Source: Protaetiibacter mangrovi (GTDB lineage Bacteria > Actinomycetota > Actinomycetes > Actinomycetales > Microbacteriaceae). Taken from it: DNA of 64,000 bases. Both the position numbers and the translations under genes were made by a program. Location of the stretch: assembly GCF_024752305.1 (NCBI RefSeq), contig NZ_JANTHX010000007.1, positions 464,306 through 528,305 on the forward strand, read 5' to 3'. Shown here piece by piece: positions 1 through 64,000 of the stretch. Under the pieces are notes generated by a model, which did not search any database, was not told the DNA's origin, and worked only from the letters and a program-made list of their open reading frames with translations. The first letter of the stretch is position 1; each line of letters starts with the position of its first letter.

Positions 1-793
1 CGCAGATCCCGTCGTAGTCCGCCATGGTGACCTCGTCGTCGAACGCGCCGGAGATCGGGTCCATGAGCCAGCAGAGGTAGGCGTCATCGTCGAGATCCGC
101 CGTCGCGGCGCGGGTGTCGATGCGAAGCGCCCCGGCGTCGTCGGTGCGGTAGAACGCGGTCGCCTGATCGAACGAGCTGGAGACGATCACGCGCGTGGCC
201 CGGTCCCAGTCGGTGACGACCGGTCGTACCGCCTCGTCGAGGGTCCGTTCGAGCTGCTGCTCCGCGGCGATCCGCTGCGCCTCGGCCTCCGCGGCTCGGC
301 GCTCGTTCTCTGCGACCACGGAAGGACCCGCGAATGCGGCGACCGAGAGGATCACGACGAGCGAACCGCCCAGGCGCGCCCACCATCGAGGCAGTGCAAC
401 CGCCGCCGCTCCCACGGCGAAGACGGCGGCGGGCACGACGCCGACATCGACGCCGAGGGCGGGAATCCAGTGGACGGGTATCTCCCCGGCGCTCACCAGC
501 AGCGCCACCGCCCCAACCGTGCCGGCGAGAGCCGCCGCGACGCCGGCGACGACCTGGCGCTTCCGGGTGACCACCCAGAGCGCACCGGCGGTGGCCCCAC
601 CGATCGCTGCGGCGAAGACGAGCGCGAAGGCGAGGCCGACCGGCGGTACGAACAGCACCGCGGCGAGCACGGCGGGCGCCGACAGCATGATGATCGCATC
701 TACGACCAGGGCGAGGCCCAGCCCGGCGAGCATCCGGCCCGCACCGGCGCGCGTGGGCCGCTGCGCCTGTTGACGGGCGGCGGTGTCGATCAT
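1..793 (-). CDS. Membrane protein of unknown function, 3' end outside the window
   Basis: An open minus-strand frame starts at ATG 793 and runs off the left edge, giving at least 264 residues without a stop. The first half is strongly hydrophobic with about five predicted membrane segments (stretches such as LGLALVVDAIIMLSAPAVLA and AVFAVGAAAVALPRW). After the last segment comes an alanine/glutamate-rich stretch (ENERRAAEAEAQRIAAEQQ) likely to form a helix or short coiled coil, and then a soluble domain of mixed composition. The ATG at 815 in another phase hits a stop at once, so 793 is the best start. It lies 50 nt after the kinase gene on the same strand and may belong to the same transcript. 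I do not recognise the family and infer only a membrane location. Confidence 0.7.
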   Translation of the reverse strand, partial: MIDTAARQQAQRPTRAGAGRMLAGLGLALVVDAIIMLSAPAVLAAVLFVPPVGLAFALVFAAAIGGATAGALWVVTRKRQVVAGVAAALAGTVGAVALLVSAGEIPVHWIPALGVDVGVVPAAVFAVGAAAVALPRWWARLGGSLVVILSVAAFAGPSVVAENERRAAEAEAQRIAAEQQLERTLDEAVRPVVTDWDRATRVIVSSSFDQATAFYRTDDAGALRIDTRAATADLDDDAYLCWLMDPISGAFDDEVTMADYDGIC

Positions 794-842
794 CGGCCGG
801 GCCCCGGACCCATGTGCGTCATGGGTCGATGCTAGGGATCCC

Positions 843-2522
843 TCAGCGCCGCCGCATCGTGAGGGCGACGTGGATGAGCGGCACCGCGGATGCCGCCATC
901 AGCGCCCACCCCCAGGGTTCGTCTGCACGCACGAGCAGCACCCCGCTGAACAGCATCGCCGCGAACACGATCGCCGAGATGAGGCGGCTGAGCAGCCGCT
1001 CGAGCGAGGAGAGCCGATTCTCGACGCCGGGCGCACGAACGGCCAGCTGGCCCCGGTCGATGCGGGTGACGAGCTCGTCGACGCGCTGCGGCAGACGGCC
1101 GATCGTCGTCGCGTAGCCGACCGCCCGGCGGCCGAGCTCGCGCACGTCGCCCACCGAGTTGCTGAGCACCGAGCGCGCGAACGGGTCGACCGCATCCCAC
1201 ATGTTGAAGTCGCGGTTGAGGGCGCTCGTGACGCCCGAGATGAGTGAGATGGTGCGGATCAGCAGCAGGAAGTTCTCGGGCAGCTGGAACGGCAGCGACC
1301 GGATGGTGTCGCCGAACTGGCGCGCGAACGCCTCCAGCTCGCGGGGGTCGAGGTCGCGAAGCTCGGCCACCCCCATGCCGCCGAAGCGGTCGAACGACGC
1401 CGCCATGGCGCGCTCCAGCTCCTCGGTGTCGGCGCCCGGCAGCAGCACGCCGAGGCGCTCCAGCGAGGCGACGAGCGCCCGCCCGTCGCGCGCGACGACC
1501 GCCAGGATGAAGTCGCGCAGACCCGCCCGCAGCGCATCCGAGATCTCGCCCATCATCCCGAAGTCGACGAAGGTGAGCCGCCACGCATCCGTCGAGCCGC
1601 GCGGCCCCGGGGTGACGAAGATGTTGCCCGGATGCGGGTCGGCGTGGAAGAAGCCGGCCACGAAGATCTGCTGGAACGTCGCGCGCGCGAGCTCCTGCGC
1701 CACCGCGGCCGGGTCGATGCCGACCGCCTCGAGGGCCGCGACGTCCGTGATCTTGATGGCCGTGACATCCGACAGGGTCAGCACCCGCAGCGAGGTGCGG
1801 TCCCAGACGACGGCGGGGGTGCGGATGCGGGCGTCGCCCGCGAAGTCGGCGGCGAAGCGCTCGGCGTTGCCCGCCTCGTTCAGGTAGTCGATCTCGGCGA
1901 GGCTCGTGGTGGCGAACTCCTCGACGAGCCCGGGTGCGTCCACCCGCGACGAGACGAGCCGCACCCGCATGAGCCAGCGACCCACCCGGCGCAGCGCCGC
2001 GAGGTCGACCTCGACGACCTGCTCGATGCCCGGACGCTGCACCTTCACGACGACGTCCTCGAAGCCGACGTCGGCTGCGACGCCCGGAGACAGCCGCGCG
2101 CGGTGCGCCTGCCCGAGTGAGGCGGCGGCGATCGGCACCGGGTCGAACGCGGTGAAGGCGACCTCCAGGGGGATGCCGAGCTCGGCCTCGGTCTGGGCGC
2201 GGATGCGCTCGAACGACTCGGCCGCCACCTCGTCCTGCAGGCCCTCCAGCTCGCTCGTGATCTCGGGCGGCAGCACGTCGAGCCGGGAGGAGAGGAACTG
2301 CCCGACCTTGATCATGAGCCCGCCGAGTTCGACCGCGAGACCGTGGAAGCGTCGCGCCAGCCGCTGCAGCCGCGCCGCGCGACCGCGTTCGGCGAGGCCG
2401 CCGAACCCGATGCGCGGCAGCACGAGCTCGAACCACCACGCCTGCACGAACGCACGCGTCGCGAACCGCATGATGCGGCGGTAGCGGGCGCGCAGCTGCG
2501 CGGCGTCGCCCGACTGCGGCAT
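843..2522 (-). CDS. AarF/UbiB (ABC1) family atypical kinase
   Basis: The 559-residue protein carries the hallmark KVGQ motif (residues 72-75) of the ABC1/UbiB/ADCK family, a region with HADPHPGN in the catalytic loop position and a DFG motif (FVDFGMMGE). It ends in two hydrophobic segments (around AIVFAAMLFSGVLLV and WGWALMAASAVPLIHVAL) that would anchor it to the membrane. Family members are atypical kinases or ATPases that support isoprenoid quinone synthesis or lipid homeostasis. The substrate of actinobacterial members such as this is not established. The start lies 4 nt after the stop of the PadR regulator gene, so the two are almost certainly cotranscribed and translationally coupled. 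Length and motif order are normal for the family. Confidence 0.9.
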   Translation of the reverse strand: MPQSGDAAQLRARYRRIMRFATRAFVQAWWFELVLPRIGFGGLAERGRAARLQRLARRFHGLAVELGGLMIKVGQFLSSRLDVLPPEITSELEGLQDEVAAESFERIRAQTEAELGIPLEVAFTAFDPVPIAAASLGQAHRARLSPGVAADVGFEDVVVKVQRPGIEQVVEVDLAALRRVGRWLMRVRLVSSRVDAPGLVEEFATTSLAEIDYLNEAGNAERFAADFAGDARIRTPAVVWDRTSLRVLTLSDVTAIKITDVAALEAVGIDPAAVAQELARATFQQIFVAGFFHADPHPGNIFVTPGPRGSTDAWRLTFVDFGMMGEISDALRAGLRDFILAVVARDGRALVASLERLGVLLPGADTEELERAMAASFDRFGGMGVAELRDLDPRELEAFARQFGDTIRSLPFQLPENFLLLIRTISLISGVTSALNRDFNMWDAVDPFARSVLSNSVGDVRELGRRAVGYATTIGRLPQRVDELVTRIDRGQLAVRAPGVENRLSSLERLLSRLISAIVFAAMLFSGVLLVRADEPWGWALMAASAVPLIHVALTMRRR

Positions 2523-2526
2523 CCGG

Positions 2527-3045
2527 TCAGTCCTCGGCGAGGATCGCGTACAGCCTGCGCCGGGCCTCGTCGACGATCGCGACGGCGCGCTCGTTCTGCT
2601 CGGCGGTGCCGTGCTGCACCACCTGCGACGCCGCCTGCGCGAGCTTCACCCCGGCCTTCGGCAGCGCCATGCCGCGCTCGGCGCGGGCGCGCGCCGACTC
2701 GGCGGCTTCGGGGGCGTCGGCCGCCTCCGCCGCCTCACGGCCGGAGTCGGTGAGGGAGTACACCTTGCGCTCGCCGGTCTGCTTCGCGGTGACGAGCTTC
2801 TCGTCGGCGAGCAGCTGCAGGGTGGGATAGACGGTGCCGGCGCCCGGCGACCAGGCACCCGAGGTGCGGGCCTCGATCGCCCGGATCACCTCGTAGCCGT
2901 TCATCGGCCCGGCGAGCAGCTCGACGAGGATCGCGGTGCGGATGTCGCCCGGGCCGCCCCGGCGACCCACCGCCGAGGCGAAGGTCTCGCGGAGACCGTC
3001 GAGGGCCTCCCAGAAGTCGAACCCGTTCGGTGCTGATGCGCGCAT
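2527..3045 (-). CDS. PadR family transcriptional regulator
   Basis: 172 residues. The central part (about residues 35-110) is a PadR winged helix: ILVELLAGPMNGYEVIRAI followed by SPGAGTVYPTLQLLADEKLV and the wing GERKVYSLTDSGREAA. After it comes an alanine/glutamate-rich helical C-terminus suited to dimerisation. PadR proteins are usually repressors of a neighbouring transporter or membrane-stress gene. Here the direct downstream partner is the AarF/UbiB kinase, 4 nt away, which is an uncommon pairing. A GAGAGGA ribosome site precedes the ATG. The effector cannot be told from sequence. Confidence 0.9.
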   Translation of the reverse strand: MRASAPNGFDFWEALDGLRETFASAVGRRGGPGDIRTAILVELLAGPMNGYEVIRAIEARTSGAWSPGAGTVYPTLQLLADEKLVTAKQTGERKVYSLTDSGREAAEAADAPEAAESARARAERGMALPKAGVKLAQAASQVVQHGTAEQNERAVAIVDEARRRLYAILAED

Positions 3046-3185
3046 GTCGGAATCCTCTCGGCGATCAGGCCACGATACGCCCGACGCCTGGGCGCCGGTC
3101 AGGATCGGAGAAGCCGGCCGGCGCCGTCGCTCGCTAGCGTGACGGGTGAGGCGCGATCGGGCGCCGGAACCCCCAGGAGGTCGCC

Positions 3186-3647
3186 ATGTCGTACGTCGTC
3201 GATTTCGTCGATGTCTCGCCCGTCGGGCTCGAGAGCTCGCCCGTCGCCGAGGCTCTCGCGGGGCTCCGCGCCAACGAGGCGCGCTACTTCCGCAACAAGT
3301 ACGAGCACGTGTTCACCGTGGAGCCCGCGAGCGAACGCCCCGACATCGTCGAGTGGGTGAACCGCATCCTGGCCGAACGCGACATCGTGATCGCCTCGCC
3401 GGCGCTCGAGGCGACCGAGTTCGAGGTCGACGGCATCCGCTGGTCGTACGTGTTCTACGAGAGCGGGCTGTCGATCAACGTGCTCTACACGCTCGACCAC
3501 GCCGGCAAGCGCGCCGTCGGGTTCAAGCTCACCGACGGCATGGCGGTGCCCGCCGAGCTCGCCGACAAGTTCAAGTTCGCCCGCCAGCGCTCGAAGCTCG
3601 CCGGCACCATCCGCGGCTCGTACTTCGCCATCAAGGGCGAGTACTGA
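3186..3647 (+). CDS. Conserved-looking small soluble protein of unknown function
   Basis: 153 residues with a strong ribosome site (AGGAGG, 7 nt before ATG 3186). The protein is charged, has no membrane segment or signal peptide, and shows no motif I can assign. Recognisable features are an N-terminal stretch with LRANEARYFRNKYEH and a C-terminal basic stretch KFKFARQRSKLAGTIRG. It is transcribed away from the PadR gene, with 140 nt between the two starts. Codon use matches the neighbours, so it is a real gene. No function is assigned. Confidence 0.75.
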   Translation: MSYVVDFVDVSPVGLESSPVAEALAGLRANEARYFRNKYEHVFTVEPASERPDIVEWVNRILAERDIVIASPALEATEFEVDGIRWSYVFYESGLSINVLYTLDHAGKRAVGFKLTDGMAVPAELADKFKFARQRSKLAGTIRGSYFAIKGEY

Positions 3648-3695
3648 GGCGACAGACGGGTCGCCCGCCGACGATCGCACGTCGCCGCCGTGATC

Positions 3696-3708
3696 TAGCC
3701 TCGGTGCA
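3696..3708 (+). promoter_or_regulatory. -10 element and leaderless start of the FetB-like gene
   Basis: TAGCCT at 3696-3701 is followed by exactly 6 nt and then the ATG at 3708. This places the transcription start at or next to the start codon, and no Shine-Dalgarno sequence precedes it. The same TAGNCT-N6-start arrangement occurs at 12140 and 26550. No convincing -35 box is visible. Confidence 0.45.
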
Positions 3709-4475
3709 TGGAGTCGCCCTGGGTCGGCACGGCGATCGCCCTCGTGCTGCTCGCCGGCACCGCCGCGGGCACGCTGTCGGTGATGCGCGTGCCGGCGTCG
3801 TGGGAGCCGCTCGTCGCGCTCGTGCGGGCCGCCCTCCAGCTCGCCGCTCTCAGCCTCATCCTGACGGGCATCATCTCCGACCCGCTCTGGGTCGCGATCG
3901 GACTCGTCGTGATGCTGGCGGCGGCGTTCGGCACCGCCGCCCGGCGCTCGAGGGCGACCGGCCCGGATCTGATCCCGCTCGCCGTGGCCATGGTGGCGGG
4001 GCCGGTCGTGGTGATCGGCGTGGTGTTCGCGACAGGCGCGGTCGAGCTGTCCCCGCGCTACACCCTCGCGATCGGCGGGATCATCATCGGCAACACGATG
4101 ACCATCGCCATCCTGACGCGACGACTGTTCCGCGAGGCGGCGCATCAGCGCTGGGACGAGGTCGAGGGGTGGCTCGCGCTCGGCGCGACCCCCTGGCAGT
4201 CGACGCGCGAACTCGCCCGCGGGGCGATCCGCAGCGCTCTCCTGCCGTCGATCGATCAGACCCGCACCACCGGCATCGTCGTGCTGCCGGGTGCGTTCGT
4301 CGGCGCGATCTTCGCGGGCGCGTCGCCCCTCGAGGCGGGACGGTTCCAGCTCGTCGTGCTCGCCGGCATCCTGGCGGCGGGCGCTGTCAGCGCGACGTTG
4401 CTGCTGCGACTGGGGGGCGGCGTCCGACAGAAACCGCCCGCCCCCGAGGGCGCGGGGGCGGGGCGAGGCGGCTGA
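3708..4475 (+). CDS. FetB/UPF0014-family ABC transporter permease
   Basis: 255 residues with about six or seven membrane segments. It matches the FetB (YbbM, UPF0014) family in the conserved stretch IGGIIIGNTMTIAILTRRL and in QTRTTGIVVLPGAFVGAIF near the C-terminus. In Escherichia coli FetB works with the ATPase FetA in iron homeostasis. No FetA-type ATPase gene is adjacent here, so the partner must be encoded elsewhere. The start is chosen at ATG 3708, directly after a -10-like box. The last 20 codons are very GC-rich and lie within a hairpin-forming sequence, giving an odd proline/glycine/alanine tail. Confidence 0.85.
   Translation: MESPWVGTAIALVLLAGTAAGTLSVMRVPASWEPLVALVRAALQLAALSLILTGIISDPLWVAIGLVVMLAAAFGTAARRSRATGPDLIPLAVAMVAGPVVVIGVVFATGAVELSPRYTLAIGGIIIGNTMTIAILTRRLFREAAHQRWDEVEGWLALGATPWQSTRELARGAIRSALLPSIDQTRTTGIVVLPGAFVGAIFAGASPLEAGRFQLVVLAGILAAGAVSATLLLRLGGGVRQKPPAPEGAGAGRGG
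4437..4462. terminator. GC-rich stem-loop at the convergent gene ends
   Basis: CCCGCCCCC (4437-4445) and GGGGGCGGG (4454-4462) form a 9-bp stem with an 8-nt loop inside the last codons of the permease gene, 50 nt before the end of the convergent SDR gene. There is no T tract on either side, so termination is only a guess. Confidence 0.3.
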
Positions 4476-4512
4476 CCGCACGCGTCCCGCAGACACCTCA
4501 CCCCGCTCCCGC

Positions 4513-5277
4513 TCAGGCGGCCGCGTGCGGGTCGGTGCGGTTCAGCGTCGCCACGACCTGTGCGTAGTCGCCGCGCGCCTCGCCGTAGCGCAGGAACTTG
4601 ACGCGCTCCACCTGGATCTCGGTCGCCTCCCCCGCCGCGAGGATCGACATGACCTCGTCGGCGAACTCGTCGAGAGGCATCGCGAACGGGTTCTCGGCGT
4701 GACCGGGCATGAGGTCGGTCTGCACCGCCGGCGGCTCCAGCTCGAGCACCTCGACCGAGGTGCCGGCCAGCTGCAGGCGCAAGCTCTCGCTCAGCATGTG
4801 GATCGCCGCCTTGGTGGCGTTGTAGCTGGGCGTGACGCGCAGCGGCGCGAACGCCAGACCGGACGACACCGTCATGATGGTCGCCGCGGGCTGCGCGCGC
4901 AGGTGCTCGATGAGGGCGCCGATCAGGCGGATGGGTCCGAGCAGGTTGGTCGTCACCGTCGCCTCGGCGGTCTCGACGAATCCCGCCGGGGTCGTCCAGT
5001 CCTCCGCACGCATGATGCCGGCCATCGCCACGACGACGTTGAGCGACGGATGCCGCGCGATGACCTCGCGCGACGCCTCCGCGATGCTGTCGGCATCCGT
5101 CGTGTCGATCCGCACGGTGTCGATGCCGGGGTGCCGCCCGGCGATGTCGGCGAGGAGCTCGGTGCGGCGACCGCCGACGATGACGGTGTTGCCGGCCTCC
5201 TGCAGGCGCAGCGCGAGGGCGAGACCGATGCCGCTCGTGGCACCGGGGATGAAGATCGTGTTCGAGTCGATTCGCAT
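4513..5277 (-). CDS. Short-chain dehydrogenase/reductase (DltE-like)
   Basis: 254 residues with the classical SDR layout: the cofactor motif GATSGIG near the N-terminus (TSGIGLALALRLQEAG), an arginine pair after strand beta2 (GGRRTE) pointing to NADP(H), the structural NNAG position replaced by AMAG, the catalytic serine in TVSSGLAF, and YNATK with the catalytic Tyr and Lys. The tail resembles DltE-type SDRs. The substrate is unknown. It is divergent from an XRE-MmyB regulator across a 100-nt gap that contains an inverted repeat, a common regulator/SDR pairing in actinobacteria. Confidence 0.9.
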   Translation of the reverse strand: MRIDSNTIFIPGATSGIGLALALRLQEAGNTVIVGGRRTELLADIAGRHPGIDTVRIDTTDADSIAEASREVIARHPSLNVVVAMAGIMRAEDWTTPAGFVETAEATVTTNLLGPIRLIGALIEHLRAQPAATIMTVSSGLAFAPLRVTPSYNATKAAIHMLSESLRLQLAGTSVEVLELEPPAVQTDLMPGHAENPFAMPLDEFADEVMSILAAGEATEIQVERVKFLRYGEARGDYAQVVATLNRTDPHAAA

Positions 5278-5327
5278 GCCTCGAGTGTTCGCCGCATCCG
5301 GGGCGCCGGGCAGAGAGCGCTTGTCGG

Positions 5328-5342
5328 GGGATCGGCGATCCC
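5328..5342. promoter_or_regulatory. Inverted repeat between divergent SDR and XRE genes
   Basis: GGGATC-GGC-GATCCC is a perfect 6-3-6 inverted repeat in the middle of the 100-nt divergent intergenic region. It is a good candidate for the binding site of the XRE-MmyB regulator, controlling both directions. This is inference from position and symmetry only. Confidence 0.4.
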
Positions 5343-5377
5343 TGGTTCCCGGCCCGGGCAGCGCGCATGATGGGGGG

Positions 5378-6238
5378 ATGGACCGTTCCTCGCTCGCCGC
5401 ATTCCTGCGGCGCCGCCGCGAGACGCTCCGGCCGGAGGACGTGGGCCTGCCGCCCGGCGCGCGGCGCCGTGCACCGGGCCTTCGCCGCGAGGAGGTCGCG
5501 CAGCTCGCGCTGATGTCGACCGACTACTACACCCGCCTCGAGCAGCAGCGCGGCCCGCAGCCGAGCACGCAGATGCTCGCCTCGCTCGCCCGCGCGCTGC
5601 GGCTCACCGCCGACGAGCGCGACTACCTGTTCCGGATGGCGGGGCACACGGTGCCCGATCGGCTGTCCGCCGCCGACCACGTCGCCCCCGCACTGCAGCG
5701 CGTGTTCGACCGGCTCTCCGACACCCCGGCGCTCGTGATCTCGCTGCTCGGCGAGACGCTCGTGCAGAACGAGCTCGCCGCCGCCCTGCTCGGCGACCAC
5801 AGCGGCGCCCGCGGTTGGGAGCGCGTCGAGGCGTACCGCTGGTTCATGCGCCCCGACACCGATCGCGCGCGGTATCCGGAGGCCGACCACGCCCGCCACA
5901 GCCGCGCCCTCGCCTCCGGACTGCGCGCCGCGTCCGGGGCTCTCGGCCCGCGCTCGCGGGCGGCCGAACTCGTCGAGGTGCTGCTGCCCCGCAGCGCCGA
6001 GTTCGCCGAGCTGTGGGAGCGGCAGGAGGTGGCGCAGCGCTTCGCCGACCACAAGATCCTCGTGCACCCTGAGGTCGGGCCGATCGAGCTCGACTGCCAG
6101 ACCCTGTTCACCGAGGACCGCTCGCAGGCGCTGCTCGTGCTGACCGCGGAGCCGCGCAGCGAGGCGGAGGAGAAGCTGCGGCTGCTGGCGGTGCTGGGGA
6201 GACAGGAGTTCGCGAGCACGCCAGGGCGGAGCAGCTGA
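5378..6238 (+). CDS. XRE family regulator with MmyB-like C-terminal domain
   Basis: 286 residues. An N-terminal Cro/C1-type helix-turn-helix (about residues 5-75; APGLRREEVAQLALMSTDYYTRLEQ) is followed by an MmyB-like ligand-binding domain related to PAS folds (from about residue 105, PALVISLLGETLVQNELAAALL, to the end). Members with this layout regulate a divergent oxidoreductase gene, as here. I use ATG 5378, preceded by a GA-rich stretch, since the frame remains open far upstream through the promoter region. The truncated dienelactone hydrolase gene begins 1 nt after its stop, suggesting that the original operon continued downstream. Confidence 0.9.
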   Translation: MDRSSLAAFLRRRRETLRPEDVGLPPGARRRAPGLRREEVAQLALMSTDYYTRLEQQRGPQPSTQMLASLARALRLTADERDYLFRMAGHTVPDRLSAADHVAPALQRVFDRLSDTPALVISLLGETLVQNELAAALLGDHSGARGWERVEAYRWFMRPDTDRARYPEADHARHSRALASGLRAASGALGPRSRAAELVEVLLPRSAEFAELWERQEVAQRFADHKILVHPEVGPIELDCQTLFTEDRSQALLVLTAEPRSEAEEKLRLLAVLGRQEFASTPGRSS

Positions 6239-6239
6239 G

Positions 6240-6458
6240 ATGGCGACGATCCTGATGTTCCACCACGTGTACGGGCTCACGGACGGGGTCGTGGCGGTGG
6301 CCGACTGGCTTCGTGAGGGCGGTCACGTCGTGCACACGCCCGACCTGTTCGACGGTCACGTCTTCACGTCGATGGACGAGGGCTTCGCCTACGCCCGACG
6401 CGACGACGTCGACACGGATGCGCGGGCCGACGCGGCCGCGAGCGAACTGCGGGACTAG
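6240..6458 (+). pseudogene. Dienelactone hydrolase family gene, 3'-truncated remnant
   Basis: The first 55 or so residues (ATILMFHHVYGLTDGV..., then VHTPDLFDGHVF, SMDEGFAYAR) match the N-terminus of the alpha/beta-hydrolase dienelactone hydrolase family, which normally runs to about 190-240 residues. After ARRDD the similarity to the family pattern is lost and the frame stops at 6458, so the catalytic Cys/Asp/His are all missing. It starts 1 nt after the XRE-MmyB stop, preceded by a GGAG site, so it was once part of that operon. It abuts a MarR remnant, marking a deletion or insertion point. Confidence 0.75.
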
Positions 6459-6667
6459 TCGATCGCGAGGCGAACCCAGACGACGGACGCAGTTCCTTCG
6501 CGAGCATTAGCAAGGTGGGTCGCGCGCAGCTTGAGAAGGCAGCTCCGGCCCATCGCGCAACGATTGCTGACGCGATGAGCGGTAGCCTCACTGGCGCCGA
6601 GATTCAACAGCTCGCTGATCTGCTCGAGAAGCTGAACACGGGTAGCGAGCTCGATCCACGGCGCTAG
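6452..6667 (+). pseudogene. MarR family regulator, 5'-truncated remnant
   Basis: Read in the frame ending at TAG 6665-6667, the sequence encodes GLVDREANPDDGRSSFASIS, the wing of a MarR winged helix with its DxxDGR signature. The typical MarR C-terminal dimerisation helices follow (KVGRAQLEKAAPAHRATIAD, then LTGAEIQQLADLLEKL). The N-terminal half, including the recognition helix, is absent and no start codon is available. The frame differs from that of the hydrolase remnant it touches, so the two were joined by recombination. Its stop codon overlaps, on the other strand, the stop of the last gene of the defence operon. Confidence 0.7.
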
Positions 6668-7500
6668 TCGCAGTCCGCCGCGTCCTTGAGTTGACTTTGT
6701 TGAGTCCACGTAGCGAACGTGCCGGGGCTATCCGAGCTGCAGATGGTTCGAGATAGCACCAGGCTCGAGGGAACAATCGCCACGGCCCGCTCGTCTGTCA
6801 GCAGCGTGGTCCAATCTGAGTCCGCCTGCAGCACGTAGGCGACCACCGAGGGTGAATCAGCGAGCTCGATCTGTTCGATAGGTAGCCACATGTTCTTGGG
6901 CGAGATGAGCACCCCAATCACCACAGCCATGACGGTGGCCATGGAGTCGGGCCCTGCCCTTCCCTCAGCAATGCGGGGCCATCGACGCTTTGCGGCGCGC
7001 CACCCGAAAGCGAGACCGAGAAGAGCAGCCGCGAGCGCGAGAAGTCCCAAGAGGAGGGTCCAGCTCGTCGTGTACAGGAGCACCAAGGCCGCAATCGGGA
7101 CAGCAATCGAAGTCGCCCCCGGGTGCCGTGCGATCGTTCGGAGGGCTCTCACACGCGCCTTGCTGTCAGTGACCAGAACCACCACCGCAACGCCGACGAG
7201 AGCGGGCACCAACGAAACCATCGTGCCCACCAGCACCGCCGGGATATCGAGTGTGCGCAGCAGCACCAGGAACAGCGAGGTATCGCCACCCGAATACATC
7301 CAGATCCGCACCGCGGCCGCTGCTAACGGAACAATTGCAATCAGCAGAGCCGTGTCGAGCCCAATGCCCGGGTGGCTGTCCACCTCCGGTCGGGGGGCGG
7401 GCTCTCGCTTCGCGCGACGCTTCAGAGCGGATCTCACTGCTGAATCGTGCCGCGAAGCCGTCACTCCTGCCACACCCCTTGGTGGGGGTGCTGGGGCCAT
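6664..7500 (-). CDS. Membrane protein, fifth gene of the Qat operon
   Basis: 278 residues. A polar, basic N-terminus of about 45 residues is followed by four or five membrane segments (for example GLDTALLIAIVPLAAAAVRI, IPAVLVGTMVSLVPALVGVA, LLLGLLALAAALLGLAFGW, SMATVMAVVIGVLI) and an outside-or-inside C-terminal domain of about 75 residues with two cysteines (CSSD and DCD). It begins 3 nt after the qatD stop, so it is cotranscribed with qatABCD. I do not recognise it as a standard Qat component. It could be an accessory effector or an immunity protein, or simply a hitch-hiking gene. No Shine-Dalgarno at good spacing is seen, consistent with translational coupling. Confidence 0.75.
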   Translation of the reverse strand: MAPAPPPRGVAGVTASRHDSAVRSALKRRAKREPAPRPEVDSHPGIGLDTALLIAIVPLAAAAVRIWMYSGGDTSLFLVLLRTLDIPAVLVGTMVSLVPALVGVAVVVLVTDSKARVRALRTIARHPGATSIAVPIAALVLLYTTSWTLLLGLLALAAALLGLAFGWRAAKRRWPRIAEGRAGPDSMATVMAVVIGVLISPKNMWLPIEQIELADSPSVVAYVLQADSDWTTLLTDERAVAIVPSSLVLSRTICSSDSPGTFATWTQQSQLKDAADCD

Positions 7501-7503
7501 CGA

Positions 7504-8262
7504 TCAGCGCGAACTCCCTGCTTCGTCGCAGAGCACGACGAGGCGCTTTGGAATCCCGACCACCGAGGCATCTCGGATCAGGCTCCCGAGGGTGATGTAC
7601 CAATTCCGGCGAACTCTCTCCGGGCGCAGCCGAGTCAATCGCGCCACTGTCGCTTCCAGCGCACTGATGTCTCCTGGTCGAGCGGCACCGGTCTTGCCAC
7701 GAGACGCAGGAAAATCTGTCTCGGGAAGCACTCGTTCGTACGGCAAGGCCTTCAGCGCGTCATCGGGCATCGCCGCATTCACCGAAAAGTAGCAACCAAG
7801 TTCGATCGCGCGGCGGATGTCGGTCACATCGCCGAGAAACCAATGAAGCACCACACCGCGGTTGCCGGACTGCTCGACCGCGTCGAGAACCTCCCGGACT
7901 CGTCCAGCGCTGTGGAGGGAGACTATGCGCCCCTGTGCTGCGGCTAGCGCCTCGACCAGCATTGCCCGATGCGGCGCGGAACTTCCACGCCGATCCAGAC
8001 CTACTTCACCCACGAGAAAGTTCGTCTGCGCCAATGACTCGAACCTCTTCAAGTCCCACGAGTCCACTGCGCCGCGGACGCCCGGATGCGCACCGATCGC
8101 CCAGTAGATCCCATCCTGAGTGTTCGAAATCGCAACCTCAGCGTCGTCTAGTGTCCTCGTCATCGCGAAGACTTGGGCACCCTCCAAGGTCGCGACCTGG
8201 CGCCGCGTGACCGTGGGATCGATATGGGCGTGGCAATCAAGGGCGGGGAAGTCGAACGGCAC
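7504..8262 (-). CDS. qatD: QatD, TatD-family metal-dependent nuclease of the Qat defence system
   Basis: 252 residues with the TatD hydrolase metal-site motifs in order: DCHAHID (9-15), GAHPG (57-61), GEVGLD (85-90), SLHSAG with H117, LHWF with H140, and ETDFP with D183. TatD proteins are 3'-5' DNases with a TIM-barrel fold, and QatD is the TatD-like subunit of the four-gene anti-phage system Qat. The GTG start at 8262 has a GGAGGAG ribosome site and lies inside the end of qatC (26-nt overlap), so translation is coupled. All metal ligands appear present, so the enzyme should be active. Gene order A-B-C-D supports the assignment over a housekeeping TatD. Confidence 0.9.
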   Translation of the reverse strand: MPFDFPALDCHAHIDPTVTRRQVATLEGAQVFAMTRTLDDAEVAISNTQDGIYWAIGAHPGVRGAVDSWDLKRFESLAQTNFLVGEVGLDRRGSSAPHRAMLVEALAAAQGRIVSLHSAGRVREVLDAVEQSGNRGVVLHWFLGDVTDIRRAIELGCYFSVNAAMPDDALKALPYERVLPETDFPASRGKTGAARPGDISALEATVARLTRLRPERVRRNWYITLGSLIRDASVVGIPKRLVVLCDEAGSSR

Positions 8263-9508
8263 GAAGCTCCTCCAACCCGCGATGAACCAGGTCGATCACA
8301 GCGTCAAAGTCTGTCCCGCCCGGCCATCGACCCGAGGCCAGAATCGCTACATCCGGAATGCCGCCGGCGAGAGCTTCGCGGATTGAATAGATGTCGCGGC
8401 TCCGCGCCTCGACGAGATCCTTCCGATGACCGCCACTCAGCGCGTCACACGCGTACGTCGAGGGGTCGCGCATGCCCGCAGCGATGAAACTCCCCCGCCG
8501 AACCACACACGCCACGCAGAGCCCGCAGTTCAGATTGGGGTCCGCGTGAAATCGCTGCGTGTTTCCCCGACCGCACGAATATGACGCGGCGGTGACTGGC
8601 GCCCACCTCTTGGACCTCAACTCCGTTTTCGCCTGCCCTACGAGCTCGCCCTTGGTGAGGGCAGAGAAGGGGTTAACCACGGCGACTTCAATCGACAGCG
8701 AATCGAGCAGCGCATTCACAAGGGCGAACGTGTACGGATGCGTCGATCGTGTTGTCAGGGTGCCACCGCGCCCGGCGTCGAGAGGGGCATTGATGCTCGT
8801 GAAGCCGTTCTCCGGAACCCACACCTCCGGCGCCCCGTCATTCTCCGCATGAAGGACGGCCATGACCATGAAGAGGAGGGAACGCATACGCGGCCCGTGG
8901 TTCTTTCGGTCAGAAGCATCCGCCAGGAGCAGCTCTTCGAGTCGATAGGTCGCGTCGGCTCCCAGCGCGCCGGCGATCAGGTTCTGTGCATGACGCACCG
9001 CTGTGGAGTAGTCGCGGGCTCCTACAAAGCCGACCGCGGCACCGTCTTTCATTCCGATGACGGCACCGGCCAGCGAGTCAAGTCCACCCGAGAGAAGTTG
9101 AATCCGATCGAGGCCCAGCGAAGTCACCTGAGTGGCGTCCGACGCGTGAGCCGACTGGTGGATCACAACAGTCCATCGATCGCCCGTGAGCCACCGAGCC
9201 AGGTCGACTAGCGCATTGAGCACGTCCTCGGTCCACCGCGCAGAATCTGCAACATGTACATGGACCTCCAAGTCTCGGTGGAGGGAGACGGCTGGCTTTT
9301 CGACCAGGCTGTCGGCGAGATAGAGCGCGGCGACGATCCGGAATAGATCTCGAGTTGAGCCCGAGGCTGCCGAGAATTCCGCGAGGCCCCACTGCAAAGT
9401 GGTTGTGATTGATCCGGCTGTCCCCGGAGAGACGGGCCACACAATCTGCCCGGCGCCACCAACCTCGGACGGTGTTCCAGACGGAAGCACTTCGAACACA
9501 TGCGTCAT
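8237..9508 (-). CDS. qatC: QatC, QueC-like PP-loop enzyme of the Qat defence system
   Basis: 423 residues from ATG 9508, which overlaps the qatB stop in an ATGA arrangement and has a GGAGGGG ribosome site. An in-frame upstream start (9535) would overlap qatB further and is less likely. The PP-loop ATP motif LLSGGLDS lies at 138-145, and a zinc-type cysteine cluster (C312, C328, C331, C334; NCGLCVAC) lies near the end. Both are shared with QueC, the 7-cyano-7-deazaguanine synthase. The protein is much longer than housekeeping QueC (about 220-230 residues) because of an N-terminal extension, as is usual for QatC. No other deazaguanine gene is nearby, so a queuosine role is unlikely. The chemical target in Qat defence is not settled as far as I know. 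Confidence 0.92.
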   Translation of the reverse strand: MTHVFEVLPSGTPSEVGGAGQIVWPVSPGTAGSITTTLQWGLAEFSAASGSTRDLFRIVAALYLADSLVEKPAVSLHRDLEVHVHVADSARWTEDVLNALVDLARWLTGDRWTVVIHQSAHASDATQVTSLGLDRIQLLSGGLDSLAGAVIGMKDGAAVGFVGARDYSTAVRHAQNLIAGALGADATYRLEELLLADASDRKNHGPRMRSLLFMVMAVLHAENDGAPEVWVPENGFTSINAPLDAGRGGTLTTRSTHPYTFALVNALLDSLSIEVAVVNPFSALTKGELVGQAKTELRSKRWAPVTAASYSCGRGNTQRFHADPNLNCGLCVACVVRRGSFIAAGMRDPSTYACDALSGGHRKDLVEARSRDIYSIREALAGGIPDVAILASGRWPGGTDFDAVIDLVHRGLEELRAVRLPRP

Positions 9509-10251
9509 GAGGTCCCCTCCACGAACTCCTTGCACGCTCGAGCTGCAAGTCCAGAGGCGTAGTCCGCCACGTTCTGGGGCGACTTCGAGGTCAGCACATC
9601 GGCAACCTGATTCACGCGCGCGCGGATCCAGTTCTTGACTTTGGTCTCGAATGCCTTCACGGCTCCGTCAGCACGAGCGCGAATGTCCTTGCGTGCCGAC
9701 AACTGGACTTTGGCGAGCTGCCAGGCAAGAGCAGACACGAACTGCCCGATGCGCGCGGCCAGAGTGGATCCAGTCTGTCCAGAGGCGAGCGTGGCAAGGA
9801 CAGCTTCCGCAACCGCCTGATCATCAGGATGGGACGATGGGCCAAGAATGAGTGCAGAGAGCTCGAGATAGAGGGCCATGCCCGACAATCCGTCGAGCTG
9901 GCTGAGGTCAATGCCAAGCTCAGCGAGTTCGGCATCGTCGCCGGCTTCGACTGCCTCAACCGCCGCGAGGACAAGTGCGCCTCGCGCCGCCTGCCGCGTA
10001 AAGGCTGGCTGCGTCCGTCCCTCGCGACCATCACCTGAAGCGCTCGAGCCCCCGCCTGAGCGGCTGGAGGCAAGGAGGTCGGCGACGCGGTACGACCGTC
10101 CGGATGTGTCACCTCGCGACAGAGCCTTGCCCAAAGCCGCACCGAATGCCGTAGACAATGAGTTCCCCGCCGGACTGCCAATCTCGGTCGATGCATTGGA
10201 GGCGGCCGCGTTCCAGGCGCTCGAACCGCCGAAAGCGTTAGATGTACCCAC
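9505..10251 (-). CDS. qatB: QatB, component of the Qat defence system
   Basis: 248 residues. The N-terminus MGTSNAFGGSSAW, rich in glycine and serine, is characteristic of QatB. The rest is predicted helical with alanine-rich segments, without catalytic motifs or membrane segments. The GTG start shares its first base with the last base of the qatA stop (TAGTG), and the stop overlaps the qatC start (ATGA), so the three genes are tightly coupled. QatB has no assigned biochemical activity. The identification rests on the N-terminal signature and its position between the KAP NTPase and the QueC-like gene. Confidence 0.88.
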   Translation of the reverse strand: MGTSNAFGGSSAWNAAASNASTEIGSPAGNSLSTAFGAALGKALSRGDTSGRSYRVADLLASSRSGGGSSASGDGREGRTQPAFTRQAARGALVLAAVEAVEAGDDAELAELGIDLSQLDGLSGMALYLELSALILGPSSHPDDQAVAEAVLATLASGQTGSTLAARIGQFVSALAWQLAKVQLSARKDIRARADGAVKAFETKVKNWIRARVNQVADVLTSKSPQNVADYASGLAARACKEFVEGTS

Positions 10252-12002
10252 TAGACGACTTCACCCCTCATCTCGTCGCGGATTGCATCTGCAAACATCG
10301 GCTCGGCCGCTCGGAGTTCTAGGAGCGCCTCCAGTGTCGCGGGGTAGTTTGCGAAGTACGGCAGCTCGGTGCGGGTGATCGAAGAAAGCAGGTCAGCGCG
10401 ATTGAGCACGCTGGAGACTGGCTCTATGAGGTCGACTCTCCTGAGGGAAATACTCTGCAACGAGTCAAGCGCCTGATCTCTACGCCCCCCGAGCAACGCG
10501 GCCGCGAGTTGTTGAGCAACCGCCGCATCTCCGGTCTGAGGCTCCTCCGCGAGATCGTCTTGGGCGCCTTGCCGGACGAGCTCGCTCTCGGAGAGGAGCC
10601 TCCGAAGCAAGCGAGTTTCTTCGTCGTTGAGATCCGGACCCACGCTGACGTTCGCCACGACGGTCGCAGCGAGCGAAAGGTACGCGGTCACATCTTCCGG
10701 CTTCTCGCTGAGCTGCACACCATTCCGCGCCCAAGTGACTAGGGCCGCATCAGGCCCAGAGTCGTCCGCGTTCTCCCAACCCCGGAGCGTCTCGCTCCGC
10801 GCGTCGAGCGCCTGAGCGCCGAGTTCCGCGAACTTCGTGGGGAAGTTCTGCTCCAGGACCCATAGCTTCATCACCGACCCCAAGTCGATCGCTCCGCTGG
10901 TCGCTCCAAGTACTCGTGCCCTGATCGCCAGGTTGTTGAGAAATCGCTTGAGCTGACGGGGCGTCGATGACTGCGAAGGTGCCATGCCATAGACCATCGA
11001 CGCAGCCTGTTCCACCATCTCACGGGTGGGCAGCTCGTCAACCATTCCCTCGTATGCGTAAGGGGAAACGCCTTCCGTCCGACGAGCGAGGCTCGCCTGA
11101 GCCAGACGCGCTTGGACCGCCTTCTCAGCGTCCGCGCACGCGAGAAGGAGAGTGAGGTACGCCTCCGCACCAGCCAGCGTCATCTGCGGGAGGGTGAAGG
11201 GCAATTGGATGACTTTCTCGGTGTAGCTGTCTGCGAAGCGACCTCGCGCTTGCCTATCCAAGGCGTCTCGGAGACTCTCTCGAATGAAGCTGTCGTCGGC
11301 CGCGATGACGAAGGCCATCCCCTCGACACTCAGAAACAGCTTTATTGCCTCCAATGCTCCGAGAACGTCACCCGGCAGACACCGGTCGAGATCGTCCACG
11401 AGCACTACCACTCGATCGACGGTGGGGAGCTCGGAAATCAGTTTGCCGAACTGCTTCCGGAACTCGCGCATGCCAACGCGCATGCTCGCCTGTTCAGGCG
11501 TCGGATCCTTCGGCGTCAGCGCGTCGACGAAGCCTGGAATGTCGGGAGTGAGAGTGACGAGTGACTTCGCTGCGACCTGAGCGACCTTGGTCCATGAGAT
11601 CCGGCGACTGAGCTCGACGACCTTCTCCTTCAAGGTTCCAAGCGCCGCCGCCGCTCGTTCCTTCACCTCCCCTTCGGCGAGAAGAGACTGGCGACGCTCG
11701 TACTCGTCCTGAACTCCCTCCAGGACTCGCGTGATCAGGGTGCCCCGCGGGTCTCCCGTGTCGACGAACTCCCAGGGGTCGACCTTCACAACAAGAACAC
11801 CGTCTCGTCGCCGCAACTCCAACTCGACGAGGCGAAGCGCCGTACTTTTACCGCCACCCCAGGGCGAGTTGATTCCCACCGTCACTGGGTCAAGACGATC
11901 GTCCAAGGCCGCATCCGCGATGGCGACCGCTATTGGTTCGAGACCGAGTAGATCGATCGACGCAGGATTGTCGTCGAAAAGGGAAAAACCGTGGGGTGGC
12001 AT
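10251..12002 (-). CDS. qatA: QatA, KAP-family P-loop NTPase of the Qat defence system
   Basis: 583 residues from ATG 12002, chosen because GGAG sits 5 nt upstream. An in-frame GTG at 12035 lacks such a site. Walker A is GINSPWGGGKST (43-54) and Walker B VLVDDLDRC (200-208), the typical KAP NTPase pair with a helical insert between them. Unlike many KAP proteins, no clear double membrane segment is seen, although AKSLVTLTPDIPGFVDAL is moderately hydrophobic. The C-terminal 250 residues are helical. QatA is the lead gene of the qatABCD anti-phage system. The operon reads away from the aminotransferase gene across a gap of about 150 nt that must hold its promoter. I could not pick a convincing -35/-10 pair there. 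Confidence 0.92.
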   Translation of the reverse strand: MPPHGFSLFDDNPASIDLLGLEPIAVAIADAALDDRLDPVTVGINSPWGGGKSTALRLVELELRRRDGVLVVKVDPWEFVDTGDPRGTLITRVLEGVQDEYERRQSLLAEGEVKERAAAALGTLKEKVVELSRRISWTKVAQVAAKSLVTLTPDIPGFVDALTPKDPTPEQASMRVGMREFRKQFGKLISELPTVDRVVVLVDDLDRCLPGDVLGALEAIKLFLSVEGMAFVIAADDSFIRESLRDALDRQARGRFADSYTEKVIQLPFTLPQMTLAGAEAYLTLLLACADAEKAVQARLAQASLARRTEGVSPYAYEGMVDELPTREMVEQAASMVYGMAPSQSSTPRQLKRFLNNLAIRARVLGATSGAIDLGSVMKLWVLEQNFPTKFAELGAQALDARSETLRGWENADDSGPDAALVTWARNGVQLSEKPEDVTAYLSLAATVVANVSVGPDLNDEETRLLRRLLSESELVRQGAQDDLAEEPQTGDAAVAQQLAAALLGGRRDQALDSLQSISLRRVDLIEPVSSVLNRADLLSSITRTELPYFANYPATLEALLELRAAEPMFADAIRDEMRGEVV

Positions 12003-12139
12003 TTCAACTCCGAAATGGTCGGCTAATCCACCCACAGGTCTTCACTCCAACGCAAGTACCCAATCGCAGGGACGAAACTGTCGCTCAACTGGGTCCGGGA
12101 CCGAAAGGCCACGCCTCCCCCGCGAGCCCGGCGCCCTCA

Positions 12140-12152
12140 TAGGCTGGGACCG
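12140..12152 (+). promoter_or_regulatory. -10 element and leaderless start of the class V aminotransferase-like gene
   Basis: TAGGCT (12140-12145) lies 6 nt before the GTG start at 12152, with no ribosome site between. This is the same spacing as at 3696 and 26550, and it implies a leaderless transcript. The -35 region is unremarkable. Confidence 0.45.
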
Positions 12153-13393
12153 TGAGCATCGCCCGTTCTCCGGAGGCCCGCACGTCCACGCCCGCTGATG
12201 CCCCACCACCTCTCCTCACGCGGTCGGGCGTCCCTGCCGCTGCGCTCTGGGCACTCGATCCTCAGGTCGTCCACCTCAACCACGGCTCCTTCGGCGCCGC
12301 GCCGCGTTCAACGGTCGAGCTGAGGTCAGTGCTGTTGGCCGAGGTCGATGCGAATCCTCTTCGATGGCACCTCAGCGTGCAACCGCGCCGAGAGGAAGCG
12401 CGGCTGGTCGTCGCTCGGTTCCTGGGTTCTGATCCGCGATCCCTGGCTTTCGTCCCGAGCGCGAGCGCGGGCACGACGGCAGTGCTTCGCGAGCTTTCGG
12501 GCGGCGAGGTGGTGGTCACCGATCACGCCTATGGTGCGCTTGCGAAGCACGTGGCGCTCCAAGCGGCGCGAGTGGGCGCGCGCGTCGTGACCGCGCGTGT
12601 GCCACTGTCGGCGACAGCTGCCGAGGCCACTGCCGCGGTCCTCGACGCCATCGGCCCCGAAACGCGCTTGGTGGTGCTCGACCATGTCACGTCAGCGACG
12701 GCTCGCCTGATGCCGGTGGAGCAGGTGTCAGAGGCGGCGCGTGCTCGTGGCGTGGCTGTGCTCGTCGATGCGGCCCACGCCCCCGGAATGCTCGAGGCTC
12801 CGGCGGCGACGACGGCGGATGCGTGGGTCGGCAACCTGCACAAGTGGGCATGCGGCGTGCGGGGTTCCGCGGTGACCGTGCTGAATGCGGCGACAGCCGA
12901 GCGAGTGCGGCCGCCGATCGAGTCGTGGTCCAGCGACGCGGCGTACCCGGAATCGTTCGACGAGCAGGGCACCGCGGACTCGACGGGATACCTGGCATCG
13001 GCCGCCGGAATCACCGCGCTGGAGGAGGCGATCGGTTGGGATCGTATCCGGCTGTATCAAGGTGAGCTCGTGTCCTACGGGCGCGACATAATCGCCGCAG
13101 CATTCGCATATGCGACGGGCGAGGACCATCGTGTGGAGGTGGGTATGCCAGCTCCATCGATGGCGCTCGTGGCTTTGCCGTCGGGGCTTGCAGCGCAACC
13201 AGAGAGTGCTGCAGCGCTGCGCCAACGGATCGCCGATGAGCTCGGCTTCGAGACGCAAATCGCCGACTGGGGCGGTGTGGCGCGGCTTCGGCTGTCGGCG
13301 CACGCCTATTCGACGTCGCAGGATTTCGATCGTTTCGCCGAGACGGTGGTGCCCGCTCTCGTGCAATGGTCGCGAAGCGCCTCGAAGAGGTGA
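12152..13393 (+). CDS. PLP-dependent class V aminotransferase-fold enzyme (isopenicillin N epimerase-like)
   Basis: 413 residues of fold-type I PLP enzyme, class V subgroup. The N-terminal HLNHGSFGAAPRSTVE motif is typical of the CefD/isopenicillin N epimerase-like group. ARGVAVLVDAAHAPGM carries the Asp that contacts the PLP ring nitrogen, and the PLP-binding lysine is K231 in GNLHKW. Reactions in this group include epimerisation, desulfuration and transamination, so the substrate cannot be named. The first 30 residues are low-complexity and may be dispensable. It is divergent from the Qat operon and convergent with the secreted propeller gene, separated from it by a strong hairpin. Confidence 0.85.
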   Translation: MSIARSPEARTSTPADAPPPLLTRSGVPAAALWALDPQVVHLNHGSFGAAPRSTVELRSVLLAEVDANPLRWHLSVQPRREEARLVVARFLGSDPRSLAFVPSASAGTTAVLRELSGGEVVVTDHAYGALAKHVALQAARVGARVVTARVPLSATAAEATAAVLDAIGPETRLVVLDHVTSATARLMPVEQVSEAARARGVAVLVDAAHAPGMLEAPAATTADAWVGNLHKWACGVRGSAVTVLNAATAERVRPPIESWSSDAAYPESFDEQGTADSTGYLASAAGITALEEAIGWDRIRLYQGELVSYGRDIIAAAFAYATGEDHRVEVGMPAPSMALVALPSGLAAQPESAAALRQRIADELGFETQIADWGGVARLRLSAHAYSTSQDFDRFAETVVPALVQWSRSASKR

Positions 13394-13407
13394 ACGACGA
13401 CTCCGCG

Positions 13408-13443
13408 AAAAGGGCGTCCGGCGGATCGATGCGCCGGACGCCC
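13408..13443 (-). terminator. Rho-independent terminator between convergent genes
   Basis: A perfect 12-bp stem (GGGCGTCCGGCG at 13412-13423 with CGCCGGACGCCC at 13432-13443) and an 8-nt loop are followed, on the minus strand, by TTTT (13411-13408). It ends the secreted-protein gene and can also stop transcripts of the convergent aminotransferase gene. Confidence 0.8.
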
Positions 13444-13457
13444 CATCGCTGCGGCTT

Positions 13458-15581
13458 CTAGAAGTTGACCTTCACGTCCCAGTCGGTGGCGTCGCAGGCG
13501 ATCGAGCTGCCGGCGTGCTGAACCACGAACGACAGCCGATCACCTACGGCTACGGAGGACGTGATTCCCGATGGGAAGGTATACGACCCTCCGTTCGTCA
13601 CGTTCTGGTAGCCCGATCCGGGCCAGATCTGCGTGCCGTTCTTCAGGATTCTGAGGTTCACCCCTGCGGTGTTGCCACACGGCCCACCGACGGTGATCGG
13701 CCCGTTCGCGCCGATCGTCACGGTTCCCGCCGAGGGCGCCACCCAGGTGCGCACCGAGTCGCAGTTCAACCCGGGGTGCTGCTCGGTGGGCGAGAACACG
13801 GTGCAGTAGGGCTGCCCGCTTTCCCACTCGCGAGACAGTCGGCTGTACGCCATCGCCGACATGCTCGTGCCGCCGACCGTGGTGTACTCGGCGCGCCACT
13901 GATCCCACCCTTGCGTGAATCCGTCGGATGCCTTCCAGACGATGTTCTGAAGGCCGGTGTTCGCGGTGATCGTCGCATTCCACGTCGTCGCATCGCAGGC
14001 GATCGAACCGCCCACACCCGAGACGACGAACCGAAGCAGGTCGCCCGGAGCCACGGTGGTCGTGACGCCCCCGGGGAAGGTCAGACCCGCGCCGCCGTTG
14101 GTGATCGCTGCAGCACCCGCCCAGATCTGAGTGGTGTTCTTCAGGATGCGCACCGTGACGCCCGCCGTGTTGCCGCACGAGCCGGGAACCTGGATCGACC
14201 CATCCGAGCCCAGCGTGACGGTGGCCGAGATCGGCGCCTGCCAGGTGCGGCTCGAGTCGCAGGCGTAGCCCGGATGCTGCTGTGTGCCCGAGAACACCGT
14301 GCAGTAGGTCTCGCTGCCCTTCCACTGGTACTGGTTGCCGCCGGCCGCGGTGACGTACTCCATCGGCAGGAACGTGGTCCCGCCGCGAGAGGTCGCGTAT
14401 TCGGAGCGCCATTGGTTGTGGGTGTACCCGTTGGAAGCGGACCAGCTTGTCGTCGCCGCCGGATTGCCCGAGGTGTCGACGGTGGCGTAGCGCGCACGCA
14501 CGGCACATCCGCTGAGTCCGGTCGCGTTTCCGTAGAGCCGGAATGAAGAACCCACCGAGTAGGTGCTTCCTGTGGCGGGGTCGACGGGCCAGAGGTACCA
14601 GCAGTTGTCAGTTGCCGTCCCGCCCGTCAGGGTGACCGGGCTCGACCATGCCTGATTTGTCAGGTCGGTGGTGGTGCTGATCCAGTCGTGACCCATGGCG
14701 ATGAACTTGTTGAGTGCGGTGCTGTAGGTGAAGGCCGGGGTGTCTTCGTAGCTGAACTGCCCGGCCGGGTCGCCGTAGTGGATGATGCCGGTGAACGGCA
14801 TGACCGTGCCGTCATGTCCACCGATGCCCGCCTCGCTGAAGGAACTCCCGTACCACTTCGTCCAGCAGGTCGTGGTGGCGATGTTGGCGATCGGGCAGCG
14901 TGCAGCGTTGTAGTGCATGTACTTCGACTGCTGCGAGGAATGGTTGACCGGGTCCCGGTAACCGGTCGCGTAGAAGAGGTAGAAGTAGCCGCCCGCCGTG
15001 TCGACGACAAGTCGTTGGTCGCCCACACCGAAGGTGTACGAGCCGGCCGGAGCTCCCGCGGGCGCGACGAAACTGGCGTCCTGCGTGAGAATCCACCCCG
15101 CCCAATTCCATGTCAGGCCGAGATTGGACGATGTGGCGAGACCGACCTGCCGCGCGTAATTGCCGTTGGGCAAGTTGAACTCACTGTGCACGATGCCGTA
15201 CCAGGTGCCGGTGCCGGGCTGGATCCACACGTTCGTCAACCACCAGGCGTAGTTCAGGTTGGTGGGGAATCCCGATCTCGTCGCGAGTTGGTTGGAGCCC
15301 ATGTTGTCGACGGTCGTGCCCTGCCAGCGGTCCCAGCGCTGCGATCCGCCCTCGCTCGTCATCGCGTAGAGCGTGCTGCCCACTTTGACGATGTTCGCCG
15401 GCGCATCGGTGAGGTTGAGCCACGACGAACCGGTGAAGTTCGCGGGGCCGAGTGTTTCGGATGGGGACGGCAGTGCCGAGGCCGGGCCGGCTGCGACTGC
15501 AGCCCCGGCGATCAGCGCAGCGACGGCGGCTGCTGAGGCTATCCGACGGCGCAATCGCCCGCCTTCGCGGTTCCACTTCAC
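13458..15581 (-). CDS. Secreted beta-propeller protein with two tandem C-terminal domains
   Basis: 707 residues from GTG 15581, which has AAGGAGAG at good spacing. The longer frame to 15644 would put the signal peptide far inside. A signal peptide is clear: basic GRLRRRIAS, hydrophobic AAAVAALIAGAAVAAG, and a probable cleavage after PASA. The next 350 or so residues are rich in Trp/Tyr/Gly with repeated strand motifs, resembling a five-bladed propeller of glycosidase or BNR type. The last 290 residues hold two homologous copies of about 130 residues, each with WRxEY, YCTVFS, QHPGxxCDS, CGNTAGV, RILKN.TQIW and SIACDAT.W. The paired cysteines suggest disulfides. No known catalytic signature is certain. 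A LacI-type operator lies upstream, tying it to the adjacent sugar locus as its likely extracellular polysaccharide-acting protein. Confidence 0.85.
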   Translation of the reverse strand: MKWNREGGRLRRRIASAAAVAALIAGAAVAAGPASALPSPSETLGPANFTGSSWLNLTDAPANIVKVGSTLYAMTSEGGSQRWDRWQGTTVDNMGSNQLATRSGFPTNLNYAWWLTNVWIQPGTGTWYGIVHSEFNLPNGNYARQVGLATSSNLGLTWNWAGWILTQDASFVAPAGAPAGSYTFGVGDQRLVVDTAGGYFYLFYATGYRDPVNHSSQQSKYMHYNAARCPIANIATTTCWTKWYGSSFSEAGIGGHDGTVMPFTGIIHYGDPAGQFSYEDTPAFTYSTALNKFIAMGHDWISTTTDLTNQAWSSPVTLTGGTATDNCWYLWPVDPATGSTYSVGSSFRLYGNATGLSGCAVRARYATVDTSGNPAATTSWSASNGYTHNQWRSEYATSRGGTTFLPMEYVTAAGGNQYQWKGSETYCTVFSGTQQHPGYACDSSRTWQAPISATVTLGSDGSIQVPGSCGNTAGVTVRILKNTTQIWAGAAAITNGGAGLTFPGGVTTTVAPGDLLRFVVSGVGGSIACDATTWNATITANTGLQNIVWKASDGFTQGWDQWRAEYTTVGGTSMSAMAYSRLSREWESGQPYCTVFSPTEQHPGLNCDSVRTWVAPSAGTVTIGANGPITVGGPCGNTAGVNLRILKNGTQIWPGSGYQNVTNGGSYTFPSGITSSVAVGDRLSFVVQHAGSSIACDATDWDVKVNF

Positions 15582-15620
15582 AGATCTCTCCTTCGAGGTC
15601 GGTATCGCGTGCAATCCATC

Positions 15621-15632
15621 TTTAACGTTAAA
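15621..15632. promoter_or_regulatory. LacI-type operator 1 of the 13-25 kb sugar locus
   Basis: TTTAACGTTAAA is a perfect 12-bp palindrome, 40 nt upstream of the secreted-protein start. Two close variants at 18777 and 18866 in the same locus give the shared pattern TKTRACGTTAMA. The LacI regulator at 23976 is the probable ligand-responsive repressor. Confidence 0.7.
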
Positions 15633-15679
15633 GGTGGTACGCACGTTCTACCCTTGCAGACCTCTTCAGCGCAAGACCT

Positions 15680-16882
15680 TTAGCGATACACGGGTTCACC
15701 GAAATCGGGAACAGCGAGGCGCGCGCCCGACTGCAGCGCGGACCGATGCGCGATGATGCCGGGCAGGGTGAAGCGGGCGGCCGTCCAGGCGTTCACCGGG
15801 GGGAGGGTGCCGTTCTCGACGGCCCGCACGAAGTCGTCGACCAAGAAGTGATGGGCACCTTCGTGACCGTTGTGGGCGCCGTTCAACTCGATGGGAAGTC
15901 GCGAGGTGTCGTGGATGCGTGCATGGCCCGAGATGAACGAGTCGCGCAGCGCCGGCGCGATGTCCGCGAGGGACGGGTCGTTCGGGTCCATGGTGTCGGT
16001 GGTCGCCAGCAACTCGGTGACGTCGTCGACCTCCTCCTTGTCCTGCCAGACGGACGTCGTAGCCAGTTGCTCGAAGCTGCCCTCGGTTCCGAAGAACCGG
16101 AAGCGGCTCTCACGGATGCGCGAGGGGTAGCCGACGCGACGCATCTCGTTGATGCGCATGGCGCCGCCGTCGGCGAGCTCGAACAGGGCCGTGGCGTTCG
16201 AGAAGTCGTTCTGGAACATGCTGACATCGCGGTCGAAGACCCCATCACCACGATCGTCTTTCACGCCGATGCAGCTCACGCTCACCGCGTGCGTCGGAAG
16301 GGCCCCCAAGACCCCTCCGATCGAGTGCGTCGGATAGAGCATGGGCGGGTAGCTCGCCGTGCTCTTCCATTCCGCGCCTCCGCTGAAGCGGTACGCGTCG
16401 TAGAAGCCGAGATCCATGTCATGCACGTAGTCGCCTTCGCTGTAGAAGACGCGACCGAAACGCCCCTCCTGCAGCTGCTGCCGCGCGAAGACGGTGGCGG
16501 GGTTGTAGTAGCTGGTCTCCCCCATCATGTAGGTCAGACCGGTGCGCTTCACCGCGTCGATGATCGAGGCGATCTCCTCTTCCGTGATCGCCATCGGCAC
16601 GGCCGAGTAGACATGCTTGCCCGCCTCGAGAGCGCGCACGACGAGCGGCCCGTGCGTCCACCGCTGCGTGAAGATGGCGACGGCATCGATCGTCGGGTCG
16701 GCGAGCATCTCGTCGAAGCCGGCGATCGTGCGGTCGAGTCCGAGTCGCTGCACCTGCGTCGCAGCGCGCTCGGGGATCACGTCGGTGGTCGCGATGCGCG
16801 CGACACCCGGGTGCAGCTGGAAGAGCGCGGCGAACTGTCCTGAGAACTGGCCGGCGCCGACGATGCCGAGGTTGAAGGGCAT
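15680..16882 (-). CDS. Gfo/Idh/MocA family NAD(P)-dependent oxidoreductase
   Basis: 400 residues from ATG 16882, with an AGGAAA ribosome site. The N-terminal Rossmann fold begins FNLGIVGAGQFSGQF. The Gfo/Idh/MocA middle motif AGKHVYSAVPMAIT is present, where the usual EKP is altered to SAVP. It is followed by the alpha/beta substrate domain with HxxH-like residues (PTHSIGGVLGAL). The replaced EKP lysine-proline step is notable because that lysine normally takes part in catalysis. The position just downstream of the GH2 gene (31 nt) indicates a role in oxidising or isomerising a released sugar. Stop TAA is at 15680-15682. Confidence 0.85.
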   Translation of the reverse strand: MPFNLGIVGAGQFSGQFAALFQLHPGVARIATTDVIPERAATQVQRLGLDRTIAGFDEMLADPTIDAVAIFTQRWTHGPLVVRALEAGKHVYSAVPMAITEEEIASIIDAVKRTGLTYMMGETSYYNPATVFARQQLQEGRFGRVFYSEGDYVHDMDLGFYDAYRFSGGAEWKSTASYPPMLYPTHSIGGVLGALPTHAVSVSCIGVKDDRGDGVFDRDVSMFQNDFSNATALFELADGGAMRINEMRRVGYPSRIRESRFRFFGTEGSFEQLATTSVWQDKEEVDDVTELLATTDTMDPNDPSLADIAPALRDSFISGHARIHDTSRLPIELNGAHNGHEGAHHFLVDDFVRAVENGTLPPVNAWTAARFTLPGIIAHRSALQSGARLAVPDFGEPVYR

Positions 16883-16913
16883 GGGGTTTCCTCTCGGAGG
16901 GGTGGCGGGTGGA

Positions 16914-18743
16914 CTACGACGAGGGCGCGAGCGCCTGCGCCTCGATGGCCGCAGTCCGCGACTGCACGGCGCGAAGACGTTCGGCGTCGAACTTCGGGGT
17001 GCGATCGAAGAAGAACAAGCCGTTTTGCTCCTGGAAGACATCGGTGAGCTGGGTGTAGCAATAGCCGAACATCTCGGGGTTGTCGAGCAGCACATCCACG
17101 AGTCCGGTGAACCGCTGATAGAAGGCCTCGAGGGATTCCGGACGCTGACCGTAGCCCCAGCTCGCCTCGCCGTCGGCGGGCGTCGGGTTCCACCAGATGC
17201 CGCCGAACTCGCTGCAGAAGTACGGCTGCCCGCGATAGGCGATCGACCACGGTGCCGTCTCCGGGATCGAACGGTTCTCGTCGTCTTCGGTGTTGATGTA
17301 GGGGACTCCGGTGCGGATCATGTCCATCACCCCGGCGAAGAGCTCGGGGTCCTGCTCATAGTTGTGCGAATCGTAGATGTCGGTCTCGGCCACGCGATGC
17401 GAATAGCCGGATGCGTCGATCACGGGGCGGGTACGGTCCGCCGCCTTGGTGGCGAGGAACATGCCGCGGGTGACGTCGTCGAGGACAGTGATCCCGTCAC
17501 CGATGTACTGCCGGGTCTCGTTAAGCGGGCACCAGCCGATGATGCTCGGGTGCGAGTAGTCGCGCTCCAACGCTTCGAGCCACTGGGTGATGTAGCTGGC
17601 CGTCGGCTTCTGCCGGTCGTCGGGCTTCCAGTCCACCTTGCAGCCCCAGTCGCCGAACTCTCCCCACACGAGGTAGCCGAGCCGGTCGGCGTGGTAGAGG
17701 TATCGCTCCTCGAATACCTTCTGATGCAGGCGCGCTCCGTTGAAGCCGACCTCCTGGGCGAGCTTGATGTCGCGGATGAGGTGCTCGTCGCTCGGCGCAG
17801 TCATGATGCCGTCGGGGTAGTAGCCCTGGTCGAGTACCAACCGCTGGAAGACCGGTCGGCCGTTCAGCAGCACCGACTTGCCGACGATCGCGACACTACG
17901 CAGCCCCGCGTAGCTCCGCGCACCGTCGATGACGGCGCCCGAGGGATCCAGGAGTTCGAGGTCGAGATCGTAGAGGTGCGGATCCTCGGGCGACCAGAGC
18001 CGCGATCGTGAGGCAGGGATCGACAACGTCACTCGCGGCGCGAGGTCGATGTCGGCGCGTGCAGTTCCGCTGACGACGATGCCCTCGGCATCTCGCAGCG
18101 TGACGGCAACCGAGCCGCCCGGCACATTCGAGGTCAGCGGGAGCTCGACATGGAGGGCGGATGCTCCCACGTCCGGAGTGATCCGCGGCCGCTTCAGCGA
18201 GATGGGCGGCACCGCCTCGAGCCAGACCGTCTGCCAGATGCCGGTCGTGCGGGTGTAGTCGCAATGGTGGTTGTGATACTCGGTCGACTGCTTGCCACGG
18301 GCCTGCGATGCGTCTTTGCTGTCGCGTGCGCGCACGACGAGGGTCGACGTGCGACCTGCGCGCACGAACGTTGAGATGTCGATCGCGAATGGCGTGAACC
18401 CTCCGCGATGACGACCGACCTCGATGCCGTCGATCCAGATCGTCGCGTCGTGATCGACGGCCCCGAAGTGCAGGACGACATTGAGGCCCGACCATTCCGC
18501 GGGGATCTGGATGGCGCGGCGATACCAGACGGCCGCGTGGAAGTCGGTGTCCCCGATTCCAGAGAGCTGGGACTCCGGCGCGAAAGGAACGGTGATCTGA
18601 TGCTGCAGACGCCGCTGCACCAGCCCGCGCTCGAATCCGCTGTCGCCCCCGTCGAACTCGAACTCCCACTCCCCGTTGAGGTTCCGCCAGCGATCGCGAA
18701 CGAACTGCGGGCGCGGGTACTCCGGGCGGGGCTGGTCGGTCAT
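16914..18743 (-). CDS. Glycoside hydrolase family 2 enzyme
   Basis: 609 residues. A jelly-roll sugar-binding domain (from NLNGEWEFEFDGG), an immunoglobulin-like domain (about 185-290) and a TIM barrel form the three-domain GH2 core without the C-terminal extra domains of beta-galactosidase. The acid/base glutamate is about E409 in GWCPLNET and the nucleophile about E512 in YFCSEFGG. There is no signal peptide, so it acts inside on imported oligosaccharides. Substrate candidates are beta-galactosides, beta-glucuronides and alpha-L-arabinopyranosides, and the sequence alone does not decide. It is the first gene of the minus-strand transcript with the Gfo/Idh/MocA gene, driven by a promoter whose -10 overlaps an operator. 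Confidence 0.9.
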   Translation of the reverse strand: MTDQPRPEYPRPQFVRDRWRNLNGEWEFEFDGGDSGFERGLVQRRLQHQITVPFAPESQLSGIGDTDFHAAVWYRRAIQIPAEWSGLNVVLHFGAVDHDATIWIDGIEVGRHRGGFTPFAIDISTFVRAGRTSTLVVRARDSKDASQARGKQSTEYHNHHCDYTRTTGIWQTVWLEAVPPISLKRPRITPDVGASALHVELPLTSNVPGGSVAVTLRDAEGIVVSGTARADIDLAPRVTLSIPASRSRLWSPEDPHLYDLDLELLDPSGAVIDGARSYAGLRSVAIVGKSVLLNGRPVFQRLVLDQGYYPDGIMTAPSDEHLIRDIKLAQEVGFNGARLHQKVFEERYLYHADRLGYLVWGEFGDWGCKVDWKPDDRQKPTASYITQWLEALERDYSHPSIIGWCPLNETRQYIGDGITVLDDVTRGMFLATKAADRTRPVIDASGYSHRVAETDIYDSHNYEQDPELFAGVMDMIRTGVPYINTEDDENRSIPETAPWSIAYRGQPYFCSEFGGIWWNPTPADGEASWGYGQRPESLEAFYQRFTGLVDVLLDNPEMFGYCYTQLTDVFQEQNGLFFFDRTPKFDAERLRAVQSRTAAIEAQALAPSS

Positions 18744-18774
18744 GGTGTCCTCTCGGCGTCGGGATTTGTCGCTA

Positions 18775-18802
18775 ACTGTAGCGTTACATAGAGCCTCGTC
18801 AA
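18775..18802 (-). promoter_or_regulatory. Promoter of the GH2-oxidoreductase transcript
   Basis: On the minus strand TTGACG (18802-18797) and TACAGT (18780-18775) are separated by 16 nt, a fair sigma-70-type match. The operator at 18777-18788 covers the -10 box, so a bound repressor would block RNA polymerase. Confidence 0.55.
18777..18788. promoter_or_regulatory. LacI-type operator 2 of the 13-25 kb sugar locus
   Basis: TGTAGCGTTACA differs from a perfect TGTAACGTTACA palindrome at one base. It overlaps the -10 of the minus-strand promoter. See also the sites at 15621 and 18866. Confidence 0.65.
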
Positions 18803-18839
18803 GTTCTGATCCATTGTCCGCACTTGTTTCATAAATTTG

Positions 18840-18868
18840 TTGACATCACCGAGCTGTAGTTCTACTTT
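18840..18868 (+). promoter_or_regulatory. Promoter of the GH43-like/ABC importer transcript
   Basis: TTGACA (18840-18845), a 17-nt spacer and TACTTT (18863-18868) form one of the best promoter matches in the window. The operator at 18866-18877 begins inside the -10 box. Confidence 0.65.
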
Positions 18869-18877
18869 GACGTTACA
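18866..18877. promoter_or_regulatory. LacI-type operator 3 of the 13-25 kb sugar locus
   Basis: TTTGACGTTACA has half-sites like the other two operators and overlaps the -10 box of the plus-strand promoter. The arrangement implies repression of the importer operon in the absence of the inducing sugar. Confidence 0.65.
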
Positions 18878-18916
18878 TACGCCGGTGCAACCCGGCCCGA
18901 CGAAGTGGACGGATCG

Positions 18917-19855
18917 ATGGAGATCAGCGCACACGACAACCGCCGAGGCGGGTCGCCTGCGTTCGTGATGTCGTACTTCACGCTCGCCGACGAGGCGCTG
19001 CACCTTGCCGTCAGCGACGACGGGGTTCACTTCGAACCGCTTCTCGGTGGCACCCCGCTGTTGCGTTCAGAGCAGGGCGCCCACTCGATCCGGGATCCCT
19101 TCATCGGAGAAGGAGTCGACGGTCGCTTCCACCTCCTGGGGACCGACGGGTGGCGCAGCAACAGCGTCGTCCACAGCGTCTCCGATGACCTGCTGCAGTG
19201 GAGCACCCCGGAACTGATCCCCGTGATGGCAGAGATCGCCGGCACCTACAACGCGTGGGCCCCGGAATTCTTCACCGATCCGGCAACCGGAATCCACCAC
19301 CTGCTCTGGTCGTCGATCGTCGACCCCGCATCCACCCCGCCGACCGGAGCGTGGGTCGATCCCGTGATGCGCCAGCGGATCTGGACCTCACGCACCACCG
19401 ACTTCGTCGACTTCACGCCTGCCGAGGTCTTCTTCGATCCCGGCTACACCGTGATCGATGCGACCGTCGCAGTCGACTCGGATGGATTCCTCATGGCGTT
19501 CAAGGACGAGCGCGGGCGCAACGACCTCGCCACCGACAACAAGACGATCCGCTTCGCCCGATTCCCTCACCCCGGTGCGCCGTTCCACCTGCTCGACAGC
19601 GCCGTGCCCTTCTCTCCCGTCGAAGGCCCTTCCCTGTTCCGACGCGATGGCGAGTGGGTGGTCATCTTCGACCGCTTCCTCGAAGACGCCTACGCCGCCG
19701 CCACCAGCCGGGATTGCCTCCGCTGGTCGCCCGCTCCCCTGCAAGTACCCGCCGGCATGCGCCACGCATCGGTCTTCTCCCCGAGCCACCCCCTGAACCT
19801 GCCGATCGCAGCCCACGCGGCCGGCACCCCAGCTCAGTCGCCTACCCGAGGCTGA
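18917..19855 (+). CDS. Five-bladed beta-propeller glycosidase, GH43-like
   Basis: 312 residues from ATG 18917, with an in-frame GTG at 18905 as the alternative. Neither has a good ribosome site. The pattern fits a GH43/GH117-type five-bladed propeller: an early acidic strand (RDPFIG), WAPEFFTDPATG, a middle DATVAVDSDGFLM and EGPSLFRRDGEW, spaced as the propeller's acidic catalytic residues usually are. There is no signal peptide, so it should trim imported oligosaccharides, probably arabinosyl or xylosyl linkages. It is the first gene of a plus-strand operon that continues with an ABC importer. Exact family membership is uncertain. Confidence 0.8.
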   Translation: MEISAHDNRRGGSPAFVMSYFTLADEALHLAVSDDGVHFEPLLGGTPLLRSEQGAHSIRDPFIGEGVDGRFHLLGTDGWRSNSVVHSVSDDLLQWSTPELIPVMAEIAGTYNAWAPEFFTDPATGIHHLLWSSIVDPASTPPTGAWVDPVMRQRIWTSRTTDFVDFTPAEVFFDPGYTVIDATVAVDSDGFLMAFKDERGRNDLATDNKTIRFARFPHPGAPFHLLDSAVPFSPVEGPSLFRRDGEWVVIFDRFLEDAYAAATSRDCLRWSPAPLQVPAGMRHASVFSPSHPLNLPIAAHAAGTPAQSPTRG

Positions 19856-19888
19856 GGCACCACACTGATGAGACACAAAGGAGTGAAC

Positions 19889-21142
19889 ATGCGACGAATC
19901 GCATTGGCCGCGGTGCTCGCGGCCGGCATCGCCGTCACAGCATCCGGCTGTGCGTCCACGGGCGACGGCGGGGACGAGAACGTCCTCACCGTGGTGTCGT
20001 GGAAGAGCGAAGACACCAACGACGCCGATATGAAGACGATCAACGATCTGTTCCGCAAGGAGCACCCGGAGATCAAGCTCGAGTACACCTGGGTCGACAA
20101 CCCCGACTGGCTCACCTACAACAACCCGCGGTTCGCCGCAGGCACGGCCGCGGATGTGCTCATGCTCGACCGCGTCAAGATGATCGCCTTTGCCAGCCAG
20201 GGCTTCCTCGCCGACCTCTCGGACCAGCCGTGGGTTGACCGCCAGATGGACGACCTGACGCCGTTCAACCAGTACGACGGCAAGACGTACCAGTTCAACG
20301 CCGAGAACATCCCGCTCGGCCTCTACGCGAACATGGACCTTCTGGCTCAGGCGGGGATCGACGAGGTGCCGCAGACCTGGCCCGAGTTCATCGACGCGCT
20401 CGAGACGCTGAAGGCGGCCGGCATCCCCGGCTTCTCGGTTCCCAACAAGGGCGGATGGATGGGCGAGCAGATCGCCCTCGAGCTGGCCGCAACCCATGTG
20501 CCTGCCGGATGGGTCGAAGACTACGACGCCGGCGACGCATCGTTCACGGGGACGTGGGATCCGGTCGTCGACGCCTTCAAGGAGCTCTTCGCGAAGGACC
20601 TCGTCGACCCGGCGCTCTCGCTCGGCCTCGACCCGAACGTCGACGCCATGCCCGAGTTCCAGGCCGGCAAGTGGGCGTTCATGGTGCAAGGCGCATGGTC
20701 GCTGACGAACATCCTCGAGAACGCCCAGTTCGAGGTGACGCTGAACGCGTTCCCGGGCGGCCCGGCGGGAAGCGAGCCGAAGGCGTTCAACTTCGTCGGG
20801 AGCGGCTGGGGCATCAACGCAGCAGCGAAGAACCCGGATGCGGCACGGACGTATCTGGACTTCCTCGCGTCTCCTGAGATCGCGACGATCTTCCTGGAGG
20901 CCGAGGCGGGCTTCTCGACACTGAAGGATGTGCCCTCGCCGTCGAACGAGGCGTCGAAGCCCATCGAGGACAGCTTCGCGGCGGGCAACGTGACGCCGTC
21001 CGTGGCGCAGATGCTCAACGATCCGGATGCGGAGTTCGACCTCATCAAGGGCGTCGAGAACATCTTCCTCAATCCGACTGCTCCAGCCTCCGACACGACC
21101 AGCCTGCTCAACTCGCTGGTCGAGCCGACACAGCTCAAGTAG
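19889..21142 (+). CDS. Sugar ABC transporter substrate-binding lipoprotein
   Basis: 417 residues from ATG 19889 (AAAGGAG, 6 nt upstream). The signal peptide ends in a lipobox (VTASGC), so the mature protein is anchored outside by a lipidated cysteine. The rest is a family 1 (MalE-like) solute-binding protein, with LTVVSWKSEDTNDADMKTI at the start and the hinge/terminal motifs of the group (AFMVQGAWSL, YLDFLASPEIA). It delivers oligosaccharide to the two permeases encoded next. A stem-loop right after its stop would make it more abundant than the permeases. Confidence 0.93.
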   Translation: MRRIALAAVLAAGIAVTASGCASTGDGGDENVLTVVSWKSEDTNDADMKTINDLFRKEHPEIKLEYTWVDNPDWLTYNNPRFAAGTAADVLMLDRVKMIAFASQGFLADLSDQPWVDRQMDDLTPFNQYDGKTYQFNAENIPLGLYANMDLLAQAGIDEVPQTWPEFIDALETLKAAGIPGFSVPNKGGWMGEQIALELAATHVPAGWVEDYDAGDASFTGTWDPVVDAFKELFAKDLVDPALSLGLDPNVDAMPEFQAGKWAFMVQGAWSLTNILENAQFEVTLNAFPGGPAGSEPKAFNFVGSGWGINAAAKNPDAARTYLDFLASPEIATIFLEAEAGFSTLKDVPSPSNEASKPIEDSFAAGNVTPSVAQMLNDPDAEFDLIKGVENIFLNPTAPASDTTSLLNSLVEPTQLK

Positions 21143-21148
21143 TCGAAC

Positions 21149-21181
21149 GGCGGGGTCCGGCTGCCTGGGCCGGGCCCCGCC
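21149..21181 (+). terminator. Intra-operon stem-loop after the binding-protein gene
   Basis: A 13-bp stem with one G-T pair (21149-21161 with 21169-21181) and a 7-nt loop lies 7 nt after the binding-protein stop and 23 nt before the permease start. Only a weak T/C-rich run follows. It is likely a partial terminator or an mRNA 3'-end stabiliser rather than a full stop. Confidence 0.55.
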
Positions 21182-21203
21182 TCTCTCCCTGAAAGGAAGC
21201 CTC

Positions 21204-22076
21204 GTGCGTCTCACGCGGCCAACCGCACTTCTCTTCATCGCACCCGCCCTGATCCTGTTCATCCTCTTCACCGTGTATCCGGCGGTCAGCGGCCTCTGGC
21301 TGAGCTTCACCGACGCGCGCGGAGCTCTCGCCGGCGACTTCATCGGCATCGAGAACTATGTGAAGGCCTTCACCGACCCGAAAGCAGCGGCAGCCCTGCA
21401 GAACACGATCGTGTTCACCGTCATCAGCGTCGTTCTCCAGAACGCACTCGCCCTCGCGCTCGCGCGGTGGATGTACAGCCACACCCGGCTTCAGGGCTTC
21501 GCCCGCGTCGGCACCCTGGTGCCCGCGATGATGGCCACTGTCGCGGTGGCGTACATCTGGTCGTACATCTACTCGCCGATCACCGGACCGCTGAACACCC
21601 TGCTTCGCGCGGTGGGACTGGACGGCGCGGCCAAGATCTGGCTCGGCGATCCGACGACCGCCCTCGCGGCGATCGCGGTCGTCAACGTGTGGATGTTCAC
21701 CGGGTACGCGGCCACCATCTACCTGTCGGGTTTCCTGTCGATCCCGTCGACGATCTTCGAGGCGGCCGCGATCGACGGCGCGCGCGGATGGAAGCTGTTC
21801 CGATCCGTGGAATGGCCCCTTCTCGCCCCCGCCTTCACGGTGAACCTCACGCTCTCGACGATCGGCGCGCTGCGCGTGTTCGACCTCATCCTCCTGATGA
21901 CGAAAGGTGGACCGGGGTTCTCGACCGAGTCGATCAGCTACGTCATCTTCAACGAAAGCTTCGGAAAGTTGAACTACGGCTACGGCAGCTCGCTCGCTGT
22001 CATCCTGCTGATCCTGACCGTCATCGTCTCGTTCATCCTGACGACGGTTCTCCGACGCAGGGAGGTGGAGTGGTGA
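21204..22076 (+). CDS. Sugar ABC transporter permease 1 (MalF-like)
   Basis: 290 residues from GTG 21204 with GAAAGGAAG upstream. Six membrane segments and the EAA loop (EAAAIDGARGWKLFRSVEWP) that contacts the ATPase identify a CUT1-type permease. The gene overlaps the next permease by 4 nt. No ATPase gene is found in the locus, so the importer must borrow a shared MsmK-type ATPase, the common state in actinobacteria. Confidence 0.93.
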   Translation: MRLTRPTALLFIAPALILFILFTVYPAVSGLWLSFTDARGALAGDFIGIENYVKAFTDPKAAAALQNTIVFTVISVVLQNALALALARWMYSHTRLQGFARVGTLVPAMMATVAVAYIWSYIYSPITGPLNTLLRAVGLDGAAKIWLGDPTTALAAIAVVNVWMFTGYAATIYLSGFLSIPSTIFEAAAIDGARGWKLFRSVEWPLLAPAFTVNLTLSTIGALRVFDLILLMTKGGPGFSTESISYVIFNESFGKLNYGYGSSLAVILLILTVIVSFILTTVLRRREVEW

Positions 22077-22933
22077 CGACGTCAGCGTCGGGCCTGCGCC
22101 GGCGGCCCCGAGTACGCCCGCTGCGACTCGTGAGCGGCATCCTTCTCGTGATCGTGACCCTGATCATCCTGCTGCCGGTGTTCTACATGCTCGTCAGCTC
22201 GGTGCGTACGACGGCGGACCTCGGCGAGAATCCGCTCGGCTTCCCCGATCCGATCGCCTGGGGCAACTACGGAGACGTGTTCGCGAGCCTCGACTATGGC
22301 CGGGCGATCTTCAACACCGCGCTCGTGGCGCTCAGCTCGGTCGCGCTCGTCGTCGTGACCGGCTCCGCTGCGGGCTGGGCGATCGCGCGCCACATCCGTG
22401 GTTGGACGAAGGCCACATACCGGCTCTTCATCGCGGGCCTCACGATCCCCGTCTTCGTGCTGACGACGCCGCTGTACCTGCTGATGCACACACTGCACCT
22501 GCTCGACACGTACCTCGCGGCGATCCTCGTCTACGCGTCGTTCAACCTGCCGTTCGCGATCCTTTTCTATGTCAGCTTCCTGCGCAGCATTCCGCAGGAG
22601 CTCGAGGACGCGGCGGCCATCGACGGATGCGGGCCGCTGAAAACGTTCTGGCACGTGGTGTTCCCGCTGCTGCGGCCGGCTACGGCCACGATCGCCATCT
22701 TCGTCACGCTGAGCATCTGGAACGATGTGGTTGTGCCGCTTCTGTTCCTCACCTCAGGTGGCGTGCGCACCGTGACCCTGTCGGTCTTCCAGTTCGTGGG
22801 AACGCAGAACTCGATCGCGGCCGCGCAGCTCTTCCCCGCCGTGGTGCTCGCCGCGGCACCGCTGATCGTGCTGTTCATCATCTTCCAGCGGCAGATCATC
22901 GGCGGCATCACCGCCGGAATCGGAAAGAGCTGA
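22073..22933 (+). CDS. Sugar ABC transporter permease 2 (MalG-like)
   Basis: 286 residues from GTG 22073, overlapping the previous stop (GTGA) and preceded by GGAGG. Six membrane segments are present. The EAA loop reads EDAAAIDGCGPLKTFWHVVFP, and a large part is a typical MalG family core. It pairs with the upstream permease to form the transmembrane channel. GTG 22070 is an alternative start with poorer spacing. Confidence 0.93.
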   Translation: MTTSASGLRRRPRVRPLRLVSGILLVIVTLIILLPVFYMLVSSVRTTADLGENPLGFPDPIAWGNYGDVFASLDYGRAIFNTALVALSSVALVVVTGSAAGWAIARHIRGWTKATYRLFIAGLTIPVFVLTTPLYLLMHTLHLLDTYLAAILVYASFNLPFAILFYVSFLRSIPQELEDAAAIDGCGPLKTFWHVVFPLLRPATATIAIFVTLSIWNDVVVPLLFLTSGGVRTVTLSVFQFVGTQNSIAAAQLFPAVVLAAAPLIVLFIIFQRQIIGGITAGIGKS

Positions 22934-22934
22934 C

Positions 22935-23930
22935 GTGGCGCTGTTCGATCTCCCGCTGGATGAACTGGAGCACTACGCGCCCCGGGTGCCCGTGCAGCCG
23001 GACTTCGACGAGTTCTGGTCGTCGACGCTGGCCGAGGCGAGGCTTCACGACCTCGCGGTCGCCCTCGAACCGGTCGACAACGGACTCGCGGTCATCGACA
23101 CCTTCGACGTGTCGTTTGCGGGTTTCGCGGGCGACCGGGTGCGCGCATGGCTTCACCTGCCGCGGGGCGCATCCGGACGCCTCCCCGTCATCGTCGAGTT
23201 CGCCGGCTACGGCAGCGGCCGGGGTCTCGCCCACCAGAACACCATCTACGCGCAGGCCGGCTACGCCCATCTCGTGACGGACAACCGGGGGCAGGGGCAG
23301 TGGACGGTCGGCGACACACCCGACCCCTCGCCGGCATCCGGAACCGGTCCCATCGGCGGCTACCTCACCCGTGGCATCACGGCACCCGGCGACCACTACT
23401 ACCGTCGCCTGTTCACCGACGCCGTACGCGCCGTCGATGCCGTGGCGACTCTGGCGAACGTCGATGCTTCGAGGATCATGGTCGCCGGCGCCAGCCAGGG
23501 TGGTGCGATCGCGCTCGCTGCCGCCGCTCTCCACCCGGCGGTGTTCGCGGCGATGATCGACATTCCCTTCCTGTGCCATGTCGATCGAGCGGTACGGATC
23601 ACCGACCGCCTGCCCTATCGAGAGGTCGTCGACTATCTCGCCCGCTACCGCGACCGTGAAGGCGTGGCGCTCAGAACGCTGTCGTACTTCGACGGCGCCA
23701 ATTTCGCCCCGAGAATCACCACCGAAGCGCTCTACTCGGTCGCCCTGATGGACACCACCTGCCCGCCCTCGACGGTCTACGCGGCCTACAACGCGCATGC
23801 CGGCCCGAAGGAGATCGCGGTCTACCCGTTCAATGACCACGAAGGCGGTGGCGAGTTCCACCGAGTTCGCCAACTGGAATGGCTGGGGCGAGTGCTGTCC
23901 CGACCGTCGCCGGGCGTGACTTCGTCCTAG
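22935..23930 (+). CDS. Acetyl xylan esterase/cephalosporin-C deacetylase family hydrolase
   Basis: 331 residues of the AXE1 family (CE7-like). Features are the N-terminal PDFDEFW motif, the oxyanion region RGQGQW, the nucleophile Ser in GASQGG, and the late Asp (MDTTCPPSTVYAAYN) and His (FNDHEGGG) of the triad. There is no signal peptide, so it removes acetyl groups from imported oligosaccharides in the cytoplasm. The GTG start is 1 nt after the permease stop, placing it in the importer operon. Its presence suggests that the substrate of the locus is an acetylated plant polysaccharide such as xylan or pectin. Confidence 0.88.
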   Translation: MALFDLPLDELEHYAPRVPVQPDFDEFWSSTLAEARLHDLAVALEPVDNGLAVIDTFDVSFAGFAGDRVRAWLHLPRGASGRLPVIVEFAGYGSGRGLAHQNTIYAQAGYAHLVTDNRGQGQWTVGDTPDPSPASGTGPIGGYLTRGITAPGDHYYRRLFTDAVRAVDAVATLANVDASRIMVAGASQGGAIALAAAALHPAVFAAMIDIPFLCHVDRAVRITDRLPYREVVDYLARYRDREGVALRTLSYFDGANFAPRITTEALYSVALMDTTCPPSTVYAAYNAHAGPKEIAVYPFNDHEGGGEFHRVRQLEWLGRVLSRPSPGVTSS

Positions 23931-23975
23931 AGTGAGCGCAACCACCCCGCTCGCAGAAAGGCGACCCGACCGGCG

Positions 23976-25025
23976 ATGACCGAACGAGTGACGCTTGCGC
24001 AGATCGCCGAGGCCACCGGATTCTCGGTGATGACGGTCTCGAACGTGCTCAACGATCGCCCTGGCGCCTCTGACAGCACGCGCAAGAAGGTCGCCAAAGC
24101 GGCCGCACAGCTCGGCTACATTCCAAGCAGCGCAGCTCGGAACCTCAAGGGCGGACGAACCGGGCTGGTCGGCATCATCGCCGACGTCACCAACCCCTAC
24201 GGTCTCGAGATCGTCCGCGGCGTGATGGATGAACTCGAATCGTCGGACCTCGAGCTGCTGATCAGTTCGAACCACAACGACCGCGGCCGGGAGTACGAGC
24301 GGGTCGACTTCCTCACCCGCGGTTTCGTCGACGCCCTCGTGCTGATGGTGCCGGCACTCGAGCAGCCGACCATCGACCTGCTCGTAGAGCGTCGGCGGCC
24401 GGTCGTCATCGTCGACCCTCGACGTTTCGACATCGACCTCCCTCGAATCGTCGTCGACAACTACGGAGGTATGCGCCAGGCGACCCAGCACCTGCTCGAT
24501 CTCGGCCACACCGAGATCGGGTATCTCAGCGGCGTCTGGGAATTCGAGAGCTCCCGGGAACGGTTCTCCGGGTTCGAGGATGCGATGCGGTTGGCGGGAC
24601 TCACCGTTCCCCCCGAGCTCAAGGCGATCTGCGAGTTCAACTACGCCAGTGGTTTCCAGAACGCGCAGAAGATGATCAGCGCCTCGCATCCGACGGCGAT
24701 CGTCTGTGGCGCAGACACGCTCGCGATGGGCGCGATCGACGCGGTGCGGTCGTTGGGGATGTCGGTGCCTCAGGATGTTTCAGTGGTCGGCTTCGACGAC
24801 CTGCCGCAGGCGAGCCATTCCTACCCAGGCCTGACCACGGTGCGGCAACCTCTTCACGACATGGGGCAACTCGCGGCGCGCTCGGTCGCATCCCAGCTCA
24901 ACGGCACCGGGCCACTTATGGAGCGGATGCTCTTCAACACGACTCTTATCGTGCGCGGATCCACAGCGGCACCCCGCGGCGGCGACTCGACCGCCCTCGA
25001 TGCAGCGGTGTCGTTCTCCGAGTAG
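23976..25025 (+). CDS. LacI family regulator of the 13-25 kb sugar locus
   Basis: 349 residues. The N-terminal LacI DNA-binding domain reads VTLAQIAEATGFSVMTVSNV with the hinge helix SSAARNLKGGRTGLVG. A periplasmic-binding-protein-like sensor domain follows to the end, with CGADTLAMGAIDAVRSLG and SVVGFDDLPQA. It is the last gene of the plus-strand group and the only regulator in the locus, so it is the best candidate to bind the three ACGTTA-centred palindromes at 15621, 18777 and 18866. The inducer would be a breakdown product of the polysaccharide. Confidence 0.92.
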   Translation: MTERVTLAQIAEATGFSVMTVSNVLNDRPGASDSTRKKVAKAAAQLGYIPSSAARNLKGGRTGLVGIIADVTNPYGLEIVRGVMDELESSDLELLISSNHNDRGREYERVDFLTRGFVDALVLMVPALEQPTIDLLVERRRPVVIVDPRRFDIDLPRIVVDNYGGMRQATQHLLDLGHTEIGYLSGVWEFESSRERFSGFEDAMRLAGLTVPPELKAICEFNYASGFQNAQKMISASHPTAIVCGADTLAMGAIDAVRSLGMSVPQDVSVVGFDDLPQASHSYPGLTTVRQPLHDMGQLAARSVASQLNGTGPLMERMLFNTTLIVRGSTAAPRGGDSTALDAAVSFSE

Positions 25026-25200
25026 TGGGGCGCCGGGACGGCGCTCTCGGCCGCTCGCTCGGCTCCATGCGAGGCCGAGCATCCTGGAGCCCCTGTCAGA
25101 GACTGTGGCCGTCATGGACACGATGGACAGCTCTTCTCAACTCAAGGAGGGGGCTCGAACGGGCGGAGCCGCGACCTCTGAGGGTGAGCGTTCGGGCGCG

Positions 25201-25803
25201 CTACCGGTCCTCACTGATGAAGTCGAACCAATCCTGGGCGTACTCGTCGAGTTCACGATCAAGTTCCCGCACTAGGTCGTCGACGAGCAAATGCAGTTCG
25301 GCCGGGGCGATGACGCCGAACAATAGCCCGTCAGGCCCAAGACCCACCTCGAGCTTCGCTTCGGGAAGAGCACCTATCCCTCTCCGAGCGCCTTGTGCGG
25401 TCCGTGCGGTTGCAATCCAGCCTTCGTCATCGAAGTCGGCCTCTTCTAGATGCTCAAGGGCGTTGCGCAATTGGCGGAGATAGGCGACCTGTGGCCGCGG
25501 CTTGCGTCGTCGCGTTCGATAGAGCTTCGCCATCCAGATCTCCAAGCTAGATGCCGCATGAACAAGCATGGATTCCGCTATCCAAATCCGTCGAATCTTG
25601 TCCAAAAGGTCCGACTCAGACAGCCCCTCGATATCCATGCGCTCGTAGGCTCGGTCAAGCGCTCGGTACTCTTTCCGCATTGCGGACGCTTCCTGGAGCA
25701 ATCGCATCGATGCTTCCGCCCAACCACGGGCCAGCATCAAGGGCAGGTCGTCGCCCTCGCCATCGAAGGTCTGCAGCGGCAACGGCCGTCCGGAGTCGTT
25801 CAC
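25201..25803 (-). CDS. Helical protein with a HEPN-like R-x4-H motif, function unknown
   Basis: 200 residues if GTG 25803 is the start. The frame is open to 25866 and the start is not settled. It is almost wholly helical and charged, without membrane segments. A stretch SLEIWMAKLYR is followed by YLRQLRNALEHLEEADF, where R113 and H118 form an R-x4-H motif. That motif, set in a helix after a hydrophobic helix, is the signature of HEPN domains, many of which are RNases in toxin, Abi or CRISPR-associated roles. The assignment is inference from one motif and secondary structure. It sits alone just downstream of the 3' end of a tRNA gene, a typical place for acquired genes. Confidence 0.6.
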   Translation of the reverse strand: MNDSGRPLPLQTFDGEGDDLPLMLARGWAEASMRLLQEASAMRKEYRALDRAYERMDIEGLSESDLLDKIRRIWIAESMLVHAASSLEIWMAKLYRTRRRKPRPQVAYLRQLRNALEHLEEADFDDEGWIATARTAQGARRGIGALPEAKLEVGLGPDGLLFGVIAPAELHLLVDDLVRELDRELDEYAQDWFDFISEDR

Positions 25804-26071
25804 CCTGACATTGTGCCGGTGCCAGCTCTCGGCGCGCGCGGGGCAAGAGGGGCAGTTGCCCCGCACTCGGTCGTTCTCGCGCGCACCCCCGCCCCAGCGA
25901 TTATTTGGCCCGCCCCGTCATCGCATCCGAGGTCTTTCCGCGAATCCGGAGGGCGCCGCTGCGGCGGAGACGTTCGCTCGTCTCGCGGGTCATGAACAAC
26001 GCGAACTGAACCTCAAGGGGCACTGAAGCCACCCGACCAGGCAGGACTGGAGTCTCAGGAGATCGAATCCC

Positions 26072-26093
26072 GATTGCACGGGGATTGCACGGG
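26072..26093. repeat. Tandem 11-bp repeat near the tRNA gene
   Basis: GATTGCACGGG is repeated exactly twice in direct succession. It lies 85 nt beyond the 3' end of tRNA-Arg, in a 374-nt stretch (25804-26177) without a gene I can support. The remainder of that stretch shows only the terminator at 26122. It may be a leftover of integration at the tRNA, but no integrase or tRNA-end duplicate is visible. Confidence 0.5.
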
Positions 26094-26121
26094 CCGTCGC
26101 GGTCGCGATGCGTGAGCAAAC

Positions 26122-26160
26122 GAAAGACCCGGCCAGAACAACCGTCTGACCGGGTCTTTC
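26122..26160 (-). terminator. Terminator of the tRNA-Arg transcript
   Basis: GAAAGACCCGG (26122-26132) and CCGGGTCTTTC (26150-26160) make an 11-bp stem with a 17-nt loop, located 18 nt after the tRNA 3' end on the minus strand. The stem base is A/T-rich (CTTTC then GTTTG), acting as the T tract. Confidence 0.75.
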
Positions 26161-26177
26161 TACTGTCTCAACCAGTG

Positions 26178-26250
26178 TGCGCCCGGAGGGACTCGAACCC
26201 CCAACCTTCTGATCCGTAGTCAGATGCTCTATCCATTGAGCTACGGGCGC
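26178..26250 (-). tRNA. tRNA-Arg (anticodon ACG)
   Basis: 73 nt forming a complete cloverleaf: acceptor stem GCGCCCG/CGGGCGC with discriminator A, D arm GCTC...GAGC, anticodon stem TCTGA/TCAGA with loop CTACGGA (anticodon ACG), and T arm GGGGG-TTCGAGT-CCCTC with one G-T pair. CCA is not encoded. It reads CGU/CGC-type arginine codons after A34 deamination. Confidence 0.96.
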
Positions 26251-26275
26251 GCGTCGACGCGAAGTCAACCTGACG

Positions 26276-26281
26276 ACTATA
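26276..26281 (-). promoter_or_regulatory. Probable -10 box of the tRNA-Arg gene
   Basis: TATAGT on the minus strand lies 25 nt before the mature tRNA 5' end, with a weak -35-like CTCGAC 16 nt further upstream. It is the most A/T-rich hexamer of the area. Confidence 0.4.
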
Positions 26282-26330
26282 TCAGGGCTCTGATGACGTC
26301 GAGCACGCGGCCGAGGCGGGCGCCCGGCGG

Positions 26331-26462
26331 TCAGCCGTCGCCGTCGGCTGCGGCAGCCGCGTCGAACGGCACCTCGTACTCGTCCCACTGCGCGCCGGCG
26401 ACGCTGCGCACATCGGCGCCATCCGTGAACTCCTCGCCCGCCGGCATCTCGTCATCTCCCAT
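26331..26462 (-). CDS. Small acidic protein of unknown function (43 aa)
   Basis: ATG 26462 is preceded by GTGAGGAAC, and the frame encodes 43 residues, strongly acidic (MGDDEMPAGEEFTDGADVRS at the start, FDAAAAADGDG at the end), without hydrophobic segments. It lies in the gap between the tRNA promoter and the metallopeptidase gene, where nothing else is annotated. A ribosome site and sensible codon use support it, but short frames in GC-rich DNA are often accidental. Confidence 0.4.
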   Translation of the reverse strand: MGDDEMPAGEEFTDGADVRSVAGAQWDEYEVPFDAAAAADGDG

Positions 26463-26549
26463 GTTCCTCACCCCCTGGGGGAATCGTCGGGCAGCGCCGC
26501 GATCCGCGGGAGGGGATTGACTCGGACGCCGGCGCGTGCATCGCCGTCC

Positions 26550-26562
26550 TAGACTCCGAGCG
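26550..26562 (+). promoter_or_regulatory. -10 element and leaderless start of the metallopeptidase gene
   Basis: TAGACT (26550-26555) ends 6 nt before GTG 26562, with no ribosome site. It is the third example of this exact spacing in the window. Confidence 0.5.
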
Positions 26563-27593
26563 TGCCCGCGCCGCGCTGCCCACGATGCGATCGGTTCGTC
26601 TTCCTCGACGACCTGGTCTGCCGCAGCTGCGGCGCCGACCTCGGCTTCCACCACCCGAGCCTGCGCTACCACCTGGCCGACCCGGCGGGCGTCGAGATCG
26701 ACGGGATGCGGTGGTTCCCGTGCGGCAACCGCCCGTGGGGATGCAACTGGCTGGTCGCCGAGGACGCGGGCGCCGGGCGCTGCTTCTCGTGCAGCCTGAG
26801 CAGGCGCCTGCCTCCGCAGAGCGACCCCGTCGCGTGGGAGAAGCTCGCCGCCGCGGGAGTCGCCAAACGTCGGCTCATGGTGCAGCTGCTGCAGCTCGGC
26901 CTGCCGATCGTGCCGTACTACGAACGCGAGGGCGGGCTCGGCTTCGACCTGCTGTCGAGCCTCGCCGAGGGGCATCCGGTGATGATCGGGCACGCGAACG
27001 GCATCATCACGATCGACCTCGCCGAGACGCTCGACGCGCGCCGGGAGGCCCTGCGGGTGTCGCTCGGCGAGCCGTACCGCACGATGCTCGGGCACTTCCG
27101 CCACGAGGTCGGGCACTACTACCAGGGCGTGCTCATCACCGACGAAGCCGGCTGGGAGGAGTGCCGGGCGCTCTTCGGCGACGAGCGGGCGAGCTACCAG
27201 GACGCGCTCGACCGGCACTACACCTACGGTGCACCGGAGGGATGGCGCACCTCGTTCATCTCCGAGTACGCCACGATGCACCCCTGGGAGGACTTCGCGG
27301 AGTGCTTCGCGCACTACCTGCACATCCGCGCGACGCTCGACACCGCATCCGCCGCCGGCATGGTGCTCGACTCGGAGCGGGCGGCGCGCATCGTCGACCA
27401 CGACGTCGTGCCCCGCAGCGAGTACCCCGACGCCGAGCTGATGCTCGACGACTGGCAATGGGTGTCGCTGTTCTTCAACCGCGTCAACCGGGCCATGGGC
27501 CAGCACGACCTCTACCCGTTCGAGCTGTCGCCGCCCGTGCACGAGAAGCTCGGGTTCATCGACCGCCTCATCCGCCGAGGGAGCACCGCATGA
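26562..27593 (+). CDS. Zinc-ribbon putative zinc metallopeptidase
   Basis: 343 residues. An N-terminal zinc ribbon (CPRC...CRSC) is followed by a second cysteine group (PCGNRPWGCNW, CFSC). A peptidase-like domain then carries HEVGH near residue 181, a zincin HExxH motif, with a further conserved EDFAECFAHYLHI stretch that could give the third ligand. This layout matches a family annotated as putative zinc-binding metallopeptidase (DUF2248-like). Its substrate is unknown. Its stop overlaps the start of the next membrane protein gene (ATGA), so the two are cotranslated. Confidence 0.85.
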   Translation: MPAPRCPRCDRFVFLDDLVCRSCGADLGFHHPSLRYHLADPAGVEIDGMRWFPCGNRPWGCNWLVAEDAGAGRCFSCSLSRRLPPQSDPVAWEKLAAAGVAKRRLMVQLLQLGLPIVPYYEREGGLGFDLLSSLAEGHPVMIGHANGIITIDLAETLDARREALRVSLGEPYRTMLGHFRHEVGHYYQGVLITDEAGWEECRALFGDERASYQDALDRHYTYGAPEGWRTSFISEYATMHPWEDFAECFAHYLHIRATLDTASAAGMVLDSERAARIVDHDVVPRSEYPDAELMLDDWQWVSLFFNRVNRAMGQHDLYPFELSPPVHEKLGFIDRLIRRGSTA

Positions 27594-28114
27594 CCGACAT
27601 CCCCGACGTCAGCGCCGACGGCTCGACGCTGCACGAGCGCGAGGAGCGCGCCGCCCACCTCAAGGAGCGCATCTACGTCACCTTCGCGGCGCTCGCCATC
27701 ATCATGGGCATGCTCGACCACCACCTGGAGCCCGGGCAGGCGATGCGCACGCTCGGCGTCACCATCCTCGGACTGCTCGTGGCCGTGTTCGTCGCCGACG
27801 TCATCTCGCTCGTCGTCGTGCACGAGCGCCCCCTCACCCGGCGCGAGTGGCGGGTCGCGCTGCGCACCAGCTTCGGCGCGGTCGGGTCGCTCGCGCTGCC
27901 GTTCGTGTTCCTCGGCCTCGCGGCGCTCGGCGTGTGGAGCACGGATGCGGCGCTGCGCGCATCCGAGATCGCACTCATCGCCGCACTCGCCGGCATCGGG
28001 TGGATCGCCATCCGCAAACTGCAGCTGCGGTGGTGGCAGCGGCTGTTCGCGATCACCGCGGAGGCCGCGGTCGGCGCCGCCGTCGTGGGCTTGCAGGTGC
28101 TCGCCCACGGCTGA
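27590..28114 (+). CDS. Small multi-pass membrane protein coupled to the metallopeptidase
   Basis: 174 residues. A polar N-terminus (about 30 residues) is followed by four or five membrane segments (YVTFAALAIIMGML, TLGVTILGLLVAVFVADVIS, SFGAVGSLALPFVFLGLAAL, IALIAALAGIGWIAI, and a last one near the C-terminus). No family is recognised. It overlaps the metallopeptidase stop by 4 nt. The pairing of a zinc peptidase with a small membrane protein suggests they work together at the membrane, which is inference. Its stop and that of the convergent ligase gene form the palindrome TGATCA. Confidence 0.8.
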   Translation: MTDIPDVSADGSTLHEREERAAHLKERIYVTFAALAIIMGMLDHHLEPGQAMRTLGVTILGLLVAVFVADVISLVVVHERPLTRREWRVALRTSFGAVGSLALPFVFLGLAALGVWSTDAALRASEIALIAALAGIGWIAIRKLQLRWWQRLFAITAEAAVGAAVVGLQVLAHG

Positions 28115-29704
28115 TCAGGTGGGAACGACCTCCCGGGCGCGCAGATCCTTCCGCAGGATCTTCCCCGCGGTCGACTTCGGGATCACCTCGATGAACTCGA
28201 CGCGACGCACCCGCTTGTGCGGGGCGACCTCCGCCGCCACGAACTCCATCACCTCGTCCTCGGTGAGGCCCGAGTCGGGAGCGGCCACGACGAACGCCTT
28301 CGGGATCTCCTGCCTGTCGTCGTCGAGCACCCCGATCACCGCCGCATCCATGACCTTCGGATGCGACAGCAGCAGCGCCTCCAGCTCGGCCGGGGCGATC
28401 TGGTAGCCCTTGTACTTGATGAGCTCCTTCACGCGGTCGACGATCGTGAACCAGCCGTCGGCGTGCACCTGGGCGATGTCGCCGGTGTGCAGGAAGCCGT
28501 CGGCGTCGAGCGTCTCGGCCGTCGCCTGCGCGTTGTTCAGGTAGCCGAGCATCACGTTCGGACCCTGCACCCACAGCTCCCCGGCCCGCGAAATGCCCTC
28601 CGCCGGCGGCTCGATGTCGATACCGGTCTCGGGGTCGACGAGCCGGCACACCACGTTCGGCAGCAGCACGCCCACCGAGTTCTTGGGCACCGCATCCGGG
28701 TCCGCGGGGGCGGCGTGCGACACCGGGCTCAGCTCGCTCATGCCGTAGCCCTGCTTGACGATCGCGTGGATGCGCTGACCGGCGGCGATCGCCGTCTCGG
28801 CGTCGAGCGGCGCCGCACCCGAGAACACGGTGCGCACGCTCGAGATGTCGAACTGGTCGACGATCGGATGCTTCGCGAGCGCCACCGCGATCGGCGGGGC
28901 GATGAAGAGGTAGCTGCAGCGATGCGTCTGGATGTTCGTCAGGAACTCGACCAGATCGAACTTCGGCATCGTCACGAGGGTCGCCCGCTGGCGCAGGGCG
29001 AGATTCAGCAGCACGGTCATGCCGTAGATGTGGAAGAAGGGCAGCACGGCGAGCACGCGATCCTCGGTGCCGAGGTCGATCGCGTAGCGGCACTGCTCCA
29101 CGTTCGCCACGAGGTTCGCGTGGCTGAGCATGACGCCCTTCGGAACCCCGGTGGTGCCCGAGGAGTACGGCAGCACCGCGACATGGCTCGCCGGGTCGAA
29201 GCTCACCTCGGGCGCCGGCGCCTGCTCCGTCAGCAGCTCGCGCAGGTTCGGGTGCCCCTCGGCGCCGTCCAGCACCACGAGCCGTTCGTCGGGGATGCCG
29301 AGCGCGGCCGCCGCCGCCGCGGCCTGGGGCAGCAGCGGGCTGACGGTGATCAGCCAGCTCGCGCCGGCATCCCGCAGCTGCGTCTCGATCTCGCGCGCGG
29401 TGTAGAGCGAGTTGATGGTGGTGACCGTCGCCCCGGCGCGCAGGATGCCGTGGAACACGGTCGCGAAGGCGGGCACGTTCGGGCACAGCACGCCCAGCAC
29501 ATCCCCCACCCCGACGCCGCGGGCGGCGAGGGCGCCGGCGAACGCCAGCACCTGGGCGCGCAGGGCGCCGTAGGCGGTCTCGGCGCCGGATGCCGGGTCG
29601 ATGAGTGCGACGCGCCCGGTGTCCGCGTCGTCGAGGGTGCCGAACAGGTAGTCGAAGATGGAGAGATCGGGGATCTCGACGTCGGGGTACGGGCTGGTGA
29701 ACAC
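28115..29704 (-). CDS. AMP-dependent acyl/aryl-CoA synthetase (4-coumarate-CoA ligase-like)
   Basis: 529 residues from GTG 29704 (AAGGAG, 4 nt upstream). It belongs to the ANL superfamily, with the AMP-binding P-loop YSSGTTGVPKGVMLSHANL, the A5/A8-type motifs YGMSELSPV and GFLHTGDIAQVHADGWFTIV, and the C-terminal catalytic lysine in KSTAGKILRKDL. It is closest in style to plant-type 4-coumarate-CoA ligases (PFFHIYGM, GELWVQGPNVMLGY). It would activate an aromatic or fatty acid to a CoA thioester through an acyl-AMP. It stands alone on the minus strand, so the pathway is not shown by its neighbours. Confidence 0.9.
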   Translation of the reverse strand: MFTSPYPDVEIPDLSIFDYLFGTLDDADTGRVALIDPASGAETAYGALRAQVLAFAGALAARGVGVGDVLGVLCPNVPAFATVFHGILRAGATVTTINSLYTAREIETQLRDAGASWLITVSPLLPQAAAAAAALGIPDERLVVLDGAEGHPNLRELLTEQAPAPEVSFDPASHVAVLPYSSGTTGVPKGVMLSHANLVANVEQCRYAIDLGTEDRVLAVLPFFHIYGMTVLLNLALRQRATLVTMPKFDLVEFLTNIQTHRCSYLFIAPPIAVALAKHPIVDQFDISSVRTVFSGAAPLDAETAIAAGQRIHAIVKQGYGMSELSPVSHAAPADPDAVPKNSVGVLLPNVVCRLVDPETGIDIEPPAEGISRAGELWVQGPNVMLGYLNNAQATAETLDADGFLHTGDIAQVHADGWFTIVDRVKELIKYKGYQIAPAELEALLLSHPKVMDAAVIGVLDDDRQEIPKAFVVAAPDSGLTEDEVMEFVAAEVAPHKRVRRVEFIEVIPKSTAGKILRKDLRAREVVPT

Positions 29705-29891
29705 GGAGCTCCTTCGATCGCGTGTCGGACGTGCGACGGTGCACGTGTCCCCCATCATGCGCCCTCGGGGTCGCGGACACCAGGCGCCCCGCACCCTGGT
29801 CGGCGGCGCCTGCCTCCCCCGCTCGGCGGTCGAGGCGCGCCGCAGCCGCCTCTCTCGTCGGTCGAGTAGCGCGCCGCCGCGCCCTTTCGGC

Positions 29892-29938
29892 GGTCGAGTA
29901 GCGGGCCGCCGCGAAGCGACGGCGCGCGTGTCGAGACC
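29892..29938 (+). repeat. REP-like element (forward copy), with a partial copy before it
   Basis: The unit begins GGTCGAGTAGCG and ends GCGTGTCGAGACC, an imperfect palindrome of about 47 nt. A partial copy (GGTCGAGTAGCGCGCCGCCG) starts at 29860. A reverse-oriented copy lies at 31444-31484 and a shorter forward one at 48308-48342. The gap 29705-30053 between the ligase and the HNH gene holds these repeats, a LexA box and no other gene that I can support. Confidence 0.75.
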
Positions 29939-30019
29939 CTCCGCACGCTCGCCGACCCGAGCCTCGCCCCCTCCCCCTCGGGTGGGGTGGTGACTTCTCC
30001 ACCAATACGCTTCCGAGTC

Positions 30020-30035
30020 TCGAACATTCGTTCGA
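30020..30035. promoter_or_regulatory. LexA (SOS) box of the DUF222-HNH gene
   Basis: TCGAAC-ATTC-GTTCGA is a perfect match to the actinobacterial LexA operator TCGAAC-N4-GTTCGA. It ends 18 nt before ATG 30054, so LexA bound there would block transcription of the HNH gene until DNA damage. Confidence 0.8.
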
Positions 30036-30053
30036 GTCGTGGGAAGATCGGGT

Positions 30054-31418
30054 ATGGCTTCGATCACCGACTCCCTCACCCGTCTGGGTGACCTGTCGGT
30101 GCCGTTCACACCCGTGTCGGTGACCGGTTTGGGTGATGCGGAGTTGCTTGCGTCGCAGGGTCGGATCGCCGAGGTGCGGCGTCGCTTGGATGCGGTCGCG
30201 GCGACGGTGGCGGGTGAGATCGCCCACCGTTCCCGCCGCGAGCTCGGGCATGCGGGGCTGGCGCAGTCGGAGGGCGTGCGGACCGCGGAAGTGTTGATCG
30301 CGAAGGTGTCCGGCACCTCGACCCGGGAGGCGCGGACGCTGGTGAAGGCAGCGGAGTTGCTGCCGGTCGAGCGGCCACCGGCACCGGATGCGGCGCCGGT
30401 GCCGCGGTGGCAGCGGCTGATCGGTGACGCGGTCGCGGTCGCGACGATCTCGGTGGAGGCGGCGGAACTGATCCGCACCCGCCTGACCGCGGCAGCCGAC
30501 GGGGTCGACGAGGACGCCCTCGCGAACGCAGCCGAACGGCTGCTGGCGGAGGCGGCGGGTCTCACCATCGAGCAACTCGCGATCCGGGCGGGCCGTGTGC
30601 GTGACGAACTGGATCTGGCCGGTGTCGCCGCCCGGGAGCAGGAACTCCGGGCGAAGCGGTTCCTGCGGGTGAGCCCGCAGTTGGATGGGATGACGCGGGT
30701 GACGGGGTTGCTGGATCCGGAGTCCGCGGCGATCGTGGTGCCGATCCTCGATGCCGCCACCTCCCCCCGGCGCGGCGGACCCCGGTTCGTGAACCCGAAC
30801 GCCATCGAGCGTGCGGAGGACATCATGCGGGATGCGCGCACGACCGAGCAGCTCGCCCTCGACACCTTGGTCGACCTGGTCCGTGCCGGTGCTCAGGTCG
30901 ACCCGAACCGGCTGCTCGGGGACCGGAAGCCCGCCGTGCGGATCCTGGTCACGAAGACCGACCTCGACACCCGGGTGGGTGCGGCGTTCTTCGAAGGGCA
31001 GACCGAAGCGGTGTCGATCGACACGGCGGAGCGGTTCATCTGCAGCACCGGCGCCATCCCGATTCTGTTCGACGACGACGGACGCGCCCTCAACCTGGGG
31101 CGGGAGCACCGACTGTTCACCGAGAAGCAACGGGTCGCGATGGCCGCCCGGGATGGCGGGTGCCTGATGTGCGGGCGACCGCCGTCCTGGTGCGAAGCGC
31201 ACCACATCGACCACTGGGACGAACACGCAGGCCGCACCGACATCGACAGTGGGGTGCTGCTGTGTCGGTTCTGCCACCTCACCGTGCACAACAACCGGTG
31301 GCGCATCCGACGTGACGGCGGTGATTACCTGCTCGAGAAACCCGACCCCAACGGGGTCCTGCGGCACACACCGCTGCCCTCCCGCAGTCCCCCACTCTCG
31401 CGACTCCTCGCCGGGTAA
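30054..31418 (+). CDS. DUF222 domain-containing HNH endonuclease (13E12-type)
   Basis: 454 residues. The first 330 or so residues form the helical DUF222 domain (AHRSRRELGHAGLAQSEGV, RVTGLLDPESAAIVVPILDA). The end carries an HNH nuclease module with two cysteine pairs: GGCLMCGRPPSWCEAHHIDH then LLCRFCHLTVHNN, the His in EAHHI being the catalytic one. This is the 13E12 family, multi-copy and repeat-associated in mycobacteria. ATG 30054 is used, with an upstream in-frame start at 30039 that lacks a ribosome site. A LexA box lies just upstream and inverted REP-like copies flank the gene. Confidence 0.92.
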   Translation: MASITDSLTRLGDLSVPFTPVSVTGLGDAELLASQGRIAEVRRRLDAVAATVAGEIAHRSRRELGHAGLAQSEGVRTAEVLIAKVSGTSTREARTLVKAAELLPVERPPAPDAAPVPRWQRLIGDAVAVATISVEAAELIRTRLTAAADGVDEDALANAAERLLAEAAGLTIEQLAIRAGRVRDELDLAGVAAREQELRAKRFLRVSPQLDGMTRVTGLLDPESAAIVVPILDAATSPRRGGPRFVNPNAIERAEDIMRDARTTEQLALDTLVDLVRAGAQVDPNRLLGDRKPAVRILVTKTDLDTRVGAAFFEGQTEAVSIDTAERFICSTGAIPILFDDDGRALNLGREHRLFTEKQRVAMAARDGGCLMCGRPPSWCEAHHIDHWDEHAGRTDIDSGVLLCRFCHLTVHNNRWRIRRDGGDYLLEKPDPNGVLRHTPLPSRSPPLSRLLAG

Positions 31419-31443
31419 CCGACCGCGGAGCAGGGGCTCGAGG

Positions 31444-31484
31444 GGTCTCGAGACGCGTGCCGCTACGCGATGCGCTCCTCGACC
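31444..31484 (-). repeat. REP-like element (reverse copy) after the HNH gene
   Basis: Read on the minus strand it begins GGTCGAGGAGCG and ends CGCGTCTCGAGACC, matching the ends of the forward copy at 29892 in opposite orientation. It lies 25 nt after the HNH stop. Confidence 0.65.
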
Positions 31485-31565
31485 ACCTCGCCACCTCGAC
31501 CACGCGCGGGGCGGCGCGTGATCAACACTGTTGACACCCGGCCCGCGCACCCGCAGAGTGAGCAC

Positions 31566-32492
31566 ATGGACATCGAGCAGGTCGACGTCGACCTCCGCGA
31601 CACGGTCGCCCGCATGCCCTCGCTCGACGCCTCGAAGACGATCAACCGGCGCATCGCCGCACTCGCCCTCGCGATCATGCCGGCGGCGCGCGCGGCGGGC
31701 GTCCGGGTGAGCACCCGCAGAGACGGCGGCGCCAAGGTGCGCGTCTACGAGCCCGCCGAGAAGCGCACCGATGCCGCGCTGCTGTGGATCCACGGCGGCG
31801 GCCTCGTGATCGGCGACCCGCGCCAGGACGAGGCCCTCGTGAGCGGCACCGCTGCGGAGCTCGGCATGGTCGTGGTCTCGGCGCACTACCGGCTCGCCCC
31901 CGAGCATCCGTTCCCCGCGGGCCTCGACGACACCCTCGCCGCGTGGGAGTGGCTGCAGCGGCACGCCGCCGAACTCGGCGTCGACCCGGGCCGCATCGTC
32001 GTCGGGGGCGAGAGCGCCGGTGGCGGGCTCGCCGCGAGCCTCGTGCACCGCCTGCACGACGCGGGTGCGCATCCGCTCGCCCAATGGCTGTTCTGCCCCA
32101 TGCTCGACGACCGCACCGCCGCCGACACGACGCTCGACGCCGTCGACCACCTCGTGTGGAACAACGTCTCGAACCGCTTCGGCTGGACCTCGTATCTCGG
32201 GCAGGCGCCCGGAGGCGAGGTGCCGCCGTACGCCGTGCCCGCCCGCCGCATCGACCTCGCCGGCCTGCCGCCCGCCTGGATCTGCGTCGGAGACATCGAA
32301 CTGTTCCACGACGAAGACGTGGACTACGCCCGGCGCCTCGAGTCGGCCGGAGTACAGGTGACCCTCGACGTGACGACGGGCACCCCGCACGGCTTCGAGA
32401 ACTGGGCCCGAGACAGCGCACCGGCGCGCGCCCTCCTCGCCCGGGCGCGCACCTGGCTCGCCGACCGGATCGGCATCGAGGCGCGCGCCTGA
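31566..32492 (+). CDS. HSL-type (GDXG family) alpha/beta-hydrolase
   Basis: 308 residues from ATG 31566. The HGGG oxyanion motif (LLWIHGGGLVIGD), nucleophile elbow GGESAGGG, acid residue in CVGDIELFHDEDVDYA and histidine in TPHGFENWA define the hormone-sensitive-lipase family IV of bacterial esterases. It probably hydrolyses short-chain esters in the cytoplasm, as no signal peptide is seen. It is convergent with the epimerase gene, 7 nt apart at the stops. The longer upstream frame lies in the REP-like region and is not used. Confidence 0.9.
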   Translation: MDIEQVDVDLRDTVARMPSLDASKTINRRIAALALAIMPAARAAGVRVSTRRDGGAKVRVYEPAEKRTDAALLWIHGGGLVIGDPRQDEALVSGTAAELGMVVVSAHYRLAPEHPFPAGLDDTLAAWEWLQRHAAELGVDPGRIVVGGESAGGGLAASLVHRLHDAGAHPLAQWLFCPMLDDRTAADTTLDAVDHLVWNNVSNRFGWTSYLGQAPGGEVPPYAVPARRIDLAGLPPAWICVGDIELFHDEDVDYARRLESAGVQVTLDVTTGTPHGFENWARDSAPARALLARARTWLADRIGIEARA

Positions 32493-32499
32493 GCGGCCG

Positions 32500-33339
32500 T
32501 CAGTCGCGCCAGCTGTGCCGGGGCGCGTAGCCGAGCACGCGTCGCGCGCGGTCGATCGAGAGCAGCGTGGTGCGCTCCCCGATCTCGCCGCGACGCTCCA
32601 CACCCGGGAAGAACTCGTCGAGCAGCGACGCGTTGTCGCGCTCCAGCACCGTGTCGGCGGCCGCGATGATGAAGCGGTCGAAGCCGGGCGCCGCGTGCTC
32701 CAGGGCCAGATCGATCGCCTGGGCGGCGTCGCGGGCGTCGATGTAGCCCCACAGGTTCCACCTCCGCGACGCCGGGTCGGACTGGAACGCCGCGAAGCGC
32801 GGGTAGTCATCCGGCACCATCACATTCGAGAAGCGCAGCGCCGTGATCGACAGCTCCGGATCCCAGCGCACCACCTTCCGCGCGAGCTCCTCCTCGAGGT
32901 GCTTGGTGAGCGAGTAGACGCTCTCGGGCCGCGAGTCGTACTCCTCGTCGACCGGCACGTACGGCGGCGGCGTCTCGAATGGCAGGCCCAGCAGGGTCTC
33001 GCTCGACGCGGTGACGATGCGGCGGATGCCGGCCCGCCGCGCCGCCTGCACCACGTGGAAGGTGGCGAGCATGTTGTTCTGGAAGGTCGCGATGTCGGTC
33101 TCGAGCCCCGGCGCCGGCACCGCGCCGAGGTGCACGACCCCGTCGAGCCCGTGGTGGCGCTCGTCGATCGCGCTCAGCGCGTCGACGACGGCGCCGTAGT
33201 CGGTGAGGTCGAGCCGGGTGAAACCGTCGCGGCGCGGACCGACGATATCGAGGGCGACCACGTCGTGACCGCGAGCCCGCAGCTCGCGCTCGACGACCGA
33301 TCCGAGTTTGCCGTTGGCTCCGGTGAGGGCGATGCGCAT
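32500..33339 (-). CDS. NAD-dependent epimerase/dehydratase family protein
   Basis: 279 residues, extended SDR: TGANGKLGSVVE at the N-terminus binds NAD, TASSETLLG supplies the catalytic Ser, and YSLTK the Tyr and Lys. It resembles uronate dehydrogenase or UDP-sugar epimerase-like enzymes of sugar catabolic loci rather than cell-wall enzymes. It lies 30 nt downstream of the BadF-type kinase gene on the same strand, at the end of the mannoside locus. Confidence 0.85.
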   Translation of the reverse strand: MRIALTGANGKLGSVVERELRARGHDVVALDIVGPRRDGFTRLDLTDYGAVVDALSAIDERHHGLDGVVHLGAVPAPGLETDIATFQNNMLATFHVVQAARRAGIRRIVTASSETLLGLPFETPPPYVPVDEEYDSRPESVYSLTKHLEEELARKVVRWDPELSITALRFSNVMVPDDYPRFAAFQSDPASRRWNLWGYIDARDAAQAIDLALEHAAPGFDRFIIAAADTVLERDNASLLDEFFPGVERRGEIGERTTLLSIDRARRVLGYAPRHSWRD

Positions 33340-33369
33340 GAAGTCCAGTCTGCTACGTGGTGTCGGAGG

Positions 33370-34284
33370 TCAGGAGGCGGACACCATCGCGTGCAGCGGA
33401 TGGGCGGGGGCGAGGGCGGCGAGCGCCTCGGCCCCGTCGAGGCCGGTGCCGTGCGGCGCCTCGAAGCGCACGCCGGGGTGCACGGCGCGCACCGCGTCCT
33501 CGAAGGCGGCGCGCACCGCCTCGCCGCGGAACACCCCGCCGATCGCGCTCACCACGGGCGCCGGCTCCGCACCCACCCGGCGGAGCCCCGTGACCACCGA
33601 CAGCGCGAGCTCCTCGGCGGCGTCGCGGCAGATCCGCTCGGCCACCGCATCCGTCGTCGCGTGCGCCGCGACGGCCTCGGCGAACCACGCCACGACGCTC
33701 ACCCGCGCCGGGTCGGACTGCAGCTGCACGTAGGCGTCCTCGAGCTCGGGCCACCGCGAGCGCACCACCGACGTCAGCGACGTCGACGGGCCCCGCCCGT
33801 CGTGCGCGCGCATGACCGCGTCGAGCGCCGCGCGCCCGATCCAGAAGCCGCTGCCCGCATCGCCCATCAGGTAGCCCCAGCCGTCGATGCGCGCCACCCC
33901 CGCGGCTCCGACGGCGAGCGTCACCACACCGGTGCCGGAGGCCACGACCGCGCCGTTCCCGTCGCCGAGCGTGCCGAGGTACGAGGTGACCGAGTCGTGG
34001 GCGAGCAGCACGCGCCCGGGCGCGAGGTCGCGGACGAGCACACGCAGCTCCCCCGCATCCGACTCCGCGCTCGTCAGCCCCGAGACCCCGGCCGCGATCA
34101 CCCCGACCGGGGCACCCGCCGCGAGCTCGTGCGCCACCGCGGCGAGCTGCGGCAGCAGCGGCTGGTCGGTGCGCACCCCGGGGAACACCCGCTCGACCGG
34201 CTCCGCGGCCGGGCGCACCATCCGCACCTTGATGCCCGTCTGACCCGCATCCAACGCGAGCACGGTGGATGCGGTGTCGGTCAT
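33370..34284 (-). CDS. BadF/BadG/BcrA/BcrD-type sugar kinase (N-acetylglucosamine kinase-like)
   Basis: 304 residues of the ASKHA fold. The phosphate-1 loop is LALDAGQTGIKVRMV, the adenosine/phosphate-2 region GNGAVVASGTGVVTLAVG, and GWGYLMGDAGSGFWIG is the conserved motif of N-acetylglucosamine kinase-like members. It would phosphorylate a sugar released by the neighbouring glycosidases, with GlcNAc, glucosamine or mannose as options. The start overlaps the stop of the GH113-like gene by 4 nt, so it is in the same operon. Confidence 0.85.
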   Translation of the reverse strand: MTDTASTVLALDAGQTGIKVRMVRPAAEPVERVFPGVRTDQPLLPQLAAVAHELAAGAPVGVIAAGVSGLTSAESDAGELRVLVRDLAPGRVLLAHDSVTSYLGTLGDGNGAVVASGTGVVTLAVGAAGVARIDGWGYLMGDAGSGFWIGRAALDAVMRAHDGRGPSTSLTSVVRSRWPELEDAYVQLQSDPARVSVVAWFAEAVAAHATTDAVAERICRDAAEELALSVVTGLRRVGAEPAPVVSAIGGVFRGEAVRAAFEDAVRAVHPGVRFEAPHGTGLDGAEALAALAPAHPLHAMVSAS

Positions 34285-35240
34285 CGGAGTCTCTCCCTGC
34301 CCCAGTCGCGGTACTGCGCGGCCATGAACTCACCCGCCGGCTTGCCGTACGGACAGTAGTCGTCGTCCGCCGCGGCGGCCTGCTCAGGGTACAACCGGGC
34401 CGGCCAGTCCCAGAGCATGAGTCCGCGCACCCACCTACGCGCGCGCACCGCCCGGAACATCTCGGTGTAGTAGTCGAGCTGCGCCCGCCCCGAGGGCTCC
34501 CCCGGCAGCGCCCAGTCGTTGGGCAGAGCCGGCGAACCCTCGCGCGACGGGCAGCCGGCCTCCATGAAGAAGAACGGCTTGCCGGATGCGAGCACGGCGG
34601 GTTCGATCCGGTCGAGCTGCCGCTCCCACGCGTCGATCGGGTAGTACCCGCTCGAGCTGATCACGTCGACGGCGTCCCACCAGGTGACGCGGTCCTCCTG
34701 GTACTTGTCGCAGTTGTAGGTGACGAGCCCCGAATACACCTCGCGCACCCGGGCGATCAGCGCGCGCCAGTGCTGCTCCTGCGCGTCGGCCCGCACCATC
34801 TCGCACCCGACGCACAGCATCGCGCAGCCCTCCGCCTCGGCGATGCGCGCGGCGTGCAGGATGAAGCGCTCGTACGACGCGAACCACTCGGCCCAGCTCG
34901 GCTCGCCCGGCACCTCCTGGTCGAAGAAGCCGATGTGCGCCCGCCACGACCCGTCGGCCACGTTCACGACCGGCTTCAGGCACACGGTCAGCCCGTGCGC
35001 GTGCGCCTGCCGGATGGCGCCGACGATCTCGTCGTCGGTCACCTGCACGCCGTCGAGCGGGATCTCGGTGGAGTACACGTGCTCCTGCTCGGCGGCGTAG
35101 GCGAGCGCCGTCCAGGTGACGTCGTGCTCGGACATCAGCCGCATCGACTCCCCCGCCTCCGGGGTGCTCCAGGTGCCGCGGGTGCCGACCCACCCCCACG
35201 TCATGCCGCAGACCGGGTCGCCCGGGATGCGCGCCGTCAT
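34281..35240 (-). CDS. TIM-barrel glycoside hydrolase, GH113-like
   Basis: 319 residues without a signal peptide. The start GMTWGWVGTRGTWSTPEAGE, the middle VCLKPVVNVADGSWRAHIGF and LCVGCEMVRAD (usual GTE replaced by GCE, with the acid/base Glu kept) and the late FFFMEAGCPSREG (nucleophile Glu) follow the pattern of GH113 beta-mannanases and related hydrolases. The end LMLWDWPARLYPEQAA contains the conserved barrel-end tryptophans. It acts inside on imported oligosaccharides, probably with the overlapping beta-mannosidase gene product. The family call is moderately secure and the substrate less so. Confidence 0.75.
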   Translation of the reverse strand: MTARIPGDPVCGMTWGWVGTRGTWSTPEAGESMRLMSEHDVTWTALAYAAEQEHVYSTEIPLDGVQVTDDEIVGAIRQAHAHGLTVCLKPVVNVADGSWRAHIGFFDQEVPGEPSWAEWFASYERFILHAARIAEAEGCAMLCVGCEMVRADAQEQHWRALIARVREVYSGLVTYNCDKYQEDRVTWWDAVDVISSSGYYPIDAWERQLDRIEPAVLASGKPFFFMEAGCPSREGSPALPNDWALPGEPSGRAQLDYYTEMFRAVRARRWVRGLMLWDWPARLYPEQAAAADDDYCPYGKPAGEFMAAQYRDWGRERLR

Positions 35241-37708
35241 GACACCAGCTGGTTGCCGGTGCGCAGCACCCGCGGGTCGGCGACGGCGTGCGCGTCGGCG
35301 TCACCGGCACCCCGCACCCGGAAGGTGTGCGCCTCCCCCGGCAGCAGGGTGACGAGGCCGCTGTCGACCGTCGCGTCGTGGTCGAGCTTGTCGACGAGCA
35401 GGGTCGTGTCGCGCAGCAGGGTCTCGGCGGTCACCGTCACCTCGAGCGCACCGTCGACGGATGCCGCGGCCACCTCGAACCGCGGCGGCGGCAGTGCCGA
35501 GTCGCGCGGCTCGGCGAGGAACCACAGCCCCCGCACGGCACCCACGCGCGCCACGAGCAGCTCCGAGGCGGCGTCGCCCGGCGCGGCCACCGCATCCGGG
35601 ATCGGGACCGTGACGCTCCCGCGCGCCGGGACCACCACCGGCATCCGGCTCGCCGCCAGCTCGGCGCCCGCGTAGTCGCGCCGCTCGAGCACGAGCTCGC
35701 CCTCCCACCCGTCGCCGGTGTCGTTGCCGAGCACCGCCACGAACGCCCCCGTGCCGTCGGCACCCCGACGCGGTTGGATCGTGATCACCCTCGGCGCGAA
35801 GGCGTTCGCGAGCGCGAAGTACAGCGGCTTCTCGCGTCCGTCGCCGTCGATCGCCGCCCACGAGGTGACCGGCCAGCAGTCGTTGAGCTGCCACACGACG
35901 GCGCCCGAGGTGCGCGGAGCGCTCGCCCGGAAGTGGTCGAGCGCGGCGGTCACCGCGTTCGCCTGGTTCAGCTGCATGGCCCAGTGCCAGGTCTCCATGT
36001 CGCGCGGCACCCGGTAGTGCGGCAGCAGCCCGTCGCTCAGCTTCTGGTTGCCCTCGAGCGCCTTCTGATGCACGAGCATGCCCGGCGACTCGGGGGTGAG
36101 CGGATCGTCGGAGAGGGACCGGGTGAGGGTCGCCCAGGCGGGCGGACCCTGCCATCCGAACTCGGCCACGAATCGCGGCGAGTGCTCGCGGTAGCTCTCC
36201 CAGCCCTGCCGGTTCCACTGCTCCCAGAGGTGGGTCGAGCCGGTCGACTCGTCGTTCGGATGCGACGCGAGGTCGGGGCTGAACGGGCTGCCCGGCGTGT
36301 ACGGCACGTGCGACGCGAGCTCGGCGACCACCGAGGGCAGCAGCTCGTAGTAGTACAGCTCGCCCCAGCTGGCGCCGTCGAGCCGGGTCTTCCAGCCCCA
36401 GTCCTCGTGGCCCCAGAGGTTCTCGTTGTTGCCGTTGAGCAGCGCGAGCGAGGCGTGGTGGGCGATGCGGCTCACGTTGTCGCGGGCCTCCGCCTCGACC
36501 TCGGTGCGCAGCGGCTCCTCCTCGGGGTAGGCCGAGCACGCGAACAGGAAGTCCTGCCAGGTGAGCAGCCCGAGCTCGTCGGCGAGGTCGTAGAACGCGT
36601 CGTCCTCGTACATGCCGCCGCCCCAGACGCGCACCAGGTTCACCCCGGCCGACGCGGCCTGCCGCAGCCTCCGCTCGTAGCGGGCGCGGTCGACGCGCGG
36701 GAAGAGGGCGTCGTCGGGGATCCAGTTGACCCCCTTCACCCACACCGGCTGCTCGTTGACGATCAGCTGGAACGGCCGGCCGTCCGCGTCCGGATCGGTG
36801 TCCCAGCGCAGCGTGCGGAACCCGACCCGCCGGGTGGCCCGGTCGAGCGGCTCGCCGTCGGCGCGCAGGCGCACCACGACATCGGACAGCGGCTGCGCGC
36901 CGTAGCCGATCGGCCACCACCGTTCGACGGCGTCGAGCTCGACCCGCAGGCGGGCGGTCGTCTCGCCCGCCGCGAGTTCGACGGAGGCGACGGCACCGGC
37001 GACCTCGAGTTCGACCGCGAGCGCCGCATCCGCCGCCCGCGCCACCTCGATGTCGGCCGTCACCACTCCGCCGTCCTCGACCGCCGCCGCCACCACCCGC
37101 ACCTCCGCGAGGCGCGCTGTCGACCATGCCTCGAGCCGCACCGGGCGCCAGACACCGCTCGTCGACGTGGCGATGCCCCAGTCCCAGCCGAAGCTGCAGG
37201 CCGACTTGCGGATCGCCTCGAACGGCATCGGATACGGCCGCGGTCGCGGGCCGAGCGCGAGGCTCTGCGCGTTCGCGTACCGCACCGGGCTGCGGAAGGC
37301 GACGACGAGCTCGCTGCCGCCCTCCCGGATGCGCCCCGTCACGTCGAGCCGGTAGCGCCGGTGCTGGTTCGCGACCTCCGCCAGCACCTCGCCGTCGAGC
37401 AGCACGGACGCGACCGTGTCGAGACCGTCGAACGCGAGCTCGAGACGGTCCGCCGCGAGCTCCTCGGGGGTCGGCACGACGCGCACCGCGTACTGCCAGT
37501 CGACGAGCCCGATCCAGGCGAGGGCCGACTCGTTGTCGTCGAGGTACGGGTCGGGGATGAGCCCGGCGCCGAGCAGCGCCTGGTGCACGACGCCCGGAAC
37601 GGGGGCGGCGACCGCGGCATCGGGACCCAGCCGATCGAGCAGGGCTGCGGGGGTCGGGCCGCCGGCCGGTCGCGCCGTCCACCCGCTGTGCAGTTCGCGC
37701 GCCCTCAC
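35237..37708 (-). CDS. Beta-mannosidase, glycoside hydrolase family 2
   Basis: 823 residues with the five-domain beta-mannosidase layout. The sugar-binding N-terminus has VPGVVHQALLGAGLIPDPYL and ESALAWIGLVDWQY, and PMPFEAIRKSACSFGWDWG is highly specific for beta-mannosidases. The barrel has acid/base E429 in LNGNNENLWG and nucleophile E516 in FVAEFGWQGP, and the Ig-like domains run to the end. It removes terminal beta-mannose, for example from mannobiose or Man-beta-1,4-GlcNAc. The GTG start overlaps the upstream permease stop (GTGA) and the stop overlaps the GH113-like gene, so all are one operon. Confidence 0.95.
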   Translation of the reverse strand: MRARELHSGWTARPAGGPTPAALLDRLGPDAAVAAPVPGVVHQALLGAGLIPDPYLDDNESALAWIGLVDWQYAVRVVPTPEELAADRLELAFDGLDTVASVLLDGEVLAEVANQHRRYRLDVTGRIREGGSELVVAFRSPVRYANAQSLALGPRPRPYPMPFEAIRKSACSFGWDWGIATSTSGVWRPVRLEAWSTARLAEVRVVAAAVEDGGVVTADIEVARAADAALAVELEVAGAVASVELAAGETTARLRVELDAVERWWPIGYGAQPLSDVVVRLRADGEPLDRATRRVGFRTLRWDTDPDADGRPFQLIVNEQPVWVKGVNWIPDDALFPRVDRARYERRLRQAASAGVNLVRVWGGGMYEDDAFYDLADELGLLTWQDFLFACSAYPEEEPLRTEVEAEARDNVSRIAHHASLALLNGNNENLWGHEDWGWKTRLDGASWGELYYYELLPSVVAELASHVPYTPGSPFSPDLASHPNDESTGSTHLWEQWNRQGWESYREHSPRFVAEFGWQGPPAWATLTRSLSDDPLTPESPGMLVHQKALEGNQKLSDGLLPHYRVPRDMETWHWAMQLNQANAVTAALDHFRASAPRTSGAVVWQLNDCWPVTSWAAIDGDGREKPLYFALANAFAPRVITIQPRRGADGTGAFVAVLGNDTGDGWEGELVLERRDYAGAELAASRMPVVVPARGSVTVPIPDAVAAPGDAASELLVARVGAVRGLWFLAEPRDSALPPPRFEVAAASVDGALEVTVTAETLLRDTTLLVDKLDHDATVDSGLVTLLPGEAHTFRVRGAGDADAHAVADPRVLRTGNQLVS

Positions 37709-38550
37709 TTGACCGACCCCGAGGCGAGACCGCGGTAGATGAACCGCTGCAGGAACACGAACGCGATGAGCGTCGGGATGATCACGAGGATCGTGCCGGC
37801 CGCGATGATCTCCCAGTGCGCGCCGAACGGCCCCTTGAACCGGAACAGCGAGGTGGAGATGGTGCCGTGCGACGGCCAGTACAGGAACGGGAGGTAGAAC
37901 TCGTTGTAGATCGCGATGCCCTTCACGATGACGACCGTCGCGATCGCCGGCCGCAGCAGCGGCAGGATCACGCGCCAGTAGATGGTCCAGCGGTTGGCGC
38001 CGTCGAGCATGGCGGCCTCGTCGATGGAGGTCGGGATCGACTGCATGAACTGGATGAAGATGTAGATCGAGATGATGTCGGTGCCCATGAACAGCAGCAC
38101 GAGCGCCGCCATCGAGTTGTAGAGCCCGAGACCGTTGATGATCTGGAAGGTCGCGACCTGGCTGGTCACGCCCGGGATGAGCGTCGCCACCAGGAAGAGG
38201 CCGACGACGAGCTTCTTGCCGCGGAAGCGGAACCGGTCGATCGCGTAGGCGGCCATCGTGCCGATGAGGATCGTGCCGACGAGCGAGAACGCCAGGATGA
38301 GGGTGGTGTTGACGAACCCCTCGACCATGCCGCCCTTCTGGAACGCCTCCACGTAGTTGGCGAAGTTGAACCAGTTCGCGGGCAGGTCGAACGGACCGCT
38401 CTGCCCGAATTCGCCCGAGGTCTTGAAGCTCGCGATGAACAGCACCGACAGCGGGATGATCGTGACCAGCACACCGATCACGAGCGAGAGGTACTTGGCG
38501 GAGGTGGCCGCCGCGCCGGTGATCCGGAGGCGGGTGTCGGGCGCGCTCAT
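37705..38550 (-). CDS. Sugar ABC transporter permease (MalG-like), mannoside locus
   Basis: 281 residues from ATG 38550, overlapping the upstream permease stop by 4 nt. Six membrane segments and the EAA loop DEAAMLDGANRWTIYWRVIL are typical of CUT1 permeases. It forms the channel with the product of the preceding gene. No ATPase is encoded in the operon. Confidence 0.93.
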   Translation of the reverse strand: MSAPDTRLRITGAAATSAKYLSLVIGVLVTIIPLSVLFIASFKTSGEFGQSGPFDLPANWFNFANYVEAFQKGGMVEGFVNTTLILAFSLVGTILIGTMAAYAIDRFRFRGKKLVVGLFLVATLIPGVTSQVATFQIINGLGLYNSMAALVLLFMGTDIISIYIFIQFMQSIPTSIDEAAMLDGANRWTIYWRVILPLLRPAIATVVIVKGIAIYNEFYLPFLYWPSHGTISTSLFRFKGPFGAHWEIIAAGTILVIIPTLIAFVFLQRFIYRGLASGSVK

Positions 38551-39494
38551 GTGAGGTCGACCTTCTCGTCGGGGAACAGCTTGCGTTGCACGAAGGTGAC
38601 GATCAGCACGATCGCGAGCAGCACGATCGCCATCGCCGAGGCGAGTCCCACCTGCCGGAACGAGAACGCGGTCTGCAGCGTCTGGATCACGAAGGTGGAG
38701 GTGCCGTTGGCGCCGCCCGTCATGATGAACGGGATCTCGAACACCGAGAGGCTGCCGGCGATCGCGAGGATGAAGCTCAGCCCGATGATGCGCCGGATGC
38801 CGGGGAAGGTGAGCGCCCAGAACTGCTGCCAGCGGTTGGCGCCGTCGATCTCGGCCGCCTCGTAGAGCTCGCCCGGGATCGACTGGATCGCCCCCAGGAA
38901 GAGCACGAAGTTGAGACCGGTGTAGCGCCAGACGCTCGTCGCCGCGAGCGAGTAGTTGGCGACATCCGGATCGCCGAGCCACAGCGGCGGGTCGGAGAGC
39001 CCCACCCAGCTGAGCACCGTGTCGAGGGTGCCGCCCGGCTGGAAGAGGTAGAGGAACACGAAGCCGATGGCGACACCGTTGATGAGGTACGGGAAGAACA
39101 GCACCCCGCGGAAGAAGTTCGAGAAGCGCGTCTTGTAGCTGAGCAGCGCCGCGAAGTAGAGGGCGATCGCCATCTGCGCGAACGAGCCGACGAAGTAGTA
39201 GAGGCTGACGCCGAAGACGCTGAAGATCTGCGGGTTCGTGAACACCTCGACGTAGTTGTCGACGCCGACGAAGTCCTTGTCGAGGTCGAGCCCGTCCCAG
39301 TCGGTCAGCGAGTACCACAGCATGTTCGCCGCGGGCAGGTAGGTGAGCAGCAGCAGCAGTCCGACCGCCGCCAGCAGGAACAGGTACGGGGTGAGCTTCG
39401 CGAGCGCCCCGCGCCCGGCGGGGACCCCGGACTGGGATCCCCGCCGGCCGCGACGCCGGGGCGTGCGCGGGACTGCGGAGGTGACGGCGACCAT
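38547..39494 (-). CDS. Sugar ABC transporter permease (MalF-like), mannoside locus
   Basis: 315 residues from ATG 39494, whose A is shared with the end of the binding-protein stop (TGATG). A basic N-terminal tail (PRTPRRRGRRG) is followed by six membrane segments and the EAA loop YEAAEIDGANRWQQFWALTF. An upstream in-frame start at 39524 would overlap the binding-protein gene more and is not preferred. Confidence 0.93.
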   Translation of the reverse strand: MVAVTSAVPRTPRRRGRRGSQSGVPAGRGALAKLTPYLFLLAAVGLLLLLTYLPAANMLWYSLTDWDGLDLDKDFVGVDNYVEVFTNPQIFSVFGVSLYYFVGSFAQMAIALYFAALLSYKTRFSNFFRGVLFFPYLINGVAIGFVFLYLFQPGGTLDTVLSWVGLSDPPLWLGDPDVANYSLAATSVWRYTGLNFVLFLGAIQSIPGELYEAAEIDGANRWQQFWALTFPGIRRIIGLSFILAIAGSLSVFEIPFIMTGGANGTSTFVIQTLQTAFSFRQVGLASAMAIVLLAIVLIVTFVQRKLFPDEKVDLT

Positions 39495-40816
39495 CAGCCC
39501 TGTTCGGCTCGGGACGCGGCCCACCGCGAGTTGAGGTCGGCGACGTAGGAGTCGAAGTCCCCGTCCGCCGCGCCTCGCGCGATGTCGACCAGCTTCTGCC
39601 GGTAGATGCTGCCCCAGATGTCGATCTGGGCGCCGTCGGCGATGTTGTTGAACAGCGCCTCCTCACCCGACGGGGCCGGGGTGAGCTCGATGAGCTGCAC
39701 GCCCTCCTCGGCGAGGCCGCCGAGGTTGTCGGGCAGGTCTTTCGAGAGCAGCGGCGACACCATGCCCTGGGTGTCGGTGAAGCCGGAGTCCTCGATGAGG
39801 AAGTCGATCCACGCCTTCGCGGCCGCCTTCACCGACGAGTGCTTGTTGATGCCGAGGCTGTAGTCGCCGCCGACGACCGCGTACTGGGTGCCGTCGGGCG
39901 CCGTGGCCGGGAAGGTCATGTAGCCGACGACCGACGGGTCGATGCCGTTGTCCGATGCGGCGGCCTGCATCTGCGAGATCGACCACGATCCGAGCGCCAT
40001 GGTGGCGATCTTGCCGGTGGCGAAGTCGACCTTCGACTGCTCCCAGTTGGTGGTGAGCGGGTCGGCCTCGGTGTCGCCGTCGGCGACGAGGTCGTAGATC
40101 AGCTTGTCGATCGTGTAGATGTCGGAGCCCTCGGTCCAGGGCGAGTCCTCCTTCGTCATGGCGTTCTGCGCATCCGGGTCGCCCGAGATGGCCCCGACGT
40201 TGCTCGACCACTGGCTGAGCGGCCATCCGTCCTTGTAGTTGGTGTAGTACGGGATGGCGTCGGTGGAGCTCCTGATCGCCTTCATCGCCGCGAGGAACTC
40301 CTCGGGTGTCTTCGGCACCTCGGTCACCCCGGCGGCCGCGAAGACGTCCTTGTTGTAGATGAGCCCGTTGGCGTTGCCGCCGAGCGCGATGCCGTACTGC
40401 ACGCCGTCGTAGCTCTTCGGCGCGAGGAACCGGTAGTCGGCCTCGAGGTCGGAGGTCTGGCCGAGCGGCTCGAAGAAGTCGGCGAACTGGTCGGGGAAGA
40501 CGCTGTTCGGGATGCCGAGCACGTCGCCGTAGTTGGTGGTGGAGAGGCGGGTCTTCAGCTCGCCCTCGTAGTCGGTGATGCCCTCGAAGGTGACGGTCGC
40601 GTCCGGGTACTTCTCGTGGAACGCGGTGGCGTACTGGTCGAAGGTGCCGTCCTGGATGAGGTCGGTGCGCCAGGTGACGAACGTCACCTCGCCCTGAACC
40701 GTGCCGTCGATCGTGTTGGACGCGTCGTCGCCTCCGCCGCCGGAGCACGACGTGAGCAGCAGTGCCGCCGTCGCCGCCCCCGCGACAAGGCCGATGAACG
40801 CCTTGCGTGATGCCAT
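39494..40816 (-). CDS. Sugar ABC transporter substrate-binding lipoprotein, mannoside locus
   Basis: 440 residues from ATG 40816 (AAGGGAG upstream). The signal peptide FIGLVAGAATAALLLTSC ends in a lipobox, and a glycine/aspartate linker follows. The body is a family 1 solute-binding protein (EVTFVTWRTDLIQDGTFDQY, GIALGGNANGLIYNKDVF). It is the first gene of the operon SBP-permease-permease-beta-mannosidase-GH113-like-kinase, controlled by twin operators 92 nt upstream. Its likely ligand is a beta-mannoside or N-glycan core fragment, inferred from the enzymes. Confidence 0.93.
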   Translation of the reverse strand: MASRKAFIGLVAGAATAALLLTSCSGGGGDDASNTIDGTVQGEVTFVTWRTDLIQDGTFDQYATAFHEKYPDATVTFEGITDYEGELKTRLSTTNYGDVLGIPNSVFPDQFADFFEPLGQTSDLEADYRFLAPKSYDGVQYGIALGGNANGLIYNKDVFAAAGVTEVPKTPEEFLAAMKAIRSSTDAIPYYTNYKDGWPLSQWSSNVGAISGDPDAQNAMTKEDSPWTEGSDIYTIDKLIYDLVADGDTEADPLTTNWEQSKVDFATGKIATMALGSWSISQMQAAASDNGIDPSVVGYMTFPATAPDGTQYAVVGGDYSLGINKHSSVKAAAKAWIDFLIEDSGFTDTQGMVSPLLSKDLPDNLGGLAEEGVQLIELTPAPSGEEALFNNIADGAQIDIWGSIYRQKLVDIARGAADGDFDSYVADLNSRWAASRAEQG

Positions 40817-40907
40817 TGCGAATACTCCCTTGTATCTGTGGACCCCGTGGTGCATGGGCGCGGGCATCCGTCCCGCGCCGATGGGGGATGTCAGGGAGCG
40901 TATGAAC

Positions 40908-40933
40908 TAAAGCGCTTTAAGTAAAGCGCTTTA
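40908..40933. promoter_or_regulatory. Twin LacI-type operators of the mannoside locus
   Basis: TAAAGCGCTTTA occurs twice without change (40908-40919 and 40922-40933), separated by 2 bp, so the centres are 14 bp apart. The second site overlaps the TAA stop of the regulator gene. The LacI protein encoded immediately upstream is the probable ligand. The close spacing suggests two dimers side by side. Confidence 0.75.
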
Positions 40934-41965
40934 TCGAATCGGGCCGGTCGAGCCTCGGATGACGAGGGAGGGCGACGAGTCGAGGAAGGCCTCGGGGTCG
41001 GCCCCGGCCACCACGTCGAACAGGCGACGGGCGACGTGCGCGCCGAAGGCGACGACGTCGTGACTGAGCGCGGTGAGCTTCGGCAGGGTGTGCTCGCAGA
41101 GCACCGAGTCGTCCCAGGCGATGATCGACACCTCCGAGGGCACGCCGAGGCCGAGCTCCATCGCCACGGTGAGGCCGGCGACCGCCATCACGTCGTTGTC
41201 GTAGATGAACGCGGTCGGGGCATCCCGCCCGGTGAGGGCCTCGCGCGTGACCCGCTCGCCCTGCACCGGCGTGTAGTCGGTGCTGAGCAGCACGGCCTCC
41301 ACCCCGAGCGCCCGCGCCTCGTCGGCGAAGGCGTCGTCGCGGATGCGGGTGTGCACGAGCGTGCCGAGGCCCGACACGCGCGCGATGCGGCGGTGGCCGA
41401 GCGCCGCCAGGTGCCGCACCACCTCGCGCATCGAGGTGGCGTCGTCGGTCCATACGCTCGTCAGTCCCCCCGAGACGCTCGGGTCGCCGACCACGACGGC
41501 GGGCAGCCCGACCTGCGCCGCGAAAGCCGCCCGCGGGTCGTCGCTCGTGAGGTCGGTCAGCACGACGCCGTCGACCCGGCGGGTGCGGTGCCACTTGCGC
41601 AGCGTCTCGAGCGCCTCACCCGTCGAGCCGACGACCTGCAGCAGCAGGCTGAAGCCGCGCTTCGACAGCTCGACCTCGAGACCCGCGAAGAACTCCATGT
41701 AGAACGACTCGACGCCGAGGTTGTGCGGGTCGCGGGCGAGCACGAGCCCGAAGGTCTCGGTCTTCGCCTCGGCGAGCGAGCGGGCGGCGGTCGACGGGGC
41801 CCAGCCGAGCTCGTCGGCCACGCGCAGGATCCGCGCCCGCGTCTCCTCGGAGACGCCCTTGCGCCCGTTGAGCGCGAACGACACCGCGCCGATCGACACG
41901 CCGGCGCGCTCGGCGATGTCGGCGATCGTCACCCGTCCCGTCGACGGTCGCCGCGATGTGCCCAC
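40931..41965 (-). CDS. LacI family regulator of the mannoside locus
   Basis: 344 residues. DNA-binding domain: VTIADIAERAGVSIGAVSFA, with the hinge STAARSLAEAKTETFGLVL. Sensor domain: PTAFIYDNDVMAVAGLTVAM and SIIAWDDSVLCEHTLP. It is encoded upstream of and in the same direction as the importer operon, with 114 nt between that contain the twin palindromes. TATCGT lies 7 nt before its GTG start, so its own transcript may be leaderless. Confidence 0.92.
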   Translation of the reverse strand: MGTSRRPSTGRVTIADIAERAGVSIGAVSFALNGRKGVSEETRARILRVADELGWAPSTAARSLAEAKTETFGLVLARDPHNLGVESFYMEFFAGLEVELSKRGFSLLLQVVGSTGEALETLRKWHRTRRVDGVVLTDLTSDDPRAAFAAQVGLPAVVVGDPSVSGGLTSVWTDDATSMREVVRHLAALGHRRIARVSGLGTLVHTRIRDDAFADEARALGVEAVLLSTDYTPVQGERVTREALTGRDAPTAFIYDNDVMAVAGLTVAMELGLGVPSEVSIIAWDDSVLCEHTLPKLTALSHDVVAFGAHVARRLFDVVAGADPEAFLDSSPSLVIRGSTGPIR

Positions 41966-41987
41966 GGGGGGAACGATAGTGCTCGGG

Positions 41988-44057
41988 TCAGCGCGTCGGT
42001 TCGGGCACGCGGATCGAGCCCGTGTCGGGTCCCACCATCGACCCCGCCTCGGCGGCGGCCCGCTGGGCCATCACCGCCGCGTCGTCGTCGGCCGCCTCCT
42101 GCAGCGCCGACTTCGCGCGCAGCGGCGGCGTGCGGAAGAACAGCGACAGCACGAACGCCAGCAGCACCACGCCGAGGGCGACCCAGTACACGGTCACGGC
42201 CGAGGAGTTGAACGCCACCAGGATCGGCTTCGAGAGGCGCGGGTCGGCGTCGTGCAGATACGAGGTGTCGTTGAGCGTCGAGCTGTCGGAGGCCGCCGTG
42301 TCCTGCGAGCCGTCGAACTGCTCCTGCAGCGTCGGCACGAGCTCGGCGACGAAGGCGGCCCGCTCATCCGGGTCCGAGAAGTCGAGCGAGACGGTGCCGT
42401 CGTCGGCGACGCGCGCGACCGGCACCGACTCCTGCAGCTTCGGGGTTGCCGCGGCGATCGCCTGCGCGACCGCAGCCTGGGTCGCCGCCTCCTGCTGCGA
42501 CGCGGGGAGCTGCCCGGCCGCCACCGCATCCGCGACCGCCTGCGTGGCGGCGGCGGTCGCCTGGTCGACGGCCTCCTGCAGCTTCTCGGTGGTCGCAGCC
42601 GTCACCTCGGACACGATCGGGGTGTAGATCTGCTCCATGATCGCCGCGTTCTCGTCGGCTCCCGCGACCTCCGGGTCGAGTGCCGCGTCGAGCGCCTGGG
42701 TGAGGGTGTCCTCGTCGGCGAAGGCGTGGATGATGTTCGTCGGCATGAGCGTGAACAGCAGCGACAGCAGCACCGCCGTGCCGAGCGTTCCACCGATCTG
42801 ACGGAAGAACGTCGACGCGCTCGTCGCGACGCCCATGTCGCGCAGGCCCACCGAGTTCTGGCTCGCGATCGTGAGCGTCTGCATGAGCTGGCCGAGGCCG
42901 AGGCCGATCAGCAGCATGCCGCCCGCCATGAACCAGTACGAGCCGTCGTAGGTGATGTGGGTGAGCCAGAAGAAGCCGCCCGCGAGGCTCGCGGTGCCGA
43001 GGATCGGGAAGATGCGGTAGCGGCCCGTGCGCGCGATGATCTGGCCGCTGCCGATCGAGGCGATCATCATGCCGAGGATCATCGGCAGCAGCTGCAGGCC
43101 CGACTCGGTCGGGGTCGCGCCGAGCACGAGCTGCAGGTAGAGGGGCAGCGTCAGCATCGCGCCGAACATGCCGAAGCCGACGAGCACGCCGATGACGGTC
43201 GCCATCGAGAAGGTCGACGAGCGGAACAGCTTCAGCGGGATGAGCGCGTCGTCCTTCATGAGCGACTCGGCGATCACGAAGGCGATGACGCCGACGCCGC
43301 CGACGATGTAGCAGGTGATGGCGATCGCCGAATCCCAGCCCCACTCGCGCCCCTGCTCGGCCACCAGCAGGAGCGGCACGAGCGCGAGGATCACAGTGGT
43401 CGCGCCCCACCAGTCGATGCGCACCGAGCGGTGCTGACCGCGCGGGATGTGCAGGAAGCGCAGCACGATGCCGAAGGCGAGCAGGCCGATCGGCACGTTG
43501 ATCAGGAACACCCAGCGCCATCCGGCGATCCAGAGGATCTCGTCGGCGCCCGCGAACAGGCCGCCGATGAGCGGCCCGAGGATCGACGAGATGCCGAACA
43601 CGGCGAGGAAGTAGCCCTGGTACTTGGCGCGCTCGCGCGGCGCGAGGATGTCGCCCATGATCGCGAGCGGCATCGACATGAGACCGCCGGCGCCGAGGCC
43701 CTGGATGGCGCGGAAGGCCGCGAGCTCGAGCATCGAGGTCGAGAAGCTCGCGAGGATCGAGCCGACCACGAACACGACGATCGCGATGATGAACAGCGGA
43801 CGCCGCCCGAAGATGTCGGACAGCTTGCCGTAGATGGGCGTCGCGATGGTCGAGACGATGAGGTAGGCGGTGGTGACCCAGGCCTGCTGGCTGAGGCCGT
43901 GCAGGTCGTCGCCGATGGTGCGGATCGCGGTGCCGACGATCGTCTGGTCGAGGGCCGACAGGAACATGCCCGCCATGAGCCCGAAGATCACGAACAGGAT
44001 CTGGCGGTGCGTCATCACCGGCTTCGCGCCCGCGGCCTCTGCGGTGGTCGTCGTCAT
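41988..44057 (-). CDS. DHA2 family (EmrB/QacA-type) MFS drug efflux transporter
   Basis: 689 residues from ATG 44057 (GGGAGGAG upstream). It shows the 14-segment DHA2 pattern with motif D1 near LDQTIVGTAIRTIGDDL, motif A in GKLSDIFGRRPLF and motif C-like GISSILGPLIGG. Between segments 13 and 14 is an unusually long outside loop of about 180 residues, alanine/glutamine-rich and probably helical (TQAVADAVAAGQLPASQQEA). Such proton antiporters export drugs or cationic compounds. It follows an FAD monooxygenase gene by 44 nt on the same strand, a chemically sensible modify-and-export pair. Confidence 0.9.
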   Translation of the reverse strand: MTTTTAEAAGAKPVMTHRQILFVIFGLMAGMFLSALDQTIVGTAIRTIGDDLHGLSQQAWVTTAYLIVSTIATPIYGKLSDIFGRRPLFIIAIVVFVVGSILASFSTSMLELAAFRAIQGLGAGGLMSMPLAIMGDILAPRERAKYQGYFLAVFGISSILGPLIGGLFAGADEILWIAGWRWVFLINVPIGLLAFGIVLRFLHIPRGQHRSVRIDWWGATTVILALVPLLLVAEQGREWGWDSAIAITCYIVGGVGVIAFVIAESLMKDDALIPLKLFRSSTFSMATVIGVLVGFGMFGAMLTLPLYLQLVLGATPTESGLQLLPMILGMMIASIGSGQIIARTGRYRIFPILGTASLAGGFFWLTHITYDGSYWFMAGGMLLIGLGLGQLMQTLTIASQNSVGLRDMGVATSASTFFRQIGGTLGTAVLLSLLFTLMPTNIIHAFADEDTLTQALDAALDPEVAGADENAAIMEQIYTPIVSEVTAATTEKLQEAVDQATAAATQAVADAVAAGQLPASQQEAATQAAVAQAIAAATPKLQESVPVARVADDGTVSLDFSDPDERAAFVAELVPTLQEQFDGSQDTAASDSSTLNDTSYLHDADPRLSKPILVAFNSSAVTVYWVALGVVLLAFVLSLFFRTPPLRAKSALQEAADDDAAVMAQRAAAEAGSMVGPDTGSIRVPEPTR

Positions 44058-44101
44058 GTGGCTCCTCCCCGACCGGGTGAGCCTACTCCGGCGCGGTGAC
44101 C

Positions 44102-45268
44102 TCAGGGCCTCGGCGTCAGCTCGATCGCGTCCCGCAGGCTGCGGCTCATGGCGAGATCGACGACGAACGGGATCCCCATGAGCCCGAGCACGGCGTCGCG
44201 CACGACGAGCCCCGCCCGGGTCTTCGGGGCGAAGGCCGAGCCGAGGCCGATCGCGGCGTCCTGCTTCTCGCGCACGAAGCCCGCGAGACGACCCTCCCAG
44301 CTCGCGAGCGCCTGCTCGATCGGCTCGGCGCGGAGCGCCGCCGCGAGCTCGTGGGCCGAGATCATCGCGAGCGCCGACCCCTGGCCCGCGAGCAGAGACG
44401 GGCAGGCGCCCGCGTCGCCGAGGAGGGCGATCCTGCCGCGGCTCCAGTGCGGCATCCGGATCTGGCTGACGCGGTCGACGTAGCGGGTGCGCGCCCGCGG
44501 CAGCGCGTCGAGCATCGCGGGCACCTCCCAGCCGGCGTCGCCCAGGCGCCCGCGCAGCAGCTCGTCCTGTGCGCCGGGGTCGCTCGGGAGCTCGCCGTCG
44601 TGACGCAGCATGAAGAACAGCATCGAGGTGCCGTCGCGCAGGGTGAAGCGCAGCGCCTGGCCGCCGACGACGGTGCGGGTCGCGGCGACGAGCTGCTCGC
44701 GCGGGGCGTAGTCGTCGACGTCGAAGGCCGCGAGCACCATGCCGAGATAGCGCTCGTGCTCGCGGTCGTCGCCGAAGGCGAGCGTGCGCACCCGCGAGTG
44801 CAGCCCGTCGGCGCCGACCACGAGGTCGAACTCCTCCTCGCCGCCGCGCGCGAAGGTCGCGGCGACCCGCGTGCCGTCGTCGTGCAGCGCGGCGACGGTG
44901 TCGCCGAACACGGTGCGCAGCTCGCCGTCGAGGGCCTCGTAGACGGCGCGGGCGAGATCCGAGCGCGTGATGCTCACGTAGCGCCCGCCCATCCGGTCCA
45001 TGACCCGACGGGGATCGAAGCGCCCGATGCGGCGGCCCGAGCGGCTCACCTCGCGCACCTCCCGCACACGGTAGCCGCGCTCCATGAGGGTCGGCACGAT
45101 CCCCATCCGCTCGGCCACGGTGAAACCGGCGCCCCAGAAGTCGAGCAGATAGCCGCCCTCGCGGAGCCCGGGCGCGTGCTCGACGATGGTCACCTCGTGG
45201 CCGTCGCGATGAAGCCAGTAGGCGAGGGTCGGACCGGCGATCCCGGCACCGACGACGAGCACGCGCAT
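44102..45268 (-). CDS. FAD-dependent aromatic/drug monooxygenase (TetX-like fold)
   Basis: 388 residues of class A flavin monooxygenase. The FAD motif is VLVVGAGIAGPTLAYWL, the DG motif LVVGADGLHSRVR, and the GD motif IALLGDAGACPSLLAGQGSA. GGYLLDFWGAGFTVAERMG is typical of the subgroup that includes tetracycline and rifampicin-inactivating relatives, but the substrate cannot be deduced. It precedes the MFS efflux gene on the same strand. Confidence 0.87.
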   Translation of the reverse strand: MRVLVVGAGIAGPTLAYWLHRDGHEVTIVEHAPGLREGGYLLDFWGAGFTVAERMGIVPTLMERGYRVREVREVSRSGRRIGRFDPRRVMDRMGGRYVSITRSDLARAVYEALDGELRTVFGDTVAALHDDGTRVAATFARGGEEEFDLVVGADGLHSRVRTLAFGDDREHERYLGMVLAAFDVDDYAPREQLVAATRTVVGGQALRFTLRDGTSMLFFMLRHDGELPSDPGAQDELLRGRLGDAGWEVPAMLDALPRARTRYVDRVSQIRMPHWSRGRIALLGDAGACPSLLAGQGSALAMISAHELAAALRAEPIEQALASWEGRLAGFVREKQDAAIGLGSAFAPKTRAGLVVRDAVLGLMGIPFVVDLAMSRSLRDAIELTPRP

Positions 45269-45329
45269 GTCGATCGTCCTCTCGACTCGCCTCCCACGGT
45301 ACGCCCGGCCGTCGCGACCGGGGGCGGCC

Positions 45330-45335
45330 TAGACT
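45330..45335 (+). promoter_or_regulatory. -10 box of the GH38 gene
   Basis: TAGACT lies 24 nt before ATG 45360, in the 91-nt divergent gap between the FAD monooxygenase and GH38 genes. A GGAGGGA ribosome site follows, so this transcript has a leader. No clear -35 is seen. Confidence 0.35.
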
Positions 45336-45359
45336 CGGAGACGTCACGAGGGAGGGACG

Positions 45360-48317
45360 ATGGCGGGCTTCCTGTCCTTCCTCTTCGGTCTGCGGGTGCA
45401 GCAGCCCGGCGAGTTCCGTCGGCTCAGCCGCATCCGCCGCGGCATCTACCGCACCGTCGCGCAGCTCGACGCGCAGGTGGTGCGCTCGGACGAGCCGATC
45501 CCGTTCGCCGAGCTCGACCGGGGCGCGTTCGCGCCGATCCGTCACGGCGACGCGTTCGGCGGGGTGCACGCGTGCGCGTGGCTGCGCCTGACGGGCGTGG
45601 TGCCCGCGGATGCCGACGGCGCGATCGTGATGCTCGGCGTGCGCGGCGAGGGTCTCGTCCACGACGCCGAGGGCGGACTCGTCGACGCGACCTCGACGGT
45701 GTTCCAGCAGGGGGACCTGCCGCACGCGGGCGGGCGCTACCGGCCGGTGGGCGATCCCCTGGCGGCCGGGACCCCAGTCGAGCTCTACGCCGACGTCGCC
45801 TACAACGGATTCATCCTCTACGAGGTCGGCCGGGGGGTGTTCCACGGCGCCCACCTCGCGGTCCGCGACGACACCGTCTTCGGGCTCTACTACGACTACC
45901 TGACCCTCGTGGTGCTCGCCGGCGCCACCGAGGACCCGCCGCTCGCGATGGGTCTGCACGCCGCGCTCGACGCCGCCTGGCGGCGGTTCCGCGCGGGCGA
46001 CGCGGCGGGGGCGCGCGCCGAGCTGGCCGAACCGCTCGCGCGGCACGCCGCATCCGACTTCCTGTTCTCGGCGGTCGGGCACGGCCACCTCGACATGGCA
46101 TGGCTGTGGCCGCTACGTGAGACGCGGCGCAAGGCGGCGCGCACCTACACCCGGGCCGTGAACACGATCGAGCGGCGACCGGGCTACGTCTACGGCACGA
46201 GCCAGCCCCAGCAGCTCGCCTGGGTGAAGGAGGCGCAGCCCGCGCTGTTCGCGCGCATCCGGGATGCCGCGGCGGCGGGGCGCCTCGAGCTGCAGGGGTC
46301 GTTCTGGGTGGAGCCCGACACCAACCTGCCGACCGGCGAGGCGCTCGTGCGCCAGGCCGTCGTCGGGCGACGGTTCCTGCAGCAGGAGTTCGGGCTCACC
46401 GACGAGCAGCTGCGGCTGTGCTGGCTGCCCGACACCTTCGGCTACTCGGGCAACCTGCCGCAGATCCTGCGCGGGGCCGGAATGGACCGGTTCCTGACGA
46501 TCAAGCTGGCCTGGAACGCCACCAACGTCTTCCCGCACCGCACCTTCACCTGGCGCGGCATCGACGGCTCGAGCGTGCTCGTGCACATGCCGCCGGAGGG
46601 CGACTACAACTCGCGCGCCGCGGCCGACAACCTGCTGACCGCGTTGAAGCAGTACCCCGAGCGGGCGCTCGGCACGGCGCTGCTCGTCTACGGCTCGGGC
46701 GACGGCGGCGGGGGCCCGGGCGAGATCCACCTCGAGCTGCTCGAGCGCGAGATCGGATCCGACGGGCAGGGCATCCGGGGCCTCCCCCGTGTCGAGTTCT
46801 CGACGGCTCGCGCGTTCTTCGAACGTCTCGAGGCGCACGAGGCGATCGACGAGCTGCACAGCCACACGGGCGAGCTGTACCTCGAGACCCACCAGGGCAC
46901 CTACACGACGCAGGCCGCGATCAAGCGGCACAACCGCACGGTCGAGCGGATGCTGCACGAGGTCGAGGCGCTCTCGGTGATCGCCGAGCGCGACACCCGG
47001 CCCGAGCTGGAGCCGATCTGGCGGCAGGTGCTGCTGCACCAGTTCCACGACATCCTGCCGGGGTCGTCGATCGAACGGGTGAACCGCGAGGCGCGCGAGA
47101 CCTACGTGCGGCTGGAGGGCGAGCTCGGTTCGCTCACCGACGGGATGCTCGGCGAGCTGTCGAACTCGGACGTGCCGACGGCCGTCAACCTCACGAGCTT
47201 CCCCCGCGACGAGCACGTGCGGGTCGACGGCGTGTGGCACCGGGCGGCGGTTCCGGCATATGCCGCCACGCGCATGGAGTCGTCGCCGGGGCCGTTCGGG
47301 CTGACCGCGCTTCCCGACTCGATCGCGAACGGGCTGGTCGAGCTGCGCTTCGACGCCCACGGCGTCATCACCTCCCTCACGGATGCCGCGGGGGCCCAGC
47401 ACGCGGGGGGCGGCCTGAACCGCCTCGTCGTGCACCGCGACCCGTACCGCTGGCCGTTCGACGCGTGGGACATCGACCCGCGCTACACCGAACGCCGTCC
47501 GCGGCAGCTGCGGCTCGCCCACGCCGCGACCCGGCTCGACGGGCCGACCGTCGTGCGCGAGCAACGGCTGACCGGACCGGGGGTCGAGGTCGAGCAGCGC
47601 ATCGTGCTGGAGGCCGGGTCGGAGCTCGTGCGCTTCGAGACCCGCGTCGACTGGCGGGCGAGTCACCGGATGCTGCGGGCCGAGTTCCGGCCGTCGCGCT
47701 GGGCCGACGAGGTGGCGTGCGAGATCCAGTTCGGCCACATCCGTCGGCCGACGACCGAGCGCGACTCGGTCGAGAAGGCGCAGTTCGAGGTGGTGGCCCA
47801 CAAGTGGGTCGCCGTCGAGGACGAGCGCGGCGGCTTCGCGCTACTCAACGACGCGAAGTACGGGCACCGCGCCAAGGACGGCCTGCTGAGCCTCAACCTG
47901 CTGCGGGCGCCGACCTTCCCCGACAGGACGGCCGACCGGGGGGTGCACGAGTTCGGCTACGCCGTGCTGCCCTTCGCGCCCGGATGCCTCGACGACGTCG
48001 TGCGCGAGGGCTACCGGCTGAACAACCCGCTGGGCATCGCACGCGGCGTCGAGTTCGACAGCATCGTCACGAGCTCGGACCCGGGCGTCGTGATCGAGAC
48101 CGTGAAGCGGGCCGAGTCGGGCGAGGGGATCGTCGTGCGGCTCTACGAGAGCCTCGGACGCGCGACCACCACGACTCTCGGCACGCGCATCCCGCACACC
48201 CGGGCGACGCTCGTCGACCTGATCGAGCGGCCGCAGGGAGAGGCCGACCTCGGGGCCCTCGAGCTCGGCCCCTTCGAGATCGTGACGCTCCTGCTCGAGA
48301 GCGCGTCGGTTGAGTAG
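45360..48317 (+). CDS. Alpha-mannosidase, glycoside hydrolase family 38
   Basis: 985 residues, no signal peptide. The GH38 catalytic domain starts with GHGHLDMAWLWPLRET (about residue 240, where the His and Asp are zinc ligands) and has the nucleophile region CWLPDTFGYSGNLPQIL (D358). It is followed by the helical linker domain (HQFHDILPGSSI) and the large beta-sandwich C-terminus. It cleaves alpha-mannose from imported glycans. Together with beta-mannosidase and a GlcNAc-kinase-like gene nearby, this suggests use of high-mannose N-glycans or similar. The stop TAG lies within a REP-like element that also supplies the start of the next gene. Confidence 0.95.
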   Translation: MAGFLSFLFGLRVQQPGEFRRLSRIRRGIYRTVAQLDAQVVRSDEPIPFAELDRGAFAPIRHGDAFGGVHACAWLRLTGVVPADADGAIVMLGVRGEGLVHDAEGGLVDATSTVFQQGDLPHAGGRYRPVGDPLAAGTPVELYADVAYNGFILYEVGRGVFHGAHLAVRDDTVFGLYYDYLTLVVLAGATEDPPLAMGLHAALDAAWRRFRAGDAAGARAELAEPLARHAASDFLFSAVGHGHLDMAWLWPLRETRRKAARTYTRAVNTIERRPGYVYGTSQPQQLAWVKEAQPALFARIRDAAAAGRLELQGSFWVEPDTNLPTGEALVRQAVVGRRFLQQEFGLTDEQLRLCWLPDTFGYSGNLPQILRGAGMDRFLTIKLAWNATNVFPHRTFTWRGIDGSSVLVHMPPEGDYNSRAAADNLLTALKQYPERALGTALLVYGSGDGGGGPGEIHLELLEREIGSDGQGIRGLPRVEFSTARAFFERLEAHEAIDELHSHTGELYLETHQGTYTTQAAIKRHNRTVERMLHEVEALSVIAERDTRPELEPIWRQVLLHQFHDILPGSSIERVNREARETYVRLEGELGSLTDGMLGELSNSDVPTAVNLTSFPRDEHVRVDGVWHRAAVPAYAATRMESSPGPFGLTALPDSIANGLVELRFDAHGVITSLTDAAGAQHAGGGLNRLVVHRDPYRWPFDAWDIDPRYTERRPRQLRLAHAATRLDGPTVVREQRLTGPGVEVEQRIVLEAGSELVRFETRVDWRASHRMLRAEFRPSRWADEVACEIQFGHIRRPTTERDSVEKAQFEVVAHKWVAVEDERGGFALLNDAKYGHRAKDGLLSLNLLRAPTFPDRTADRGVHEFGYAVLPFAPGCLDDVVREGYRLNNPLGIARGVEFDSIVTSSDPGVVIETVKRAESGEGIVVRLYESLGRATTTTLGTRIPHTRATLVDLIERPQGEADLGALELGPFEIVTLLLESASVE

Positions 48318-48342
48318 CCCGCGAAGCGGGCGTGTCGAGACC
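48308..48342 (+). repeat. REP-like element spanning the GH38 stop and the symporter start
   Basis: 35 nt beginning GGTTGAGTAGCC and ending GTGTCGAGACC, the short version of the element at 29892. Its centre CCCGCGAAGCGGG can fold into a hairpin. It contains the TAG of the GH38 gene and the TTG start plus first 11 codons of the symporter gene. Confidence 0.7.
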
Positions 48343-49659
48343 ACCGCCCCCCGCACCCCCTCCCCCCGCGCCCAGTCGATCGCCATCGTCACGGCGGGCT
48401 TCGGCCAGAACGTGGTGCTCACGACGGTGACGACGTTCGTGCTCGCCTACCTGATCCAGTACGCGGGCATCTCCTCCGCCGGCATCGCGGTGGTCACGGC
48501 GATCATCACGGTCGCGAAGATCGTCGACGCGGTGACCGACCCGCTCATGGGCGTCGTCATCGACCTGACGCGCACCCGGTGGGGGAAGCTCCGGCCCTAC
48601 ATCCTGTTCTCGGCCGCGCCGGTGGCGGCGCTCACGGCGCTCATGTTCGCGGTGCCCGACGTCGACGAGACGGCGCAGCTCGTCTACTTCGGGATCGTCT
48701 ACCTGTTGTGGGGGTTCGCCTACACGGTGTGCGACGTTCCGTTCTGGGGGCTCATCGGCTCGGCGTTCCCCGACCCCGCACGGCGCACCCGCGTGATCGG
48801 CAACGTGCGGGCGTTCGGCGCGATCTCGCTCGGCCTCGCCACCCTCGGGATGCCGTGGCTCGCCCGGGCGCTGTCGGGCGGCGATGCGACCACGGGGTCC
48901 GGGTGGACGCTCGCGGTGCTGTCGACCTCCGTGATCGGGATGGGGCTGTTCCTGCTCGCCTTCCTCGTGCCGCGGGAGCGGCCGTCGGCGCTGGCGCACG
49001 AGCGCCCGACGCTGCGGCAGATCGCCGGGACGCTCGTGCGCAACACCCCGCTGCTGCTCGTGCTGCTGGGCTCGGTGCTCGGGTTCGGTCGCTACATCGT
49101 GCAGGCGGGGGGCGCGGTGTTCGTGGTGGTGGCCTACGGCGACGAGGGGCTGTTCACCCTGATCGGCGCCGCGATCATCGTGGGGCTCGTCGCGTCGAGC
49201 TTCACCGCCCCGCTGCTGCTGCGCCGCGTGAGCGGGCGTGCGCTCATCGTCGGCTCGTCGCTGATCGGGGCCGCCCTCTACGTCGCGATGTACCTCGTCG
49301 GGTTCGCGAGCATCGTGCCGATCGTGGTGTTCATCTTCCTCACCGGGCTCACCCTCGGGGTGTTCCTCGTGGTGCAGGCGACGATGATCGCCGACGCGGT
49401 CGACGACGCGGAGCGGCGCACGGGCATCCGCAACGAGGGCATCTCGTTCGCGACGCTCACCTTCGTGTCGAAGATCATGACGGCGCTCGCCGTGCTCGTC
49501 TTCGGGATCTTCGTCGCCGCATCCGGATACCAGGCGGATGCCGCGGTGACGCCCGCGATGCAGCAGACCGTGTTCGCGTCGATCACGCTCGTGCCCGCCG
49601 TCAGCTGCCTCGTGTCGGCGATCCCGTTCGCGCTGGTGCGGTCGGTGGTCACGCGCTGA
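48310..49659 (+). CDS. GPH-type (glycoside-pentoside-hexuronide:cation) symporter
   Basis: 449 residues, twelve membrane segments. The GPH signature AKIVDAVTDPLMGVVIDLTR and WGKLRPYILFSAAP near segment 2-3 is clear. It would bring in a glycoside with H+ or Na+. The only usable start is TTG 48310, overlapping the GH38 stop by 8 nt. The next candidate GTG lies inside the first membrane segment. The first residues (SSPRSGRVETT) come from the REP-like element and are unlike a normal GPH N-terminus. Likely cotranscribed with the alpha-mannosidase, so mannosides are the probable cargo. Confidence 0.85.
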   Translation: MSSPRSGRVETTAPRTPSPRAQSIAIVTAGFGQNVVLTTVTTFVLAYLIQYAGISSAGIAVVTAIITVAKIVDAVTDPLMGVVIDLTRTRWGKLRPYILFSAAPVAALTALMFAVPDVDETAQLVYFGIVYLLWGFAYTVCDVPFWGLIGSAFPDPARRTRVIGNVRAFGAISLGLATLGMPWLARALSGGDATTGSGWTLAVLSTSVIGMGLFLLAFLVPRERPSALAHERPTLRQIAGTLVRNTPLLLVLLGSVLGFGRYIVQAGGAVFVVVAYGDEGLFTLIGAAIIVGLVASSFTAPLLLRRVSGRALIVGSSLIGAALYVAMYLVGFASIVPIVVFIFLTGLTLGVFLVVQATMIADAVDDAERRTGIRNEGISFATLTFVSKIMTALAVLVFGIFVAASGYQADAAVTPAMQQTVFASITLVPAVSCLVSAIPFALVRSVVTR

Positions 49660-50527
49660 GCCCGCCGAGGTGCTCGTCGATGGCCAACACGGTCGCCCGG
49701 GGAGCGTCGCGCTGGACGCTGTGCCCCGCACCGGCGATCACCGTGTAGCGGGCGCCGAGCCTTTCGGCCATCTCCCGCTGCTGGTCCACCGGCCAGACAT
49801 CGTCATGTTCACCGTGCAGCACGTGGAGGGGAAGCCCCCGCTCGGATAGTGCGGGGACGAGGTCGGCGACGGTGGCCAGGATCGCCGCCGCGCCGACGAG
49901 GTGGTCGTTCGAGCTGGCGGCGAATCGCGCACGCCGGAATGCGTCGCTCTCGGGCATCGATTCGGGCGGGAGGTGCGCGAGCTCGGGATTGATCGCGTTC
50001 CAGCGGCCGATGCCGCCCACGGTCGCCGCGGCGAGCATCGCGTCGATCACCCACGCACCACGCACGGGGCCAGGGCCCGTGCACATCGTCGTCAACGATC
50101 CGAGCGACTGCGGGGACTCGGCTGCAGTCGCCATGGCCACGACCCCTCCGAACGAGTGGCCGACGAGGTGAGGACGACCGGGAACCCCGGCCTCTCGCCC
50201 TCGTTCGCGGAGCTCCGTGACCACGTCGAGGGCATCGGCGACGAATCGCTCGAGCCGGTATTCCTCCACTCCGCGCGGCGCGGACGAGTCGGCCTGCCCC
50301 CGGTGGGAGTAGGCCCACGTCTCCCAGCCCATCTGCGCCAGCGCCGGGGCCATCGCGAAGAACTCCTCCTTCGATGCGGTGTAGCCGGGCATCAGCAGGA
50401 TGAGACCGCGTGGGCTCCCGTGTGCCGGACTTCGGAGGGCCGTGAGCCGCCCGGCTCCCGCGTCGACCGCCACCAGGTCGACCCCGGGTGGGGGTGTCCA
50501 TCCTGCGAATGCGCTGATCTCCCCCAT
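49649..50527 (-). CDS. Alpha/beta-hydrolase (lysophospholipase-like)
   Basis: 292 residues from ATG 50527 (AAGGGAG upstream). The fold motifs are LILLMPGYTASKEEF, nucleophile elbow LVGHSFGGVVAMA, Asp in VLHGEHDDVWP and His in VIAGAGHSVQRD. It could be an esterase, lipase or C-C hydrolase. Its 3' end overlaps the convergent symporter gene by 11 nt. It is divergent from the LacI gene at 50649 and shares a 121-nt intergenic region with operator-like sequences, so it may belong to the same regulon. Confidence 0.87.
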   Translation of the reverse strand: MGEISAFAGWTPPPGVDLVAVDAGAGRLTALRSPAHGSPRGLILLMPGYTASKEEFFAMAPALAQMGWETWAYSHRGQADSSAPRGVEEYRLERFVADALDVVTELRERGREAGVPGRPHLVGHSFGGVVAMATAAESPQSLGSLTTMCTGPGPVRGAWVIDAMLAAATVGGIGRWNAINPELAHLPPESMPESDAFRRARFAASSNDHLVGAAAILATVADLVPALSERGLPLHVLHGEHDDVWPVDQQREMAERLGARYTVIAGAGHSVQRDAPRATVLAIDEHLGGLSA

Positions 50528-50586
50528 GCTGTCGCTCCCTTGCGTTCCTGACCGCGGCTTGACGGGCATCCGCGCATATGGCATCT

Positions 50587-50620
50587 TGCTGTTACGTATC
50601 AATGCTACTACGTAGCAGCA
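50587..50620. promoter_or_regulatory. Pair of LacI-type operators before the third sugar locus
   Basis: TGCTACTACGTAGCAGCA (50603-50620) is a near-perfect palindrome centred on TACGTA. A weaker site, TGCTGTTACGTATCAATG (50587-50604), precedes it with centres 16 bp apart. Both lie between the divergent hydrolase and LacI genes. A matching palindrome occurs at 62077. Confidence 0.7.
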
Positions 50621-50648
50621 GGTTCGACGAAGAGCTGAGGAGACCGTC

Positions 50649-51722
50649 ATGTCCGGGATCACCCCCCGCAAGCGACGCCCCACCCAGATCGACGTGGCGC
50701 GGGCGGCCGGCGTCTCGCAGGCGACCGTGTCGAGCGTGCTGCGCGATCCGAGCAAACCGGTCAACCGCATCCCCGAGGCGACCCGCGAGCGGGTCATCTC
50801 GGCGGCGGAGAAGCTCGGCTACTCGCCCAACGCCGCCGCGCAGAGACTGGTCGGCGGTCGCAGCTTCCTCCTCGGATTCCACACCTTCGAGGAGATCTTC
50901 CCCGCGGATCAGACCGACTTCTACTTCGACTTCCTGCTCGGTGTCGAGCGAGAGGCCTCGCGCCGCGGCTACGACCTGATGCTGCTCAGCCCCACGGCAG
51001 CGTCGCAGAACACGCGCGGAGCATTCGGATCGAACGCGACGGCGCGACGCCTGCTCGTCGCGGACGGGGGCATCCTCGTCGGCCGCCACGTCGATAACGC
51101 GCTCCTCGCGGAGCTCGACGCGAACGGCCATCCCTTCGTGCTGATCGGGCGTCGCGAAATCGCCGGCATCGAGGTGCCGTACGTCGCGTTCGACTACGCC
51201 AGCGCCACCGCCCGCATCGTGGAGCGGCTCGCCACCGCGGGACATCGAAACATCGGCTACATCGGCGAGCCCGGGGGCGGTGAGCAGACCGAGGACCGTC
51301 TCGAAGGCTATTGGCGCGGCATCGACGAGGCCGGGATCCGCGCCAGCTCGGTCAAGCACGGCGCACCGCTCACCCCCGCCGAACTCGAACGCTGGGTCAC
51401 CGAGCGGGGCATCACCGCCGTGGTCGTCGAGCCCGGTGACGACGACTCGAACATCGCCCGACTCGTCGAGGCCGCCGACGCGCTGGGCCTCGGGATCCCC
51501 TCCGACCTGTCCGTGGGGGTGCTCGGCGATCCGCCCTTCACCGCCGCGCCCCGCGAGTGGTCGCGTTTCGTGCTGTCGCGCTACGACGTCGGAGCGGCCG
51601 CCGTCGAGCTGCTCATCGACATCCTCGACGAGGAGGATCGACCTCGCCAGCGGGTCGTCGCGCCCGAGATCGTCGAGGGATCGACGATCGCCCCGCCGCG
51701 GACGGGGTCTCCGAAACGATGA
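50649..51722 (+). CDS. LacI family regulator of the Dpp-type importer locus
   Basis: 357 residues. The DNA-binding domain is PTQIDVARAAGVSQATVSSV with hinge PNAAAQRLVGGRSFLLGF. The sensor domain runs to the end (AVVVEPGDDDSNIARLVEAA replaces the more usual motif). It is the first gene of a long plus-strand operon. Its stop overlaps the start of the first permease gene. Operators just upstream suggest autoregulation. Confidence 0.92.
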   Translation: MSGITPRKRRPTQIDVARAAGVSQATVSSVLRDPSKPVNRIPEATRERVISAAEKLGYSPNAAAQRLVGGRSFLLGFHTFEEIFPADQTDFYFDFLLGVEREASRRGYDLMLLSPTAASQNTRGAFGSNATARRLLVADGGILVGRHVDNALLAELDANGHPFVLIGRREIAGIEVPYVAFDYASATARIVERLATAGHRNIGYIGEPGGGEQTEDRLEGYWRGIDEAGIRASSVKHGAPLTPAELERWVTERGITAVVVEPGDDDSNIARLVEAADALGLGIPSDLSVGVLGDPPFTAAPREWSRFVLSRYDVGAAAVELLIDILDEEDRPRQRVVAPEIVEGSTIAPPRTGSPKR

Positions 51723-52648
51723 TGTCGATGATCGGCCGTCGGCTCGCCGTCGGCGTCTTCGTGATCTGGGGTGTCACAACCCTGATGTTCGTGCTCATCC
51801 GGGTCGCCCCGGGAGATCCGGCGACCACCCTGCTCGGACCCGATGCGACCCCCGAACAGATCGAAGCCCTCACGGAACGGCTCGGCTTGAGCGGCAACAT
51901 CGTCGAGCAGTACCTCGCCTACCTTCGACAGCTCGCGACGCTGGACTTCGGGGATTCGTTCCGAACGGGACAGCCTGCGATAGCACTGGTGTCATCGCGC
52001 CTGCCGGAGACGCTGCAACTCACCCTGGGTGCGACCGTCATCGCCGCCGCGGTCGGCCTCACGCTGAGCCTGCTCGCCGCCCGCCGGCCCGACGGCGCTA
52101 TCGACCGCGTCGTGTCGACGATCTCGATCCTGTTCCAAGGGATGCCGACCTTCTGGGTGGGCATCATGCTCATCCTGATCTTCGCGCTCGTCCTGCGTGT
52201 CACGCCCAGTTCGGGCGCCGGCACGCCGGCACATCTGATCCTCCCCGCGATCACCCTCGCCCTGCCGTTCACCGCGATCATCGCCCGCATCAGCCGCGCC
52301 ACGCTCACCGAAGCCATGCGCGAACCGTACGTGCAGACGGCACGGGCGAAGGGTCTCTCCCGCGGTGAGGCGCTGCGCAACCACGCCTTCCGCAATGCGA
52401 TGGGCCCCGTCGTCACCATCGTCGGCCTGCAGGTGGGCGCGCTCGTCGGAGGCGCGGTGGTCGTGGAGAACGTCTTCGCATGGCCGGGACTCGGAACACT
52501 GATCGTCGACTCGGTCGCCTCTCGCGACTACACCGTCGTGCAGGCGGCGGTCTTCGTCATCGCGCTGTTCGTGCTCGCCCTCAACCTGGTCGCCGACATC
52601 GTCAACGCCCTCCTCGATCCCCGGATCCGGGTGGAGGCGAACGCATGA
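51719..52648 (+). CDS. ABC transporter permease, DppB/OppB type
   Basis: 309 residues from ATG 51719, overlapping the LacI stop (ATGATG). Six membrane segments are present, with the N-terminal family motif FVLIRVAPGDPATTLLGPDA and the EAA loop YVQTARAKGLSRGEALRNHA. It is half of the channel for an oligopeptide/oligosaccharide-type importer. In this context a glycoside or acid-sugar oligomer is more likely than a peptide. Confidence 0.93.
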   Translation: MMSMIGRRLAVGVFVIWGVTTLMFVLIRVAPGDPATTLLGPDATPEQIEALTERLGLSGNIVEQYLAYLRQLATLDFGDSFRTGQPAIALVSSRLPETLQLTLGATVIAAAVGLTLSLLAARRPDGAIDRVVSTISILFQGMPTFWVGIMLILIFALVLRVTPSSGAGTPAHLILPAITLALPFTAIIARISRATLTEAMREPYVQTARAKGLSRGEALRNHAFRNAMGPVVTIVGLQVGALVGGAVVVENVFAWPGLGTLIVDSVASRDYTVVQAAVFVIALFVLALNLVADIVNALLDPRIRVEANA

Positions 52649-53541
52649 CCGACGACGTCATCCTCCGGGCGCCCGCCGTCGTCCGTGGCCGCTCCCGCGG
52701 CCGCGCAGCGCGAGCCGCGGCCTCGATCATGAGGATCGTGCCGATCGCGATCATCGCGATCTACGTGCTCGCCGCGGTGTTCGGGCCCATGATCGTCCCG
52801 TTCGACCCCGTCGCGACGCAGATCGTGGACCGCCTGCTCCCTCCGGGTGCCACCACGTCGACGGGCAGTGTCGCGGTGCTCGGCACCGACTCCACCGGGC
52901 GCGACATGGTCGGCCAATTGATCTACGGCGCGCGTACCTCGATGCTCATCGGAACTCTCACGGTGGCGGTGTGCACCGTCGTCGGAGTGGTCGTCGGACT
53001 GCTCGCCGGATACCTCGGGGGCATCGCGGACACCCTCCTGAGCCGCATCATCGACATCCTGATCGCCTTCCCCAATATCGTGCTGGCGATCGTGGTCGCC
53101 GGTCTCTTCGAGCGCGGGGTCGCCGTGGTCGTGGTGGCGCTGTCGCTGGCGGGATGGGTGTCGTTCGCCCGACTCACCCGAGGAGCCACCCTCTCCCTGC
53201 GCGAACGGGAGTGGGTGTCCGCGGCACGGGTACTGGGAGTACCCGCGCCGCGGATCATGCTGCGGCACGTGCTGCCGTTCGTGTTCGCCCCGGTGGTGGC
53301 ACTCGTCGCTCTCGAATTCGGGCTCATCGTGCTCGGCGAAGCGGGGCTGAGCTTCCTCGGAATCGGTCTCCCCCACGACATCGTCTCGTGGGGTCAGACG
53401 ATCGCGGCCGGGAAGGCGTACCTGAGCACCGCATGGTGGATCTCCGTCTTCCCCGGGATCGCGCTCGCGCTGCTCGTCGTGATGACCGGACTCCTCGGAG
53501 ACCAGTTGAACAGCCGCTTCCAACGAGGAGGAGTCAGATGA
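52645..53541 (+). CDS. ABC transporter permease, DppC/OppC type
   Basis: 298 residues, overlapping the previous gene by 4 nt. It has a basic N-terminus, then FGPMIVPFDPVATQIVDRLL, LGTDSTGRDMVGQLIYGART (the DppC signature), and the EAA loop WVSAARVLGVPAPRIMLRHV. It pairs with the DppB-like protein. Confidence 0.93.
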   Translation: MTDDVILRAPAVVRGRSRGRAARAAASIMRIVPIAIIAIYVLAAVFGPMIVPFDPVATQIVDRLLPPGATTSTGSVAVLGTDSTGRDMVGQLIYGARTSMLIGTLTVAVCTVVGVVVGLLAGYLGGIADTLLSRIIDILIAFPNIVLAIVVAGLFERGVAVVVVALSLAGWVSFARLTRGATLSLREREWVSAARVLGVPAPRIMLRHVLPFVFAPVVALVALEFGLIVLGEAGLSFLGIGLPHDIVSWGQTIAAGKAYLSTAWWISVFPGIALALLVVMTGLLGDQLNSRFQRGGVR

Positions 53542-54512
53542 CCGACAAGCTGGCTCTGAGCGTGCGCGACCTGGTCGTGTCGACCGATGCCGATGCTCCG
53601 GTCCGGATCCTCGACGGCGTCAGCCTCGACGTGCGGAGCGGGCGCACCACCGCCCTCATCGGCGAGTCCGGCAGCGGCAAGTCGATCCTCGGAAGCGCCG
53701 TCATGGGCCTGCTCCCCGACACGATGTCCGCCCAGGGAGAGATCGTCTTCGACGACCGTCAGGTGCTCGGCATCCCCGAGCGGCAACGGCGCGCCCTGCG
53801 CGGTCGATGGGTGGCGATGATCTTCCAGGACCCGCTCGCCGCGCTCAACCCCAGCCAGCGCATCGGCCGCCAGGTGGGGGAGCTGCTGCGGCGTGGGGGC
53901 CTGCGCGGCAAGGCCCTCGAGGAGGGCGTTGTGCGGCTGCTCGCACGGGTGGGCGTCCCCCGGCCGGAGGAACGCGCCCATGCCTTCCCCCATCAGCTCT
54001 CAGGGGGTCTGCGCCAGCGCGCGGTCATCGCGATGGCGCTCTCCGGCGGGCCTCGACTCCTGATCGCCGATGAGCCGACGACAGCATTGGATGTCACCGT
54101 CCAGAAACGCATCCTCGATCTCCTTGCGGAGATGCAGCGCGACGACGGGATCGCGATCCTGTTCATCAGCCACGACCTCCGCGTGGTGTCGCACATCGCC
54201 GACGACCTGGTGGTGCTGTACGCGGGGCGCGTGGCCGAGTCCGGACCGGCGCGGAGCGTGCTGTCGAAGCCCCTGCATCCCTACACGCGTGCTCTGGCAC
54301 GTAGCGTGCCCAGCGTGTCGGCCGCCTCGGCGGTCTCGGATCCGATCCCGGGCACCGCGGCAAGCCCGGCCGCTCGCCCCTCGGGCTGCGCGTTCCATCC
54401 GCGATGCCCGCTCGCCCGGGAGATCTGCCGACGTGAGACGCCTCAGCCGCGGGAAGTCGTGCCGGGTCGCGTGAGCGCCTGCCACTTCGCCGAGGAGTTC
54501 CTCGATGACTGA
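53538..54512 (+). CDS. ABC transporter ATPase, DppD/OppD type
   Basis: 324 residues, 4-nt overlap with the permease gene, ribosome site GAGGAGGAG. Walker A is GESGSGKS, the Q-loop lies in MIFQDPLAALNP, the signature QLSGGLRQR, and Walker B is PRLLIADEPTTALD. A C-terminal oligopeptide-type cysteine motif (GCAFHPRCPLAREIC) would bind an iron-sulfur cluster or zinc, as in OppD/DppD. It energises the importer together with the next ATPase. Confidence 0.94.
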   Translation: MTDKLALSVRDLVVSTDADAPVRILDGVSLDVRSGRTTALIGESGSGKSILGSAVMGLLPDTMSAQGEIVFDDRQVLGIPERQRRALRGRWVAMIFQDPLAALNPSQRIGRQVGELLRRGGLRGKALEEGVVRLLARVGVPRPEERAHAFPHQLSGGLRQRAVIAMALSGGPRLLIADEPTTALDVTVQKRILDLLAEMQRDDGIAILFISHDLRVVSHIADDLVVLYAGRVAESGPARSVLSKPLHPYTRALARSVPSVSAASAVSDPIPGTAASPAARPSGCAFHPRCPLAREICRRETPQPREVVPGRVSACHFAEEFLDD

Positions 54513-55311
54513 GCCGCTGCTCGAAGCCAACGACCTCGACGTCTCGTACGGACGCGGGCGGCGGGCCCGACGGGTCGTCTCGAAAGCCTCCTTCGCGATC
54601 GCCCCCGCCGAGACACTGGCGCTCGTCGGCGAATCCGGGTCGGGCAAGACGACGGTCGCCCGAGCGGTCGTCGGGCTCGTGAGGTACGACGGGGAGCTGG
54701 TCTTCGGCGACGACCGGGTGCCGTTGACCCCCCGCAGGAGCAGGGAGCTCCGCCGACAGATCCCGATCGTCTTCCAGGATCCGCGGTCCTCCCTCAACCC
54801 GCGCATGAGCATCGGCGGGATCATCGGCGAGGTCTGGTCGACGCACCCGGAGATCGCGCCCGGGGGTGATCGCCGCACGGCGATCGCCGAGCTCCTCGGC
54901 CGCGTCGGCCTCGACGAGGACGTGCTGGACCGCCGTGCGGCCCAGCTCTCGGGCGGCCAGTGCCAGCGGGTGTCGATCGCCCGCGCACTCGCGCAGCGCC
55001 CGCGCCTGCTCGTCTGCGACGAAGCGGTGTCGGCGCTGGACGTCTCCGTGCAGGCCCAGATCCTCCAGCTCCTCATCGAGCTCAAGACGGATCTCGGCAT
55101 CTCGATGCTCTTCATCACCCACGACCTCGGTGTGGTGCGTCAGATCGCGGACTCGGTGGCCGTCATGCAGCACGGCGAGATCGTCGAGATCGGCGCCACC
55201 GAGCAGGTGTTCACCTCCCCCGCGCATGCCTACACCCGCGAGCTGCTCGATGCCGCGCTCGATCTGGTGGCCGACCACGGAACGACGACAACAGGAGACG
55301 AACAAGAGTGA
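54505..55311 (+). CDS. ABC transporter ATPase, DppF/OppF type
   Basis: 268 residues, starting 8 nt inside the previous gene. Walker A is GESGSGKTT, the Q-loop IVFQDPRSSLNPRMS, the signature QLSGGQCQRV, and Walker B RLLVCDEAVSALD. It is shorter than usual OppF and lacks the C-terminal cysteine motif, which the DppD-like partner has. Confidence 0.94.
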   Translation: MTEPLLEANDLDVSYGRGRRARRVVSKASFAIAPAETLALVGESGSGKTTVARAVVGLVRYDGELVFGDDRVPLTPRRSRELRRQIPIVFQDPRSSLNPRMSIGGIIGEVWSTHPEIAPGGDRRTAIAELLGRVGLDEDVLDRRAAQLSGGQCQRVSIARALAQRPRLLVCDEAVSALDVSVQAQILQLLIELKTDLGISMLFITHDLGVVRQIADSVAVMQHGEIVEIGATEQVFTSPAHAYTRELLDAALDLVADHGTTTTGDEQE

Positions 55312-56948
55312 GCGCACATCTGGCCGACCGTCATGAGCAGTCGACGGCGGAGATCGTCGTGATCGGGGGCGGTCTCGGCGGAGTAGCCGCCGCTCTGGCG
55401 GCACTGCGGCGCGGTCACACGGTCATCCTCACCGAGGAGACGGATTGGCTGGGGGGGCAGCTCACCTCTCAGGGCGTGCCACCCGACGAGCACCCGTGGA
55501 TCGAGCGGTTCGGGGCGACCCGGTCGTACCGCGCGGTCCGCGACGGCATCCGCGACCACTACCGCCGAACGACGCCGCTCACGCCTGCCGCGGCGGCCGA
55601 CCAGTATTTGAACCCGGGGCTCGGCCGGGTGAGCAAGCTGTGCCACGAGCCGACCGTCGCCGCCGCCGTTCTGGACGGGATGATCGCGCCCTACGTGTCG
55701 AGCGGTCGGCTCACCGTGCTCCGGACGACCCGCCCCGTGTCTGCCGAGTCGGTCGCCGGTGTCGTCCGCACCGTCACGGTCGAGGACCCTGAGGGAGGTC
55801 GGCATCGGCTGTCGGGTCGATTCGTGCTGGATGCGACCGAGCTGGGCGATCTTCTCCCGCTGGCCGGAATCCCCTACGTCACGGGAGCGGAGGGTCGCAC
55901 GGAGACGGGCGAGCCCTCAGCCCCCCTCGATGCTCGCCCCGACAACGTGCAGGCGTTCTCGTGGGTGTTCGCGCTCGCCTACGACGAGCACGGCGACCAC
56001 ACGATCGAGCGCCCCGCCGACTACGACTACTGGCGCTCGTACGAACCGCCCTTCTGGCACGGACCGATGCTCGGGTTCGTCGCGCCCGACCCGCGCACCC
56101 TGGAGCCGCTCACGCGCACGTTCGTCCCCAACGCGAGGGTCGATGCGGGAGTGATCGCCGACCAGAGCCGGGACCCCGGCGACCGCGAGCTGTGGGCGTT
56201 CCGCAGGGTGCTCGCCCGCGCGAACTTCGAGCCGGGGTACCTCGAGAGCGACATCACCATCGTCAACTGGCCGATGATCGACTACCTCGACGGAAGCATC
56301 ATCGACGTCGACGAGGAGACCCGGGATCGGCACCTGGCCGGCGCACGCGCCCTCTCCCTCGCGATGCTCTACTGGCTCCAGACGGAGGCGCCGCGACCCG
56401 ACGGCGGTCGGGGATGGCCAGGGCTCCATCTGCGCGGCGACGTGCTGGGCACATCCGACGGCTTCGCGAAAGCGCCCTACATCCGGGAATCGCGCCGCAT
56501 CCGCGCTCTCTACACGATCACCGAGCAGGACCTGTCGTTCGAGATCCGCGGCGACCTCGGAGCTGTCCGCTATCCGGATTCCGTCGGGATCGGCATGTAC
56601 CGCATCGACCTGCATCCCTCGAGCGGTGGAGACAACTACATCGACGTCGCATCGAGCCCGTTCCAGATCCCACTGGGTGCGCTGATACCCGCCGGCGGGG
56701 GCAACCTGCTCGCCGCCGGCAAGAATCTCGGCACCACCCACATCACCAACGGGTGCTACCGCCTGCACCCCGTCGAGTGGAACGTCGGCGAGGCAGCGGG
56801 GGCTCTGGCGTCCTTCTGCCTCGAGAACGGCACCACACCGTCCGAGGTCCACGCCGACCCGGGTCGGGTCTCCGCCTTCCAGAGCGAGCTGGTCGACGAC
56901 GGATTCGAGTTGGCGTGGCCCGATTCTGCCGAAGTGAGGGCCTTCTGA
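55308..56948 (+). CDS. FAD-dependent oxidoreductase, catabolic
   Basis: 546 residues from GTG 55308 (overlap GTGA). The FAD Rossmann motif is IVVIGGGLGGVAAALAALRR, then TDWLGGQLTSQGVP, and the late FAD motif LLAAGKNLGTTHITNGCYRL. It matches the FAD_oxidored family (PF12831-like), members of which are often annotated only generally and sit in sugar loci. It may oxidise a hydroxyl of the imported glycoside, as in 3-keto sugar chemistry, but that is a guess. It overlaps both neighbours. Confidence 0.85.
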   Translation: MSAHLADRHEQSTAEIVVIGGGLGGVAAALAALRRGHTVILTEETDWLGGQLTSQGVPPDEHPWIERFGATRSYRAVRDGIRDHYRRTTPLTPAAAADQYLNPGLGRVSKLCHEPTVAAAVLDGMIAPYVSSGRLTVLRTTRPVSAESVAGVVRTVTVEDPEGGRHRLSGRFVLDATELGDLLPLAGIPYVTGAEGRTETGEPSAPLDARPDNVQAFSWVFALAYDEHGDHTIERPADYDYWRSYEPPFWHGPMLGFVAPDPRTLEPLTRTFVPNARVDAGVIADQSRDPGDRELWAFRRVLARANFEPGYLESDITIVNWPMIDYLDGSIIDVDEETRDRHLAGARALSLAMLYWLQTEAPRPDGGRGWPGLHLRGDVLGTSDGFAKAPYIRESRRIRALYTITEQDLSFEIRGDLGAVRYPDSVGIGMYRIDLHPSSGGDNYIDVASSPFQIPLGALIPAGGGNLLAAGKNLGTTHITNGCYRLHPVEWNVGEAAGALASFCLENGTTPSEVHADPGRVSAFQSELVDDGFELAWPDSAEVRAF

Positions 56949-57898
56949 TGACCGATCACATCCTCGCCGGGGTCACCGTGCCGGTGATGACCCCCCTCGG
57001 AGCGGACGGCCGCCCCGACGACGCCGCCACCGTCACCCTGCTGACGAGCCTCGCCGACACGGGGGTCGACTCGGTCCTGCTGCTGGGCAGCAACGGCGAG
57101 GGCGCGCTGCTGCCGCCCGACCTCACGCGGCGTTTCGTACGCATGGGCGTCGAGCTCTGGCACGAGCTGCGCCCCGCGGGATCAGTCGTCGTGAACGTCT
57201 CGGCTCCAGGTACGACGGAGACGCTGCGGCGCGCCGAGACGGCTCTCGAGGGGGCCCCCGATGCGCTGCTCGTCACACCCCCCAGCTACTTCGCGCACCG
57301 GGCGGACGAGATCGAGCAGCATCTCCGTGCGATCGAGCAGCTCGGACATCCCTGGGCGATCTACAACGTCCCCAAGTACGCCTCCGCTCTCACGGCCGAG
57401 GTGCTCGGCGCGGTTCTGGACTGCCCGCATCTGGTCGGCCTCAAGGACAGTTCCGGCGATCTCACCCTGCTCCGGTCGTTCGTCGCGGTGATCGCCGAGC
57501 GGCCCGATCTCGCACTCTCGCAGGGCGATGAGCGCAACCTCGCCGAAGGTCTCCGATCCGGGGCGAAGGGAATCGTGCCCGGGCTGGCGAACATCGTGCC
57601 GTCGCTGATCGTGTCGTTGCGCGACGCGACCGCTGCCGGACGCCACCAGGAGGCGGACGCCTTGCAGGAACGCGTGACGTCGCTCACCGGTGTTCACGCG
57701 ATCCGGCCGGGCGTCCCGACGGTCAAGGCCATCCTTCATGACCGCGGCGTGCTGCCCAACGACCGCTGCGCGCCGCCGTTGCGCAGCGTGGACGTGGACG
57801 AGCTCGAACGCCTCCGGCACTTCCTGTCGCCATTCGAGCCGTGGCTCATCCGGGCCGTCGACTCCCCCCTCGACTCCCACCAAGAGCGTCCGACGTAA
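56948..57898 (+). CDS. Dihydrodipicolinate synthase/N-acetylneuraminate lyase family aldolase
   Basis: 316 residues, sharing one base with the previous stop (TGATG). It has the TIM-barrel DapA family motifs: VPVMTPLGADGRPD, GSNGEGALLPPDLTRR (usual GTTGE altered to GSNGE), Y139 in YNVPKY and Schiff-base lysine K166 in GLKDSSGD. In this operon a 2-keto-3-deoxy sugar acid aldolase or dehydratase is more likely than lysine synthesis. It would act after the enolase-superfamily dehydratase encoded at 60948. Confidence 0.9.
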   Translation: MTDHILAGVTVPVMTPLGADGRPDDAATVTLLTSLADTGVDSVLLLGSNGEGALLPPDLTRRFVRMGVELWHELRPAGSVVVNVSAPGTTETLRRAETALEGAPDALLVTPPSYFAHRADEIEQHLRAIEQLGHPWAIYNVPKYASALTAEVLGAVLDCPHLVGLKDSSGDLTLLRSFVAVIAERPDLALSQGDERNLAEGLRSGAKGIVPGLANIVPSLIVSLRDATAAGRHQEADALQERVTSLTGVHAIRPGVPTVKAILHDRGVLPNDRCAPPLRSVDVDELERLRHFLSPFEPWLIRAVDSPLDSHQERPT

Positions 57899-57936
57899 AC
57901 CCGCGTCGGACGAATGCAACCCAACAAGGAGAGAAC

Positions 57937-59415
57937 ATGAGAAAGACAAGGACGTCACTCGCCTTCGCCGCTCTCGCGGCCGCGGCGCTCGCGCTGGCCG
58001 CGTGCGCGCCGACGGAGGCTCCGGTCAAGGACACGGTGGTCGTCGCACCGCAGTTCGCGACGGAGAGTCTGGACCCCCATGGCGCCGACGGCGCCGGCAT
58101 CGGCACGGGTCAGGCCGCGATGTCGATCTTCAGCCGCCTGCTCGCCCCGGATTCCGAAGGAAGCTTCCATCCCGACCTCGCCGAGAGCTGGGACACGAAC
58201 ACCGACGGCAGCGAGTGGACCTTCCACCTGCGTGATGGTGTGGTGTTCTCGGACGATACGCCGCTGACCTCCGCCGACGTCGTCGCGTCGTTCGATCGGA
58301 TCATGACGCTGAACGGCCCTCTCGCCGGCAACTTCACGGGAGTCTCCGTCGACGCGGCGGACGACGTCACGGTCACCTTCACCTCGGCCAAGCCGATGCT
58401 CGCCGGCCAGCTCGCGCTGATCTTCGTGACCAAGGCCGACGTGACGGACGCGGACTTCGCCGAACCGATCGGCAGCGGTCCGTATGTCGTCGAATCGTTC
58501 GCACCGAGCGAGTCGCTCAAGTTGACGCCGAACACGAAGTACTACGGCGACGTGCCGACGATCGGCGAACTGGAGTACCGCTGGATCCCCGAGGTCTCCA
58601 CGCGACTCACCGCCCTGCAGACGGGTGAGGTCGACGCGACATGGGGAATCCCGGACGACCAGGTCGCGGCTTTGAAGGCCAACTCCGATGTCACGGTCGA
58701 GTCCTCGCCGTCGACGCTCGTGGTCACGATGTGGTTCAACTCCTCGCGTCCCACCTTCGCGACGAGCGAGGTGCGGAACGCGCTCTGGGAGGCGGTCGAC
58801 TTCGACACGATCATCAGCACGCTCTTCCCCGACTCGGGGAAGGTGTCCGACTCGGTGCTCGCGCCGAACGTCTTCGGATCGACCCCGCAGGACCCCAAGA
58901 AGTACGACCCCGACGCCGCCCGAGCCGCGCTCGAGAAGGCCGGTTTCGACTTCGGCCAGGAGATCCAGATCCAGTACAAGGAGGCCGAGTACACCGAGTT
59001 CATGTCGGCGATCGTGTCCGACCTCGCGAAGGTCGGCGTGAAGGCGGTCCCGGTACAGAAGGAGGCGGCCGTGTTCCTCGACGACCTGCTGTCGCTGAAC
59101 TGGGACGTCAACTTCCAGCTGGTCGGAACCCCGACCTACGACGCCGCTCAGAACCTGGGCCGACTGTACCCGTGCGCCGCGAACCGCAACGGTTACTGCA
59201 ACCCGGAGCTGGACGCGATCCTCGCTGAAGCCGGATCGATCACCGACGAGGACGAGCGGCTCGACCTGTACGACCAGGCGAACGCGATCATCTGGGGTGA
59301 CGCTGTCGGCATGTTCCCGATGGTCGTCAACACGACGTACGCGTGGCGCACGGGGCTGAACGGCTTCGAGCCCGATCCGCTGACCAAGCCGGATCTCTCG
59401 CACGTCGGGTACTGA
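57937..59415 (+). CDS. Substrate-binding lipoprotein of the Dpp/Opp-type importer (SBP family 5)
   Basis: 492 residues from ATG 57937 (AAGGAGAG). The signal peptide RKTRTSLAFAALAAAALALA ends with a lipobox Cys (LAACAP). The family 5 pattern is clear: FHPDLAESWDTNTDGSEWTF, LRDGVVFSDDTPLTSADVVA, IGSGPYVVESFAPSESLKL. It is placed after the enzymes rather than first in the operon. A strong hairpin follows its stop, which should raise its mRNA level over the downstream gene. Confidence 0.93.
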   Translation: MRKTRTSLAFAALAAAALALAACAPTEAPVKDTVVVAPQFATESLDPHGADGAGIGTGQAAMSIFSRLLAPDSEGSFHPDLAESWDTNTDGSEWTFHLRDGVVFSDDTPLTSADVVASFDRIMTLNGPLAGNFTGVSVDAADDVTVTFTSAKPMLAGQLALIFVTKADVTDADFAEPIGSGPYVVESFAPSESLKLTPNTKYYGDVPTIGELEYRWIPEVSTRLTALQTGEVDATWGIPDDQVAALKANSDVTVESSPSTLVVTMWFNSSRPTFATSEVRNALWEAVDFDTIISTLFPDSGKVSDSVLAPNVFGSTPQDPKKYDPDAARAALEKAGFDFGQEIQIQYKEAEYTEFMSAIVSDLAKVGVKAVPVQKEAAVFLDDLLSLNWDVNFQLVGTPTYDAAQNLGRLYPCAANRNGYCNPELDAILAEAGSITDEDERLDLYDQANAIIWGDAVGMFPMVVNTTYAWRTGLNGFEPDPLTKPDLSHVGY

Positions 59416-59424
59416 CCGTAGGAA

Positions 59425-59461
59425 GCTCGGCGGGGAACGCGCGAACCGTTCCCCGCCGAGC
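59425..59461 (+). terminator. Strong stem-loop after the binding-protein gene
   Basis: A perfect 15-bp stem (59425-59439 with 59447-59461) and 7-nt loop lie 10 nt after the binding-protein stop, followed by AATATCG without a T tract. The next gene starts 19 nt later on the same strand, so read-through or mRNA protection is more likely than full termination. Confidence 0.6.
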
Positions 59462-59479
59462 AATATCGAAGGATACCCA

Positions 59480-60958
59480 GTGACCGCCTCAGCGCCTATT
59501 GCGGCGATCCTCGGATCGGCCCCTCGTTTCCGTTGCGGCGACGAGGTTCTCACCGTGGTCTACCGCCGACGGTGGGAGTCGTTCGCGCGCAACGTGGTCA
59601 CGACGGACCACGGGCTGCTCGTGACGGAGTTCCATCAACCCGGGCCGGGGCGCGCTCACGGCACGGTCAACGCGGCGGCAGGGCACCACGTCCTCGAGGG
59701 TCGGTGGCTCGGACGCACGGACGTCGTCGCCGACTACCTCCGGTTCTGGTACTCCGCACCGGAGGCCGAACCGCACCGCTACACGGAGTGGATCGCGTGG
59801 GCCGCGCTGCACTACGCGCGCACGCAGGGGACGTGGGATGAGGTCGTCGCGCTGCTTCCCGGAATGGTGGCGAACTTCGACGCCTGGGCCGCCGACAGCC
59901 GACATCCGTCCGGCCTGTACTGGGCCCACGACCTCGCGGACGCCATGGAGTTCTCCATCAGCGGCGACGGCTTCCGGCCCACCATCAACAGCTATCAGTA
60001 CGCGAACGCGGCCGCCATCGCGGCGTTCGCACGCCACGCGGGCGACATCGCCACCGCGGAACGCTTCGAGCAGATCCGCGACCGACTTCGCCGCCTCGTG
60101 CTCGAGAATCTCTACGACGAGGAGCTCGAGCACTTCACCACCGTGCCCCTGTCGGTCGACGGCGAGGACGCGTACGTCGCCACCGCCGACCCGGAACGCC
60201 GCCTTCCCGGTCCGTACCGCTCGACTCCGGTTCCCCGGCGCACCGAGATCGACCCCCGCCGACGGGTGCGTGAACTCATCGGCTTCGTGCCCTGGTACGT
60301 CGGCCTGCCCGACGGTTCGATCGATCCCATGCCCGCCGTTCGGCAGCTGGGGGACCGTGCCGGGTTCGCCGCCGAATACGGCCTGAGAACCGCCGAGCGG
60401 CGACATCAGCGCTACGAGTTCAGCGTGCGATCGACGCTGCCGCGGTTCCTGTGCCGATGGAACGGGCCGACCTGGCCGTTCGCGACCAGTCAGACGCTCA
60501 CCGCACTGGGGCGGATCGCGCGGTCGACGCGCTCCGAGGAGTGCGAATCGCTGTTCCTCGCGCTCCTGCGCCAGTACGCCTCCTCACATCTGCAGGCCGA
60601 CGGAAGCTACTGGCTCGACGAGGACATGGATCCGGACACTGGCCGCTGGCGCGCGCGCGATTGGCGGCTCGCACACGACGTCGCCCGCGCGGAGATCGGC
60701 CGCGACTACCAGCACTCGACCTTCGCCGATCTCGTGCTCGACGGACTCCTCGGCATCGAGGTCGACGGCGACTCTGTCCGAATCTCACCGCTGGCCGTCG
60801 CGACGGAACTGGGGTGGTTCGAGGTGCGCGGCCTCCGCCTCGCGGGTCACGATGTCGAGATCGACTGGCATCCGGACAGCGGGCTCGCGCTGAACGTCGA
60901 TGGCGAGGTCGCACGACGCCGCGAACCCGGCCCGCTCGCCATCCCCCTCACGAGCTGA
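59480..60958 (+). CDS. (alpha/alpha)6-barrel glycoside hydrolase (MGH1/GH63-like)
   Basis: 492 residues from GTG 59480. A helical barrel of trehalase/GH63 style has YTEWIAWAALHYARTQGTWD, PTINSYQYANAAAIAAFARH, WNGPTWPFATSQTLTALGRI and DYQHSTFADLVLDGLLGIEV. The WNGPxWP motif is typical of this group and holds part of the active site. A short beta-domain closes the C-terminus. No signal peptide. It may split the imported glycoside. The 3' end overlaps the convergent enolase-superfamily gene by 11 nt. Confidence 0.82.
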   Translation: MTASAPIAAILGSAPRFRCGDEVLTVVYRRRWESFARNVVTTDHGLLVTEFHQPGPGRAHGTVNAAAGHHVLEGRWLGRTDVVADYLRFWYSAPEAEPHRYTEWIAWAALHYARTQGTWDEVVALLPGMVANFDAWAADSRHPSGLYWAHDLADAMEFSISGDGFRPTINSYQYANAAAIAAFARHAGDIATAERFEQIRDRLRRLVLENLYDEELEHFTTVPLSVDGEDAYVATADPERRLPGPYRSTPVPRRTEIDPRRRVRELIGFVPWYVGLPDGSIDPMPAVRQLGDRAGFAAEYGLRTAERRHQRYEFSVRSTLPRFLCRWNGPTWPFATSQTLTALGRIARSTRSEECESLFLALLRQYASSHLQADGSYWLDEDMDPDTGRWRARDWRLAHDVARAEIGRDYQHSTFADLVLDGLLGIEVDGDSVRISPLAVATELGWFEVRGLRLAGHDVEIDWHPDSGLALNVDGEVARRREPGPLAIPLTS

Positions 60959-62054
60959 TCCGCAGGCCGAATCCCGGCTCGTCCGACACCGTCAGGACCC
61001 CGTTCTCGAAGTGATGGCCGCCCGAGTCGACCTTCTCGACACTCCCCGGCATGCCCTCGATCGTCGGGATGTTGCCGAGCCCCGCCGCCAGGTGGGCGGC
61101 GTAGTACATCTTCAGCGGCGATCCCCAGGTGTGCGGCGATCCCAACACCCCGGCCAGGCGCAGACGGGGCATGATCCACCTCCATCGACTGAACCCGAAG
61201 CCGAATACGTCCATGAGGGCGATATCGAGAAGCCCGGCGCCCGCGAGTTCGACGATGAGCGACTGGTCCGGCCGCATCTCGCCGTCCGCGATGAGTGTCG
61301 GGTGGTCGCCGTCGACGAGGATGCGCCGCAACCGGACGAAATCGGGCACGCTCTCGACGAACGGCTCCTCGAGCCAGTACAGACCGCAATCGGCGACGGC
61401 GTCGAGGTACCGGCCGACGTCGGTCAGGGAGAAGCCGTCGTTGGCGTCGACCATCAGCCGGGACTCGGGGTAGGACTCACGCGCCAGTCGGGTCACCTCG
61501 ATGTCGCGCGCCATCCCGGGACCGGGCGGCATCCACCTCCGACCCCTCCCCACCTTCAGTTTGAAGTCCCGGTAGCCGAGCTCCCAGTCCATGGCCAGGT
61601 TGCGTCGCACGGCCGCGAGACCCTCCGGCATGCCCTGCGGGTCGAGGTCGTCGAAGTAGATGCCACCCGAGTAGCAGGGCACCTCGCGTCGGCCCCTCGC
61701 ACCGAGCATGGCGTAGACCGGAACACCCAGGATGCGGCCCGCCAGGTCGTGCAGGGGGATGTCGAGCGCCCTCGCCGTGGGGTGGACCACTCCTCGTTCG
61801 GGGTCGATGAGCTCGGCGACGGAGCGTCCGATGACCTCGCCGAGCCTCTCGGCACCGACGACCTCTCCCAATGCGCCCGCGCCCGCGTGCCCCCAGCCCT
61901 CGGCTCCCCTGTCGGTCCGCACGACCACAACGACGAGATCACGGCCGGAACCGTTGGTGTCGCGGAGCGCATTCCTGCCGATGTTTCGGACCATCGTCGA
62001 GCGGAGCACGACCGGAGTGATCTCGCTGACCCGATGGTCCGCCAGGTTGCCCAT
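60948..62054 (-). CDS. Mandelate racemase/muconate lactonising enzyme family protein (acid-sugar dehydratase-like)
   Basis: 368 residues of the enolase superfamily. The N-terminal capping domain is followed by the barrel with KLKVGRG (general base KxK), metal ligands in LMVDANDGFS, YWLEEPFVES and IADGEMRPDQ, and the late SPHTWGSPLKMYYAAHLAAG with a His that could be the second base. It would remove a proton alpha to a carboxylate and probably dehydrates a sugar acid. A TACGTA-centred palindrome 23 nt upstream matches the operator of the LacI gene at 50649, linking it to that regulon though it is on the opposite strand. Confidence 0.88.
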   Translation of the reverse strand: MGNLADHRVSEITPVVLRSTMVRNIGRNALRDTNGSGRDLVVVVVRTDRGAEGWGHAGAGALGEVVGAERLGEVIGRSVAELIDPERGVVHPTARALDIPLHDLAGRILGVPVYAMLGARGRREVPCYSGGIYFDDLDPQGMPEGLAAVRRNLAMDWELGYRDFKLKVGRGRRWMPPGPGMARDIEVTRLARESYPESRLMVDANDGFSLTDVGRYLDAVADCGLYWLEEPFVESVPDFVRLRRILVDGDHPTLIADGEMRPDQSLIVELAGAGLLDIALMDVFGFGFSRWRWIMPRLRLAGVLGSPHTWGSPLKMYYAAHLAAGLGNIPTIEGMPGSVEKVDSGGHHFENGVLTVSDEPGFGLRISS

Positions 62055-62076
62055 ACGACTCGCCTTCGAATCTCGA

Positions 62077-62094
62077 TGCTAATACGTAGTAGCA
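62077..62094. promoter_or_regulatory. LacI-type operator before the enolase-superfamily gene
   Basis: TGCTAATACGTAGTAGCA shares TGCT..TACGTA..AGCA with the site at 50603, and lies 23 nt upstream of the start codon, between a possible promoter and the gene. Confidence 0.7.
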
Positions 62095-62106
62095 CCTCGT
62101 CCGCCA

Positions 62107-62137
62107 AGTCTAGGCCGCACACGGGGCGACGTGTCAA
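62107..62137 (-). promoter_or_regulatory. Promoter of the enolase-superfamily gene
   Basis: On the minus strand TTGACA (62137-62132), 19 nt and TAGACT (62112-62107). The spacing is long by 1-2 nt, but both boxes are good, and the TAGNCT form recurs in this window. The operator lies just downstream, where a repressor would hinder clearance. Confidence 0.5.
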
Positions 62138-62170
62138 GCGAGCGGGCACCGACCTCGCGCCCCGCAACGA

Positions 62171-62773
62171 TCAGCGGCGCGCGTCGAGTAGCGCGGCGAG
62201 CTTCTCGAGCTGCGCCGGATCCTCGAGGGCCGAGCCGACCGCCGCGACCCTCACGCCCGCGTCGAGGTAGTCCTGCACGTTCGACGCGTCGAGGCCGCCC
62301 GTCGCCACGAACGTCACCTGCGGGAACGGCCCGCGGATGTGCCGGAACCACGACGGCCCGAGCCAGGTCGCGGGGAACGCCTTCATCCAGTCCAGCCCGA
62401 GCGAGACGCCCAGCTGCACCTCGCTGGGCGTCGCGACACCCGGGAGGATCGGCAGACCGGCGTCCCGCGACGCCTCCACTACGCGCGGGTCGATGCCCGG
62501 CGACACGAGATAGCGCGCCCCGGCGGCGCGCGCGGCCGCGACCTGCTCCGGCGCCACGATGGTACCCGCCCCCACGATCCTGCCCCGCTGCTCGGCGACC
62601 CGGGCGAGCTCGCGCAGCGCCTCGTCGTCCTCGGGCGTCTGCAGCGGCACCTCGACGGCGTCGATGCCGAGATCCCACGCGGTGGTCGCGAGCCGCAGGG
62701 TGCGCTCGACCCCCATCCCGCGCAGGATCGCCATGAGGGGCGCGCCCCGGAAGATGTCGTCGAACTCGCTCAT
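62171..62773 (-). CDS. eda: 2-keto-3-deoxy-6-phosphogluconate aldolase family
   Basis: 200 residues, the usual length. The KDPG aldolase motifs are present: LMAILRGM with the N-terminal Arg, a Glu in IDAVEVPLQTPEDDEAL, VGAGTIVAPEQV, and the Schiff-base lysine K131 in DWMKAFPA. It splits KDPG to pyruvate and glyceraldehyde 3-phosphate. The start overlaps the kinase stop by 4 nt. With kdgK and kduI it completes the last steps of unsaturated uronate breakdown. Confidence 0.92.
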   Translation of the reverse strand: MSEFDDIFRGAPLMAILRGMGVERTLRLATTAWDLGIDAVEVPLQTPEDDEALRELARVAEQRGRIVGAGTIVAPEQVAAARAAGARYLVSPGIDPRVVEASRDAGLPILPGVATPSEVQLGVSLGLDWMKAFPATWLGPSWFRHIRGPFPQVTFVATGGLDASNVQDYLDAGVRVAAVGSALEDPAQLEKLAALLDARR

Positions 62774-63660
62774 CGGATCTCCTCGATCGTGTCGTCCGTG
62801 GTCTGCAGCACGAGTGCCGCGCGCACGTGCCCGGTGCGCAGGCGCTCGTCGGCGGAGGCACCCTCGAGCCGTGCGGCCAGGTAGCCGCCGGCGAACGCGT
62901 CGCCCGCGCCGACCGCCTCGAGAACCTCGACGCGCAGCGCGGGCACGAAGCGCACGCCGTCCGCGTCGAACAGGGTCGCTCCGACGTCGCCGTCCTTCAC
63001 GACGAGCTCCGCGGGGCCCGGCAGGAGCTCCCGGATCTCGTCCGCGGTCGCGGTGCCCCACAGGGTCTCCGCCTCGTCGCGTCCCACGAACACGAGGTCG
63101 GCACGGGCGGCGAGCTCGGCGAGCCGCCTCGACGCGGTCTCGACCGGCCAGAGCGCCGCCCGATGGTTGACGTCGAAGCTCACCGTCACCCCGGCCGCGT
63201 GCGCGGCGTCGACGAGCGCGTCGAGGAACGCCGAGGCGGTGGCCGAGATCGCGGCGGTGATGCCCGACACGTGCAGGATGCGCACCCCGTCGAGATCGAC
63301 CGCCGCCGCATCCGCCGCCGCCAGCTGCGCCGCTGCGGAGCCCGCACGGTAGTAGTGAACGCCCCGGCCGGGGTTCTTCACGTAGAGCCCGGTCGGATGA
63401 GCCGCATCGCGCTCCACGCGCGACACGTCGACGCCGCGCGACGCCAGCTGGCGCAGGATCCGGTCGCCGAGCGGATCGTCGCCCAGCCGGCTGAACCAGG
63501 CGGCGCGATGCCCGAGCGCCGCGACGTGCGCGGCGACGTTCGACTCGGCGCCGCCGGCCTCCATCCGGAACTCGCGCGCCTCGTCGAGCGGCGCGCCGTC
63601 GAGGGGCGCGACCATCGCCATGGTCTCGCCGACGGCGAGCAGCTCCGGTGCGTCGGTCAC
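62770..63660 (-). CDS. kdgK: 2-keto-3-deoxygluconate kinase (PfkB family)
   Basis: 296 residues from GTG 63660 (GTGA overlap with the kduI stop). PfkB motifs: AGGAESNVAAHVAALG in the substrate loop, VSFDVNHRAALW, and EAVGAGDAFAGGYLAA with the catalytic Asp. The context between kduI and KDPG aldolase makes 2-keto-3-deoxygluconate the expected substrate. Confidence 0.88.
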   Translation of the reverse strand: MTDAPELLAVGETMAMVAPLDGAPLDEAREFRMEAGGAESNVAAHVAALGHRAAWFSRLGDDPLGDRILRQLASRGVDVSRVERDAAHPTGLYVKNPGRGVHYYRAGSAAAQLAAADAAAVDLDGVRILHVSGITAAISATASAFLDALVDAAHAAGVTVSFDVNHRAALWPVETASRRLAELAARADLVFVGRDEAETLWGTATADEIRELLPGPAELVVKDGDVGATLFDADGVRFVPALRVEVLEAVGAGDAFAGGYLAARLEGASADERLRTGHVRAALVLQTTDDTIEEIR

Positions 63661-64000
63661 CGCAGCCCGGTGACCGGAGCCGGATCCATGTCGTCGAAGG
63701 TCTGGTTCTCGCCCGCCATCGCCCACACGAAGGAGTATGCCGCCGTCCCGACACCGGAATGCAGCGACCAGCTCGGCGAGATGATCGCCTGGCGGTCGGC
63801 CACCACGAGGTGCCGGGTCTCGTCGCGCTCCCCGAGCAGGTGGATGACGCGGGCGTCCTCCGGGATGTCGAAGTAGAGGTAGCACTCGGTGCGCCGGTCG
63901 TGGGTGTGCGCCGGCATGGTGTTCCACATCGAGCCCGGGTGCAGCTGGGTGACGCCCATCACGATCTGGCAGCTCTGCACGCCGTTCTCGTGGATGTACT
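63657..64000 (-). CDS. kduI: 5-keto-4-deoxyuronate isomerase, 5' end outside the window
   Basis: The last 114 residues are present: SCQIVMGVTQLHPGSMWNTM, PAHTHDRRTECYLYFDI with the metal-binding His/His/Glu pattern of the cupin, and SPSWSLHSGVGTAAYSFVW. These match KduI closely, which is about 280 residues in full, so about 160 N-terminal residues lie beyond the right edge. It converts 5-keto-4-deoxyuronate, from pectin or glycosaminoglycan lyases, to 2,5-diketo-3-deoxygluconate. The stop overlaps the kinase start. Confidence 0.93.
   Translation of the reverse strand, partial: YIHENGVQSCQIVMGVTQLHPGSMWNTMPAHTHDRRTECYLYFDIPEDARVIHLLGERDETRHLVVADRQAIISPSWSLHSGVGTAAYSFVWAMAGENQTFDDMDPAPVTGLR

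Follow-up and report, generated by a model that had tools for sequence, protein, structure and literature searches.

The locus considered here raises the question of whether a gene found immediately behind a qat operon in Protaetiibacter mangrovi, encoding a membrane protein designated M5, is a fifth component of the Qat defense system or an unrelated neighbor. Qat (qatABCD) has been described as types from Escherichia coli and Pseudomonas aeruginosa (PMC13279940). In the window, i.e., the whole 64,000-nt stretch of DNA that was analyzed, five minus-strand reading frames lie head to tail in the order qatA, qatB, qatC, qatD, M5, within a block of low GC content:

qatA: 10251..12035, minus strand; KAP P-loop NTPase, start at ATG 12002 or GTG 12035
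qatB: 9505..10251, minus strand; putative substrate of QatC, starting at a GTG codon, with MGTSNAFGG at its N-terminus
qatC: 8237..9508, minus strand; QueC-like enzyme with SGGLDS, RMRSLLF, TRSTHP, and CxxCxxRR all intact
qatD: 7504..8262, minus strand; TatD-like nuclease with motifs HAHID, GEVGLD, SLH, HWF, and ETD
M5: 6664..7500, minus strand; membrane protein, start at ATG 7500, GTG 7464, or GTG 7437
Low-GC block: 6460..12050, no strand; delimited by the GC profile, containing M5, qatD to qatA, and a MarR-type fragment

The explanation that probably accounts for the whole locus, as judged from sequence comparisons, is that M5 travels separately, as a gene of genomic islands, rather than serving as a fifth component of Qat.

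Organization of the Locus

The original prediction placed qatA, qatB, qatC, and qatD in canonical order with overlapping ends, and each junction can be read in the sequence: a TAGTG with a 1-nt overlap at 10251 (qatA/qatB), an ATGA overlap at 9505–9508 (qatB/qatC), and an overlap of 26 nt at 8237–8262 (qatC/qatD). It also placed M5 3 nt behind qatD, which is the distance from the qatD stop (7504) if translation begins at ATG 7500. This start is softer than stated, because the first membrane segment of five of the six aligned homologs sits 21–26 residues earlier than that of M5 (later in the sixth, L031), and because codon scoring favors GTG 7464 or GTG 7437, which would widen the gap to 39 or 66 nt. 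No site resembling a terminator was found to separate M5 from qatD, and no sigma-70-like promoter was found in 6400–12300 by a scan confined to that promoter type among those of actinobacteria. With this close spacing and no promoter-like site found, M5 and the qat genes would probably be carried on one transcript here.

The GC content of the block is about 60–66% in 250-nt steps, with a sharp step at its left edge (flank 68–78%) and a weak one at its right (flank 64–71%). That of M5 (63.9%) matches its qat neighbors (61.9–63.6%). Comparison of the insertion site with three genomes of the same genus gave no match, the surroundings being different.

The Qat Proteins

QatA matches Pfam KAP_NTPase (3.7e-35) and PADLOC QatA (3e-55), QatC matches PADLOC QatC (1.2e-56), and QatD matches Pfam TatD_DNase (3.9e-23) and PADLOC QatD (2.8e-32). 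The QatD motifs HAHID, GEVGLD, SLH, HWF, and ETD are presumably those of its metal site. When a profile of the window QatC was compared with solved QatC structures, it matched 9zee at 2.8e-83. QatC carries the SGGxDS ATP-binding motif (SGGLDS, 140), the RxRxxxF/Y motif (RMRSLLF, 207), and the zinc-binding cysteines (CVACVVRR, 331) by which Qat is recognized, and TRSTHP (253) contains, in our reading, the published substrate-site threonine pair.

QatB has no match in Pfam, PADLOC, or NCBIfam, and its assignment rests on its place between qatA and qatC, its phmmer match to QatB of related operons (8e-55), and its N-terminal glycine motif: the GTG start codon is followed by GTS, giving the MGTS sequence described previously (PMC13279940). 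This start was found in 17 of 20 QatB sequences, window included, whose starts were chosen for reading. Together with the PADLOC and 9zee matches, the motif bears out the claim of a complete four-gene Qat operon.

The window Qat genes are diverged yet intact, and the active-site motifs of QatC and QatD are preserved. Their NCBIfam scores fall below the curated cutoffs (QatA, 221 versus 600 bits; QatC, 211 versus 280; QatD, 118 versus 230). Since Qat names are also absent from the records of four Rhodococcus and Arthrobacter plasmid loci, these cutoffs may have been fitted to other lineages.

The M5 Protein

Hydropathy averaged over seven homologs indicates five membrane segments, and single sequences give five (three of seven) or four (four of seven), so that the predicted range of four to five segments stands. 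M5 is probably a five-pass membrane protein with an outward tail of 74 residues. Two tail cysteines are conserved across seven aligned relatives, and the tail is likely disulfide-bonded. The window protein has no match in Pfam, PADLOC, or PHROGs and a single sub-cutoff match in NCBIfam (E 0.03), and a profile search of the PDB returned matches at chance level only, the best of them at E 0.049, which fall on the transmembrane portions of a receptor. For the homolog at L029, Pfam gives a match to FxsA that stays below the cutoff (E 0.0028).

Co-occurrence of M5 and Qat

M5 had been proposed as a possible effector or regulator of Qat, with a count of its homologs behind qatD as a means of checking this. 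A six-frame search with an M5 profile covered 42 loci, comprising the window, 11 loci from the family, 8 from the class, 10 viral (the best 10 of 46 QatC loci), and 12 plasmid loci (opened out of 108 records with a QatC match). It matched the window only; M5 occurs in 0 of the 41 other QatC-like loci, and thus never directly behind qatD, within the stretches fetched. These 41 count each member of two pairs of near duplicates (L130/L131 and L073/L074) and include a viral sequence that begins inside its locus (L071) and two viral loci, L077 and L079, that carry a long QatC-like protein with no further Qat genes beside it and are possibly not Qat at all. A qatD gene was called or listed in 31 of the 41; that of L044 was seen on first reading and dropped by the gene caller. 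Three of the eight class loci (L132–L134) have no recognized qatA or qatD. The survey also contains qatBC pairs lacking recognized qatA or qatD, in agreement with published work in which QatBC forms the core of the system.

Draws of 398 genomes from the family, the same for both proteins judging by their handles, contained QatC in 12 and a strong M5 match (E<1e-20) in 6, with both in the window genome only. Because both are rare, their failure to coincide in the other 397 genomes is only weakly informative; by our estimate, chance overlap would amount to about 0.14 genome. The closest qat relatives, G334 and G072 (QatC 53% identical), lack M5. Conversely, the QatC profile at E 1e-5, which matched 10 of 394 genomes in another search, found nothing in the genomes of the seven other close M5 relatives. 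Outside the window genome, M5 and QatC do not occur together in the loci and genomes examined. This distribution does not support a role of M5 as effector or regulator of Qat, homologs lying mostly away from qat operons being a result that had been named in advance as refuting it. As a standard Qat component, M5 is rejected for want of recurrence.

Genomic Surroundings of M5 Relatives

Including the window, the set of close M5 relatives comprises eight loci, a small sample that leaves out ten weak single-sequence matches (E 3.7e-4 to 0.01). The closest relative, in Galbitalea soli, is 42% identical and its genome is without QatC. No qat genes occur in the stretches read around the seven others. 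Defense-type genes are recognizable within 4 kb of M5 in five of the eight loci, window included. M5 lies near a KAP NTPase gene, about 640 nt away, in L029; near SIR2-HerA and an OLD/GajA-like ATPase gene in L030, where it is last in the row and overlaps the latter by 1 nt (TAATG); near TcmP and DUF5131 genes in L031, where it is convergent with its neighbors; and near a TIR gene and an integrase in L048. No clear defense gene is near M5 in L032, L033, or L141. The genes adjoining M5 in L032 are somewhat low in GC and include one weak match to PDC-M21B (9.6e-4), a candidate defense family, so M5 may not travel there as a single gene. M5 is last in an operon-like row of defense genes in two of the eight loci (window and L030), a place that a functional accessory might take. 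PADLOC, whose output counts families rather than proteins, gave 105 families for the M5 neighbors (53 proteins, 7 loci) and 24 for a control (58 proteins, 7 loci) of hand-chosen, nonrandom loci around aminotransferase orthologs and distant M5 relatives, so that the contrast is suggestive only.

M5 is 8–15 GC points below the locus ends in five of the eight loci (window, L030, L032, L048, L141), 4 below in L029, 1 below in L031, and 3 above in L033. Because of this low GC content, its absence from the 41 loci, and the absence of QatC from the seven genomes, M5 looks horizontally mobile. Carriage as phage or plasmid cargo is not supported: one query of 50,697 phage records and three M5 queries of 72,556 plasmid records found no M5. 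It was likewise not found in viral contigs, by a search whose comparisons are restricted to stretches with a short-pattern match, or in a first scan of genome contigs, although relatives exist. A weak M5 match in L144 was left uncalled by the gene caller.

Among distant relatives, those of L059, L061, L062, and L142 (from the genus of G328) adjoin housekeeping-type genes, which suggests a wider membrane role; the surroundings of L060 were read in part.

Possible Roles of M5

The locus is probably a horizontally acquired segment, in which an unrelated island gene stands at the 3' end of a standard four-gene Qat. As in other Qat systems, QatC would most likely bind QatB and use ATP to modify its N-terminal glycine, by a chemistry that is not settled in print, while QatA and QatD would most likely affect phage range, as proposed elsewhere. 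M5 would spread among Microbacteriaceae islands independently of Qat, lodging beside whatever defense gene is present; here it most likely landed behind qatD, and its most likely place of action is the cell envelope, where it would work autonomously and with no need of Qat. Its closeness to qatD with matching GC content, and the overlap with the OLD-like gene in L030, count against this explanation. A local role of M5 in the P. mangrovi genome alone is possible and compatible with the sequence.

The same closeness favors recruitment of M5 as an accessory of this Qat system, acting after QatBC activation as an effector or anchor in the membrane: the gene is head to tail with qatD at 3–66 nt, within one GC block and with no promoter-like or terminator-like site found between them. 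Such recruitment is nevertheless improbable given the 41 loci without M5, the seven of seven other M5 genomes without QatC, and the report that QatBC alone suffices against phage lambda-vir (PMC13279940). A promiscuous membrane partner that renders the same service to several defense ATPase operons (qat, OLD-like, KAP) would explain the nearby defense genes in five loci and the final position in two, but not the three loci without one, the convergent orientation in L031, or the distance from the KAP gene in L029, and the partners share no common part; it is just as doubtful as the related idea that M5 typifies an undescribed, approximately five-pass family with a secreted, cysteine-paired tail that joins the 3' ends of defense operons (qat here, OLD/GajA-like in L030) as a common membrane output or control, both being slightly less credible than recruitment. 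Less easily dismissed, if still unlikely, is a stand-alone defense or superinfection-exclusion gene, which would fit the predicted exported tail with conserved cysteines, the island-like location, and the low GC content, and against which stand the distant relatives beside housekeeping-type genes. The separately traveling island gene remains the preferred explanation; it keeps a chance neighbor out of the Qat definition and places on record a membrane-protein family that has no name, is associated with islands, occurs in 6 of the 398 family genomes, and merits attention independent of Qat.

Comparison with Known Systems

The window operon shares with Qat of E. coli and P. aeruginosa its gene content and order, the KAP NTPase, the TatD-like QatD, the MGTS start of QatB, and a QueC-like QatC with SGGxDS and the zinc motif; it differs in that its proteins are actinobacterial, diverged, and below the NCBIfam equivalog cutoffs, and in its extra 3' gene, which lies outside the described system (PMC13279940). 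Unrelated, tightly spaced candidate-defense genes follow qatD in 3 of 20 other loci: ApeA_NTD1 twice (L039, L128) and DUF3644 once (L040). Like M5, these genes overlap qatD or lie no more than 54 nt behind it, but no membrane segment is predicted for them and their matches are to PDC-S58 and PDC-S19, whereas M5 is an unrelated membrane protein. The SIR2-HerA and OLD/GajA-like island of L030 carries an M5 homolog that is 36–38% identical and likewise the 3' gene, there overlapping the ATPase gene by its single nucleotide; unlike the window, this island contains no qat genes.

Organization of the Qat Operon

The genes qatA, qatB, qatC, qatD and the membrane-protein gene behind qatD (M5) are arranged as originally predicted, and their junctions (TAGTG, ATGA and a 26-nt overlap) were confirmed in the sequence:

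12035 or 12002 to 10251, minus strand, qatA (two candidate starts)
10251 to 9505, minus strand, qatB
9508 to 8237, minus strand, qatC
8262 to 7504, minus strand, qatD
7500 to 6664, minus strand, M5

QatA belongs to the KAP NTPases (Pfam 3.7e-35; PADLOC 3e-55) and QatD to the TatD-type nucleases (Pfam 3.9e-23; PADLOC 2.8e-32), while QatC matches the QueC family (Pfam 2.1e-6) and PADLOC QatC (1.2e-56); a profile built from 12 family QatC proteins hit solved structures of QatC (2.8e-83 and 6.8e-82). Because QatA, QatC and QatD all score below the NCBIfam equivalog cutoffs, the operon is placed on a diverged branch. No model in Pfam, PADLOC or NCBIfam recognizes QatB, which nevertheless begins MGTSNAFGG and matches QatB proteins of related operons. 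QatC contains SGGLDS, RMRSLLF, TRSTHP, TKG and CVACVVRR, and QatD contains HAHID, GEVGLD, SLH, HWF and ETD. QatA has no match to the strict Walker A pattern and reads SPWGGGKST where the KAP gene near an M5 homologue at locus L029 reads GPWGHGKSS. Functional roles for the QatD and KAP motifs are presumed. The claim of a complete four-gene operon is borne out by the PADLOC matches of QatA, QatC and QatD, the MGTS start of QatB and the motifs present, and the operon is an ordinary, diverged and probably functional one.

The 3-nt gap claimed between qatD and M5 is present in the sequence, although the M5 start codon itself is uncertain. The N-terminal stretch ahead of the first membrane segment is 21–26 residues shorter in five of six aligned homologues and longer in the sixth (L031). 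Codon scoring gave two outcomes, GTG 7464 or GTG 7437, with gaps of 39 and 66 nt, respectively.

The M5 Protein Family

At the thresholds applied, the window M5 matches nothing in Pfam, PADLOC or PHROGs, and its single NCBIfam match lies below cutoff. The searches gave another seven close homologues: five in 398 sampled genomes of the family (E 1e-24 to 1e-52), three of them carried by Galbitalea soli and Herbiconiux moechotypicola, both of Microbacteriaceae genera, and by a Micrococcales metagenome assembly; one in Microbacterium indicum (L048; genome G1197 by its place), from a search of genome contigs; and one in genome G1427 (E 2.4e-42), from 366 genomes of the genus of genome G328. The first seven sequences, 28–41% identical to the window M5, share invariant GGD, WLPxE and YVL motifs and two tail cysteines; the eighth (L141) has KGD in place of GGD and keeps the remainder. 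The predicted four to five membrane segments resolve to five by averaged hydropathy, while single-sequence hydropathy gave just four in four of seven sequences. An N-in, C-out topology is likely, because K/R residues abound in the N-terminal stretch and in the loops at 107–127 and 166–185, whereas acidic residues prevail in the tail (11 D/E vs. 3 K/R).

In the order's other families, 6 of 396 genomes carry more distant relatives (E 2.7e-5 to 9e-11), and the genus of G328 adds three further weak ones. At the loci inspected, and by our reading of the sequences, their neighbors are of housekeeping type (L059, L061, L062), ordinary (L142), Fic- and RES-like (L058) or recombinase-like (L143).

Relationship of M5 to Qat

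QatC occurs in 12 of the 398 family genomes (E 1e-10) and a strong M5 in 6, and both together in the window genome alone (the same genome set, judging by handles). A QatC profile that matched 10 of 394 class genomes found no QatC in the seven other M5 genomes (E 1e-5), and when 42 loci carrying a QatC-like gene were scanned by HMM in all six frames, M5 turned up in the window only, not in the other 41. The original prediction had suggested that M5 could be an effector or regulator of the Qat system, to be checked by counting its homologues behind qatD; with homologues absent from the other loci scanned and QatC absent from the other M5 genomes, the idea of a fifth component fails that test.

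Elsewhere M5 has varied company. At L029, a KAP NTPase gene (PADLOC PifA 5.7e-62) lies ~640 nt downstream, followed by genes that we read as IS21-like. At L030 (2894–9702), in the window's own genus, SIR2-HerA and an OLD/GajA-like ATPase gene precede M5, the latter overlapping it by 1 nt (TAATG). M5 is convergent with TcmP and DUF5131 genes (PDC-M30/M41) at L031 and lies beside a TIR gene and an integrase at L048. L141 has two unnamed genes downstream, one with six predicted segments; L032 has a possible nucleotidyltransferase (PDC-M21B, 9.6e-4) among unremarkable neighbors; and no gene around M5 was recognized at L033.

Relative to the locus ends, M5 is GC-poor by 8–15 points in the window, L030, L032, L048 and L141, by 4 points in L029 and by 1 point in L031, and is 3 points richer in L033; among the distant relatives the deficit was measured in five, at 10 points in L143 and 0–6 in the others. 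At L032 the lowest dip (57%) spans roughly the length of M5, which may reflect transfer as a single gene, but the genes next to it (63–67%) are likewise poorer in GC than the locus ends (68%).

Origin of the Window Segment

GC content is ~60–66% from about 6460 to 12050, against 68–78% on the left and about 64–71% on the right, so that the right-hand step is weak. Two gene fragments lie at the left:

6240 to 6458, plus strand, dienelactone-hydrolase-like frame, truncated and N-terminal (Pfam DLH at 3e-4, slightly short of the cutoff), left of the low-GC block and preceding the next fragment
6440 to 6667, plus strand, C-terminal MarR-type fragment (MarR-type regulators in NCBIfam at 8.1e-5 and 1.4e-4, neither anywhere near cutoff)

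The end of the MarR-type fragment and the M5 stop codon share one CTAG. Together the fragments may be a scar at the island's left edge. Since the low-GC block holds M5, qat and the MarR-type fragment in common, M5 probably came in with qat or already resided in the island, either of which would explain its position without shared function. M5 is probably an island gene unrelated to Qat.

The Slot Behind qatD

Outside the window, qatD was called in 20 loci; in 3 of them a same-strand gene lies within 60 nt behind it, and none of the three encodes a predicted membrane protein: two are ApeA_NTD1 proteins (L039, L128) and one is DUF3644/restriction-like (L040). The ApeA_NTD1-type genes, in genomes from different families, overlap the qatD end (regions 6753–17794 of L039 and 4747–6252 of L128), and at L039 type III restriction-modification-like genes lead straight into qatA, forming a single long defense row. 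At L040 (10977–11978), the DUF3644 and restriction-endonuclease-like gene (PDC-S19, 1.8e-103) lies 54 nt behind qatD. Twelve plasmid loci were opened; in the 11 that list qatD, the incomplete gene tables give no same-strand gene within 60 nt behind it. The remaining interest lies in the unnamed M5 family and this variable slot.

Comparison With Known Qat Systems

Two reports describe a QatB–QatC complex as sufficient against phage lambda-vir, find that protection requires catalysis by QatC and the N-terminal glycine motif of QatB, attribute an influence on phage range to QatA and QatD, and leave the chemistry unresolved (PMC13279940, PMC13329287). The words membrane, transmembrane, fifth and accessory are absent from the main text of PMC13279940; in PMC13329287, transmembrane is absent and the sole membrane mentioned is a blotting membrane. 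Among the matches listed from openly licensed papers, preprints excluded, no title or abstract start concerns a fifth Qat gene.

On Paracoccus pantotrophus pPAN2 (L151), qatBC adjoin an IS5-like transposase gene, and neither qatA nor qatD is listed in a gene table that leaves out pseudogenes; on a Rhodococcus pyridinivorans plasmid (L146), an IS1380 transposase gene separates a 1131-nt P-loop NTPase gene from a qatB-like gene. Pairs of qatC with a qatB-like gene whose product has the MGTS start occur in one actinomycete genus with genomes of 5.8–9.2 Mb (L132, 6974–9039; L134, 6959–9066; and similarly L133, where gene calling missed the qatB frame). No qatA or qatD was recognized within these 15-kb stretches, and the pairs are candidates for a two-gene QatBC system.
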